From the NCBI GenBank assembly GCA_007134675.1, contig SLKJ01000051.1, positions 1-42,331 on the forward strand: a DNA stretch of 42,331 nucleotides, written 5' to 3'. This stretch comes from Bacteroidales bacterium (lineage in GTDB: Bacteria > Bacteroidota > Bacteroidia > Bacteroidales > PUMT01). This document shows, in pieces, positions 1 to 42,331 of this stretch. Position numbers and translations under genes: made by a program. How positions within the stretch are numbered: the first letter of the stretch is position 1; each line of letters starts with the position of its first letter. The notes under the pieces were generated by a model that had not been told where the DNA came from, did no database searches, and saw only the letters and a program-made list of their open reading frames with translations.

Positions 1-596
1 CAATTACACCAGTTGAAAAAAAGAATATTACTGCTGAAGTATGTATTCATCATCTATGGTTTGACCAGTCCGATTACGCAAAACTGGGGACAAAGATCAA
101 ATGGAACCCTGCCATTAAAACTCACAGGGATAAGGAAGCTCTTATCAGGGCAGTAAATGAAAATACCATAGATGTTATTGCCACCGATCATGCCCCCCAC
201 ACCCTGGAGGAAAAATCAAATTCATATTTCAATGCACCATCGGGAGGTCCTATGGTGCAGCACTCTCTTGTTGCCATGATCGAATTAGTAAAAAATGGCC
301 GGATAACCCTTGAAAAGATAGTGGAAAAAATGTGCCATTCCCCTGCAACAGTATTTGGAATAAATGACCGTGGATATATAAGGGAAGGCTATTTTGCAGA
401 TCTGGTGTTGCTGGATATGGATTCATCATGGACCGTAAGCAGGGATAATATTCTCTACAAATGCGGATGGTCGCCAATGGAGGGCCGGACCTTTACTTCC
501 AGGGTCACACACACAATCGTTAATGGGCTGATTGCATATGAGGAGGGTATTTTTAATGAACAACCCGCAGGAAACCAGTTAACCTTTAAAAGATAA
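1..596 (+). CDS. pyrC: Dihydroorotase, C-terminal part (5' end outside window)
   Basis: The reading frame is open from base 3 to the TAA at 594-596, so the start lies before the window. Dihydroorotase cyclises carbamoyl aspartate to dihydroorotate in pyrimidine synthesis. What is visible is the C-terminal half of an amidohydrolase: a KWNPAIK segment, then ATDHAPHT, the conserved Asp-His-Ala-Pro-His signature whose Asp is the catalytic base, and then SGGPMVQHSL. The tail, with the GYFADLVLLD stretch, is the usual amidohydrolase closing beta-sandwich. Allantoinase and hydantoinase belong to the same superfamily, but the DHAPHT context fits the dihydroorotase group best. The next gene starts 7 bases after the stop, so co-transcription is likely. 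Confidence 0.88.
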   Translation, partial: ITPVEKKNITAEVCIHHLWFDQSDYAKLGTKIKWNPAIKTHRDKEALIRAVNENTIDVIATDHAPHTLEEKSNSYFNAPSGGPMVQHSLVAMIELVKNGRITLEKIVEKMCHSPATVFGINDRGYIREGYFADLVLLDMDSSWTVSRDNILYKCGWSPMEGRTFTSRVTHTIVNGLIAYEEGIFNEQPAGNQLTFKR

Positions 597-603
597 GCTT
601 ATT

Positions 604-1101
604 ATGCAGCACCTTAAATTTTTTTGCATTATTTCTGCCGCTCTGCTTATAAGTTGCGGCGAGAGGATCCCTGAGCAGAAGGCACCGATTGTTCAGCGTA
701 CACCCTTGAATATTCCTGTCATAGCCGATACGGTAATATATGATGTGGTAGTAAAAAATCCTGAACCGGATGACCTGTGGATAGAGGAAAGTCTGCGAAG
801 GCTAAACAGGGAAGCTCTGATGGATATTATTTTTAATGCAATATACCGGAAGGAGCTGATACCATATGAATATTTTTCCAGGGAGGTTATGTCGATTGCA
901 GATGTAATAGAGCTTGAGAATTCTCCTGAATTCAGCAGGGAAAAAGTCGGCAGGATCCAGTTCTCTGAAGAATGGTATTTTGATGAGGATAATCTTCGAA
1001 TGGAAAAACGCGTAAATTCGCTAACCCTCGGATATGAAGTTTTTGACCCGCAGGGCAATCTGAGGGGCTATAAACCTGCATTTCTTGTAAAACTAAACTA
1101 A
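604..1101 (+). CDS. Small lipoprotein with a GldN-like C-terminal region
   Basis: 165 residues. The N-terminus is a lipoprotein signal: a hydrophobic stretch and LISC, with Cys18 as the lipidated residue. This predicts a membrane-anchored periplasmic or outer-membrane protein. The region from about residue 60 (LWIEESLRRLNREALMD) to the end resembles the GldN/PorN proteins of the type IX secretion machinery. In particular, EEWYFDEDNLRMEKRV followed by a GYKPAFLV close matches in pattern the GldN C-terminus, where a WYFD/WFFD motif precedes a final aromatic strand. GldN itself is usually about twice this length and lies in a gldKLMN operon; no gldK, gldL or gldM is seen here. The resemblance is from memory of the family, not from a search, so function is unassigned. 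It sits 7 bases after the dihydroorotase and 6 before the next gene. Confidence 0.75.
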   Translation: MQHLKFFCIISAALLISCGERIPEQKAPIVQRTPLNIPVIADTVIYDVVVKNPEPDDLWIEESLRRLNREALMDIIFNAIYRKELIPYEYFSREVMSIADVIELENSPEFSREKVGRIQFSEEWYFDEDNLRMEKRVNSLTLGYEVFDPQGNLRGYKPAFLVKLN

Positions 1102-1107
1102 AAGGCC

Positions 1108-1644
1108 ATGAGCATAATAAAAGAAAAAACTTTGACAGAAAACTCACTCAGAGAAACGGCCTCCAGAATGGCAGTTGCAGCAAGAACAGCACCCAAGGCC
1201 AGAGGTGCAGATACTTTTGAGATAAAGATTGTTGAAGGCGACTCAATAAAAACACTGGCTGATAAAATGAGCCGGATAGCAGGCGAAGAAGACATCCCCT
1301 TTTTTAAGAGAGATGCCGGTAATATTCTGGACTGTCCTGTGGTATTTCTCATAGGAACAACCATCAGGTCCATCGGACTGAAAAAATGTGGTATGTGTGG
1401 TTTTAACAGTTGTGAAGAAAAAAACAAAAATCCCTTGGTCCCATGCGTTTTTAACACCGGAGACCTTGGCATAGCTGTTGGATCGGCAGTATCTGTATGC
1501 ATGGATGACAGAACCGATAACAGGATAATGTATACTATAGGACAGGCTGCCATGGAACTTGGGTTTTTTGAAACAGATGTCTGTATTGCATATGGGATAC
1601 CTCTCTCTGCTACTTCAAAAAACCAGTTCTTTGACCGAAAATAA
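1108..1644 (+). CDS. DUF2148 ferredoxin-like domain protein
   Basis: 178 residues with no signal peptide, so cytoplasmic. A cysteine-rich motif CGMCGFNSC near residues 93-101 and further cysteines (VPCVF, SVCMDD, DVCIAYG) match the DUF2148 family, annotated as ferredoxin-domain proteins. The N-terminal half, with AARTAPKARGADTFEI, is also typical: related proteins begin with a helix containing an A-R-T-A-P-K-like stretch. The cysteines suggest an iron-sulfur cluster, but the substrate and partner of this family are not known to me. It lies between a lipoprotein gene (6-base gap) and a dehydrogenase gene (38-base gap) on the same strand. Confidence 0.85.
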   Translation: MSIIKEKTLTENSLRETASRMAVAARTAPKARGADTFEIKIVEGDSIKTLADKMSRIAGEEDIPFFKRDAGNILDCPVVFLIGTTIRSIGLKKCGMCGFNSCEEKNKNPLVPCVFNTGDLGIAVGSAVSVCMDDRTDNRIMYTIGQAAMELGFFETDVCIAYGIPLSATSKNQFFDRK

Positions 1645-1682
1645 AATGTACCAGGAACATCGGACCGACTATTCTGATTATC

Positions 1683-2651
1683 ATGGATAATAACCCTGAA
1701 AAATTAAAAGTACTCTTTATCGATTCAGTGCATCCGCTGCTGGCAGAAAAACTGACTGCAGCCGGACTGGACTGCGACTACAGACCAGAGATAACGTTAA
1801 GTCTTGTTGAAAAAACCATACACCACTATGATGGCATAATCATCAGGAGCAAGTTCCGCCTTGATCGCGAAATGCTTTCGAAAGCATCCCGTCTGAAGTT
1901 TATTGGAAGAGTAGGCTCAGGACTGGAAAATATTGATGTTGAATACGCCAGGTCCAGAAATGTTGTTTGTTATAATTCACCCGAAGGACATCGGGATGCT
2001 ACAGGAGAACATGCTGCAGGAATGCTCCTTGCCCTTATGAACAATATATGCAAGGCCAATGATGAGATCAGAAAGGGTCAATGGTTCCGGGAAGTGAACC
2101 GGGGTGTGGAAATAATGGGAAAGACAATAGGAATAATCGGATACGGAAATACCGGCAGATGCTTTGCCAGGTGCCTTTCAGGATTCAATGCCAGGATACT
2201 GGCATATGATAAATATAAATTTAATTACTCAGACCAGTACGTGACCGAATCTGTTATGGAAGATCTTTTTGAAGACTGCGACATTCTCAGCCTTAATATT
2301 CCTCTCACCGAAGAGACCCATCACCTTGTAAATAAGGAGTTTTTGGGCCGTTTCAAGAAAAGCATCTATATTGTCAATGTTTCAAGAGGAAAGATAATAC
2401 ACACATCTGATTTGGTATCTAACCTGAAAACAGGAAAAGTGAAAGGAGCAGCCCTGGATGTGCTTGAATATGAAAAATCGAGTTTTGAAGAGCTTCACCG
2501 TAACAACCTGCCCGATGATTACCTTTACCTTCTTGAACACCCAAAAGTGCTCCTGACACCCCATATAGCAGGATGGACCCATGAATCCAACAAAAGGCTT
2601 GCAGAGGTTATAGCAGAAAAAATCATACGAAGTTTCGGGAAATTTATCTGA
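1683..2651 (+). CDS. D-2-hydroxyacid dehydrogenase, 3-phosphoglycerate dehydrogenase type
   Basis: 322 residues, the usual length for a single-domain D-2-hydroxyacid dehydrogenase without a C-terminal ACT domain. The NAD-binding Rossmann motif GYGNTG is at about 153-158. The catalytic triad of the family is visible: Arg235 in VSRG, an acidic residue in the ALDVLEYE segment, and His294 in TPHIAGW. The N-terminal part (GIIIRSKFRLD, then FIGRVGSGLENID) is that of phosphoglycerate dehydrogenases, which oxidise 3-phosphoglycerate as the first step of serine synthesis. No serC is adjacent, so another 2-hydroxyacid substrate cannot be excluded. Its 3' end overlaps the convergent aspartate kinase gene by 8 bases. 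Confidence 0.88.
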   Translation: MDNNPEKLKVLFIDSVHPLLAEKLTAAGLDCDYRPEITLSLVEKTIHHYDGIIIRSKFRLDREMLSKASRLKFIGRVGSGLENIDVEYARSRNVVCYNSPEGHRDATGEHAAGMLLALMNNICKANDEIRKGQWFREVNRGVEIMGKTIGIIGYGNTGRCFARCLSGFNARILAYDKYKFNYSDQYVTESVMEDLFEDCDILSLNIPLTEETHHLVNKEFLGRFKKSIYIVNVSRGKIIHTSDLVSNLKTGKVKGAALDVLEYEKSSFEELHRNNLPDDYLYLLEHPKVLLTPHIAGWTHESNKRLAEVIAEKIIRSFGKFI

Positions 2652-3897
2652 CCACGTACATGACTGTATTTCGGCTTCGCTGTTCAACCAACACCTGCCT
2701 TCCGGCAGTGTGTTTTTCGATAACCCCTGAATTATAGTGCCTGATTGTAATAAGCTCAAGCCCTTCATTGTACAGCACCCTGAAATCAGATTTCATCTCA
2801 TCAATTATATCCTGAATAAATGGACCACGATTGTCCAGGCACAGGGTAAAGCTAATGGCGGAATGCTGTATCAGATTCACCTTCATCCTGTATTTAAAAA
2901 AAATAGCAAAAATCCTGCTCAAACACTCCTCAACAACAAAGGAAAAATCCCTTGGAATAAGCGACAACAGAACCTGATCCTTCTTAATTATCAAAATCGG
3001 CTTGAGAACACAGGGCCTGTCAATATTGCGGATAACGCTTCCGGAGCCCTGAGGGTCGATAAATGATTTGACATACAGTGGTATATTTTTATTCTGTATT
3101 GGCTTAATTGTCTTAGGATGTATAACTTTAGCACCATAAAACGACAGCTCAATTGCCTCCTGATAGGATAATTCATCCACCTTTTCAGCATCTGGAAAAT
3201 ACAGAGGATCTGCAGTTAGTATCCCGGGAACATCCTTCCATACTACGAGTAACCGCGCATTAGTTAAATTGGCAGCTATCGCAGCGGTATAGTCAGACCC
3301 TTCCCTGCCAAGGGTAGTAGTGTATCCGTCAATGGTCCCACCAATAAATCCCTGAGTAACGAGCAACCTGGCACAATCAGATGATATAAGTTCATTAAGC
3401 CTTGGCCCTGATTGATTGAAATCAACATTTGCCTCGCGAAAAGTATCGTCTGTGACCAGCCAATCTCTTGCATCTGCCCAAAGATTTGAAATATTGACAG
3501 TTTCAAGAAAAGAACTTATAATCTTTGTTGAAATCACCTCACCAAAACTCACAAGCTGATCATACTCGAAATCATAATCACCCGAAGGAGCTTTATTAAG
3601 CTTTTCTTTAATAAGGTCGGTAAGAAATTGGAAATGACCATAAACGGGATGGTTCTCCAACGGAAACAGTTCATTTAATATTCCCTGATGGTAATCCTTT
3701 ATCAATCCCAGCAATTTAAACCTGTTCGGGCTGCCTTCATACCATGCATCAAATAAGTCCTCAAAGGCATTGGTCATCTTGCCGAATGCAGAAACAACCA
3801 CAATCATTTTTTCCTGATATCCGGAAACAATCTTTGCCAGATTCTTTATGGATGAGGCAGAGCTGACTGAAGCTCCTCCAAACTTACAGACTATCAT
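2644..3897 (-). CDS. lysC: Aspartate kinase
   Basis: Phosphorylates aspartate, the first step to lysine, threonine, methionine and diaminopimelate. From the chosen ATG at 3897 the protein begins MIVCKFGGAS, the N-terminal nucleotide-binding motif that starts most aspartokinases. An in-frame ATG 30 bases upstream (3927) would add ten residues with no family support. GREGSDYTAA near residue 197 and the VWKDVPGILTADP segment complete the kinase domain. The last 120 residues look like a regulatory ACT region and close with a VLVEQRSRNTV stretch typical of Bacteroidota enzymes. There is no homoserine dehydrogenase fusion. It stands alone, divergent from mfd. The lysine/DAP branch would supply the MurE encoded later in the window. 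Confidence 0.92.
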   Translation of the reverse strand: MIVCKFGGASVSSASSIKNLAKIVSGYQEKMIVVVSAFGKMTNAFEDLFDAWYEGSPNRFKLLGLIKDYHQGILNELFPLENHPVYGHFQFLTDLIKEKLNKAPSGDYDFEYDQLVSFGEVISTKIISSFLETVNISNLWADARDWLVTDDTFREANVDFNQSGPRLNELISSDCARLLVTQGFIGGTIDGYTTTLGREGSDYTAAIAANLTNARLLVVWKDVPGILTADPLYFPDAEKVDELSYQEAIELSFYGAKVIHPKTIKPIQNKNIPLYVKSFIDPQGSGSVIRNIDRPCVLKPILIIKKDQVLLSLIPRDFSFVVEECLSRIFAIFFKYRMKVNLIQHSAISFTLCLDNRGPFIQDIIDEMKSDFRVLYNEGLELITIRHYNSGVIEKHTAGRQVLVEQRSRNTVMYVVR

Positions 3898-4014
3898 CAG
3901 TTTATTTTTGATCAACTCATTAAACATGTAAAATTAATTAACAAATTGCATATCCTGGTGGTTTTTACCGGACCTATTTTAAATATTCCTTTTTCTCATC
4001 CTATGTCAGCAAGC

Positions 4015-4041
4015 TTGTTTATTATAAAATATTTAATTTTG
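4015..4041 (+). promoter_or_regulatory. Putative promoter of mfd
   Basis: TAATTTTG at 4034-4041 matches the Bacteroidota -7 consensus TAnnTTTG exactly. TTG at 4015-4017 lies 16 bases upstream, slightly shorter than the usual spacing. A start site near 4048 would leave a leader of about 90 bases before the mfd GTG. The leader contains a tiny frame from ATG 4081 (MNSLQTKPG, then stop), of unknown relevance. Confidence 0.45.
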
Positions 4042-4138
4042 CACCTGAAATCAGCATCAGCCTTCGACAGATAAAATAACATGAACAGTTTACAAACCAA
4101 ACCCGGTTAAACGGTAACAGCTATTATCTTTTCAGTAA

Positions 4139-7100
4139 GTGACAAATCCTCTTTTAAACCGCTACAGGAAGCATCCCAATTATAATCAACTGTCTAACCT
4201 GTTGAAAAGTGACATTCCCATACAATGTCACCTGAAAGGATTATCCGGTTCGTCATCATCATTGTTGGCATCTGCTATAATCCGGGATACAGATTTAAAC
4301 CATCTGTTTGTACTTAATGAAAAGGATGAAGCAGCCTATTTTTTTAATGACCTGGAAAGTTTCTGTACTGACATTAAACTGTTTTTTTTCCCGTCCTCAT
4401 ACAGACGTTCAGTCCAGGAAGGGCATACTGACCCGGCTGGGATGATTCAACGAACAGAGGTGCTTGATCATCTGACAAAAAATCAGAAACCTCTGGTAAT
4501 TGTCTCCTACCCGGAGGCATTGTTTGAGAAAGTAATACAGTCAACAGATTTGGCACGGTTGAAACTTCAACTCAACAAAGGGGAATCCGTATCAAGGAAT
4601 TTTATTGTGGAGGTTCTTAACTCGTATGGTTTCACAGAAACTGACTTTGTTTATGAACCGGGTGAATTTGCCATACGTGGAGGTATTGTAGATCTATTCT
4701 CGTTCTCTTATGATCAGCCCTGCCGTATAGACTTTTTCGGGGATGAGGTCGAATCAATCAGGTTCTTTGACATTGATACTCAACTGTCAGATAAACGGGA
4801 GGATTCAATTTCAATTATCCCGAATATACAGGATATTGGCCTGCAAAGGGTAGAATCTGATAAAAATGAAGAAAGGTGCTCCATAGTCTCACTTTTGAGC
4901 AACAGTACCATTCTGTGGACAAAAGATTTTGGATTCGCAGTTGACAGGATCAATAAACTATATGAATCTGCTGAATTGCCCGAAAGCAAAGAGAAAAGTG
5001 GCATTAATAAAGAATTTCTGTACAGGGGGTATGAGTTCGCTGCAGAAGCGGAAAGATATCATGTTTTGGAATTTGGACAATCCTCCTTTTTTAATAAAAT
5101 TGATACAATTAAATTCAATACGTCTCCGCAGCCACTTTTTCATAAAAACTTTGAGCGTCTTACAGAAAACCTTGCCGGTAATTCAGAAAATGGATATTTG
5201 AACTACATATTATCAGAGAATGAGAGACAATTTGAAAGATTAAAGGAAATCTTTTATGAAATACCTGGTTCAGTTAATTTTACTCCTGTTAAGGCATTCA
5301 TGCATCAGGGCTTTACCGATCATGACCTGCATATCTGTTGCTTTACTGACCATCAGATATTTGACCGTTATCAAAAGTTCAGGATAAGAGAATCGTTTAA
5401 GAGAAAGGAATCTGTTACCCTTAAAACATTGAATGATCTGCAACCCGGTGACTATGTTGTACATATTGACCATGGAATCGGCAGGTTTGGCGGATTGGAG
5501 AAGATTGATGTCAGGGGTAAAACCCAGGAGGCACTTAAACTTGTATATAAAGACAATGACACACTCTTTGTCAGCATCCATTCACTTCATAGAATTTCAA
5601 AATATAAAGGGAAAGATGGACTGCCACCAAAAATATACAAGCTGGGATCCGGGACCTGGCAAAATCTTAAACAGAGAACAAAAAACAAGGTAAAAGATAT
5701 TGCAAGAGAACTGATAACACTTTATGCAAGGAGGAGGCAGGAACGCGGATTCCGGTTTTCGGCTGACTCCTACCTTCAAAAGGAACTGGAAGCCTCCTTT
5801 ATTTATGAAGATACACCTGATCAGGTAAAAGCTACAAACATGATCAAAGAGCAGATGGAGTCTCCAATGCCCATGGATATGCTTATTTGCGGAGATGTTG
5901 GTTTCGGCAAAACAGAGATTGCCATAAGGGCTGCATTTAAGGCTGTTGCAGACAACAAGCAGGTAGCCGTGATGGTTCCTACCACCATACTTGCACTACA
6001 GCACTATAATACCTTCAGTGAAAGGCTCAGGAATTTCCCATGCAATGTCGATCATATAAGCAGATTCAGGTCTCCGAAAAAACAAAAGGAGATCCTGAGG
6101 AATCTGGCAGAGGGGAAAACAGATATACTGATAGGCACCCACAGGATTATTGGAAAAGATCTTCAATTCAGAGATATAGGACTTCTTATCATTGATGAGG
6201 AACAAAAATTCGGAGTCAGCATAAAAGAAAAGCTCAAAAAGATGAAACTTAATGTTGACACCCTTACCCTTACAGCAACACCCATACCTCGTACACTGAA
6301 GTTCTCACTCATGGGAGCCAGAGACCTGGCCATAATAAATACTCCGCCACCAAACAGACATCCGATAGTGACAGAACTGCACACGTTTGACAGGGAAATA
6401 ATCCGCAACGCAGTTGATTATGAAATACAGAGGGGCGGACAGGTATTCTTTATTCATAACCGGGTTCAGAACATTGGAGAGATAGAAAGAATTATCAACA
6501 AAATATGTCCGGGAGTTAAAACCGTTGTAGCTCACGGACAAATGGAGAGCAGCAAACTGGAAAAAATAATGCTGGGATTCATCTCCGGAGACTTTGACGT
6601 ACTGGTGGCCACAACAATAATTGAATCAGGGCTTGATATTCCAAATGCCAATACCATTATAGTAAATAATGCCCATCAATTCGGTCTAAGTGATCTGCAT
6701 CAGCTAAGGGGGAGGGTTGGCCGATCCAACAAGAAAGCCTTTTGCTATCTTCTTTCACCTCCTGCCGGGTCGGTTACGAGGGAAGCCAGACAGCGCCTGA
6801 AGGCCATTGAGGATTTTTCTGATCTTGGAAGCGGGTTTAATATTGCAATGCAGGATATGGATATCAGAGGTGCAGGAAATCTTCTCGGCAGCGAACAAAG
6901 TGGTTTTATTGCAGATATAGGTTTTGAGACTTACCATAAAATTCTTGATGAGGCAGTACAGGAACTTCGCAATACTGAATTCAGTGAAGTTTTTTCCGGG
7001 CAGGATTCAGATACCCCGGCCGGTAAGTCGTTTGTTAACGATTGCCAGGTTGACACTGATCTGCAGCTTCTTTTTCCCGAGGATTACATACCGGGTAACG

Positions 7101-7507
7101 CCGAACGACTAAGGCTGTACAGAATACTTGACAATACAAGGGATAAGGGGGCAGTTAAAAAATTCGAAGCGGATCTGGCGGACAGGTTTGGGCCACCCCC
7201 GAAGGAGTCTTCAGAATTGGTTAATATTGTGAGGCTTCGAATACTTGCTGTATCACTCGGCTTTGAAAAAATTGTGCTGAAGCGAGGTAAAATGGTGATC
7301 CATTTCGTTTCAGACCAGACGTCCCCATATTACCAGTCCCCGGTCTTCTCATCAATACTTTTTTCTGTTCAGCATAAAAATAATATGAAACTCACTGAAG
7401 GCAGTAACAAGCTTACAATCAGCATTCAAAACATACATACCGTAAAACAGGCATTAAGTGTTTTGCAGATATTATCAGTTGAAGCAGGGAATATAAAAAT
7501 GGAGTAA
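4139..7507 (+). CDS. mfd: Transcription-repair coupling factor Mfd
   Basis: 1122 residues, the normal size for Mfd, the ATP-driven translocase that removes RNA polymerase stalled at DNA damage and recruits UvrA. In order: a UvrB-like N-terminal module (HLKGLSGSSSS onward), a CarD-like RNA-polymerase-interaction domain at about 427-530 with PGDYVVHIDHGIGRF, the helicase core with Walker A GDVGFGKTE near 583, DEEQ near 684, TATPIPRTL, motif VI QLRGRVGRS near 855, and a C-terminal D7 region from about 975. The start is GTG at 4139; a TAA lies directly before it, so no longer start is possible in this frame. It is divergent from lysC with a 241-base spacer. Confidence 0.97.
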   Translation: MTNPLLNRYRKHPNYNQLSNLLKSDIPIQCHLKGLSGSSSSLLASAIIRDTDLNHLFVLNEKDEAAYFFNDLESFCTDIKLFFFPSSYRRSVQEGHTDPAGMIQRTEVLDHLTKNQKPLVIVSYPEALFEKVIQSTDLARLKLQLNKGESVSRNFIVEVLNSYGFTETDFVYEPGEFAIRGGIVDLFSFSYDQPCRIDFFGDEVESIRFFDIDTQLSDKREDSISIIPNIQDIGLQRVESDKNEERCSIVSLLSNSTILWTKDFGFAVDRINKLYESAELPESKEKSGINKEFLYRGYEFAAEAERYHVLEFGQSSFFNKIDTIKFNTSPQPLFHKNFERLTENLAGNSENGYLNYILSENERQFERLKEIFYEIPGSVNFTPVKAFMHQGFTDHDLHICCFTDHQIFDRYQKFRIRESFKRKESVTLKTLNDLQPGDYVVHIDHGIGRFGGLEKIDVRGKTQEALKLVYKDNDTLFVSIHSLHRISKYKGKDGLPPKIYKLGSGTWQNLKQRTKNKVKDIARELITLYARRRQERGFRFSADSYLQKELEASFIYEDTPDQVKATNMIKEQMESPMPMDMLICGDVGFGKTEIAIRAAFKAVADNKQVAVMVPTTILALQHYNTFSERLRNFPCNVDHISRFRSPKKQKEILRNLAEGKTDILIGTHRIIGKDLQFRDIGLLIIDEEQKFGVSIKEKLKKMKLNVDTLTLTATPIPRTLKFSLMGARDLAIINTPPPNRHPIVTELHTFDREIIRNAVDYEIQRGGQVFFIHNRVQNIGEIERIINKICPGVKTVVAHGQMESSKLEKIMLGFISGDFDVLVATTIIESGLDIPNANTIIVNNAHQFGLSDLHQLRGRVGRSNKKAFCYLLSPPAGSVTREARQRLKAIEDFSDLGSGFNIAMQDMDIRGAGNLLGSEQSGFIADIGFETYHKILDEAVQELRNTEFSEVFSGQDSDTPAGKSFVNDCQVDTDLQLLFPEDYIPGNAERLRLYRILDNTRDKGAVKKFEADLADRFGPPPKESSELVNIVRLRILAVSLGFEKIVLKRGKMVIHFVSDQTSPYYQSPVFSSILFSVQHKNNMKLTEGSNKLTISIQNIHTVKQALSVLQILSVEAGNIKME

Positions 7508-7550
7508 ATTAAAAATTAGTAGATTAGCATCAGTTTAATAGTATTTATAA

Positions 7551-8516
7551 ATGAAAAAACTGCTTTTTATTTTAATTGCATTACTCATACCTGTCTGTGA
7601 AATTCTTTCACAAAGCAATATCTCCATGCTTGATGTTGAACTTATTAAAGAAAACCGGATAAATACCATAACAGAATGGAACCATACCTACGATGGAAGG
7701 GAACCGTCGGATGACGGGAGGATAAGCCTCCGTGCACAATATGATAATTATGGCTACCTGAGGGAGGAAATCACCTTCAACTCAAATGGTGAAAAATCAA
7801 GGAAGGTAACCAACCGCTTTGACAGCGCTGGTAACCGTATTGAACATATTGTTTTTGACAGCCGCAGTAACAGGATAACATTCAGCCAGATGGCTGCCTT
7901 TGATCAGAATGGAAACAAAATTTCCGAATGGGGTTTTGACGGAATGGGTGATTATCGCAACAAATATCACTTTGATACTGAAGGGAGGGTTCGGGAAATC
8001 CATTATACATCGCAGGGGAATCTGCGTGAGAAAAGGATATTTAAATACATCGGAAATGAGACAAATGTCTCAGTGATACTCCCTGACAACACCCTGTTAG
8101 AGAAAATAAATCTTAAATACAACAACATGGGATATCTTATTCAGGAAGCCTATTTTGACAATAAGGGAGCACTGGTAAGAAAGATTGAATACACTTATAA
8201 CGGGAGCGGCCAAAAGACAGGAAAAAGAAGGTATCATCGATCACAAATGCTCTACAGATACGTTTACATTTACGAAAACGGCCTGTTAAGCAAGATCATC
8301 AGAAATGACAGGCAGGGACGGGAAAACGTTAACAATAAATATTTCTACAACGAAAACGGGCAACTTGTTAAGGAATACTGGTTTAACGAAAATGCAGATG
8401 ATTATTCAACCAGGAAGTTTACATGGGACAGCCGGGGAAACATTGTAAGCGTGGAAACCTATTATGCATCATATAATTACCAGGTTCTCTACCGGTATGA
8501 TTACAGCTTTTTCTGA
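7551..8516 (+). CDS. Secreted protein built of YD-like repeats
   Basis: 321 residues. Residues 1-21 are a Sec signal peptide ending near ILSQ. Almost all the rest is about ten imperfect units of 20-25 residues of the form Y-[DN]-x-x-G-x-L-x-x-[EK], for example YDNYGYLREEITF, FDSAGNRIEHIVF, YNNMGYLIQEAYF and YNENGQLVKEYWF. This is the pattern of RHS/YD repeats and related beta-strand repeats of surface proteins. There is no RHS core box or C-terminal toxin domain, and the protein ends within a repeat (YRYDYSFF). No T9SS C-terminal domain is obvious. It lies 43 bases after mfd, without a visible terminator between them. The role is unknown; a periplasmic or surface carbohydrate or protein binding role is only a guess. 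Confidence 0.8.
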   Translation: MKKLLFILIALLIPVCEILSQSNISMLDVELIKENRINTITEWNHTYDGREPSDDGRISLRAQYDNYGYLREEITFNSNGEKSRKVTNRFDSAGNRIEHIVFDSRSNRITFSQMAAFDQNGNKISEWGFDGMGDYRNKYHFDTEGRVREIHYTSQGNLREKRIFKYIGNETNVSVILPDNTLLEKINLKYNNMGYLIQEAYFDNKGALVRKIEYTYNGSGQKTGKRRYHRSQMLYRYVYIYENGLLSKIIRNDRQGRENVNNKYFYNENGQLVKEYWFNENADDYSTRKFTWDSRGNIVSVETYYASYNYQVLYRYDYSFF

Positions 8517-8524
8517 ACAACAAC

Positions 8525-9004
8525 CTACCTTATTGTATATCTGACAGATAAAGCAATACCGTCACCCCACACTCCGGTTCTGCCAATTATATTGAATACC
8601 GGCTTCCAGTCCACGCTCGCTGAGAAAGGAAACTCATCAAAAGTGTATTCAAGCCCGATAATCAGATCCAGACCGACAACACTATGGGTCTCTCCCCAGG
8701 TACCCGGACCTCTTCTTCCATCCCAAAATCCTATGTGTGCACCTCCGCCATAGAACCACTCCAGGTTGTTAACATCAGGAAATGACCTCTGAAATTCATA
8801 GAGTCCGGTGATAAAAAACCCACCCCACCTTGTTGAAACAATCCCCTCAATGGCACGCTCATGCTGTAAATAATGCTTAACGGTAAGTCCGTTGAAAAAA
8901 CCTAATCTTGCACCAACCCCTGTTTTATATAGTTGCCCGAAGGCAGATGATCCGCCAAAAGAAAATAAAAGCAATATTGAAAAAAAAGCAAAACTTCTCT
9001 TCAT
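8525..9004 (-). CDS. Small outer-membrane beta-barrel-like protein
   Basis: 159 residues from the ATG at 9004; the frame also has a TTG two codons upstream (9010). Residues 1-24 form a signal peptide ending SSAFGQ. The mature part consists of alternating hydrophobic strands rich in Gly and aromatics, such as TGVGARLGFFNGLTVKHYL, GGAHIGFWDG, VVGLDLIIGLEYTF and GIALSVRYTIR. The last residues end in an aromatic-containing strand, as in outer membrane barrels. This resembles the short barrel proteins common in Bacteroidota. No function can be assigned. It converges on the YD-repeat gene with an 8-base gap and is divergent from coaX. Confidence 0.78.
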   Translation of the reverse strand: MKRSFAFFSILLLFSFGGSSAFGQLYKTGVGARLGFFNGLTVKHYLQHERAIEGIVSTRWGGFFITGLYEFQRSFPDVNNLEWFYGGGAHIGFWDGRRGPGTWGETHSVVGLDLIIGLEYTFDEFPFSASVDWKPVFNIIGRTGVWGDGIALSVRYTIR

Positions 9005-9057
9005 TACCAAAGTAATTTAAATGTTTAAAAAATAAGGCCGAACAGAAAACAATTATC

Positions 9058-9065
9058 CAAAGATA
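9058..9065 (-). promoter_or_regulatory. Putative -7 element for the small barrel gene
   Basis: Read on the minus strand this is TATCTTTG, an exact match to TAnnTTTG, 54 bases before the ATG at 9004. No clear TTTG is seen at the expected distance upstream, so support is limited to one element and position. Confidence 0.35.
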
Positions 9066-9111
9066 AGAAAAAATTTTCATGTATATTTATCCTGTAAAAA
9101 GCCAGCAAAAA

Positions 9112-9846
9112 ATGCACTTGTGTATTGATATAGGCAACTCTCAGGTTAAAACTGCTGTATACTCAGGAACCCGGATAATCGGTAAAAGCTGTTGGGATGC
9201 CATCGGTCGCCCCGAATTAAAAGATATTAAAAAGGATTACCCGAACATTAAAAATGTTATTCTGTGCTCTGTAAGAAATGATAACCCTGACCTGATAACA
9301 TCCCTCAGGGAAAATTTTCCCTTTCTGCTTGTTATGGACCATGAAACAGCCATCCCGGTAAAAAACCTTTATAAATCGAAAACCACTCTCGGTAATGACC
9401 GTCTTGCAGCGATTACCGGAGCCAACAATAATTATCCTGGTAGAGCCGTTCTGGTTGTTGATGTGGGTACTGCAATTACGTATGATATAATTAATGAATC
9501 AGGGCACTATCTTGGAGGCAACATTTCTCCTGGCATAGCAATGAGATTCAGATCATTGCATGAATTTACCGAAAGATTGCCGCTGGTTGGACCTCGAGAT
9601 GATGTGCCATTGCTTGCAAATAACACTGAAGAATCAATTATTTCAGGAGTTATGAATGGAATTCTTTTTGAAATGCAATTGTTTATAGACAGAATAGAAG
9701 AGAAGTTCAGGGATTTGGTAATTGTTTTTACTGGTGGAGATGCCAAATACTTTGATAAAAAACTAAAAAACACGATCTTTGTAGATCCTGACTTAATATT
9801 TACCGGATTAAACAGAATCTTAACTTACAATGTCAGACAAAAGTAA
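9112..9846 (+). CDS. coaX: Type III pantothenate kinase
   Basis: Phosphorylates pantothenate, the first step of coenzyme A synthesis. It belongs to the ASKHA-fold type III kinases. From ATG 9112 the protein starts MHLCIDIGNSQVK, the phosphate-binding motif found at the extreme N-terminus of this family. An ATG at 9079 would add eleven residues without family support. Further marks are GNDRLAAITGA, VLVVDVGTAITYDI, GGNISPGIAMR and a late VFTGGDA, all CoaX motifs. Length, 244 residues, is normal. The 3' end overlaps the next gene by 17 bases, so the two are almost certainly co-transcribed. Confidence 0.93.
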   Translation: MHLCIDIGNSQVKTAVYSGTRIIGKSCWDAIGRPELKDIKKDYPNIKNVILCSVRNDNPDLITSLRENFPFLLVMDHETAIPVKNLYKSKTTLGNDRLAAITGANNNYPGRAVLVVDVGTAITYDIINESGHYLGGNISPGIAMRFRSLHEFTERLPLVGPRDDVPLLANNTEESIISGVMNGILFEMQLFIDRIEEKFRDLVIVFTGGDAKYFDKKLKNTIFVDPDLIFTGLNRILTYNVRQK

Positions 9847-11092
9847 ATACATCTTACTGATAATTTCAGTATCTTTTATTTTCACAGGCATACAGGCTCA
9901 GAAAAACACATACTCCCCCTATTCCCGGTTCGGAATAGGTGACATTGCCAGAGAAGGATTTAGCCGTAACCACGCAATGGGAGGTATAGGTTTGGGGTTA
10001 CGTGATGCCAATCATATAAACTATCAAAATCCCGCTGCAAATTCTGCACAGGATACTATGTCATTTATTTTCTCTACCGGCATCTCAGGCAATACATTGC
10101 AACTTGAAGGAGTTGAAGGAAGCCACAGTTTCACAAATATTACCCTCAGTCATCTGGCCATCGGATTTCCCCTTTCGCGCTGGTGGAAAACCGGTTTTGG
10201 ACTTGTCCCCTACAGCCGGATGGGCTATGATATAATAGACGTGGATTTGCAATCTGAGCAATACTATAAGGGGAGCGGGGGAATAAACCAGTTTTACTTC
10301 GGAAATGCATGGAAAATATCCAACAATCTGTCAGCAGGTATAAATTTATCCTATCTCTTTGGCTCACTTACCCAGGACAGGACACTCCTTTTTCCCCTTT
10401 CAGAAAACACCTTCTCGGTAACAAGCCAATCCAGGGCCATTGTCGGTGATTTTCATATCAGATACGGGCTTCAGTATACCAATAGCTTCAGGGATCAATA
10501 CCACTACACGCTGGGAGTTATCTATGAAAATAAAACACCTCTGAAAACAGATCAGGACTGGCTTATAATTAATGAACTAAGCACTCCTTCAGGTCCTGTA
10601 AGAGATACTGTCCTGAATTACATCGCAGATAAAAGCCATATTGACCTTCCTGCAAGATACGGTTTTGGTGCCTCATTCGGCAGGCATGACAAATTTCTGG
10701 TTGGAGCCGATTATTCTTTTCAGCAATGGTCAGAAACAAATTTTCTTGACCAGCAGCGAGATTCCCTTGTAAATAGCTCTTCGTTTAATATAGGAGCCCA
10801 GTTTATTCCTGATCATACTGACTTCAGGAGTTTGTGGAGAAGAATAAATTACCGTGTTGGCTTCCATTACTCAAATACATATCTTCAGCTTAGGGATCAC
10901 CAGTTGAAAGATTATGGCATTACCCTCGGTATAGGCATCCCTTATGGAAATAACAAAACAACATTTAATTTTTCAATGGATATAGGCCGCCGTGGAACCA
11001 GGGATTCAGATCTAATCCAGGAAAATTACATAATGTTTAATTTGAGTCTTTCTCTTTATGATTTCTGGTTCTTCCAACGGAGATTTGAATGA
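9830..11092 (+). CDS. Outer membrane protein, porin/transport-like beta barrel
   Basis: 420 residues with a signal peptide (about 1-23, ending GIQAQ). The mature start, NTYSPYSRFGIGDI, and then AMGGIGLGLRDANHINYQNPA are typical of a Bacteroidota family of FadL/OmpP1-like outer membrane proteins. Alternating strands of about ten residues run to the end, with an aromatic-rich final strand (LSLYDFWFFQRRFE). Function is unproven; relatives are described only as hypothetical or transport barrels. It overlaps coaX by 17 bases at its start and lptC by 35 bases at its end. Being tied to lptC suggests a role in outer membrane assembly or transport, which is inference. Confidence 0.85.
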   Translation: MSDKSKYILLIISVSFIFTGIQAQKNTYSPYSRFGIGDIAREGFSRNHAMGGIGLGLRDANHINYQNPAANSAQDTMSFIFSTGISGNTLQLEGVEGSHSFTNITLSHLAIGFPLSRWWKTGFGLVPYSRMGYDIIDVDLQSEQYYKGSGGINQFYFGNAWKISNNLSAGINLSYLFGSLTQDRTLLFPLSENTFSVTSQSRAIVGDFHIRYGLQYTNSFRDQYHYTLGVIYENKTPLKTDQDWLIINELSTPSGPVRDTVLNYIADKSHIDLPARYGFGASFGRHDKFLVGADYSFQQWSETNFLDQQRDSLVNSSSFNIGAQFIPDHTDFRSLWRRINYRVGFHYSNTYLQLRDHQLKDYGITLGIGIPYGNNKTTFNFSMDIGRRGTRDSDLIQENYIMFNLSLSLYDFWFFQRRFE

Positions 11093-11672
11093 CCCTGTCA
11101 ATAAGGTCTCCATCAGAAACTTTGCATCAAAATGCAAAGCATTATCTGCAATTTTTTTATTGTTGATCTTAATCTCCTGTGAAAATGACATAGAGGTAAT
11201 AAAAGCATTTTCGCAGGATACGCTGATGCCGCGACAGTCATTGATTGATGCAGGAATAGTCTATACTGATTCCGGGAGGATCCAGATGAGGATCACCGCA
11301 CCTGAAATACATTATTTTGATGAAGGGTCAGAACAATACACTGAATTTCCATATGGTGTACTTGCAGAGTTTTTCGACAGGTATGAAAATGTGGAATCCC
11401 AACTCAGTTCAAAGTATGCCATTTATTATACCGACAAAGACCTTTGGGAAGCAAAGGATAGTGTAGTGGTTATTAACCAGGCAGGAGAGATTCTGAATAC
11501 TGAGCAGCTCTTCTGGGACGAAAGAAATCAGATCATTTACTCAAACAGTTTTGTTAAGGTAACCCGCCCTGATGAAGTTATCATGGGAGAAGGATTTGAG
11601 GCAGACGAAACCTTCACCAGATGGAAAATCAAAAAAATTCAGGGAACCATCTACATTCGTGATGAACAATAG
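11058..11672 (+). CDS. lptC: LptC, LPS-export periplasmic lipoprotein
   Basis: LptC passes lipopolysaccharide from the LptBFG transporter to the periplasmic bridge protein LptA. The 204-residue protein has a long N-terminus and then a lipobox (LILISC, Cys41), as in Bacteroidota LptC, which is a lipoprotein rather than a single-pass membrane protein. After it come beta-rich segments characteristic of the family: DSGRIQMRITAPEIHYFDE, YPYGVLAEFFD-like, and AIYYTDKDLWEAKDSVVV. The overlap of the start with the outer membrane protein is 35 bases; the ATG at 11058 is the only ATG ahead of the signal sequence, though a downstream TTG is possible. Its stop overlaps the start of the next small gene by 11 bases. 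Confidence 0.88.
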   Translation: MISGSSNGDLNDPVNKVSIRNFASKCKALSAIFLLLILISCENDIEVIKAFSQDTLMPRQSLIDAGIVYTDSGRIQMRITAPEIHYFDEGSEQYTEFPYGVLAEFFDRYENVESQLSSKYAIYYTDKDLWEAKDSVVVINQAGEILNTEQLFWDERNQIIYSNSFVKVTRPDEVIMGEGFEADETFTRWKIKKIQGTIYIRDEQ

Positions 11673-11853
11673 AAGACTCTTGCATATACTTGAACTGGTC
11701 TGGATCAGCCTCGCAGCTCTGAGTTTTATTGCCGGGTTGTATAACTGGTATCATATTGGTATCGAAGAAAGTCTGATGTTCTTTGTGATCACCATTCTGT
11801 CCCTTATCATGTATTTTTACCGACGAAACCTCAGAAGATCCCGGAAATCTTAG
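11662..11853 (+). CDS. Small membrane protein (63 residues) downstream of lptC
   Basis: The start chosen is ATG 11662 (MNNRRLLHILELVWI). The frame is open further upstream to 11572, but that stretch lies inside lptC and is hydrophilic and unlike a leader. Two hydrophobic segments, LVWISLAALSFIAGLY and LMFFVITILSLIMYFYR, are separated by a short hydrophilic turn, with Arg/Lys at both ends. This is a double-spanning inner membrane protein with both termini probably in the cytoplasm. The start overlaps the lptC stop by 11 bases, and the CNNM gene starts 12 bases after its stop, so all are probably one transcript. I recognise no family. Confidence 0.75.
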   Translation: MNNRRLLHILELVWISLAALSFIAGLYNWYHIGIEESLMFFVITILSLIMYFYRRNLRRSRKS

Positions 11854-11865
11854 TCTTATTCAGAT

Positions 11866-13128
11866 ATGGATTACTTAGTCATCATCCTGATCAGCCTGTT
11901 GTTTTCAGCCTTTTTTTCGGGCATGGAGATAGCATTTGTTTCATCAAATAAACTGCGGCTGGAACTGGAGAAAAAACAGAGAACGTTTCCGTCAAGAATA
12001 ACATCAGTATTCACAAATAACCCAGGGCAGTATATTGCAACCATGCTGGTTGGAAACAACATAGCTCTTGTTGTTTACGGTATTACCATGGCCCTGATAC
12101 TTGAACCCCCTATTCACAAATTCGTCAGCTCTGAAGTTTCTGTTTTCATAATTCAAACAATAATAGCTACAATTATCATTCTTATCACTGCTGAGTTTTT
12201 ACCAAAGGCGATCTTTCGGATGAAACCCAATCTTATACTGAATGCTCTATCGATACCGGTAATGGTTTTTTATGTAATCCTTTACCCGATAAGCAAAAGC
12301 ATAATCGGTATAGGGAATTTTCTGATGAAATATGTTCTCGGCACCGATGTTTCAAATGATAATAAGAATAACGTGTTCGGTAAGATTGATCTTGATCATT
12401 TCGTAAAGGAGAGCCAGAATGTAATTCAGGAGGAGGATAATCTGCAAAATGATATTAAACTATTTCAGAATGCCCTCGACTTCTCGACGGTAAAACTAAG
12501 GGAATGTATGGTTCCAAGGCCTGAGATAACAGCAGTTGAAATAGATACTCCCATTGAAGAAGTTAAGCAAAATTTTATTGAAACCGGATTTGCACGAATA
12601 CTTGTTTACAGGAATTCAATTGATAATATTATAGGATACATCAATTCAAAGGACTTTTTCAAGAATCCTAAAAGCATCAGGTCTATGCTGAACAGGATCA
12701 TTATAGCCCCGGAAACAATGATTGCCCAGAAACTGCTCAGCCTTTTTATCAAGGAAAAGAGAGGAATTGCGATTGTAGTTGATGAATTTGGGGGTACCGC
12801 CGGAATGGTAACAATTGAAGATATTATTGAAGAAATTATCGGAGAAATAGAAGATGAGCATGATACGGTCGATTTTGAAGAGAAGCAGTTATCTGATAAT
12901 GAATTTATCTTTTCAGGAAGGATAGAAATTGATTACCTGAATGAAAAATACAACCTGAATATTCCAAAAACTGAGGATTACGAAACACTCGCGGGTTTTA
13001 TAATTCATCATCACGAGAATATTCCCAAGATTAACGAAAAATTAACTGTAGGACCATTCAGATTTGAGATTATTAAAATCAGTAAAACAAGAATTGAACT
13101 TGTGCATCTGGAACATACCCGTGATTAA
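11866..13128 (+). CDS. CNNM/CorC-type (HlyC/TlyC family) membrane protein
   Basis: 420 residues. The first 150 are a DUF21 (CNNM) domain: a re-entrant start with SAFFSGMEIAFVS and three further hydrophobic segments up to VFYVILYPISKS. A conserved bend motif, VPRPEITAVE (about 212), leads into two CBS domains (about 205-330, with ARILVYRNSIDNIIGYI and GTAGMVTIEDIIEEIIGEI). A C-terminal CorC_HlyC domain follows to residue 420, with EIDYLNEKYNLNIP and PFRFEIIKIS. This architecture is that of Mg/Co efflux-related and hemolysin-named proteins; the Bacteroidota gliding protein GldE shares it, so the name should stay general. It follows the small membrane gene by 12 bases. About 250 bases with no gene follow it. 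Confidence 0.9.
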   Translation: MDYLVIILISLLFSAFFSGMEIAFVSSNKLRLELEKKQRTFPSRITSVFTNNPGQYIATMLVGNNIALVVYGITMALILEPPIHKFVSSEVSVFIIQTIIATIIILITAEFLPKAIFRMKPNLILNALSIPVMVFYVILYPISKSIIGIGNFLMKYVLGTDVSNDNKNNVFGKIDLDHFVKESQNVIQEEDNLQNDIKLFQNALDFSTVKLRECMVPRPEITAVEIDTPIEEVKQNFIETGFARILVYRNSIDNIIGYINSKDFFKNPKSIRSMLNRIIIAPETMIAQKLLSLFIKEKRGIAIVVDEFGGTAGMVTIEDIIEEIIGEIEDEHDTVDFEEKQLSDNEFIFSGRIEIDYLNEKYNLNIPKTEDYETLAGFIIHHHENIPKINEKLTVGPFRFEIIKISKTRIELVHLEHTRD

Positions 13129-13334
13129 TCCATATTTTTTTCTGAAACCTGATCTGGCAATAGTCTGGTAATCCAAGATAAAACACGACTTACATATATC
13201 TGAAGTATTTCAAATCCTTACCTGTAAATTTATTTGGCACATATTTTGATTAAATCTGTTTGGTAGCTTAGTTAAAATAACTTAACAAAATTATATTTTC
13301 CAGAAAGCCGTTAATATTTTTTGCAGATAGTTTA

Positions 13335-13342
13335 TATATTTG
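13335..13342 (+). promoter_or_regulatory. Putative -7 element for the TPR protein gene
   Basis: TATATTTG, an exact TAnnTTTG match, 39 bases before the ATG at 13382. The upstream region is AT-rich, and no good TTTG lies at the usual distance. It fits the gene having its own promoter after the 253-base gap behind the CNNM gene. Confidence 0.4.
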
Positions 13343-13381
13343 TTGGGATTTCCGGAAAATTTAACTCAATAAAGGGAAAAA

Positions 13382-14758
13382 ATGAAAAATTTATTATTCA
13401 AAGGAATTCTGGTCTTGTTCGCGGCCATACTGGTCCAGGCTGACCTTAACGGGCAAAGAAGGGGGCAATATATTCCAGGCCAGTACGGGGACACTCCGGA
13501 AGACAGTATCAGGTGCCTCAGGAACCTTTCACTATATGGTGACCGTCACAGACAGGGTAATTTTGAAGATGCCCTGCCTTACTGGAGGGTGCTTTTCAAT
13601 GATTTTCCAATAGCCAGCAGGAACATATACATCTGGGGAGAGGCTCTTATGAGCCATATGATTGAGAATGCAGAGACAGAGGAAGAAATGAATGCATATC
13701 TGGATACAGCAATGATGATGTTCGACCAGCGGATGGAATATTATCAGGATGGCAGGTTTGGTGACCCTGCCAACGTTCTCGGAAGAAAGGGAAGGTTTTA
13801 CCTGCAGCATAACAGGAACATCGAGGAAGCTGGTCCCGGTTACCAGGCCCTTGAAGAATCAATTGAACTCTCAGGGGACGATCCAGCCCCGGCAATACTT
13901 GTTTTGTTCATGAATGTTACCATCGGGAAATTCAGGGCAGGGATTTTAGATAGCGAACAGGTTATTGATACCTATTCATACCTGATTGATAAAATCGATT
14001 CAGGCCTTGAGAAATCATCTGATGACCGTCTTTATAATGCACGTGACATAATCGAAGAATTGTTTGCTGACAGCGGTGCAGCCGACTGTGATGCACTCAA
14101 AATGCTTTTTGCCGACCAGGTAACAGAATCTCCCGATGATATTGATCTGCTGAACAAGGTAAACGATCTGCTTGTCGGTGCAGGTTGTACCGATAAAGAG
14201 CTCTATCTGACAGTAACAGAGAAGAGGCATGTCCTTGATCCTTCTGCCAGGTCAGCTATTAATCTGTCTGCCATGTACAGGGAACTGAATAATAATGATC
14301 AGGTAATCAGATATCTTAAGGAGGCTATTGATCTTCAGGAAGATGAAGTGGAAAGGGCCAACTACTATTTTGAACTGGCAATCATTGCCAACCAGGTAAA
14401 ACAAGACAGGCAGTTGGCACGTCAGTATGCTCTTCAGGCTCTGGACAACAATCCTTCACTGGGACGGGCACATTTACTTATAGGAGGCCTTTATGCTTCC
14501 GAATCTAATTGCTTTGCAGGTCATGAAGATGCTGATTTCAAGAACAGGACAGTATACTGGGCAGCAGTGGACCGGTTCATCCAGGCCAAAAGAGTCGATC
14601 CTTCGGTTGCATCTGAGGCAAACCGAATGATTGAAACCTATTCAAATTATTTCCCAGACACTGAGACAATATTTTTTCACGGACTCACTGAAGGGGAAAC
14701 ATATGAGGTAGGTTGCTGGATAAATGAAACTACCAGGATCAGGGCAAGAGCGCAGTAA
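13382..14758 (+). CDS. Secreted tetratricopeptide-repeat protein
   Basis: 458 residues with an N-terminal signal peptide (about 1-24, LNGQ). The mature protein starts RRGQYIPGQYGDTPEDSIRCLRNLSLYGDRHRQGNFEDALPYWRVLFNDFP, which is a first TPR-like pair. Further TPR-like units follow: YSYLIDKIDSGL, RSAINLSAMYRELNNNDQVIRYLKEAIDLQ and ERANYYFELAIIANQVKQDRQLARQYALQALDNNP. Proteins of this shape are common in Bacteroidota as periplasmic scaffolds. The gene has its own putative promoter and ends at a terminator. Partner and role are not known. Confidence 0.85.
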   Translation: MKNLLFKGILVLFAAILVQADLNGQRRGQYIPGQYGDTPEDSIRCLRNLSLYGDRHRQGNFEDALPYWRVLFNDFPIASRNIYIWGEALMSHMIENAETEEEMNAYLDTAMMMFDQRMEYYQDGRFGDPANVLGRKGRFYLQHNRNIEEAGPGYQALEESIELSGDDPAPAILVLFMNVTIGKFRAGILDSEQVIDTYSYLIDKIDSGLEKSSDDRLYNARDIIEELFADSGAADCDALKMLFADQVTESPDDIDLLNKVNDLLVGAGCTDKELYLTVTEKRHVLDPSARSAINLSAMYRELNNNDQVIRYLKEAIDLQEDEVERANYYFELAIIANQVKQDRQLARQYALQALDNNPSLGRAHLLIGGLYASESNCFAGHEDADFKNRTVYWAAVDRFIQAKRVDPSVASEANRMIETYSNYFPDTETIFFHGLTEGETYEVGCWINETTRIRARAQ

Positions 14759-14827
14759 TCTGATAGTAAATTACTCCTGGATATAAAACTAACTGATCCG
14801 GAAAAAAATCAAATAATAATATAACTG

Positions 14828-14860
14828 AAAAGGGCTGACAAAAGTACAGCCCCTTTTATT
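14828..14860 (+). terminator. Intrinsic terminator after the TPR protein gene
   Basis: AAAAGGGCTG at 14828-14837 pairs with CAGCCCCTTTT at 14847-14857, with one extra C and a 9-base loop. The right arm ends in T-rich sequence. It lies about 70 bases after the stop. Confidence 0.75.
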
Positions 14861-14967
14861 GATTAAATGTTTCGGGTTAAAAAAGTCATCTGCCTCTCAT
14901 ATAATATTTTAAATTATTATCTTCGTAGCTCAAAAATTTTCACATCTTTTAATCTTACAGTTTATAT

Positions 14968-17070
14968 ATGGCTACACTTGAAAAAATCAGGAATCGTGCA
15001 GGAGTACTGGTAGCAGTAGTAATAGGGTTGGCCCTGTTTGCCTTTATCCTTGGAGACATTCTCGGTTCAGGCCCGTCTCTTTTCACAACCAGACAATTTG
15101 AGATTGCCGAGATTGCCGGAAATTCAATCTCCTTTGAAAAATTCCAGCAAAAGTTTAATGAGCTTTCAGATATTTATATGCTGAACACTGGTGAAAGCTC
15201 ACTCGACCCTGATACATATGAAAGCATTCGTGAACAGGCCTGGCAGCTTTTGTTGAGAGAAATAATTATGGAGGAAGAATATGACAGGCTGGGAATTGAG
15301 GTAAGTCCGGAAGAGTTATTTGACATGGTGCAGGGCGCTAACATACATCCAATTGTTCGTCAACTGTTTACCGATCCATCAACCGGCACTTTTGACAGGT
15401 CTGCAGTTACCAGGTTCCTGCGGTCGATGAACCAGGATCCAACCGGGCAGCAAAGGGCTTATTGGATGTTTATTGAAAGGGAGATCACTCAGGAAAGGGA
15501 ACTGACCAAATTCAACAACCTTATCAGGCAGGGACTTAATGTAACATCTCTGCAGGCAAGAAATTCATGGCAGGAAAGCAACAAAAGTGTGGATTTTGAT
15601 TTTATTGTTCAGCGCTTCAACACGGTCCACGACAGCCTCGTCCACATTACACCTTCAGATATCAGGCGTTATTACCGCCAAAACAGAGGTGATTTCAGGC
15701 AGTCGGCGTCGAGAGACCTGGAATATGTCTCATTTGAAATCAAACCCTCTGAAGAAGATGACAAGACAGCAAGGGAGTGGATAGAAGGCATGAAAGAAGA
15801 GTTCAGTGAAGTTGAAGAGGTCAGGCAGTTTATCAGCCTGAATTCGGATATTCCTTATGACCCGCGGAACTTCGGTTTTGAAGACCTGCCTGAAACTATA
15901 TCCGATTTCATGTTTTCCGCAGAACCCGGAGATATTTACGGCCCCTATTTTGAAGACAACCATTATAAATTGTCGCGTCTGGTTGAAATAAACTTTGTTC
16001 CCGATTCGGTCAGGGCAAGGCATATCCTCATACAACCCGGTCCCGATCTTGACTATCAGCAGGCACAAAGCAGGGCTGACAGCCTGTTGGAGATTGTCCG
16101 GCAGGGAGAAGATTTCGGGATGCTGGCCATGCAATATTCTGATGATACGGGAAGCCGTTTTGAAGGAGGAAATTTGGGGTGGTTTACCGAGGGCACCATG
16201 GTTCGGGAATTCAGTGATGCAGCTTTTAGTGCAAAACGTGGAGAGTTTTTTATGGTTGAAACCCAGTTCGGATTTCACATCACCCAGGTAATGGAACGCT
16301 CAAGGGAGGTAAAAAAAATCCGATACGCCACTCTGGCTCGTGAGGTTACTCCAAGTTCAGCAACATACCAGCGTGTTTTTTCCAGAGCCAGCCAGTTTGC
16401 AGCAATTAGCAATAATTATGAAAAATTCACTGAGGCTGTTACTGAGAAGGGCTTATCCCCCAGAGTGGCCAATAACATTCTTATCAGTGACAGGCAGGTT
16501 CCCGGACTTGATAATGCCCGGGAGCTTATCCGGTGGGCATATGATGCACGTGAAGGATCAATATCCCCTATTCTTGAGATAGGTGACAGATTTGTAATTG
16601 CTGCATTGACCAGGGTACGCCAGGAGGGTTACCAGGATATTGAGGAGGTAAGAGGAGAAATAGAAGGCATACTTACCAGAAAAATAAAAAAAGAGATAAT
16701 TGCTTCCCGGCTAAAGGAAAAAATTGAAGAGGGACATGATCTCCCCTCGCTGGCCAGCGCGTTGAACACCAGTGTTGAACAGGCAAACAACATAGTATTC
16801 ACTACTTTTTCAGTACCCGGGGCAGGAATTGAACCGCGACTTATAGCCACCGCACTGCTAACAGAAGAAAACAACACATCCCAACCGGTAAAAGGAGAAA
16901 ACGGTGTTTATGTGCTTAAGGTCACGTCCGTGACCATGCCGGAAGAGAAAGATCTTGAACAGGAGAAAACAAGACTGGAAAACAGCAAAAGAATGAGGGT
17001 CGATTTCGATGCATTCGAGGCATTGAAGGAACGGGCCAACGTAAAGGATAATCGTCATAAGTTCTTCTAA
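14968..17070 (+). CDS. ppiD: PpiD-like periplasmic chaperone and peptidyl-prolyl isomerase
   Basis: 700 residues. An N-terminal membrane anchor (MATLEKIRNRAGVLVAVVIG onward, hydrophobic about 12-31) puts the rest in the periplasm. Residues 35-240 form a SurA_N-type helical chaperone module. A parvulin domain follows at about 348-445: RARHILIQPGPDLD, then DTGSRFEGGNLGWF, GTMVREFSDAAF and GEFFMVETQFGFHITQV. The remainder is a further SurA-like region. This matches the Bacteroidota PpiD/SurA-type isomerase that helps outer membrane proteins fold. The gene is followed by a strong terminator. Confidence 0.93.
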   Translation: MATLEKIRNRAGVLVAVVIGLALFAFILGDILGSGPSLFTTRQFEIAEIAGNSISFEKFQQKFNELSDIYMLNTGESSLDPDTYESIREQAWQLLLREIIMEEEYDRLGIEVSPEELFDMVQGANIHPIVRQLFTDPSTGTFDRSAVTRFLRSMNQDPTGQQRAYWMFIEREITQERELTKFNNLIRQGLNVTSLQARNSWQESNKSVDFDFIVQRFNTVHDSLVHITPSDIRRYYRQNRGDFRQSASRDLEYVSFEIKPSEEDDKTAREWIEGMKEEFSEVEEVRQFISLNSDIPYDPRNFGFEDLPETISDFMFSAEPGDIYGPYFEDNHYKLSRLVEINFVPDSVRARHILIQPGPDLDYQQAQSRADSLLEIVRQGEDFGMLAMQYSDDTGSRFEGGNLGWFTEGTMVREFSDAAFSAKRGEFFMVETQFGFHITQVMERSREVKKIRYATLAREVTPSSATYQRVFSRASQFAAISNNYEKFTEAVTEKGLSPRVANNILISDRQVPGLDNARELIRWAYDAREGSISPILEIGDRFVIAALTRVRQEGYQDIEEVRGEIEGILTRKIKKEIIASRLKEKIEEGHDLPSLASALNTSVEQANNIVFTTFSVPGAGIEPRLIATALLTEENNTSQPVKGENGVYVLKVTSVTMPEEKDLEQEKTRLENSKRMRVDFDAFEALKERANVKDNRHKFF

Positions 17071-17117
17071 AGCATTGAAAATTTTTATGATTAATAAATC
17101 TTCTTCTGATAATTGTT

Positions 17118-17152
17118 TGCGGTTAAAACCTAGATTTTAACCGCATTTTTTT
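17118..17152 (+). terminator. Intrinsic terminator after ppiD
   Basis: A perfect 11-base stem: TGCGGTTAAAA at 17118-17128 and TTTTAACCGCA at 17135-17145, with the 6-base loop CCTAGA, followed by seven T from 17146. It also separates ppiD from nadC. Confidence 0.93.
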
Positions 17153-17200
17153 ACTTTAGCATTCTGAATCTCATAAACGCTAAAAACACATCGAATTATA

Positions 17201-18040
17201 ATGGATGATTTTCCAAACCTGGATTGCCTTATTGATATGGCACTTGATGAGGACCTTCATAATAACGGAGATATTACATCAGAATCAATATTCTCCGAAG
17301 AGGAGGATACTTTTGTGCTTATCTCAAAAGATAATGGAATTTTTTGTGGTGGAGAAGTATTTATAAGGGTAATGAAGAGATTGGACAGAAGTATATCTGT
17401 GAAGTTTTTCTTTAGTGACGGAAATTCTATCAGACAGGATGACTCTGTTGCGCAGATATCCGGGAAAGTTAGCTCAATATTGAAAGCGGAGCGGACTGCC
17501 CTTAATTTTCTTTCCATGCTTTCGGCAGTAGCAACAAGAACATCAGAATTTGTAAAAGAAGCAGGAGACAGAGCCGTTATCCTTGACACACGAAAAACCC
17601 TGCCTGGATTCAGACATTTACAAAAATATGCCGTAAGGTGCGGAGGTGGAAGTAATCACCGGATGGGGCTATTTGATATGGTAATGATAAAGGATAACCA
17701 TATTGATGCTGCCGGTGGAATAACTGCAGCAATTAAGAAAGTTAGGAACAGATGGGGGGACAGATTTAAAATAGAGGTTGAAGCGAGGAATATTTCTGAA
17801 GTAAAGGAGGCCCTGAACTGCCGGGTAAACAGAATAATGCTTGATAACATGGGAAGGAAAGAGGTTGCCATAGCAGTGAAGCATATCGGAGGAGTTTGCG
17901 AGACAGAGGCTTCAGGTAATATAACCAGGGGAAAGACCAGAGGTTTTTCATTAACAGGAGTGGATTTCATCTCTGCCGGGGAGCTTACAAACTCCATAAA
18001 TGCATTTGACTTCAGCCTGAAAGTTTGGTCAAAAAGTTAA
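17201..18040 (+). CDS. nadC: Nicotinate-nucleotide pyrophosphorylase (carboxylating)
   Basis: Joins quinolinate and PRPP to give nicotinate mononucleotide, the last step before NAD is assembled. The family marks are all visible: ERTALNFLSMLSAVAT near residue 97, then ILDTRKTLPGFRHLQKYAV, CGGGSNHRMGLFDMVMIKDNH, KIEVEARNISEVKEAL and DFISAGELTNS. Length 279 residues is normal. The N-terminus (MDDFPNLDCLIDMALDEDL) is also typical. A possible -7 element (TACTTTAG, one mismatch) is at 17152, within the end of the terminator. nadB follows after 9 bases, so the pair is probably one operon. Confidence 0.95.
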   Translation: MDDFPNLDCLIDMALDEDLHNNGDITSESIFSEEEDTFVLISKDNGIFCGGEVFIRVMKRLDRSISVKFFFSDGNSIRQDDSVAQISGKVSSILKAERTALNFLSMLSAVATRTSEFVKEAGDRAVILDTRKTLPGFRHLQKYAVRCGGGSNHRMGLFDMVMIKDNHIDAAGGITAAIKKVRNRWGDRFKIEVEARNISEVKEALNCRVNRIMLDNMGRKEVAIAVKHIGGVCETEASGNITRGKTRGFSLTGVDFISAGELTNSINAFDFSLKVWSKS

Positions 18041-18049
18041 AAAAATAGA

Positions 18050-19615
18050 ATGAGACATTATTATGATGCGGTAGTTGTGGGATCCGGCCTGGCTGGTCTG
18101 ACTTGCGCAATTTATCTGAAAAAAGCGGGATTGCAGGTTGTTGTCATGACAAAAGAACCAAAATTATATGAGACCAATACCTATTATGCACAAGGAGGGA
18201 TAATTGCCTCGACAGATAATGACTCAGCTGAACTTTTACGTAGCGACCTGCTGAGGGCAGGCTCCGGCTACAATAACCTTGCGGCTGTTGATTTTTTCAT
18301 TAAACACGGACCTGCACTGGTATTTGAATTTCTGGTTGATGAAGTTGGTATACAGTTCAGCAGGTCGGAAGAGGGAAAACTGGACTATACAGAAGAGGCT
18401 GCACACAGCAGAAGGCGAATTGTCCACTATGAGGATCATACAGGCGATAAAATAGAGGACTCACTCATTAACCATGCAAAAAAGGCAGGTGTTGAATTCC
18501 TTACCGATTATACAGCCATAGACCTTATAACAAATAACCACCACTCCCGCGATCCGCAAGAGGTATACCGTGAAAGAGAAGTTCTTGGAGTTTATGCCCT
18601 TAATAACCTGAAGGGTGAGACTGAAGCTTTCTTTTCAGGACATGTGGTTATGGCAACAGGAGGTACAGGTAATCTGTATTACCACAGCACAAACCCGGTC
18701 TCAGCAACAGGAGACGGCATCAGTATGGCCTACAGGGCAGGTGCAGATATTATTAACGCCGAATTTGTACAATTCCATCCTACAGCCTTATTTCACAAAG
18801 ACATAAAAAAATTCCTTATTTCAGAATCATTGAGGGGAGAAGGAGGCAGATTACAAAACCATGAAGGTCTGGCGTTTATGCAGTTATACTCTGAAATGGG
18901 TGACCTTGCACCAAGAGATGTTGTCTCCCGGGCTGTTTATGACCAGATATGCAGAAGCGGAAGAGAATATATGCTTCTTGACATTGCCGGTTATTATACA
19001 GGCAGTGTACCGATTGAAAAAAGATTTTCAAAAATTTATACAACCTGTCTAAAAGGAGGCATAGATATTACAAAAGAGCCAATACCTATAACACCAGCAG
19101 CTCATTACTTTTGCGGTGGGATAAAAACAGATATAAGGGGAAGAACTTCGCTTAAGAATCTATATGCTGTTGGAGAAGTATCATGTACCGGACTGCACGG
19201 GGCAAACAGGCTTGCTTCTGCTTCTTTGCTTGAGGGCCTCCTTTGGGGCAAATCTTCAGCAGTTGATATTTCTGAGAACAGGGGTGAGATCAGTAAAAAG
19301 CGCTGTGATAATATCCCGGACTGGGAAAAACCACCTCATGCAGAGGCTTTTGACCCCTTATTGATTGATCAGGACATGCAGGCCATCCGCCTTACAATGT
19401 GGAACTATGCAGGTATCATACGTACAACAAAAGGACTCAGGCGGGCTGAATCGGATCTGGATTATTATGCACACAGGATAATGAAATTCTACAAAAGCGC
19501 AGTCATAAGCAAACAGATAATTGAACTCCGAAACGCTGTAGTAAGCTCTCAGCTTATAGTTGCAGGTGCACTTAAAAACAGTACTTCAGTTGGCTGTCAT
19601 TATATAAGCAAATAG
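18050..19615 (+). CDS. nadB: L-aspartate oxidase
   Basis: FAD enzyme oxidising aspartate to iminoaspartate, the first step of de novo NAD synthesis. FAD-binding signature GSGLAG is at 11-16. Other signs of the succinate dehydrogenase/aspartate oxidase flavoprotein family are YAQGGI near 46, EFVQFHPTALF, SESLRGEGGRL, APRDVVSRA and GLHGANRLASASLLEGLLWG. Length 521 residues is normal. nadC lies upstream by 9 bases, and no nadA (quinolinate synthase) is in the window, so that step must be encoded elsewhere. The 3' end faces ftsZ with a 53-base gap and no visible terminator hairpin. Confidence 0.95.
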   Translation: MRHYYDAVVVGSGLAGLTCAIYLKKAGLQVVVMTKEPKLYETNTYYAQGGIIASTDNDSAELLRSDLLRAGSGYNNLAAVDFFIKHGPALVFEFLVDEVGIQFSRSEEGKLDYTEEAAHSRRRIVHYEDHTGDKIEDSLINHAKKAGVEFLTDYTAIDLITNNHHSRDPQEVYREREVLGVYALNNLKGETEAFFSGHVVMATGGTGNLYYHSTNPVSATGDGISMAYRAGADIINAEFVQFHPTALFHKDIKKFLISESLRGEGGRLQNHEGLAFMQLYSEMGDLAPRDVVSRAVYDQICRSGREYMLLDIAGYYTGSVPIEKRFSKIYTTCLKGGIDITKEPIPITPAAHYFCGGIKTDIRGRTSLKNLYAVGEVSCTGLHGANRLASASLLEGLLWGKSSAVDISENRGEISKKRCDNIPDWEKPPHAEAFDPLLIDQDMQAIRLTMWNYAGIIRTTKGLRRAESDLDYYAHRIMKFYKSAVISKQIIELRNAVVSSQLIVAGALKNSTSVGCHYISK

Positions 19616-19668
19616 TTTATCATTATTTCCCGACACCATTACTACGCTTAAGATTCCTTCAGCATCTA

Positions 19669-21153
19669 TTAATCAACATTATCGTGCAGATATCCATTAT
19701 CAGGTCTGAATTTCGGGCCCTTTCCGCCCTCATCTGAGAGAGTGTACCTGCTTACCGGATTATCGGAGGATTTTTTTGAGAGATTAATGTTTATCTTTTT
19801 CCTTTCGAAGGCAGGCTGGCGCTCCATCTCCTCAATTTCCTCCTTTTCATTCACATTAAGATAATTTTTTTCTTTCAGTCTGTTTCCGGCCTCCTTAAGT
19901 TTTGCTGCCCGGTCGCCTGCCCTCTGTTCAGATAATCCTGCCATCTCATCGGGATCTACACCTTCATCGGAGAGCGAAAATACCTCTCTTCCGGTTCCTT
20001 TAACATCAAACTCAATTCTTCTCTGAAGAGTCTCAAATTCATAGTTGTCGGATACCCGGGGTTTTCTTTCCCTCACCGTAAAACCGCCCATAACGGTACT
20101 GCTGTCAGGTGTAGGAAACTCATCCAATGGCAGTTTCTCAATATCTTTTCGGCGGGTATAAAGCTCAGGAATAGAATTTGACTCAAAGCCTGTAGCTATA
20201 ATTGTAACCGATATTTTTTCACCCAACGATTCCTCAGTACAGGTACCCCAGATAATATTGGTGTTTGCAACTGTTTCAGCAGTAACATAATCGGTTATCT
20301 CGCCAACCTCATCCATACTTACCTCGTCAATTCCGGAAGTAATGTTCAATAGAATATTTTTCGCTCCGCGTATATCGTTATTGTTTAGCAGAGGTGAAGA
20401 GACTGCTGCCTGGATTGCTTTCAGCGCACGGTTCTCGCCATCCGCCATTGCTGAACCCAGAATAGCCACCCCACTGTTGGTCATAACTGTCTGCACATCA
20501 GCAAAATCGACGTTTACATGTCCGTGAACCGTTATGATCTCGGCAATACCTTTGGCTGCACCTGTAAGTACATTGTCGGCTCTTGAAAATGCCTCACTGA
20601 TTTTAAGATCTCCGTATATCTCGCGAAGTTTCTCATTATTTATTACAAGCAGTGAATCCACATGAGACCTCAATTCATCTATACCGTCAATGGCCTGATT
20701 GATGCGAACCTTGCCCTCAAACCTGAAAGGGATGGTTACTATCCCAACAGTCAGCAAACCCATCTCCCTGGCCGCCTTCGCAATTACAGGTGCTGCACCC
20801 GTCCCGGTACCACCACCCATACCGGCCGTTATAAAAACCATCCTGGTGTTCCCCGAAAGGGCCTCAATAACATCATCAAGATTTTCTATTGCAGCCTGCT
20901 TTCCTATTTCAGGTTTATTACCGGCTCCCCTGCCTTCGGTAAGTGACTCACCAAGCTGTATCTTCAGGGGAATCTCGCTGTTTTGCAGTGCCTGTGCATC
21001 GGTATTGCAGATAACAAAGTTAACATCCTTTATACCTGACCGGAACATATGGTTGACCGCATTACTGCCACCTCCTCCTACACCCACCACTTTTATGATT
21101 GATGAGCGCTCCACGGGAAGGTCAAAATTCATTAATTCATTTGTTTTAGTCAT
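19669..21153 (-). CDS. ftsZ: Cell division GTPase FtsZ
   Basis: Tubulin-like GTPase that forms the division ring. Numbering from ATG 21153 (MTKTNELMNFDLP), the protein carries VVGVGGGGSNAVNHM, the tubulin signature GGGTGTG near 113-119, and the T7 loop NVDFADVQTVM. The frame is open to a GTG at 21171, which overlaps the ftsA stop (ATGTGA); ATG 21153 or the ATG just inside it (21132) is preferred because Bacteroidota FtsZ usually starts a few residues before the conserved FDLP-like segment. A long charged linker of over 100 residues ends in a short conserved tail, NGYLHDNVD, as in Bacteroidota FtsZ. It is the last gene of the dcw cluster. Confidence 0.97.
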   Translation of the reverse strand: MTKTNELMNFDLPVERSSIIKVVGVGGGGSNAVNHMFRSGIKDVNFVICNTDAQALQNSEIPLKIQLGESLTEGRGAGNKPEIGKQAAIENLDDVIEALSGNTRMVFITAGMGGGTGTGAAPVIAKAAREMGLLTVGIVTIPFRFEGKVRINQAIDGIDELRSHVDSLLVINNEKLREIYGDLKISEAFSRADNVLTGAAKGIAEIITVHGHVNVDFADVQTVMTNSGVAILGSAMADGENRALKAIQAAVSSPLLNNNDIRGAKNILLNITSGIDEVSMDEVGEITDYVTAETVANTNIIWGTCTEESLGEKISVTIIATGFESNSIPELYTRRKDIEKLPLDEFPTPDSSTVMGGFTVRERKPRVSDNYEFETLQRRIEFDVKGTGREVFSLSDEGVDPDEMAGLSEQRAGDRAAKLKEAGNRLKEKNYLNVNEKEEIEEMERQPAFERKKININLSKKSSDNPVSRYTLSDEGGKGPKFRPDNGYLHDNVD

Positions 21154-21167
21154 AATTATAATTTTTT

Positions 21168-22487
21168 TCACATCTTAATATCGTCTTCTTCAAAAATCTT
21201 TGTAATGGTAGATTTCAGCTGTTCCATCAGGGTGCTTTTTATCCTTGCCTGTTTCTTTTCGGCCAGCGGTTTATCTTCAACAGTTTCATCCTGATCCAGA
21301 GCATCGGAAATAAACTCATTCCCGTCAATATCAATATGCTCATATGCTTTTAGTATCAGTCCCACTGCCGTTGAATACATAGGATGGTTGATCTCATCTT
21401 CAGGATCCCCTGCCAGATACTCATTTGGAGAACCGATTCGGACATCATGTCCGGTACGGAATTTCACCAGCTGCGAAAGATGTGTAAGCAAGGCACCACC
21501 TCCGGTAAGCACTATCCCTGCACTAAGCTGATCGAAGAAACCAGAATTTTCAATTTCAAATGCTGCAGCATCAATAATTTCCTCCATTCTGCTTTGAATT
21601 ATGTATGCCAGGTTCTTGAATGTGATTTCTTTTGGTTCTCTTCCGCTTATACCAGGTATTGTTACCACTTTGTCATCTGGAGCAATATCTCCAAGTGCCG
21701 ACCCGAACTGTATCTTTAGCAGCTCCGCCTGGCGCAGCAGGATTGAACATCCTTGTTTAATATCATCAGTGACAACGTTTCCGCCAAACGGGATCACGGA
21801 AGTGTGCCTGATTATTCCATCGTAGTAAACTGCCAGATCAGTGGTTCCACCTCCAATATCAATAAGTGCTACTCCAGCCTCCTTTTCGTCATCGGTAAGC
21901 ACTGCCTCAGCTGAAGCAAGTGGCTCCAGTATAAGGTCCTTTACCTTCAGTCCCACCCGGCTTATGCACTTTTCAATATTCCTGGCGGAGGCGACCTGGC
22001 CTATAACAATATTGAAGTTAGCTTCAAGCCGCTTTCCGGTCATACCTACCGGATTTTTAATATCATGCTCATTGTCTACAATGAAGCTCTGGGGTAATAC
22101 ATGTATGATCTCCTCACCCACATCAATGGGTATTTTAAACATATCATCAACAAGTGCATGGATATCTGCCCTTGTGATCTCCTCGTCATAGGAATCGCGG
22201 TTTATATAACCGCGGTTTCTGATACTTTTAACATGCTGCCCGGCTATACCCACAAATACCTCTGAAACAGGTTTGCCCGTCTTCTGCATGACTTCATCCA
22301 CAGTTTTTCGGATAGCATTAACTGTATCCTCGATATTGAGAACAGTTCCCCGTTTAACACCTCTTGATTCGGCTTTGCTGAAAGCAAGCACATCAAGTTT
22401 GTTGTTTTCGTTTTTTCTGCCGATAATGGAAACAATCTTGGTTGTTCCAATGTCAATGGCTGCGATTATACGCTTTTCTTTACCCAT
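21168..22487 (-). CDS. ftsA: Cell division protein FtsA
   Basis: Actin-like membrane tether of FtsZ. It begins GKEKRIIAAIDIGTTKIVSIIG, the ATP-binding phosphate-1 motif. The central region carries VALIDIGGGTTDLAVY, SVIPFGGNVVTDDI and the late GIVLTGGGALLTHL. The 1C domain typical of FtsA is near GQHVKSIRNRGYIN. The last 25 residues, LMEQLKSTITKIFEEDDIKM, look like an amphipathic membrane-targeting helix. Length is 439 residues. The stop lies 15 bases inside the potential GTG-extended ftsZ frame and the gene starts 7 bases after ftsQ. Confidence 0.96.
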   Translation of the reverse strand: MGKEKRIIAAIDIGTTKIVSIIGRKNENNKLDVLAFSKAESRGVKRGTVLNIEDTVNAIRKTVDEVMQKTGKPVSEVFVGIAGQHVKSIRNRGYINRDSYDEEITRADIHALVDDMFKIPIDVGEEIIHVLPQSFIVDNEHDIKNPVGMTGKRLEANFNIVIGQVASARNIEKCISRVGLKVKDLILEPLASAEAVLTDDEKEAGVALIDIGGGTTDLAVYYDGIIRHTSVIPFGGNVVTDDIKQGCSILLRQAELLKIQFGSALGDIAPDDKVVTIPGISGREPKEITFKNLAYIIQSRMEEIIDAAAFEIENSGFFDQLSAGIVLTGGGALLTHLSQLVKFRTGHDVRIGSPNEYLAGDPEDEINHPMYSTAVGLILKAYEHIDIDGNEFISDALDQDETVEDKPLAEKKQARIKSTLMEQLKSTITKIFEEDDIKM

Positions 22488-22494
22488 AATAGTA

Positions 22495-23286
22495 TTATCT
22501 TTTTGTACAAACTATCTGATTTTCATATTTAAGGTTAATTATCTCATAATTGTTCCACCCTGTATTGTTAAGACCATACATATACAGTGCTTCCAGCTTT
22601 CTGAATTTGGTTTCATAATTGGTGGCATCTCCAAGGTAAATCACATGAGCACCTACCCGGGGAATCATTTCATACTCATATTGATCATTCACATATATCT
22701 GCGCAATCTGGGCACTCCATAAATCTGAACCTGAAATAAATGAGGCCAGCTCATAAAGCTCAGATATTACTGAATTCCTTCTATTGGCCGGGACCTCAGC
22801 ATCAAATATTGACCTCGTGCTTTCCTCAACAAATGGTTCAGAAATATATCCGTTTGCAACAAGCACCCTGCTGGTGAAATTTTCAGAAACAGGTAAAATA
22901 AATCCCTCCTCATCAATATAATAGCTTTTACCCTGCTTGTTGATAACCCTGAGAATTGGCCTTCGCTGCTTAATATCTACATTCAATATACCATTTACAG
23001 TTTTATATAAACTGGCCGATTTTATAAATGGCTCGTTTGCAATCAGTCTTTCCAGGTTATGAGTGTTAATCTCGCTCAAAGGGTATCCCAGTAACCTGGA
23101 TTCATTGGTTAAAATTATATCCAGAACATCTTCCGGACCGACAAACCTGTTGGTGAGGCTGTCAATTATTTTCACGCTGATTTTTGCACATACCTGCTCA
23201 TTAATTTTACCTGAAACAAATCCTAGCACAAATATCAGGTAGGTAATTATCCCAAGCCATAAAAGTATTATCTTCAATTTCCTCAT
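22495..23286 (-). CDS. ftsQ: Cell division protein FtsQ/DivIB-type
   Basis: 263 residues. One N-terminal membrane segment (IILLWLGIITYLIFVLGFVSG, about 6-26) is followed by a periplasmic POTRA-like region starting CAKISVKIIDSLTNRFVGPEDVLDII. Middle motifs are EPFIKSASLYKTVNGILNVDIKQRRPI and YYIDEEGFILPVSE. Position between murC and ftsA is that of ftsQ. Sequence conservation in FtsQ is low, so the identity rests on position, topology and the POTRA-like beginning. It overlaps murC by 4 bases (ATGA). Confidence 0.88.
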   Translation of the reverse strand: MRKLKIILLWLGIITYLIFVLGFVSGKINEQVCAKISVKIIDSLTNRFVGPEDVLDIILTNESRLLGYPLSEINTHNLERLIANEPFIKSASLYKTVNGILNVDIKQRRPILRVINKQGKSYYIDEEGFILPVSENFTSRVLVANGYISEPFVEESTRSIFDAEVPANRRNSVISELYELASFISGSDLWSAQIAQIYVNDQYEYEMIPRVGAHVIYLGDATNYETKFRKLEALYMYGLNNTGWNNYEIINLKYENQIVCTKR

Positions 23287-24686
23287 GACCCGCCTTTGAT
23301 TTTATTCAACAGAATATTCTTTACCGGTTCCACCATAGTGTCAATGTTCCCAGCCCCAAGCGTTATTAAGACATCAGTATGCATTTTTTCAACTATTGCC
23401 GGCAACTGCTTCAAGCTGCAAAGCTTTTTCTTTTCCAGTTTAACCTTTTTATAAATCAATTCTGAGGTAACGCCAGGAACCGGATCCTCCCGTGCAGGAT
23501 AAATATCAAGTAAAATAAGTTCATCAAGAGCATTAAGGCTCTCAGCAAATGCATCAGCTAAATCACGGGTGCGTGTAAACAGATGGGGCTGAAATATTCC
23601 GGTAATTTTTCTTTCAGGAAATATTTCCCTTACGGCCGAAATAGCGGATCTCAATTCGACCGGATGATGTGCATAATCATCAATCAGAACACAATCCGGG
23701 GTATTGATCAATACATCAAAGCGCCGGTATATTCCCTGAAAACTCTCCATTCCTTTCCTTATATTCTCCTCTGTAATCCCGCACCTCAGTGCAACGGCAA
23801 TAGCAGCAACCGCATTCTCAACATTGAACCGCCCGGGAACACCAAGATTCATGTCACAAAACTTTCCGGAAGGCGTGACAAGGTCAAATATCGGAAAGCC
23901 ACCAGCGGATATTCTTATGTTTTCGGCAAAATATCCTTCTTTTTTCTCCATGCCGTAATTTACCATCTCTGCACCTTCGACCATTCCTGCTTTAAGTTCA
24001 AGGTTACCCTTACAGATGACAGTACCCCCTGTTTTAACCCGGCCGGCAAAAGCAAAATAGCCTTTTATCATCTCGTCAAAGTTTCCGTAAATGTCAAGAT
24101 GATCAGGATCCATTGAAGTTATAACCGCGATTTGGGGACGCAGTTGTAAAAAGGACCTGTCATATTCATCTGCTTCAGCAACAAAAAGATCGCTTCCTTC
24201 TGAAACCACCAGATTACTGTTATAATTTTTAGCAATTCCTCCAAGAAAAGCATTGCACCCGGGTGGTGTTTGCATAAGCAGATGCGCAATAAGAGTACAT
24301 ACGGAGGTTTTACCATGTGTCCCTGCCACTGCAATTCCTTTGCTTTTATTTACCAGCTCGCCCAGCACTTTCGCCCTTTTTACAACATTATATCCGTGGG
24401 ATATGAAATACTGCATTATTTTGTTCTTTCCGGGTACTGCCGGGGTATAGACAACCAGGGTATTATCCTTTGAACCCTTCTCAGTGTAACAGGCAGGAAT
24501 TGATTTTTCATCGTCATTATAGGATATTTCTATCCCCTCCTCCACAAGTTTGTCTGTCAATCTGGTGCGTGTCAGGTCATATCCCGCTACCCTTCTGCCG
24601 GATATATTAAAATACCTGGCAAGGGCCGACATACCTATGCCTCCCGCACCTATGAAATAGACCATATTAATCCTGTCACTCTTCAA
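23283..24686 (-). CDS. murC: UDP-N-acetylmuramate--L-alanine ligase
   Basis: Adds L-alanine to UDP-MurNAc, the first step of the peptide side chain. Motifs: VYFIGAGGIGMSALARYF near 9-26, the ATP loop GTHGKT at 122-127, MDPDHLDIY, VENAVAAIAVALRCGI, YRRFDVL and DDYAHHPVE. Length 467 residues fits. The start is uncertain: a TTG at 24686 overlaps the murG stop (TTGA) and gives an N-terminus like other MurC proteins, while the first ATG is at 24665 and would begin at MVYFIGAGG. The TTG fits translational coupling with murG and is kept here. Confidence 0.96.
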   Translation of the reverse strand: MKSDRINMVYFIGAGGIGMSALARYFNISGRRVAGYDLTRTRLTDKLVEEGIEISYNDDEKSIPACYTEKGSKDNTLVVYTPAVPGKNKIMQYFISHGYNVVKRAKVLGELVNKSKGIAVAGTHGKTSVCTLIAHLLMQTPPGCNAFLGGIAKNYNSNLVVSEGSDLFVAEADEYDRSFLQLRPQIAVITSMDPDHLDIYGNFDEMIKGYFAFAGRVKTGGTVICKGNLELKAGMVEGAEMVNYGMEKKEGYFAENIRISAGGFPIFDLVTPSGKFCDMNLGVPGRFNVENAVAAIAVALRCGITEENIRKGMESFQGIYRRFDVLINTPDCVLIDDYAHHPVELRSAISAVREIFPERKITGIFQPHLFTRTRDLADAFAESLNALDELILLDIYPAREDPVPGVTSELIYKKVKLEKKKLCSLKQLPAIVEKMHTDVLITLGAGNIDTMVEPVKNILLNKIKGGS

Positions 24687-25801
24687 TGCGCTGTTTGTTT
24701 AATCAGTTTAAAAATTTCATCAGCTATTCGTGACGCTGAATCAGGCAAAGCCATCTTTGCGATATTCTCTTTAAATTGAGCGAGCCTGCTGTTATCATCT
24801 ATCAGTTCGAGTGCTGCAGGAACAAGTCGGGATTCGGCCAGGTCATCCTCCACCAGAACAGCAGCAGCGCGCTCAACAAGAGCCCTGGCATTTTTTGTCT
24901 GGTGATCCTCTGCAACATTGGGTGAAGGAACAAGAATGGCAGGCTTACCGGTGAGGCACAGCTCAGATATTGTACCGGCTCCTGCCCTTGATATAACAAG
25001 GTCTGCCAGTGCATATGCCAGATCCATCCTTGAGATAAACTGATACACATGTACCCGGTCAAATCCTGTTCTGGCAATCAACTCCTGCGCAGCCCTTATA
25101 CCATAACTACCAGTTTGCCATATAAGTTCAATTCCGCTTTGCCTGATCATTTCAATGTTTTCAGAAATAGCATTATTTATACTGCCTGCTCCAAGGCTTC
25201 CGCCAAGCACAAGTAAAACTTTTCTTTCTCCTTTAATGCCGAAAACCGATAAAGCCTCTTCACGGTTGGATGACAGATCAAAAAGATCGCGTCGCACCGG
25301 ATTGCCGGTAAGCACAATTTTTTCTGCCGGAAAATATTTGTCCATCCCCTCATAAGCAACACATATCCGGGCGGCTTTTTTAGCAAGCAACCGGTTTGTT
25401 ACCCCGGCATATGAATTCTGCTCCTGTATGAGTACAGGAACTCCTTTGGTTGCCGCCGCCCTCACAACCGGTCCGCTTGCATAACCTCCTACACCGACAA
25501 CTGCATCCGGTTTGAACCTTTTAACTATTTTTCTCGCCTGTAACACACTTACAAAAAGATTGAAAAAAAAAAGCAAATTCTTGTAGCTCATTCTTCTCTG
25601 AAAACCGGTAACAGGAAGTCCTACTATTGAATAGCCTGCATCCGGCACACGATCCATCTCCATTTTATGCTTTGCACCTACAAAAAGGATATTGATGTTT
25701 TTATCCCTTTCCCTGAGTGCATCGGCAATGGCAATCGCAGGGAAAACATGCCCCCCTGTACCTCCTCCGCTGATTATTATATTATTCCTTCGGTTGTCCA
25801 T
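24683..25801 (-). CDS. murG: UDP-N-acetylglucosamine transferase MurG
   Basis: Transfers GlcNAc to lipid I to give lipid II at the cytoplasmic membrane face. From ATG 25801 (MDNRRNNIIISGGGTGGH) the donor-binding GGGTGGHVFPA loop begins near residue 12. The family's later marks are VGVGGYASGPVV, IQEQNSYAGVTN, LVLGGSLGA and SRAGAGTISELCLTGKPAILVP, the last being the UDP-GlcNAc site. A longer start at 25849 exists but lies deep in ftsW. The chosen start overlaps the ftsW stop by 20 bases. Confidence 0.96.
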   Translation of the reverse strand: MDNRRNNIIISGGGTGGHVFPAIAIADALRERDKNINILFVGAKHKMEMDRVPDAGYSIVGLPVTGFQRRMSYKNLLFFFNLFVSVLQARKIVKRFKPDAVVGVGGYASGPVVRAAATKGVPVLIQEQNSYAGVTNRLLAKKAARICVAYEGMDKYFPAEKIVLTGNPVRRDLFDLSSNREEALSVFGIKGERKVLLVLGGSLGAGSINNAISENIEMIRQSGIELIWQTGSYGIRAAQELIARTGFDRVHVYQFISRMDLAYALADLVISRAGAGTISELCLTGKPAILVPSPNVAEDHQTKNARALVERAAAVLVEDDLAESRLVPAALELIDDNSRLAQFKENIAKMALPDSASRIADEIFKLIKQTAH

Positions 25802-26960
25802 CAATAATATTTTCGTTATCCTCTCCACCTGGAACTGTTTTCTGAACACCGTAACTTACACTTATTATTATTCCAAGAGCAATACTGGTAAAAACCAATG
25901 ATGACCCTCCCATGCTTACCAGGGGTAACGGCTGGCCTGTAACAGGCAGGAGGTTAACCACCACGGCCATATTAATCATAGCCTGAAATACAATACTGAG
26001 TGTCAACCCAATAGCAAGAAAAGCAGGAAATGTTCTCGAACTTCGTTTAACTATAAGTCCCGCCCTGTAAAGCAGCCACAGATAGAAGAACATCATCACA
26101 AGTCCCCCGATGATCCCATACTCTTCAATAATAATAGCATAAATAAAGTCTGAGTAGGGATGAGGCAGAAAATTCCTCTGAGAACTGTTGCCCGGACCCT
26201 TCCCAAGCAGTCCACCTGTTGCTATCGCAATTTTCGATTGCTCCACCTGGTAATTGCCCTCTCCGGACTTAGTGACAAAACTCTCAATCCGGTTTCTCCA
26301 TGTACCCAGTCTTCCTTCAGATTCACTGTAAAGAGCAACTGCAATAAAGACCGAGGAAAAAAACAACCCTGCACCAATAAGCAGCAGCAGATATCCCGAC
26401 CTTACCCTTCCAATAAACATCAGGATTATGCAGGTAGCAAAAAGTATAAGTGATGTTGAAAGGTCTGCCGGCATGATCAGACTGCAAACCAGCAATATGG
26501 GAATAAGCATCTTTATAAAAGAATCTTTTGTATCCTTAACCTCATTCTGGTTCCGCGAAAGCAGTCTTGCAATGTACATTATCAATGACAGTTTGGCAAA
26601 ATCACTTGTCTGGATCGTAAATCCCAGTCCCGGCAATGTAAGCCATCTCGATGCTTCATTTATGGTAGTACCCATAATAAGAGTTAATGCAAGAAGAATC
26701 AATGAAGAAATCAAAAAGAGCTGAGAAAGTCTTGAATAGAATTTATAGGGCACCAGATGGGTTAAAAAGATGATTGCAAACCCGAAAATCATAATGGAAG
26801 AGTGTTTCAGAATATAATATGCCGTATTACCGCCCTGGAACCTGTATGCAAGGGTTCCAGTGGAGCTGTATACCGCAAGCAGAGAGACAATTGAAAGGAA
26901 TATGACCACGGCCCATATTACCTTATCTCCCTTAAGATATCTGAATACTCCTGTCATCAT
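25782..26960 (-). CDS. ftsW: Lipid II polymerase FtsW (SEDS family)
   Basis: 392 residues with about ten hydrophobic segments. SEDS marks: GFAIIFLTHLVPYKF, INEASRWLTLPGLGFTIQTSDFAKLSLIMYIARLLS (about 110-145), ATGGLLGKGPGNSSQRNFLPHPYSDFIYAIIIEEYG, and NMAVVVNLLPVTGQPLPLVSMGGSS near 335-358. These are the conserved periplasmic loop and end of the peptidoglycan glycosyltransferase family partnered by FtsI. Position between murD and murG is that of ftsW. Two adjacent ATG codons (26960 and 26957) begin the gene, 8 bases after murD. Confidence 0.95.
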   Translation of the reverse strand: MMTGVFRYLKGDKVIWAVVIFLSIVSLLAVYSSTGTLAYRFQGGNTAYYILKHSSIMIFGFAIIFLTHLVPYKFYSRLSQLFLISSLILLALTLIMGTTINEASRWLTLPGLGFTIQTSDFAKLSLIMYIARLLSRNQNEVKDTKDSFIKMLIPILLVCSLIMPADLSTSLILFATCIILMFIGRVRSGYLLLLIGAGLFFSSVFIAVALYSESEGRLGTWRNRIESFVTKSGEGNYQVEQSKIAIATGGLLGKGPGNSSQRNFLPHPYSDFIYAIIIEEYGIIGGLVMMFFYLWLLYRAGLIVKRSSRTFPAFLAIGLTLSIVFQAMINMAVVVNLLPVTGQPLPLVSMGGSSLVFTSIALGIIISVSYGVQKTVPGGEDNENIIDGQPKE

Positions 26961-26968
26961 TAAGTATT

Positions 26969-28306
26969 TTATAGATTCCTTACACAGCTTTTAAACTGCC
27001 GGCCTCTGTCCTCATAATTTTCAAACAAATCAAAACTGGCGCATGCAGGTGATAAAAGAACTGAATCACCGTTTTTTGCAAGGTAATAGGCAGATCTGAC
27101 TGCCTCCTGCATTGAAGATGTCTCAACAACTGTCGACACGACATCTTTAAAAGTATCCACCAGTTTTGTGTTATCCTTACCCAGACAGACAATGGCATGC
27201 ACTTTTTCACGCACCAGTCCGATCAGCTCAGAGTAGTCATTACCCTTGTCAATACCACCGGCTATCCACACAACCTTCTTTTTCATACTTTCCAGTGCAT
27301 ACCATGAAGAGTTGACATTAGTGGCCTTGGAATCATTTATAAATTCAATTCCATGTATTTTAAGCACAGGTTCAAGCCTGTGCTCTATGCCCTGGAAATC
27401 CGAAAGGCTTTCCCTTATCACCTCCTTCCTTATACGAAGCAGCTGACCAGCTATTCCTGCAGCCATTGAATTATAAACATTATGCCTGCCTTTTAATGAT
27501 AATTCGTCCATTATCATATCTGTTTTATTGGTTTGTGTTGTTATGACTATTCTATTTTCTTCAATATATGCTCCCTGTCGGGGAACAGAATCCAGTGAAA
27601 ATGAAAACAATGAAGCACCAATATCTCTTTTTTCCATTTCTCCGGCAATCGCAGGATCGTCTCTGCACCAGATAAATGCATCCTCTTTGCCCATGTTTTC
27701 GGCTATTCTGAATTTTGCATTTAAATAATTCAGGATATCCTTATTGTACCGATCCAGATGGTCAGGCACAATGTTTAATAAAATTGCAATCTCAGGCTTA
27801 AAACTTACTATGTCTTCGAGCTGGAAACTACTCAGCTCAAGACTGTAATAATCATAATCATGCTCAGCCACCATCCTTGCAAAGCTTGTCCCTATATTTC
27901 CGGCCAGACCAGCATTTAGTCCCTCCTTTTTCATCATATGATAAATAAGAGAACTGGTTGTAGTTTTGCCATTACTTCCTGTAACACAAACTTTAGTGGC
28001 AGAGGTAAACCTGGATGCAAATTCAATTTCAGATATAACAGGGATACCCTTTTTTTTCGCTCTCTGAACAACAGGAGCTGAATCAGGGATTCCGGGACTC
28101 TTGATTACTTCAACAGCACCCTTAAATAATTGTCTTCCATGTTTCCCTTCCTCCCATTCAATTGATTGCTGAGTGAGCAACTCCCTGAAAACGGGCTTCA
28201 TTTCTCCCGCATCTGATAAAAATGGAGCAAACCCCTTTCTTTTTGCAAGCACAGCGGCACCTGTTCCACTCTCTCCGCCACCGAGTATGATAATTCTCCC
28301 ATTCAT
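26969..28306 (-). CDS. murD: UDP-N-acetylmuramoylalanine--D-glutamate ligase
   Basis: Adds D-glutamate to UDP-MurNAc-L-Ala. Motifs from ATG 28306: GRIIILGGGESGTGAAVL at the N-terminus, ATP loop GSNGKT near 110-115, NIVPDHLDRY, KGRHNVYNSMAAGI, FINDSKATNVNSS and LLSPACASFDLFENYEDRG. The frame also has a TTG two codons before (28312). Length 445 residues is normal. It lies 15 bases after mraY and 8 before ftsW. Confidence 0.96.
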   Translation of the reverse strand: MNGRIIILGGGESGTGAAVLAKRKGFAPFLSDAGEMKPVFRELLTQQSIEWEEGKHGRQLFKGAVEVIKSPGIPDSAPVVQRAKKKGIPVISEIEFASRFTSATKVCVTGSNGKTTTSSLIYHMMKKEGLNAGLAGNIGTSFARMVAEHDYDYYSLELSSFQLEDIVSFKPEIAILLNIVPDHLDRYNKDILNYLNAKFRIAENMGKEDAFIWCRDDPAIAGEMEKRDIGASLFSFSLDSVPRQGAYIEENRIVITTQTNKTDMIMDELSLKGRHNVYNSMAAGIAGQLLRIRKEVIRESLSDFQGIEHRLEPVLKIHGIEFINDSKATNVNSSWYALESMKKKVVWIAGGIDKGNDYSELIGLVREKVHAIVCLGKDNTKLVDTFKDVVSTVVETSSMQEAVRSAYYLAKNGDSVLLSPACASFDLFENYEDRGRQFKSCVRNL

Positions 28307-28321
28307 ATCCAAATCTGCCTA

Positions 28322-29572
28322 TTATCTGATTTTAAGGGTCACAACCGAAATTACCGCCAACAATATCCCTACAATAAGGAACCTTGTTACAATTTTTGGC
28401 TCCGGGTAACCCATAAGCTGGTAATGATGGTGCAGAGGCGCCATCCTGAAAATCCTGCGTCCCTCACCGTACTTCTTTCTGGTATATTTAAAATAACTAA
28501 CCTGTATCATAACTGACAGACTCTCAACGAAAAAAATTCCGCACATTATCGGTATCAGCAGTTCCTTGCGGATTAATATTGCAAATACTGCAATAATTCC
28601 CCCAAGTGAGAGACTGCCTGTATCTCCCATAAAAACCTGAGCAGGGTAAGAATTGTACCACAAAAACCCAATTGTTGCGCCGATAAAGGCTGCCATAAAT
28701 ATTACAAGTTCTCCTGTATATGGTATGTACATAATATTTAAATAATCGGAATAGATAATATTACCCGATAGATAGGCCAGTATTCCCAGGGTCGTGCCAA
28801 TTATTGCGGACAGTCCGGTAGCAAGCCCGTCAAGCCCGTCAGTCATATTAGCGCTGTTTGAAACAGCTGTAACAATTAGAATTATCGCAGGGATGAATAC
28901 TATCCAGCTCCATTTGGTTGCCCTTTCACCCAAAAACCATAGCAGATAGGCATAATCAAATTCGTTCTGTTTCAGAAAGGGTATATTGGTCCTGGTATTT
29001 TTTTTATCAATAGTTACATAAATCTCTACACTATCGGTAATATCATTATTATAATTAATCTGCATCATGGGTTCCCCGTCGGCCAGCATTACCCTTTCGC
29101 GTACAAAAATATCTTCGCTGAGAAGCATTGAAACACCCACAATGAGTCCGACCACTATCTGTCCCAGCACTTTAAGCCAGCCGCTGAGACCTTTTTTGTC
29201 CTTCTTGAAAACCTTGATATAGTCATCAGCAAAGCCCACTATCCCAAGCCATACTGTTGTTACAAGCATCAGAACTATATATATATTTTTCAGATCGCCC
29301 AAAAGAAGAGTGGGAAAAACTATCGAGATCAGAATTATCAAACCTCCCATAGTTGGCGTGCCCTTCTTCTGGTTCTGTCCCTCAATTCCAAGATCGCGTA
29401 CGGTTTCACCTATCTGCTTTCTTTCAAGCAATTTTATTATCCGTTTTCCGAAAATAAGGGAAATTATCAATGAAAGAATTATTGCCGAGGATGCCCGGAA
29501 GGAAATAAAATAAAACAATCCTGCACCCGGGAATTCTATGTCTTGCAACCAATCAAAAAGATAATAAAGCAT
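28322..29572 (-). CDS. mraY: Phospho-N-acetylmuramoyl-pentapeptide transferase MraY
   Basis: Forms lipid I from UDP-MurNAc-pentapeptide and undecaprenyl phosphate in the inner membrane. Motifs: [13 protein letters not shown] near 70-81, the Asp pair [20 protein letters not shown] near 113-131, [15 protein letters not shown], and a C-terminal [17 protein letters not shown]. Length is 416 residues, about 55 more than Escherichia coli MraY. The extra part is mostly a hydrophilic insert at about residues 153-222 with [11 protein letters not shown] and [15 protein letters not shown]. Such an enlarged loop is known in Bacteroidota MraY. It lies 1 base after murE. Confidence 0.96.
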
Positions 29573-29573
29573 T

Positions 29574-31046
29574 TTACCTGGTATTTTGCATTACATTAAA
29601 AACCTCGCGGACTATCTCTCTGTCGTCAAAATGATGCTTCACTCCATTGATCTCCTGGTAGGTCTCATGGCCCTTACCGGCAACGAGAACATAATCGCCT
29701 GGCCCGGCAATCATGCAGCCAGTCCTTATTGCCTCCTTCCGGCTGATGATGCAGAGAACCCGGTCTCTGAACGCCTTATCAACACCCCCAAGCATATCAT
29801 TGATAATTGATTCAGGGTTTTCTGATCTGGGGTTGTCAGAAGTTAGTATTAGCTTATTACTTTTTTCTGATGCTATCTTTGCCATTATGGGCCTCTTTTC
29901 CCTGTCACGGTCTCCTCCAGCTCCTGCAACAGTAATAAGCCGTGAACCACGGCCTGCCATCTGGTTTATAGCTTCAATAACATTTTCAAGCGCATCTGGT
30001 GTATGGGCATAATCAATAATAGCAGTTACACCTTCCGGCGATCTAATGGTCTCAAATCTTCCTTCCACTGGAGTCAGAGTACTCAGAATTCTAAGTGTCT
30101 CATTATCTTCAGCTCCAAGGAGCTTACAAGCGGCAAAAACCCCAAGTAAATTAGAAGCGTTAAAGGAACCTATTAAATTTGTCCACAATTCCCTGCCATT
30201 GATATTAAGGAGCATCCCGTTCGGATGTCTTTCAATAATGTTGCCCCTGAAATCTGCCATTGACTTCAAAGCATAAGTACTTACCCCGGCACTGGTATTC
30301 TGAACCATGAAACCTGCATTACGATCATCTTTGTTAACAAGGGCAAAGGCATCATTTCCAAGCTCATCAAAAAATTGTTTTTTGACTCGCAGATATTCAT
30401 CAAATGATTTGTGATAATCCAGATGGTCATGGCTGATATTGGTAAAAACTCCTCCTGCAAAAGTGAGTCCGCCAATACGTTGCTGAACTATCGCGTGACT
30501 GCTGACTTCAATAAAGCAATATTCACAACCATCCTGAACCATTTCATAAAGCAGCCGGTTAATTGTCAGTGGATCAGGAGTAGTATGGGTTGCCGGCAGT
30601 TTTTTGTTATTTACAAAATAACTGATTGTTGATATCAACCCTGATTTTCGGCCCGACCCCATGAAAAGTCGGTAAAGCAGAGTAGCAGTTGTTGTCTTTC
30701 CGTTGGTTCCCGTAATACCTGTAAGTTTAAGCTTACATGAAGGATGGTCCCAGAAGGCTGAAGCAACCATTCCCAAAAAAAGAGAACTGTCTCTTACCCT
30801 AATATAACTTACTTTATCACTTATATTGTCGGGAAGTGTTTCACATACCACAGCAACTGCTCCATCCGATACAGCAGAATCAATAAACTCATGTCCGTCG
30901 TTAGCTGTTCCCCTTATTGCAATAAACATACCTCCCGGAGCGATTCTGCGCGAATCATTTTCCAGATCCATTACCTCGATTCCGGGATCACCAATAACCT
31001 CCTCATGATCAATGCCCTTCAATAATATGTTCAGTCTCTGTCCCAT
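29574..31046 (-). CDS. murE: UDP-MurNAc-tripeptide synthetase, meso-diaminopimelate type
   Basis: Adds the third residue of the wall peptide. Motifs: [16 protein letters not shown] near 31-46, ATP loop GTNGKT at 113-118, [47 protein letters not shown] and GKGHETYQ. The specificity motif DNPR is present (Asp404-Arg407, [12 protein letters not shown]), which marks ligases that use meso-diaminopimelate rather than lysine. Length 490 residues is normal. It lies between ftsI and mraY with gaps of 7 and 1 bases. Confidence 0.96.
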
Positions 31047-31053
31047 TAAATCC

Positions 31054-33174
31054 TTAATTAATACTCATTTCCAAAACAATCCTCTGGCCTTGACGTGTTA
31101 TGGTACCAGGAGGAATGGATTGTTTATTCACCTTTCCGCGGCCCCTGACCACGACATTCAACCCTCTGTTTTCTAGCAGATACAAAGCATCACTCAGTGC
31201 CATGTCGACAACATCCGGCACAAACTCATCCAGGATCATTCTATCCCGCAAATCAATAAAAGAGTCACGCCTTGTGGTAGTTACCCATTCAGATACTCCG
31301 CTATTACCATTATGAGGCACTCCAAAATGATTGAATACCACATTCAGGTCCTTTAAATTGCTTGATTTTGAAAAAGGTGGATCATAAACTATTTCCCTTT
31401 TCGCTATCAATGGTTCATGCATATCTAGACTGGTTGCATAAACCTTGTCGGCAATTTCCCTGAATATGGGTCCTGCCACCAAATTGCCGTAATAGACATT
31501 ATTGGATGGAGAGTTAACCACCACTATACATGAATACCTGGGATTGTCAGCAGGGAAGTATCCAACAAAAGATGCCTGGTGACTAACTCTTGAATTCATG
31601 ACGTAACCGTACTTTTCATTGGCTATCTGTGCCGTGCCAGTTTTTCCTGCAATCCTGTAATTTGCATTTCTAAGATTTATCGCAGTACCTGATTCAACAA
31701 CGCCCTCCAGCATTTTTCTAGCACTTTTTATGGATGAAGAAGATGCAATGGAATTATTTATGACCGTTACAGGAAATGTCTCCACTATATTTCCATGATA
31801 TTGCAAAGAACTTACAAATTTTGGCCTTACCATTTTACCATTATTTGCAATAGCATTATAGAATGTAAGTATCTGAAGGGGTGTCATCCTTACCTCGTAA
31901 CCAATTGACATCATCGGAAGTGAAATGCCTGACCATAGATTATCACCGGGATACTTTATTTCCGGAGTCCCTTCTCCTCGTATTTCAACACCCGTTTTTT
32001 CATTCAGATTCATACGGTAAAGCCTGTTTATGAAATCCTGTTCTCTGCCCCGGTAAAACCTGTCTATCAATTTGGCGACACCAACATTCGATGATAATTC
32101 AAAAACCTCCTTAACTGTGATCTTCCCGTGTCCGTCCCGTCGGGAATCTGCAATCCTCTGATTGTAGAAATATATCTCCCCATTTCCTGTATCCACGCTG
32201 TCTTCCAGCCTTATATAACCATCCTCCAGTGCCACCAGAAGCGACATGAGCTTAAAGGTTGATCCAGGCTCAGTACTTTCGCCCAGGGCATAATTGTAGG
32301 TTTCGGAATACCCACCCCTTTTGTTTCTTTCAAGGTTCGCTATGGCCTTTATCTTGCCGGTCTGTACCTCCATCAGTATAGCAGTTCCGTGATGCGCCCG
32401 GTGTAACTGCAGTTGCCTTAGCAAAGCGTTTGTTGCAACATCCTGGATCTCTATATCAATGGTTGTAATCACATCTACCCCATCCTGCGGTTCAACTTCA
32501 TTACGGTCATTAACTGGCATCCAGGCATTGCCTGAAATCCTCTGCATCAGTTTCAGACCTACTACCCCCCGCAGATGCTTGTCATAGGCCCCTTCAATAC
32601 CCACGATATTTCCCGACTCACCCTTCGTTGTATAGCCAATGGTTCTTGAAGCAAGATTCCCGTGAGGCTGAATGCGCTGATAATCCTGTATTACAATCAG
32701 TCCCCCGGTATTCTGTCCCAGACGGAAAAGCGGGAACCGTTTAAGTTCTTTCAACTGGTTAAATGAAACCCTGCGTTGAATAAGATGAAACCTCTTCCAA
32801 TCCTGGCGGGCCTTTACCAGATCTGACCGGTAGGCTGAAGCGGATCTGTCACGAAAAAGTGCTGCCAAAGCAAGAGACAATGAATCTATATTATCGTTGA
32901 ACAGCCCGTCGGTCAGCCCGGCGGCCCGAAGATCCATCCTGATCTCGTAATGCGGCAATGATGTGGCCAGCAGCCGGTTACCGGAAGCATATATATCACC
33001 GCGATTTGGCTGTATTGTAATATCGCGCTCAGTCATTCGGCTGGCTCTTTCCTGCCACATATTACCCTCAACAAAATGGATATGGAAAAGCTTTCCAATT
33101 ATTGCAACAGCAAAAAGGAGTATACCCAAATATACCATTGCTACCCTCCATAATATGTCCTTCTTGACAGACAT
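31054..33174 (-). CDS. ftsI: Septal penicillin-binding protein FtsI (PBP3) with a PASTA domain
   Basis: Transpeptidase for septal peptidoglycan, working with FtsW. The 706 residues start with a membrane anchor (ILWRVAMVYLGILLFAVAIIG, about 8-28) and then a PBP dimerisation region with VGIEGAYDKHLRG. The three catalytic motifs are present: STFK with nucleophile Ser305 and Lys308, SSN at 361-363, and KTGT at 511-514. The last 65 residues (about 640-706) form one PASTA domain, VPDVVDMALSDALYLLENRGLNVVV. That domain is common in Bacteroidota FtsI. It lies 7 bases before murE and 3 after the ftsL-like gene. Confidence 0.96.
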   Translation of the reverse strand: MSVKKDILWRVAMVYLGILLFAVAIIGKLFHIHFVEGNMWQERASRMTERDITIQPNRGDIYASGNRLLATSLPHYEIRMDLRAAGLTDGLFNDNIDSLSLALAALFRDRSASAYRSDLVKARQDWKRFHLIQRRVSFNQLKELKRFPLFRLGQNTGGLIVIQDYQRIQPHGNLASRTIGYTTKGESGNIVGIEGAYDKHLRGVVGLKLMQRISGNAWMPVNDRNEVEPQDGVDVITTIDIEIQDVATNALLRQLQLHRAHHGTAILMEVQTGKIKAIANLERNKRGGYSETYNYALGESTEPGSTFKLMSLLVALEDGYIRLEDSVDTGNGEIYFYNQRIADSRRDGHGKITVKEVFELSSNVGVAKLIDRFYRGREQDFINRLYRMNLNEKTGVEIRGEGTPEIKYPGDNLWSGISLPMMSIGYEVRMTPLQILTFYNAIANNGKMVRPKFVSSLQYHGNIVETFPVTVINNSIASSSSIKSARKMLEGVVESGTAINLRNANYRIAGKTGTAQIANEKYGYVMNSRVSHQASFVGYFPADNPRYSCIVVVNSPSNNVYYGNLVAGPIFREIADKVYATSLDMHEPLIAKREIVYDPPFSKSSNLKDLNVVFNHFGVPHNGNSGVSEWVTTTRRDSFIDLRDRMILDEFVPDVVDMALSDALYLLENRGLNVVVRGRGKVNKQSIPPGTITRQGQRIVLEMSIN

Positions 33175-33177
33175 GGA

Positions 33178-33567
33178 TTATTTTCTTTTTCTGCTTACCA
33201 CAATTTTCCTGGGAGGTTCAAGGGACTCTACCAGATCAAGGTTATTCTTTTCAAGCAGCTTCAGTACCTCGGACTGCCGGCTGATATGCATCAATTCAGA
33301 TGATACTGTTATTGCTTCAGCACGCAATTCCTTTAATTCAGTTTGAAGCCTGCCCGTTCTTCGTACCAGTTTCTCTGCATGGTAACGATTCCCTATATAA
33401 AATATGGCAAGGATTGCAAGAAAAACTATAAATGGAAGTTGCTTCAGCACAAAATCCCGTGTAAGAACACTGCCATCAATGAAATCCCTGAAAGATCCCA
33501 ATTTGGATTCCGATTTGCTTTGAGTATTCTCATCAATGAACTCAACATTTTGGTCAAATGAACCCAT
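33178..33567 (-). CDS. ftsL: FtsL-like divisome protein
   Basis: 129 residues. A cytoplasmic N-terminus rich in charged residues is followed by one membrane segment, PFIVFLAILAIFYIGN (about 45-59), then a strongly helical, heptad-like region (about 62-112, KLVRRTGRLQTELKELRAEAITVSSEL onward) that looks like a coiled coil, and a basic tail, SRKRK. This is the topology of FtsL, which pairs with FtsQ and an FtsB-like partner. Its place between rsmH and ftsI is the ftsL place, and is the main support. FtsL proteins are too divergent for sequence to be decisive. Confidence 0.8.
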   Translation of the reverse strand: MGSFDQNVEFIDENTQSKSESKLGSFRDFIDGSVLTRDFVLKQLPFIVFLAILAIFYIGNRYHAEKLVRRTGRLQTELKELRAEAITVSSELMHISRQSEVLKLLEKNNLDLVESLEPPRKIVVSRKRK

Positions 33568-33580
33568 AGCTGTAAATGCT

Positions 33581-34483
33581 TTAATTTCTTCTTGCTATCC
33601 TTAACCTGGCACTTCTGGCGCGTTTGTTGGTTTTAATTTCCTCTTCTTCAGGCATAACGACTTTCTTTGTCACAAGCTCGAAAGGAACCAGCGGGTTCCC
33701 GAAAAAATCCTTTTCAATGCTCCCTTCTGGTTTACCCGTACGCATAAAGTTCTTGACTATCCTGTCCTCCAGAGAATGGTAGGATATAATTACCAGCCTG
33801 CCGTCTTTTTTTAAACTAAGAAGTACCTGTAAAAGCATGTGCTTAAGCACCTCGAGTTCATTATTCACCTCAATCCGCAATGCCTGAAAAACCTTAGCAA
33901 GGTATCTACTCTCCTGCCGTGAGGGTATGCATCCTGATATAGACCTAAGCAGCCCTGCCATATCATCGAAAGGCTGTTTTTCACGTGCATTGATTATCGT
34001 GCGTGCTAATTTACCGGCATTATGTACCTCACCGAATATTCTGAAAACATTTTTCAAACTTTCGATGCTATAGCTATTCAGGATATCCAGGGCAGTTAAA
34101 GGACTGTCCGGGTTCATCCGCATGTCCGGCCTCACAGCCGACATGAATGAGAAACCCCTTTCAGGTGTGTCAATATGATGTGATGAAAGTCCCAGATCAG
34201 CAAGTATGCCATCAACCATATCTATTTTATAATACCTGAGAAAATTCCTGAAGAACCTGAAATTGCTTCTTATAAACATGAACTGCCTGTCTGTTATATT
34301 CAGGGCCTCAGTTTCGGCATCAGTATCCTGGTCAAAAGCTATAAGCCTTCCTCCATCAAGCTGTGACAGGATCTCTCTTGAATGACCACCCCCACCAAAT
34401 GTAAGGTCAACGTAAGTACCGTCATGACGGATATTCAAACCCTCAACACTCTCCTTCAGAAGTACCGGCGTATGGTAACCCAT
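33581..34483 (-). CDS. rsmH: 16S rRNA (cytosine-N4)-methyltransferase RsmH
   Basis: Methylates N4 of cytosine 1402 (E. coli numbering) in 16S rRNA near the P site, using S-adenosylmethionine. The 300 residues start MGYHTPVLLKESVEGL. The SAM-binding glycine-rich TFGGGGHS is at 28-35, with GILADLGLSSHHIDTPERGFSFM and NSYSIESLKNVFRIFGE later, then KVFQALRIEVNNELEVLKHML and the final SYHSLEDRIVKNFMR. These are the family's marks. It follows mraZ after 11 bases and precedes ftsL by 13. Confidence 0.96.
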   Translation of the reverse strand: MGYHTPVLLKESVEGLNIRHDGTYVDLTFGGGGHSREILSQLDGGRLIAFDQDTDAETEALNITDRQFMFIRSNFRFFRNFLRYYKIDMVDGILADLGLSSHHIDTPERGFSFMSAVRPDMRMNPDSPLTALDILNSYSIESLKNVFRIFGEVHNAGKLARTIINAREKQPFDDMAGLLRSISGCIPSRQESRYLAKVFQALRIEVNNELEVLKHMLLQVLLSLKKDGRLVIISYHSLEDRIVKNFMRTGKPEGSIEKDFFGNPLVPFELVTKKVVMPEEEEIKTNKRARSARLRIARRN

Positions 34484-34494
34484 TGTATTTATTT

Positions 34495-34947
34495 TTATTC
34501 AGTGTCACCCATGATTTTTTCTGCAAGAAAAGCAAAATTATCAACCTCGCCTGAATGATCATCATACAAGTCCCTGCTCCATATCTCAATTTTCCCGTCC
34601 TGCCCGGCGAGCACCACCTCACTGTCTATCCCCACAAGTTCGAGAAGTCGCCGGGGAATAAGTATCCGGTTACTGGCATCAAGCACCACCTCTGCTGTTC
34701 CCTTATAAAAGCCCCTCAGGAAGCGGCTGTGCTCCTTATTGTAGGGATTGATCCGTGACCTGATAATGGAATTCTGCCTGTCCCATTCATCCATCGGGAA
34801 AAGTACCAGGCATTGTTCAAAAATATCTTTCTTTACAACAAATTTATCCATAGCCGCAGTAGGCATCTGCTTTTTAAATGCTGCAGGAAGGATCACTCTC
34901 CCTTTTGAATCAACTTTACATGTAAAATCCCCAATAAAGGTTGCCAT
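34495..34947 (-). CDS. mraZ: MraZ, regulator of the dcw cluster
   Basis: Transcriptional regulator with two SpoVT/AbrB-like (MraZ) repeats. The start at ATG 34947 (MATFIGDFTCKVDSKGRVILPAAFKKQM) gives 150 residues and an N-terminus like other MraZ proteins. The same frame is open to 35040, but the extra 31 residues would run through the operator repeats and are not MraZ-like. Each repeat shows a D-x-x-x-R signature: DSKGR at 13-17 and DASNR in the second, followed by ILIPRRL. MraZ usually represses its own operon by binding repeats upstream. Confidence 0.95.
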   Translation of the reverse strand: MATFIGDFTCKVDSKGRVILPAAFKKQMPTAAMDKFVVKKDIFEQCLVLFPMDEWDRQNSIIRSRINPYNKEHSRFLRGFYKGTAEVVLDASNRILIPRRLLELVGIDSEVVLAGQDGKIEIWSRDLYDDHSGEVDNFAFLAEKIMGDTE

Positions 34948-34985
34948 AGGTTTAGCTATTAACAGGTAAAAATAAAAAAAAATAT

Positions 34986-35018
34986 CCACTTTCAACCACT
35001 TTGCTCCATTTTTCACCA
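34986..35018 (-). promoter_or_regulatory. MraZ operator: four TGG repeats 10 bases apart
   Basis: On the minus strand TGG occurs at 35018-35016, 35008-35006, 34998-34996 and 34988-34986, each exactly 10 bases apart, so all face one side of the helix. Three of the four are in the form AAAGTGG or AGTGG. Known MraZ boxes are direct repeats with 10-base phasing, so this fits. It lies 38-71 bases before the mraZ ATG. Confidence 0.8.
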
Positions 35019-35084
35019 CTTTGTTGATAACTTTTTTCACTATTTCTTACTATTTTTACATGTACAAAGCATTCTACCAATTCT

Positions 35085-35918
35085 ATGACCAAAAAAAAAT
35101 CAGTTCAGGAAGCTGTAATTATTGATGTGGACGCTATTTTCAAAAAGAAAAATCCGCATATCTACAAAATAATCCCCGGGTTTATTCTCAGCTATATAAA
35201 GCGGACAATCCATCAGGATGAGATAAACTTTGCACTGGAAAAGTTCAGGGATAAGCACGGACTTGACTTTTTAACTCATATACTTGAATTTTACGGATTC
35301 AAGTATTCAGTATCCGGAGAAGAAAATATCCCCCGGGAAGGAAGGTTTATTTTTGTCTCAAACCATCCGCTGGGGGGACTTGACGGAATGGTCTTCCTTG
35401 ACATAATCGGAAGGCACTATAAAAATGTGAAATTCATAGTTAATGACCTGCTGCTTAACCTTAAAAACCTTGAACCGCTTTTTATCCCTGTCAACAAACA
35501 CGGGCGCCAGTCAGCCGAATATGTAAGAAGAATTGAAAAACTCTACAAGTCGGATTATCAGGTACTCTATTTTCCTGCGGGACTTTGCTCCCGTAAAAAG
35601 GGTAAGAAGATTGTGGACCTTCAATGGAAAAAAAACTTCATAAAAAAAGCAATAGAACACAAAAGGGATGTTATCCCGGTTCATTTTGAAGGAAAGAATT
35701 CACCATTTTTTTACCGTCTGGCAAATCTGCGCAAAACAATTGGTATCAAAGCAAACATTGAAATGTTCTACCTGCCCGACGAAATGTTCAGGCAAAGACA
35801 CCAGAAAATCCATGTTACCATTGGTACCCCGATTCCGTGGAGCCGCTTTGACAAATCAAAATCCCATGCAGAATGGGCCAATGAGATAAAAGAAACCGTT
35901 TATGCCCTGGCACCTTGA
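35085..35918 (+). CDS. PlsC-like acyltransferase, GlsA-like (O-acyltransferase of glycine lipids)
   Basis: 277 residues, cytoplasmic or peripheral membrane. The acyltransferase motif is SNHPLGGLDG, with His94 and Asp100 spaced by five residues instead of the four of standard PlsC (NHxxxxD). A second block, FPAGLCSRKKGKKIVDLQWKKNFIKKAI near 162, is the glycerol-phosphate-type block II/III region. Proteins of this kind in Bacteroidota are annotated as lysophospholipid acyltransferases; in Bacteroides thetaiotaomicron a similar gene, glsA, lies next to glsB and acylates N-acyl glycine. Here an OlsB-like gene follows on the same strand after 244 bases. The assignment to glycine lipid synthesis is inference from this pairing. 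Confidence 0.82.
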   Translation: MTKKKSVQEAVIIDVDAIFKKKNPHIYKIIPGFILSYIKRTIHQDEINFALEKFRDKHGLDFLTHILEFYGFKYSVSGEENIPREGRFIFVSNHPLGGLDGMVFLDIIGRHYKNVKFIVNDLLLNLKNLEPLFIPVNKHGRQSAEYVRRIEKLYKSDYQVLYFPAGLCSRKKGKKIVDLQWKKNFIKKAIEHKRDVIPVHFEGKNSPFFYRLANLRKTIGIKANIEMFYLPDEMFRQRHQKIHVTIGTPIPWSRFDKSKSHAEWANEIKETVYALAP

Positions 35919-36090
35919 CAACAGCTCCCGGTCTTGAGACCAATTATATATTTCAGACTCCTGAAACCTGGCTAACTGATTCTCAGGCAAAGACCCGGAA
36001 TGATGATACATGGGTTATTTTTGAATTTATACGGAAATAATTCGAATTTTTTATAAATTCCGTTCCGAAAAAGTATTATTTTAGCAGCCA

Positions 36091-36120
36091 TTTGCAGGTT
36101 ACTATTTTATTGTACTTTTA
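36091..36120 (+). promoter_or_regulatory. Putative promoter of the GlsB-like gene
   Basis: TTTG at 36091-36094, an 18-base spacer, and TACTTTTA at 36113-36120 (seven of eight to TAnnTTTG). It lies 42 bases before the ATG at 36163, in the spacer between the two acyltransferase genes. Confidence 0.4.
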
Positions 36121-36162
36121 CACCGGATCTCGATCATAGAAATACGAACCTCTCATTATTAT

Positions 36163-37110
36163 ATGGAACCAATAATAGCTCCCGTCAGTGCAGATAAAAT
36201 TCAAAAAGAGCTGACCCCTTCAAAATTCGTAAGGAAAACCAACAACGCTGGTAATGAGCTTTATATTATTGATCATATAGATTCTCCCAATATCATCACT
36301 GAAATAGGAAGATTAAGAGAGCTTTCCTTCCGCCGTGCAGGCGGAGGAACAGGTAAAAAGATTGATCTGGATGATTTTGATACTTCTGATGAGCCCTATA
36401 AACAGCTTATTGTCTGGGATCCCAAGCACAGGGAAATACTTGGGGGCTACAGATTTTACTTTCCCCCTGCAGACAAACCTTTAAACCCTCAAAGATTTGC
36501 AACCTCAAAGCTCTTTGATTTTTCTGATATTTTTACCAGAAATTACCTTCCTTACATGATCGAACTTGGAAGGTCATTCGTCCAACCAGCCTACCAGTCC
36601 ACTGCCAGAGCCAGAAAAGGTGTTTTTGCACTTGACAATTTATGGGACGGATTGGGTGCCATAATGGTTGACAACCCGAAAATGAAGTATTTCTTTGGCA
36701 AGGTTACAATGTACAGATGGTTCAATCAGGAAGCCAGGGATCTGATACTTTATTTTCTTCAAAAGCATTTTCCAGACCCGGACGAACTTGTTCGGCCCAT
36801 CGATCCGCTTGAACTGAACATGGATGTTGACCGGCTCAAAAAAGTATTCAGCGGCAATAACTATAATGAGGATTACAAAATACTATCTCACCATGTCAGG
36901 AAACTCTCCGAAGTGATCCCACCGCTTATTAATGCCTATATGAACCTCTCCCCTTCTATGAAGGTATTCGGGACAGTAATAAACAAATCTTTCGGAGACG
37001 TTGAGGAAACAGGTATCATGATTACTATTAAAGACCTGTATGAAAAGAAGGTCGATCGCCATGTGTCTACATACCAGAGAGTCAGATATTACATCCGGAA
37101 AAGATCCTGA
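36163..37110 (+). CDS. GNAT-type N-acyltransferase, OlsB/GlsB-like
   Basis: 315 residues with no signal peptide. The region ELSFRRAGGGTGKKIDLDDFD, then LIVWDPKHREILGGYRF, and later YMIELGRSFVQPAYQ matches the OlsB-type acetyltransferase fold used to N-acylate ornithine or glycine. In Bacteroides the gene glsB does the N-acylation of glycine, giving monoacyl glycine for GlsA. The C-terminal SMKVFGTVINKSFGDVEETGIMI is also a mark of these proteins. It follows the PlsC-like gene after 244 bases with its own putative promoter. Whether the substrate is glycine, ornithine or another amino acid cannot be told from sequence. Older databases call such proteins hemolysins, without support. Confidence 0.85.
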   Translation: MEPIIAPVSADKIQKELTPSKFVRKTNNAGNELYIIDHIDSPNIITEIGRLRELSFRRAGGGTGKKIDLDDFDTSDEPYKQLIVWDPKHREILGGYRFYFPPADKPLNPQRFATSKLFDFSDIFTRNYLPYMIELGRSFVQPAYQSTARARKGVFALDNLWDGLGAIMVDNPKMKYFFGKVTMYRWFNQEARDLILYFLQKHFPDPDELVRPIDPLELNMDVDRLKKVFSGNNYNEDYKILSHHVRKLSEVIPPLINAYMNLSPSMKVFGTVINKSFGDVEETGIMITIKDLYEKKVDRHVSTYQRVRYYIRKRS

Positions 37111-37203
37111 TTGATAACAATGCACAAAGGATAATCCAAATGCATCGTAACTCCGGCAACAAATAAGCAAAATAGATTTTTACGTTAAAGTTAAGGCTTA
37201 CTC

Positions 37204-39117
37204 CTACCCAGATTCCCCATAAGATCTCTGGTTCCGTGACTCAACATAATTGACAAAAGAGGTGTTTACAACCTTGTTCCCTCCCGGTGTAGGGTAGTTT
37301 CCGGTAAAGTACCAGTCGCCTTTATCATTAGGACAAGCTAAGTGCAGGTTTTCAATTGTCTGATAGACTATTTCAACCTCTGCTTTCAGATCATCAGGTT
37401 TGAGCAGTGCGGTGATCTTTGCCGATATTTGTTCAGGAGTAAAGGGTCTGTAAATCTCCTTGACATGATTTTCTATCTGTTCCCTTGGAAGATGCTGCTG
37501 ATCCTTTGACAGCCTGTAAACCTCCTTTATAATATCTTCCCTGCCAGTATCTTTCAAAAGATCGATGGCTGCATGAAAGGCAACAAAATCAGTAAGTTTA
37601 GCCATATCAATTCCATAACAATCAGGATACCGGATTTGAGGGGAGGAGGACACAATTACAATTTTTCTGGGGGAAAGCCTGTCGAGAATCTTTAAAATAC
37701 TTTTCTTCAATGTAGTTCCCCTGACAATGGAATCATCAATTATCACAAGGTTGTCAACTCCCTGTACAATTGTACCATAGGTAATGTCATATACATGGCC
37801 TGCAAGATCATCTCTTGCTTTCTCCTGCGATATGAAGGTACGCAATTTTGCATCCTTGATCGCTATCTTCTCAACTCTGGGTTTGGCAGCAATAAGTGCT
37901 GTAACCTCTTCGGGAGTTAAATTATCGCCTTCTGCAATTATTTTTCTGGTTTTTTCCTCAAGCATATGATTCTCTATCCCTTTAATCATACCGTAGAATG
38001 CAGATTCAGCAGTATTCGGAATATAGGAAAAGACTGTATTAACCAGATCATTATCAATTGCCTTAAGTATCTGAGGAGTTAACAATTCACCCAGCATCTT
38101 TCTTTCACGGTATATTTCTGCATCACTTCCCCTTGAAAAATAAATCCGTTCAAAAGAACAGGCAAGCCGCTGTTGCGGAACCCTTATCATTTTGTCAATG
38201 ATCCTGCCATCTTTCTTAACCAGAAGGGCATTACCAGGACTCAGCTCTTTTACCTGATCAAATTGAACATTCAAAACGGTTTGTATTACAGGTCTCTCAG
38301 AGGCAACTACAACAACCTCTTCATCATAGTAATAAAACGCGGGTCTGATACCCCACGGGTCACGGGCCACAAATGTGTCGCCATGCCCGATTATTCCTGC
38401 AACAGTATATCCTCCGTCCCAGTCCTTGCTCGAATCTTCAAGGACCTTGTGCACATCTAGATTTGATTCGATTAACTTCGATATTTCCTGGTTTGAATAA
38501 CCTTCGCTCTTATATTTTCGGAACAGGTTTTGATTCTCTTCATCAAGAAAATGTCCGACTTTCTCCAGCATGGTAACTGTGTCGGAAAATGCCTTGGGAT
38601 GCTGACCCAAACCAATCAGCTTTCTGAAAAGCTCATCTGTATTTGTTAGATTAAAGTTTCCGGCAAGAACCAGATTCCGGGATTTCCAGTTATTTTCCCT
38701 CATCACCGGATGAACATGGTCGATGGTGGTATTTCCGAAAGTGCCGTAGCGAAGGTGCCCAAGATAAATCTCCCCGGCAAAGGGAATATTGTCGCGGGCA
38801 TATGCAGGATCTTCAAGTAATTCAGGATTTTTGTCCTCAAAAGGTGCAAAATGCCGGTTGATCTTATTGAAAACATCATTAATGGAAGAGGGTGAGTTGG
38901 AACGGTGACGGAACAGGTAGGGCTTGCCCGGACACAAATCAAACTTGATATTCACTACTCCCGCACCATCCTGTCCGCGATTGTGCTGTTTTTCCATAAG
39001 CAGATAGAGCTTATCGAGTCCGTATCTCCAGGTACCGTATTTTTGTTGGTAATATTCCAGTGGCTTCAGAAGCCGGATAAGTGCAATACCACACTCATGC
39101 TTGATTAAATCGGTCAT
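37204..39117 (-). CDS. PurF-like amidophosphoribosyltransferase, long form
   Basis: 637 residues, about 160 more than canonical PurF. A class II glutamine amidotransferase domain begins HECGIALIRL; Cys9 would be the catalytic N-terminal cysteine after removal of a short propeptide, as in Bacillus PurF. QHNRGQDGAGVV and DPWGIRPAFYY support this. The phosphoribosyltransferase half has the PRPP loop VIIDDSIVRGTTLK near 458-471 (Asp461-Asp462). An insert of about 65 residues lies before it, between a segment with SYIPNTAESAF and RTFI. Cysteines at 320, 500 and 595 lie where Bacillus PurF has cluster ligands, but the last CxxC is reduced to one Cys. Bacteroidota often have this long form beside a normal PurF, so the reaction may differ. 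Confidence 0.85.
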   Translation of the reverse strand: MTDLIKHECGIALIRLLKPLEYYQQKYGTWRYGLDKLYLLMEKQHNRGQDGAGVVNIKFDLCPGKPYLFRHRSNSPSSINDVFNKINRHFAPFEDKNPELLEDPAYARDNIPFAGEIYLGHLRYGTFGNTTIDHVHPVMRENNWKSRNLVLAGNFNLTNTDELFRKLIGLGQHPKAFSDTVTMLEKVGHFLDEENQNLFRKYKSEGYSNQEISKLIESNLDVHKVLEDSSKDWDGGYTVAGIIGHGDTFVARDPWGIRPAFYYYDEEVVVVASERPVIQTVLNVQFDQVKELSPGNALLVKKDGRIIDKMIRVPQQRLACSFERIYFSRGSDAEIYRERKMLGELLTPQILKAIDNDLVNTVFSYIPNTAESAFYGMIKGIENHMLEEKTRKIIAEGDNLTPEEVTALIAAKPRVEKIAIKDAKLRTFISQEKARDDLAGHVYDITYGTIVQGVDNLVIIDDSIVRGTTLKKSILKILDRLSPRKIVIVSSSPQIRYPDCYGIDMAKLTDFVAFHAAIDLLKDTGREDIIKEVYRLSKDQQHLPREQIENHVKEIYRPFTPEQISAKITALLKPDDLKAEVEIVYQTIENLHLACPNDKGDWYFTGNYPTPGGNKVVNTSFVNYVESRNQRSYGESG

Positions 39118-39131
39118 TTTTAAATTATCAA

Positions 39132-39581
39132 TTAATCCAGGGGTGGAAAGTTTATCCGGTCACTTATAATAAAAGAATAGGGATAGTCCCGGCTTATTTT
39201 TTTCTGAACTTTCAGCGCTTCACTTCTTGTTCTGAAATCGCCTACATATACCTTGAAATTAGGAGCATCATAAACCAGATAGGTCTCAATATCCGGATAA
39301 TTGTTAAAGAACCTGGCCCTGACATTTGTGGCATTGGTGCGGGCAAGCTGACCTGATTCTGAAAAGATCCTGATACGGTAACCCGGAATACCCTCCTCCT
39401 GCTTATTGATAGAAATATGGCGTCGCACCAGTTCATTCAGGCGCTCATCCTGAATGACAGTTAATTTTCCTGCATTATTACCGTCAATAATATTATCGAT
39501 ATAAGTATTTGACTGGGAGCGCATTAACAAAAACTTAAGCAATAATATGGCAACCAAACACCCGGTTCTTAAAAATCCCAT
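39132..39581 (-). CDS. SPOR-domain protein, secreted
   Basis: 149 residues. The N-terminus is a signal sequence (FLRTGCLVAILLLKFLLMRSQS). The last 85 residues are a SPOR-like fold: GYRIRIFSESGQLARTNATNVRARFFNNYP, then TYLVYDAPNFKVYVGDFRTRSEALKVQKKIS and YSFIISDRINF. SPOR domains bind denuded glycan strands at division sites, so a role at the septum or wall is possible. It lies 14 bases upstream of the purF-like gene, on the same strand. Whether they form an operon is unclear. Confidence 0.82.
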   Translation of the reverse strand: MGFLRTGCLVAILLLKFLLMRSQSNTYIDNIIDGNNAGKLTVIQDERLNELVRRHISINKQEEGIPGYRIRIFSESGQLARTNATNVRARFFNNYPDIETYLVYDAPNFKVYVGDFRTRSEALKVQKKISRDYPYSFIISDRINFPPLD

Positions 39582-39749
39582 CTGTTTTTATTTATAAAAA
39601 AAGATATTGTCATGGCTAACCTTACCACAGCAATAGTAATAAACCATAATCCGGAACATTTATTATTTGTATCTGATCAATGTGCAAATTAAATATTAAT
39701 CAAATAAAAAACCAAACAGCGATATATATTGCCATAAACCGGAAAGCAG

Positions 39750-40205
39750 TTAATTAAGTCGCAGACTGGTTTTTTCATCCACATCGATACTTTTCATGAA
39801 AGGGAAAGAGCGAACGCTGATACTGCCTTTTACCTCAACCTCTGCCTGTCGGTCAAGAAAAAGATTGAACATAGAGACAGCACCCTTAAGAATATTTGAG
39901 AATTGAACCCTTAATTGAAAAATGTATGTTTCAGATGACCTTGAAGGAATCAGGACATTGTCAACATTACTGATAGTACCGAGATATTCGTTATTTATAT
40001 ATACATCAAGGTCAACATTTACAATCCGGAACCTGAAAGATGTAGGATTGTCAATAGGCATGAAAACTTCAAACTCAACAGCCCTGTTGGCAAACCGGTT
40101 AAGCCTTACGTCTTCTATCTCACCCACTTCAATACTCTCAAAACCGGAACAGGAAAGAAGCAGTGCAGATAAAAGAATATACCAGACAGGATAAAATATT
40201 CTCAT
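39750..40205 (-). CDS. LEA14/WHy-like lipoprotein
   Basis: 151 residues. A lipoprotein signal with LLLSC (Cys19) precedes a domain rich in beta strands: GEIEDVRLNRFANRAVEFEVFMPIDNPTSFRFRIVNVDLDVYINNEYLGTISN. The NP near residue 54, the inner repeats of hydrophobic strands and the N-E-Y-L-G turn match the LEA type 2/WHy domain. Such proteins are found in many bacteria, with unknown function. A 168-base spacer without visible signals separates it from the SPOR gene. Confidence 0.75.
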   Translation of the reverse strand: MRIFYPVWYILLSALLLSCSGFESIEVGEIEDVRLNRFANRAVEFEVFMPIDNPTSFRFRIVNVDLDVYINNEYLGTISNVDNVLIPSRSSETYIFQLRVQFSNILKGAVSMFNLFLDRQAEVEVKGSISVRSFPFMKSIDVDEKTSLRLN

Positions 40206-40316
40206 TTGGTCAGATCCCCGTTAACAGGATAAATAATTTCGTCAAAATAAACATTTTTTTTATAACTCATGATTTGAACAGACCTTTTTTAATTTTTTTC
40301 ATGCGTCTGTGTGTAA

Positions 40317-40347
40317 TTTTACGCAGAAAAAATTTTATGTACATTTG
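40317..40347 (+). promoter_or_regulatory. Putative promoter of the AbgT transporter gene
   Basis: TACATTTG at 40340-40347 is an exact TAnnTTTG. TTTT at 40317-40320, a near match to TTTG, lies 19 bases upstream. The ATG follows at 40401, leaving a leader of about 47 bases. Confidence 0.5.
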
Positions 40348-40400
40348 AAGGTTCTCAGTCTGAATTATGCAGCAATCATTTAACCGAAAAGAAATATCTT

Positions 40401-41945
40401 ATGAGGGTTCCAGGTAAAAAGTCAGGTTTTTTATCACGGGCATTTTCAAGATCTCTGGATTATATAGAAATAATAGGCAACAAATTACCTCATCCTGCAA
40501 CCATCTTTGCTCTTCTTGCTGTTTTCGTCATCCTGCTTTCAACTCTTACTTACTGGATCGGCACATCGGCAGTACATCCTGTAGATGAAAGTATTGTTAC
40601 GGTCAACAACCTTCTCAGTGCAGATGGCTTAAGGTGGATGTATACCAATATTCTTGATAATTTTTTGAGGTTTCCCCCCCTCGGTTATGTACTTGTGGTT
40701 ATGGTGGGAATAGGGCTTGCTGAAGGAACAGGACTTTTTGCCGTTATGATCAGATCACTGGTGCTGAGTGCCCCCCCAAAGCTTATAACATATGCGATTG
40801 TACTGGCAGGGATTATCAGCGGCCTTGCCGTAGAGGCAGGTTATGTGATTCTTATTCCCCTCGGCGCAATGCTGTTTCATGCATTGGGAAGGCACCCCAT
40901 GGCAGGCCTTGCTGCCGCATTTTGCGGTGTAAGTGGTGGTTTTGGCGCCAATTTCCTGATCGGATCGGTTGATCCGATACTGGCAGGTATATCCACTTCC
41001 GCTGCCCAGCTTATTATTCCTGACATAGTCATAAACCCTGCCGTGAACTATTATTTCATGATAGCTTCAAGCTTTGTAGTTTTGTTCGTAGGTGCCTGGG
41101 TAACCGACAGGATTGTTGAGCCCAGGCTTGGCAAATATGAAGGCAGCACTGAGAAATTTGCCATACAGCAACTTACTGCGAAAGAGATCAGGGGGTTAAG
41201 ATGGGCAGGTATTGTCAGTCTGGTCTTCGTGGCCCTTATGAGCCTGACGGTTATTCCTGAAAAGGGGTTACTGCGTGACCCAGAGACAGGTTCGGTCCTC
41301 CACTCCCCGTTTTTTGACGGGATAATAATCGGAATTCTGCTTTTCTTTTTCTTACCCGCCCTCGTATATGGTATCATAGTTGGAACCATTAAAAATGACA
41401 AAGATCTGATGAAACACATTATCAGATCGATGTCAGGCATGGGCGGTTATATTGTGCTGGTTTTCTTTGCTGCCCAGTTCGTATACTTCTTCAATTACAG
41501 TAACCTGGGGTTGATTATTGCAATCAAAGGGGCTTCAGGATTAAGGGATATTGGATTCACCGGTCCCATGCTGATCGTCTCCTTTGTTTTTCTGTCGGCA
41601 TTCATAAACCTTTTTATGGGCAGTGCCTCTGCAAAGTGGGCAATAATAGCGCCGGTGTTTATTCCCATGCTTATGTTGCTTGACAATCCCTATCATCCGG
41701 GCATAACCCAGGCAGCCTTCCGTATAGGAGATTCCCTTACAAATCTGATAACCCCGATGATGAGCTACTTTGCCCTGATAGTAACTTTTGCACAGAAATA
41801 TGATGAACGGTATGGTATAGGCACAATCATTTCAACAATGCTGCCGTATACAATTTTTCTCACCATTGTATGGACACTGCTGATGGTTGTCTGGGTTTAT
41901 CTTGGCATTCCTCTCGGACCTGACGGACCGATTTATCTTCAGTAA
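40401..41945 (+). CDS. AbgT-family transporter
   Basis: 514 residues with many hydrophobic segments, starting LDYIEIIGNKLPHPATIFALLAVFVILLSTLTYWIG. The family's marks are PLGYVLVVMVGIGLAEGTGLF, AGIISGLAVEAGYVILIPLGAM, GVSGGFGANFLIGSVDPILAG (about 175-195) and GSASAKWAIIAPVFIPML with DSLTNLITPMMSYF near the C-terminus. Members import p-aminobenzoyl-glutamate (AbgT) or export sulfonamide-like antimetabolites (MtrF, YdaH). Which of these applies here cannot be judged from sequence. It has its own putative promoter and no partner genes such as abgA or abgB next to it. Confidence 0.93.
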   Translation: MRVPGKKSGFLSRAFSRSLDYIEIIGNKLPHPATIFALLAVFVILLSTLTYWIGTSAVHPVDESIVTVNNLLSADGLRWMYTNILDNFLRFPPLGYVLVVMVGIGLAEGTGLFAVMIRSLVLSAPPKLITYAIVLAGIISGLAVEAGYVILIPLGAMLFHALGRHPMAGLAAAFCGVSGGFGANFLIGSVDPILAGISTSAAQLIIPDIVINPAVNYYFMIASSFVVLFVGAWVTDRIVEPRLGKYEGSTEKFAIQQLTAKEIRGLRWAGIVSLVFVALMSLTVIPEKGLLRDPETGSVLHSPFFDGIIIGILLFFFLPALVYGIIVGTIKNDKDLMKHIIRSMSGMGGYIVLVFFAAQFVYFFNYSNLGLIIAIKGASGLRDIGFTGPMLIVSFVFLSAFINLFMGSASAKWAIIAPVFIPMLMLLDNPYHPGITQAAFRIGDSLTNLITPMMSYFALIVTFAQKYDERYGIGTIISTMLPYTIFLTIVWTLLMVVWVYLGIPLGPDGPIYLQ

Positions 41946-42064
41946 AAGAGCGAGATAACCAATCTTTAACAAAAGATATGAGCTCATTTCCCTTTCGGGG
42001 AAAAGGCCTTACACTTAAAAATACCCGGGTGCGCAGGGTGGTGAAGAAAGAATAAAAATGCTGT

Positions 42065-42331
42065 TTACTCCATGGCATTAGCCACCTCGTCGGTAACATC
42101 AAGATTGTGATATACATTCTGCACGTCGTTATCGTCTTCGAACTCTTCGACGATTTTTAGAACTTTAACCGCATCACTCACATCCAGCTGCTTGACATCA
42201 TTCGGTATGCGCTGAAGTTCAGCATTTTCAGGCTGTATCCCCATATCCTCAATCTTTTTTCTCACCTTGCCAAAATCTTCCATGGATGTGGTGATATAGT
42301 AAACACTTTCATTTACCTCAATATCTTCAGC
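42065..42331 (-). CDS. YebC/PmpR-family regulator, C-terminal part (5' end outside window)
   Basis: The frame stays open to the window end, so the N-terminus lies beyond base 42331. The visible 88 residues start AEDIEVNESVYYITTSMEDF and end DDNDVQNVYHNLDVTDEVANAME. This DDNDVQNVYHN segment is a highly conserved part of YebC/PmpR, a family described as transcriptional regulators and more recently as ribosome-associated elongation helpers. Nothing upstream or of the control region can be seen. Confidence 0.9.
   Translation of the reverse strand, partial: AEDIEVNESVYYITTSMEDFGKVRKKIEDMGIQPENAELQRIPNDVKQLDVSDAVKVLKIVEEFEDDNDVQNVYHNLDVTDEVANAME

Follow-up and report, generated by a model that had tools for sequence, protein, structure and literature searches.

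A predicted MraZ operator of four phased boxes upstream of the Bacteroidales dcw cluster, with a conserved DnaA-box-like element beside it

Few bacterial transcription factors are as conserved as MraZ. The window, the whole stretch of 42,331 nucleotides that was analyzed (contig SLKJ01000051.1 of a Bacteroidales bacterium, assembly GCA_007134675.1), carries mraZ as the first gene of its dcw cluster, followed by rsmH and facing a divergent acyltransferase gene (Table 1). The mraZ product matches PF02381 (9.5e-23) and NF001483 (4.3e-37, a match below that model's own cut-off), as well as solved MraZ chains (1n0e at 2.5e-12; also 9qlr, 9qlg and 9sx6); no useful publication on the recent MraZ entries of the PDB turned up in a literature search. 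Upstream of the ATG, the reading frame of mraZ stays open as far as a GTG at 35040, which gives a 181-aa ORF, and the open frames of mraZ in the family run from 150 to 189 aa. Because homologues begin at a conserved M-x-x-F-I-G and open-frame length varies among relatives, the start was placed at 34947. An automatic call at the GTG can add 31 codons (34495-35040) and so translate the operator, just as the preliminary description had warned of a frame that stays open across the repeats. The divergent pairing itself is conserved: opposite mraZ, many genomes of the order have a glsA-type lyso-glycine lipid O-acyltransferase gene.

Table 1. Genes and predicted regulatory features around the mraZ start (positions of the window)
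Feature	Position	Strand	Basis or remark
mraZ, 150 aa	34495..34947	-	profile and structure matches; start from conserved N-terminus
rsmH (mraW), next dcw gene	33581..34483	-	TIGR00006 8.6e-93
divergent glsA-type acyltransferase, intergenic region in common with mraZ	35085..35918	+	NF053697 1.2e-121
Predicted MraZ box 1, AAAGTGG	35016..35022	-	sequence; kept in relatives
Predicted MraZ box 2, AAAATGG	35006..35012	-	sequence; AAAATGG likewise in 14/15 family members
Predicted MraZ box 3, AAAGTGG	34996..35002	-	sequence; relatives
Predicted MraZ box 4, AAAGTGG	34986..34992	-	sequence; relatives
Second element TTATCAACA, DnaA-box-like	35022..35030	-	starts 8 bp upstream of box 1, abutting
Extended second element AAGTTATCAACAA	35021-35033	-	conserved in relatives
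Predicted Bacteroidota -7 box TATTTTTA (TAnnTTTV)	34967..34974	-	motif spacing from last box
Candidate -33 TTG, spacer between boxes 3 and 4 (TTG-N18-TATTTTTA)	34993..34995	-	sequence only

Directly 5' of mraZ, the minus strand reads AAAGTGG-TGA-AAAATGG-AGC-AAAGTGG-TTG-AAAGTGG (AAGTTATCAACAAAGTGGTGAAAAATGGAGCAAAGTGGTTGAAAGTGGATATTTTTTTTTATTTTTACC...ATG in the full read-out ahead of the gene), that is, direct repeats of a GTG/GTGG-type 7-mer separated by 3-base spacers and hence with a 10-bp period. Three of the four boxes are exact AAAGTGG and the remaining one is a single base off. As originally described, TGG recurs four times in exact 10-base steps (starts at 35018, 35008, 34998 and 34988; span 34986-35018); the TGGs lie 38-71 bases, and the boxes 38-74 bases, upstream of the mraZ ATG (34947-34945).

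Phasing of TGG was rejected as stand-alone evidence. Searched for by itself in the 2.9 Mb genome, TGGN7TGGN7TGGN7TGG matches four separate sites, of which two are perfect decamer tandem repeats, and it is weak evidence because its reversed control is about equally frequent genome-wide. With the box sequence included (AAAGTGGN3 three times, up to 3 mismatches), the matches in the genome were mraZ and one decamer tandem repeat, and the control gave 0. Within the window, a four-box PWM, trained on relatives with this locus among them, scored best (46.3) at a spacing of 10 and at most 2.1 at spacings of 7-9 and 11-14; the maximum across 20 shuffles was 13.1. It is box sequence, position and conservation together that make the array real, while phasing by itself is not rare genome-wide. 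A wider MraZ regulon was considered and rejected, since no second array was found in this genome other than a decamer tandem repeat. Two such repeats of the same genome, neither of them a MraZ site, are TGGTAAATTC in about 11-12 copies (G000:C148:20436-20548) and TGGTATAAAC in about 5 copies (G000:C9:9179-9221; L003-L009).

Conservation was surveyed in up to 300 bp upstream of 139 mraZ loci, comprising 15 from the family, 35 from the order, 25 from the class and 64 from the rest of the phylum. Pairs of GTGG at exactly 10 bp numbered 17, 38, 35 and 63 in these four shells, vs 0.04-0.34 expected per distance, and further peaks stood at 20 and 30 bp in every shell. The 139 loci also served to build a PWM for arrays of 10-bp period. 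Its consensus is AAAGTGG, and at a threshold set by the shuffled 99th percentile it found significant arrays in 15/15, 30/35, 23/25 and 52/64 loci (120/139 in total), the relatives counted being related to one another and not independent. The fitted arrays comprise 4 boxes in every one of the 15 family members; in the order they mostly have 3-4, in the class mostly 3 and in the rest of the phylum mostly 2-3. Only the GTGG-type bases are kept over phylum-level distance. Among 62 held-out Bacteroidales-type loci from named genomes, from which duplicates with identical upstream sequence had been removed, arrays were found in all 62 (2.4 in shuffles), with four boxes in 54. Alignment of upstream regions had been proposed as the check on the operator, with absence of conservation as its refutation, and the phased boxes proved to be kept in both sets of loci. 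The 19 of 139 surveyed loci in which no significant array was found may have misplaced gene starts, too little upstream sequence or a different operator.

In the genomes compared, the array also goes with the presence of mraZ. Eighteen genomes were without detectable mraZ, and 13 of them, six from one family, offered a usable rsmH locus; a phased GTGG pair was found before rsmH in none of this small sample of 13 (300-320 bp upstream). Within the order alone, the phased array is present in 0/6 mraZ-less genomes vs 30/35 loci with the gene (Fisher's exact, ~1e-4 with relatedness ignored), although a single deletion could have removed both the array and mraZ. Such genomes are scattered over the order and the phylum and usually keep rsmH (e.g., G016, G017, G036, G038, G040, G043 and family f67).

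To our knowledge, published MraZ sites come from Proteobacteria, Mollicutes and a few other groups. In E. coli, the boxes of Eraso et al. (2014) are reportedly three TGGGN repeats with 5-nt spacers; the likeness lies in 10-bp phased direct repeats and in autoregulation of mraZ and the dcw cluster, and the difference in three TGGG-core boxes downstream of the -10 there, against four AAAGTGG-type boxes upstream of the -7 box here. The Mollicutes site consists of AAAGTG[T/G] direct repeats, according to the account of Fisunov et al. 2016 in PMC8475190, and it resembles the present one in its AAAGTGG box, in direct repeats before mraZ and in being the genome's only such site; it differs in phylum, the present site being joined to a Bacteroidota-type -7 box and an attached TTWTYMACA element. 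In Burkholderia cenocepacia, the dcw operator has four 7-nt repeats with 3-nt spacers and a GTG core, mraZ heads the operon as it does here, and an EMSA of the fragment has been published (PMC7761207). These Mollicutes and Burkholderia sites bear out the earlier expectation that MraZ elsewhere binds direct repeats about one turn apart (PMC7761207, PMC8475190). The companion suggestion, that AAAGTGG in four copies may be the Bacteroidota form of the operator, held in that the boxes are kept phylum-wide, but the Mollicutes have the same core and B. cenocepacia has four boxes, so that neither trait is peculiar to Bacteroidota, across which box number is mostly 2 to 4. Because it fits the published MraZ box, the array is of a known kind: it is very probably a real MraZ operator in a Bacteroidia-specific arrangement, to which MraZ is predicted to bind. 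We regard it as highly probable, from sequence comparison, that through these phased GTGG-type boxes MraZ regulates the cell-division gene cluster to which it belongs. The analysis thereby supplies a predicted MraZ operator for the whole phylum.

A second conserved element abuts box 1. Its extended form AAGTTATYAACAA occurs once in the genome, at the mraZ locus. The motif TTATYAACA precedes mraZ in 15/15 family loci (0.3 expected), 23/35 in the order (0.7) and 9/25 in the class (0.4), and in 1/64 loci from the rest of the phylum (0.7 expected). In the held-out set the broader TTWTYMACA is present in 59/62 loci, in 49 of them exactly 8 bp from box 1. Such a fixed offset, 8 (or 18) bp in most loci, is what would be seen if TTWTYMACA were an extended or half site of the MraZ operator and not the site of another protein; we consider this rather unlikely. 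The element is nearly absent outside Bacteroidia, where MraZ arrays still occur. It also varies in sequence (TTATCAACA, TTATTAACA, TTTTCAACA and, in some lineages, TTTTCCACA or TTATCCACA), it appears in both orientations with changed spacing, and it is retained in 4/6 mraZ-less Bacteroidia rsmH promoters (0.06-0.16 expected each), together with a -7-like box. Because of this variation, the two orientations and the retention without mraZ, the second element probably does not belong to the MraZ site. Its description as a palindrome GTTAnTAAC was rejected, since the variants CTTATTAACA and TTTTCCACA break the symmetry.

The placement of the array relative to the promoter distinguishes the Bacteroidia. 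The -7 element of Bacteroidota promoters is TAnnTTTV, and a scan of the strand of mraZ with the sigma-70 consensus gave no promoter, which is expected for this phylum. Measured from the first base of the last box, TAnnTTTV begins 18-19 bp downstream in 15/15 family, 22/30 order and 11/25 class loci, and 28-29 bp downstream in some; most Bacteroidia fall within 17-20 bp. In the held-out loci the distance is 18-19 bp in 55/62 and 17-20 bp in 56/62. The candidate -33 TTG is not strictly kept in relatives. If the first T of TATTTTTA is taken as -12, the boxes would span about -60 to -24; with its last box starting 18-19 bp ahead of the -7 box, the array of the Bacteroidia would cover the -33 region. 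The E. coli and Burkholderia placement, downstream of the -10 and over the transcription start (seen in some phyla, but no family-defining trait), is not found here; in B. cenocepacia the repeats lie in just that position (PMC7761207), whereas those of the window precede the predicted -7 box and extend over the -33. Many loci elsewhere in the phylum have a TTGAC motif starting 34-37 bp before box 1, so that the array would there coincide with the transcription start, like that of Burkholderia. These motifs point to two promoter placements within the phylum, over the -33 in Bacteroidia and after the -10 elsewhere, and we infer from them that the operator switched promoter sides.

As to mechanism, the MraZ ring may read each 7-bp AAAGTGG-type box with a single recognition unit, and the 10-bp phase would set all boxes on the same helix face. 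With the array over the -33 region, bound MraZ would occlude it and block access of sigma and RNA polymerase, so that mraZ-rsmH and the following genes would be repressed in a negative feedback loop. Repression as the sign of regulation is taken by analogy from other phyla. There is a small but appreciable chance that the array is a MraZ operator at which MraZ acts as an activator or architectural factor. Boxes that lie upstream of and over the -33, unlike those of E. coli and Burkholderia downstream of the -10, would suit such a role, as would their fixed position in Bacteroidia, 18-19 bp (or 28-29 bp, one more helical turn) upstream of the -7 box, in contrast to many non-Bacteroidia, where TTGAC precedes box 1 by 34-37 bp. 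Boxes 3 and 4 would, however, overlap the -33 contact region, and the published role of MraZ in E. coli and M. genitalium is repression; the M. genitalium mraZ mutant has a derepressed cluster (PMC8475190).

Two further explanations of the repeats are very improbable. Their location inside the shared 137-bp intergenic region, in a genome with other decamer tandem repeats, could suggest that they are part of the promoter of the divergent glsA or simply a short, neutral tandem repeat, but the spacers differ from unit to unit, the conservation over the phylum is limited to the GTGG-type bases (which we count as already refuting this explanation), and the array follows mraZ, not glsA, in distance and presence: in most relatives from the family and the order its position relative to mraZ is about -75 to -82, the distance to glsA ranges from 137 to 569, and arrays are present also without glsA (L027, L034, L036). 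That the boxes are TGTGGATAA-like DnaA sites and not MraZ sites, as the resemblance of box 4 GTGGATA to the reverse complement of TTATCCACA might hint, is hardly credible either, given that ATAA is not kept after GTGG and that neither a strict 10-bp series nor array absence in mraZ-less genomes would be expected of such sites.

For the second element, in turn, a DnaA box is the favoured hypothesis, and this conserved site may link DnaA to the division cluster; it may instead be the site of another cell-cycle regulator. The DnaA box consensus is TTWTNCACA, from which TTWTYMACA differs mainly at one position; TTATCAACA in the window has one mismatch to this consensus, from which the local one may differ, with A in this lineage in place of C6. 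A literature search for a published Bacteroidota DnaA-box consensus found nothing useful. Some lineages carry exact boxes, TTATCCACA or TTTTCCACA, and in some relatives (e.g., L106, L092 and L119) exact DnaA boxes stand at the same place. A second protein, possibly DnaA, may act from about -60 to -68, and we propose, tentatively and at somewhat less than even likelihood, that the Bacteroidia dcw promoter is a composite switch in which a DnaA-type box abuts the MraZ array over the -33, and the replication initiator and the division-cluster repressor compete or cooperate. If true, the switch would tie division-gene expression to replication initiation. Genome-wide counts of TTATYAACA are uninformative (185 vs 152 for the control), and the contig ends of complete genomes, which mostly are not oriC, showed no dense DnaA-box cluster; as a DnaA-box reference they yielded a dnaA upstream region in G061 and nothing else. 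The DnaA reading of the element is favoured because TTATYAACA is enriched before dnaA, with 16 sites in 12/28 upstream regions where 1.3 were expected (reversed control, 2 vs 1.05), and because in G061 the upstream regions of dnaA and mraZ have the 14-mer TGTGGAAAACTTTT in common.
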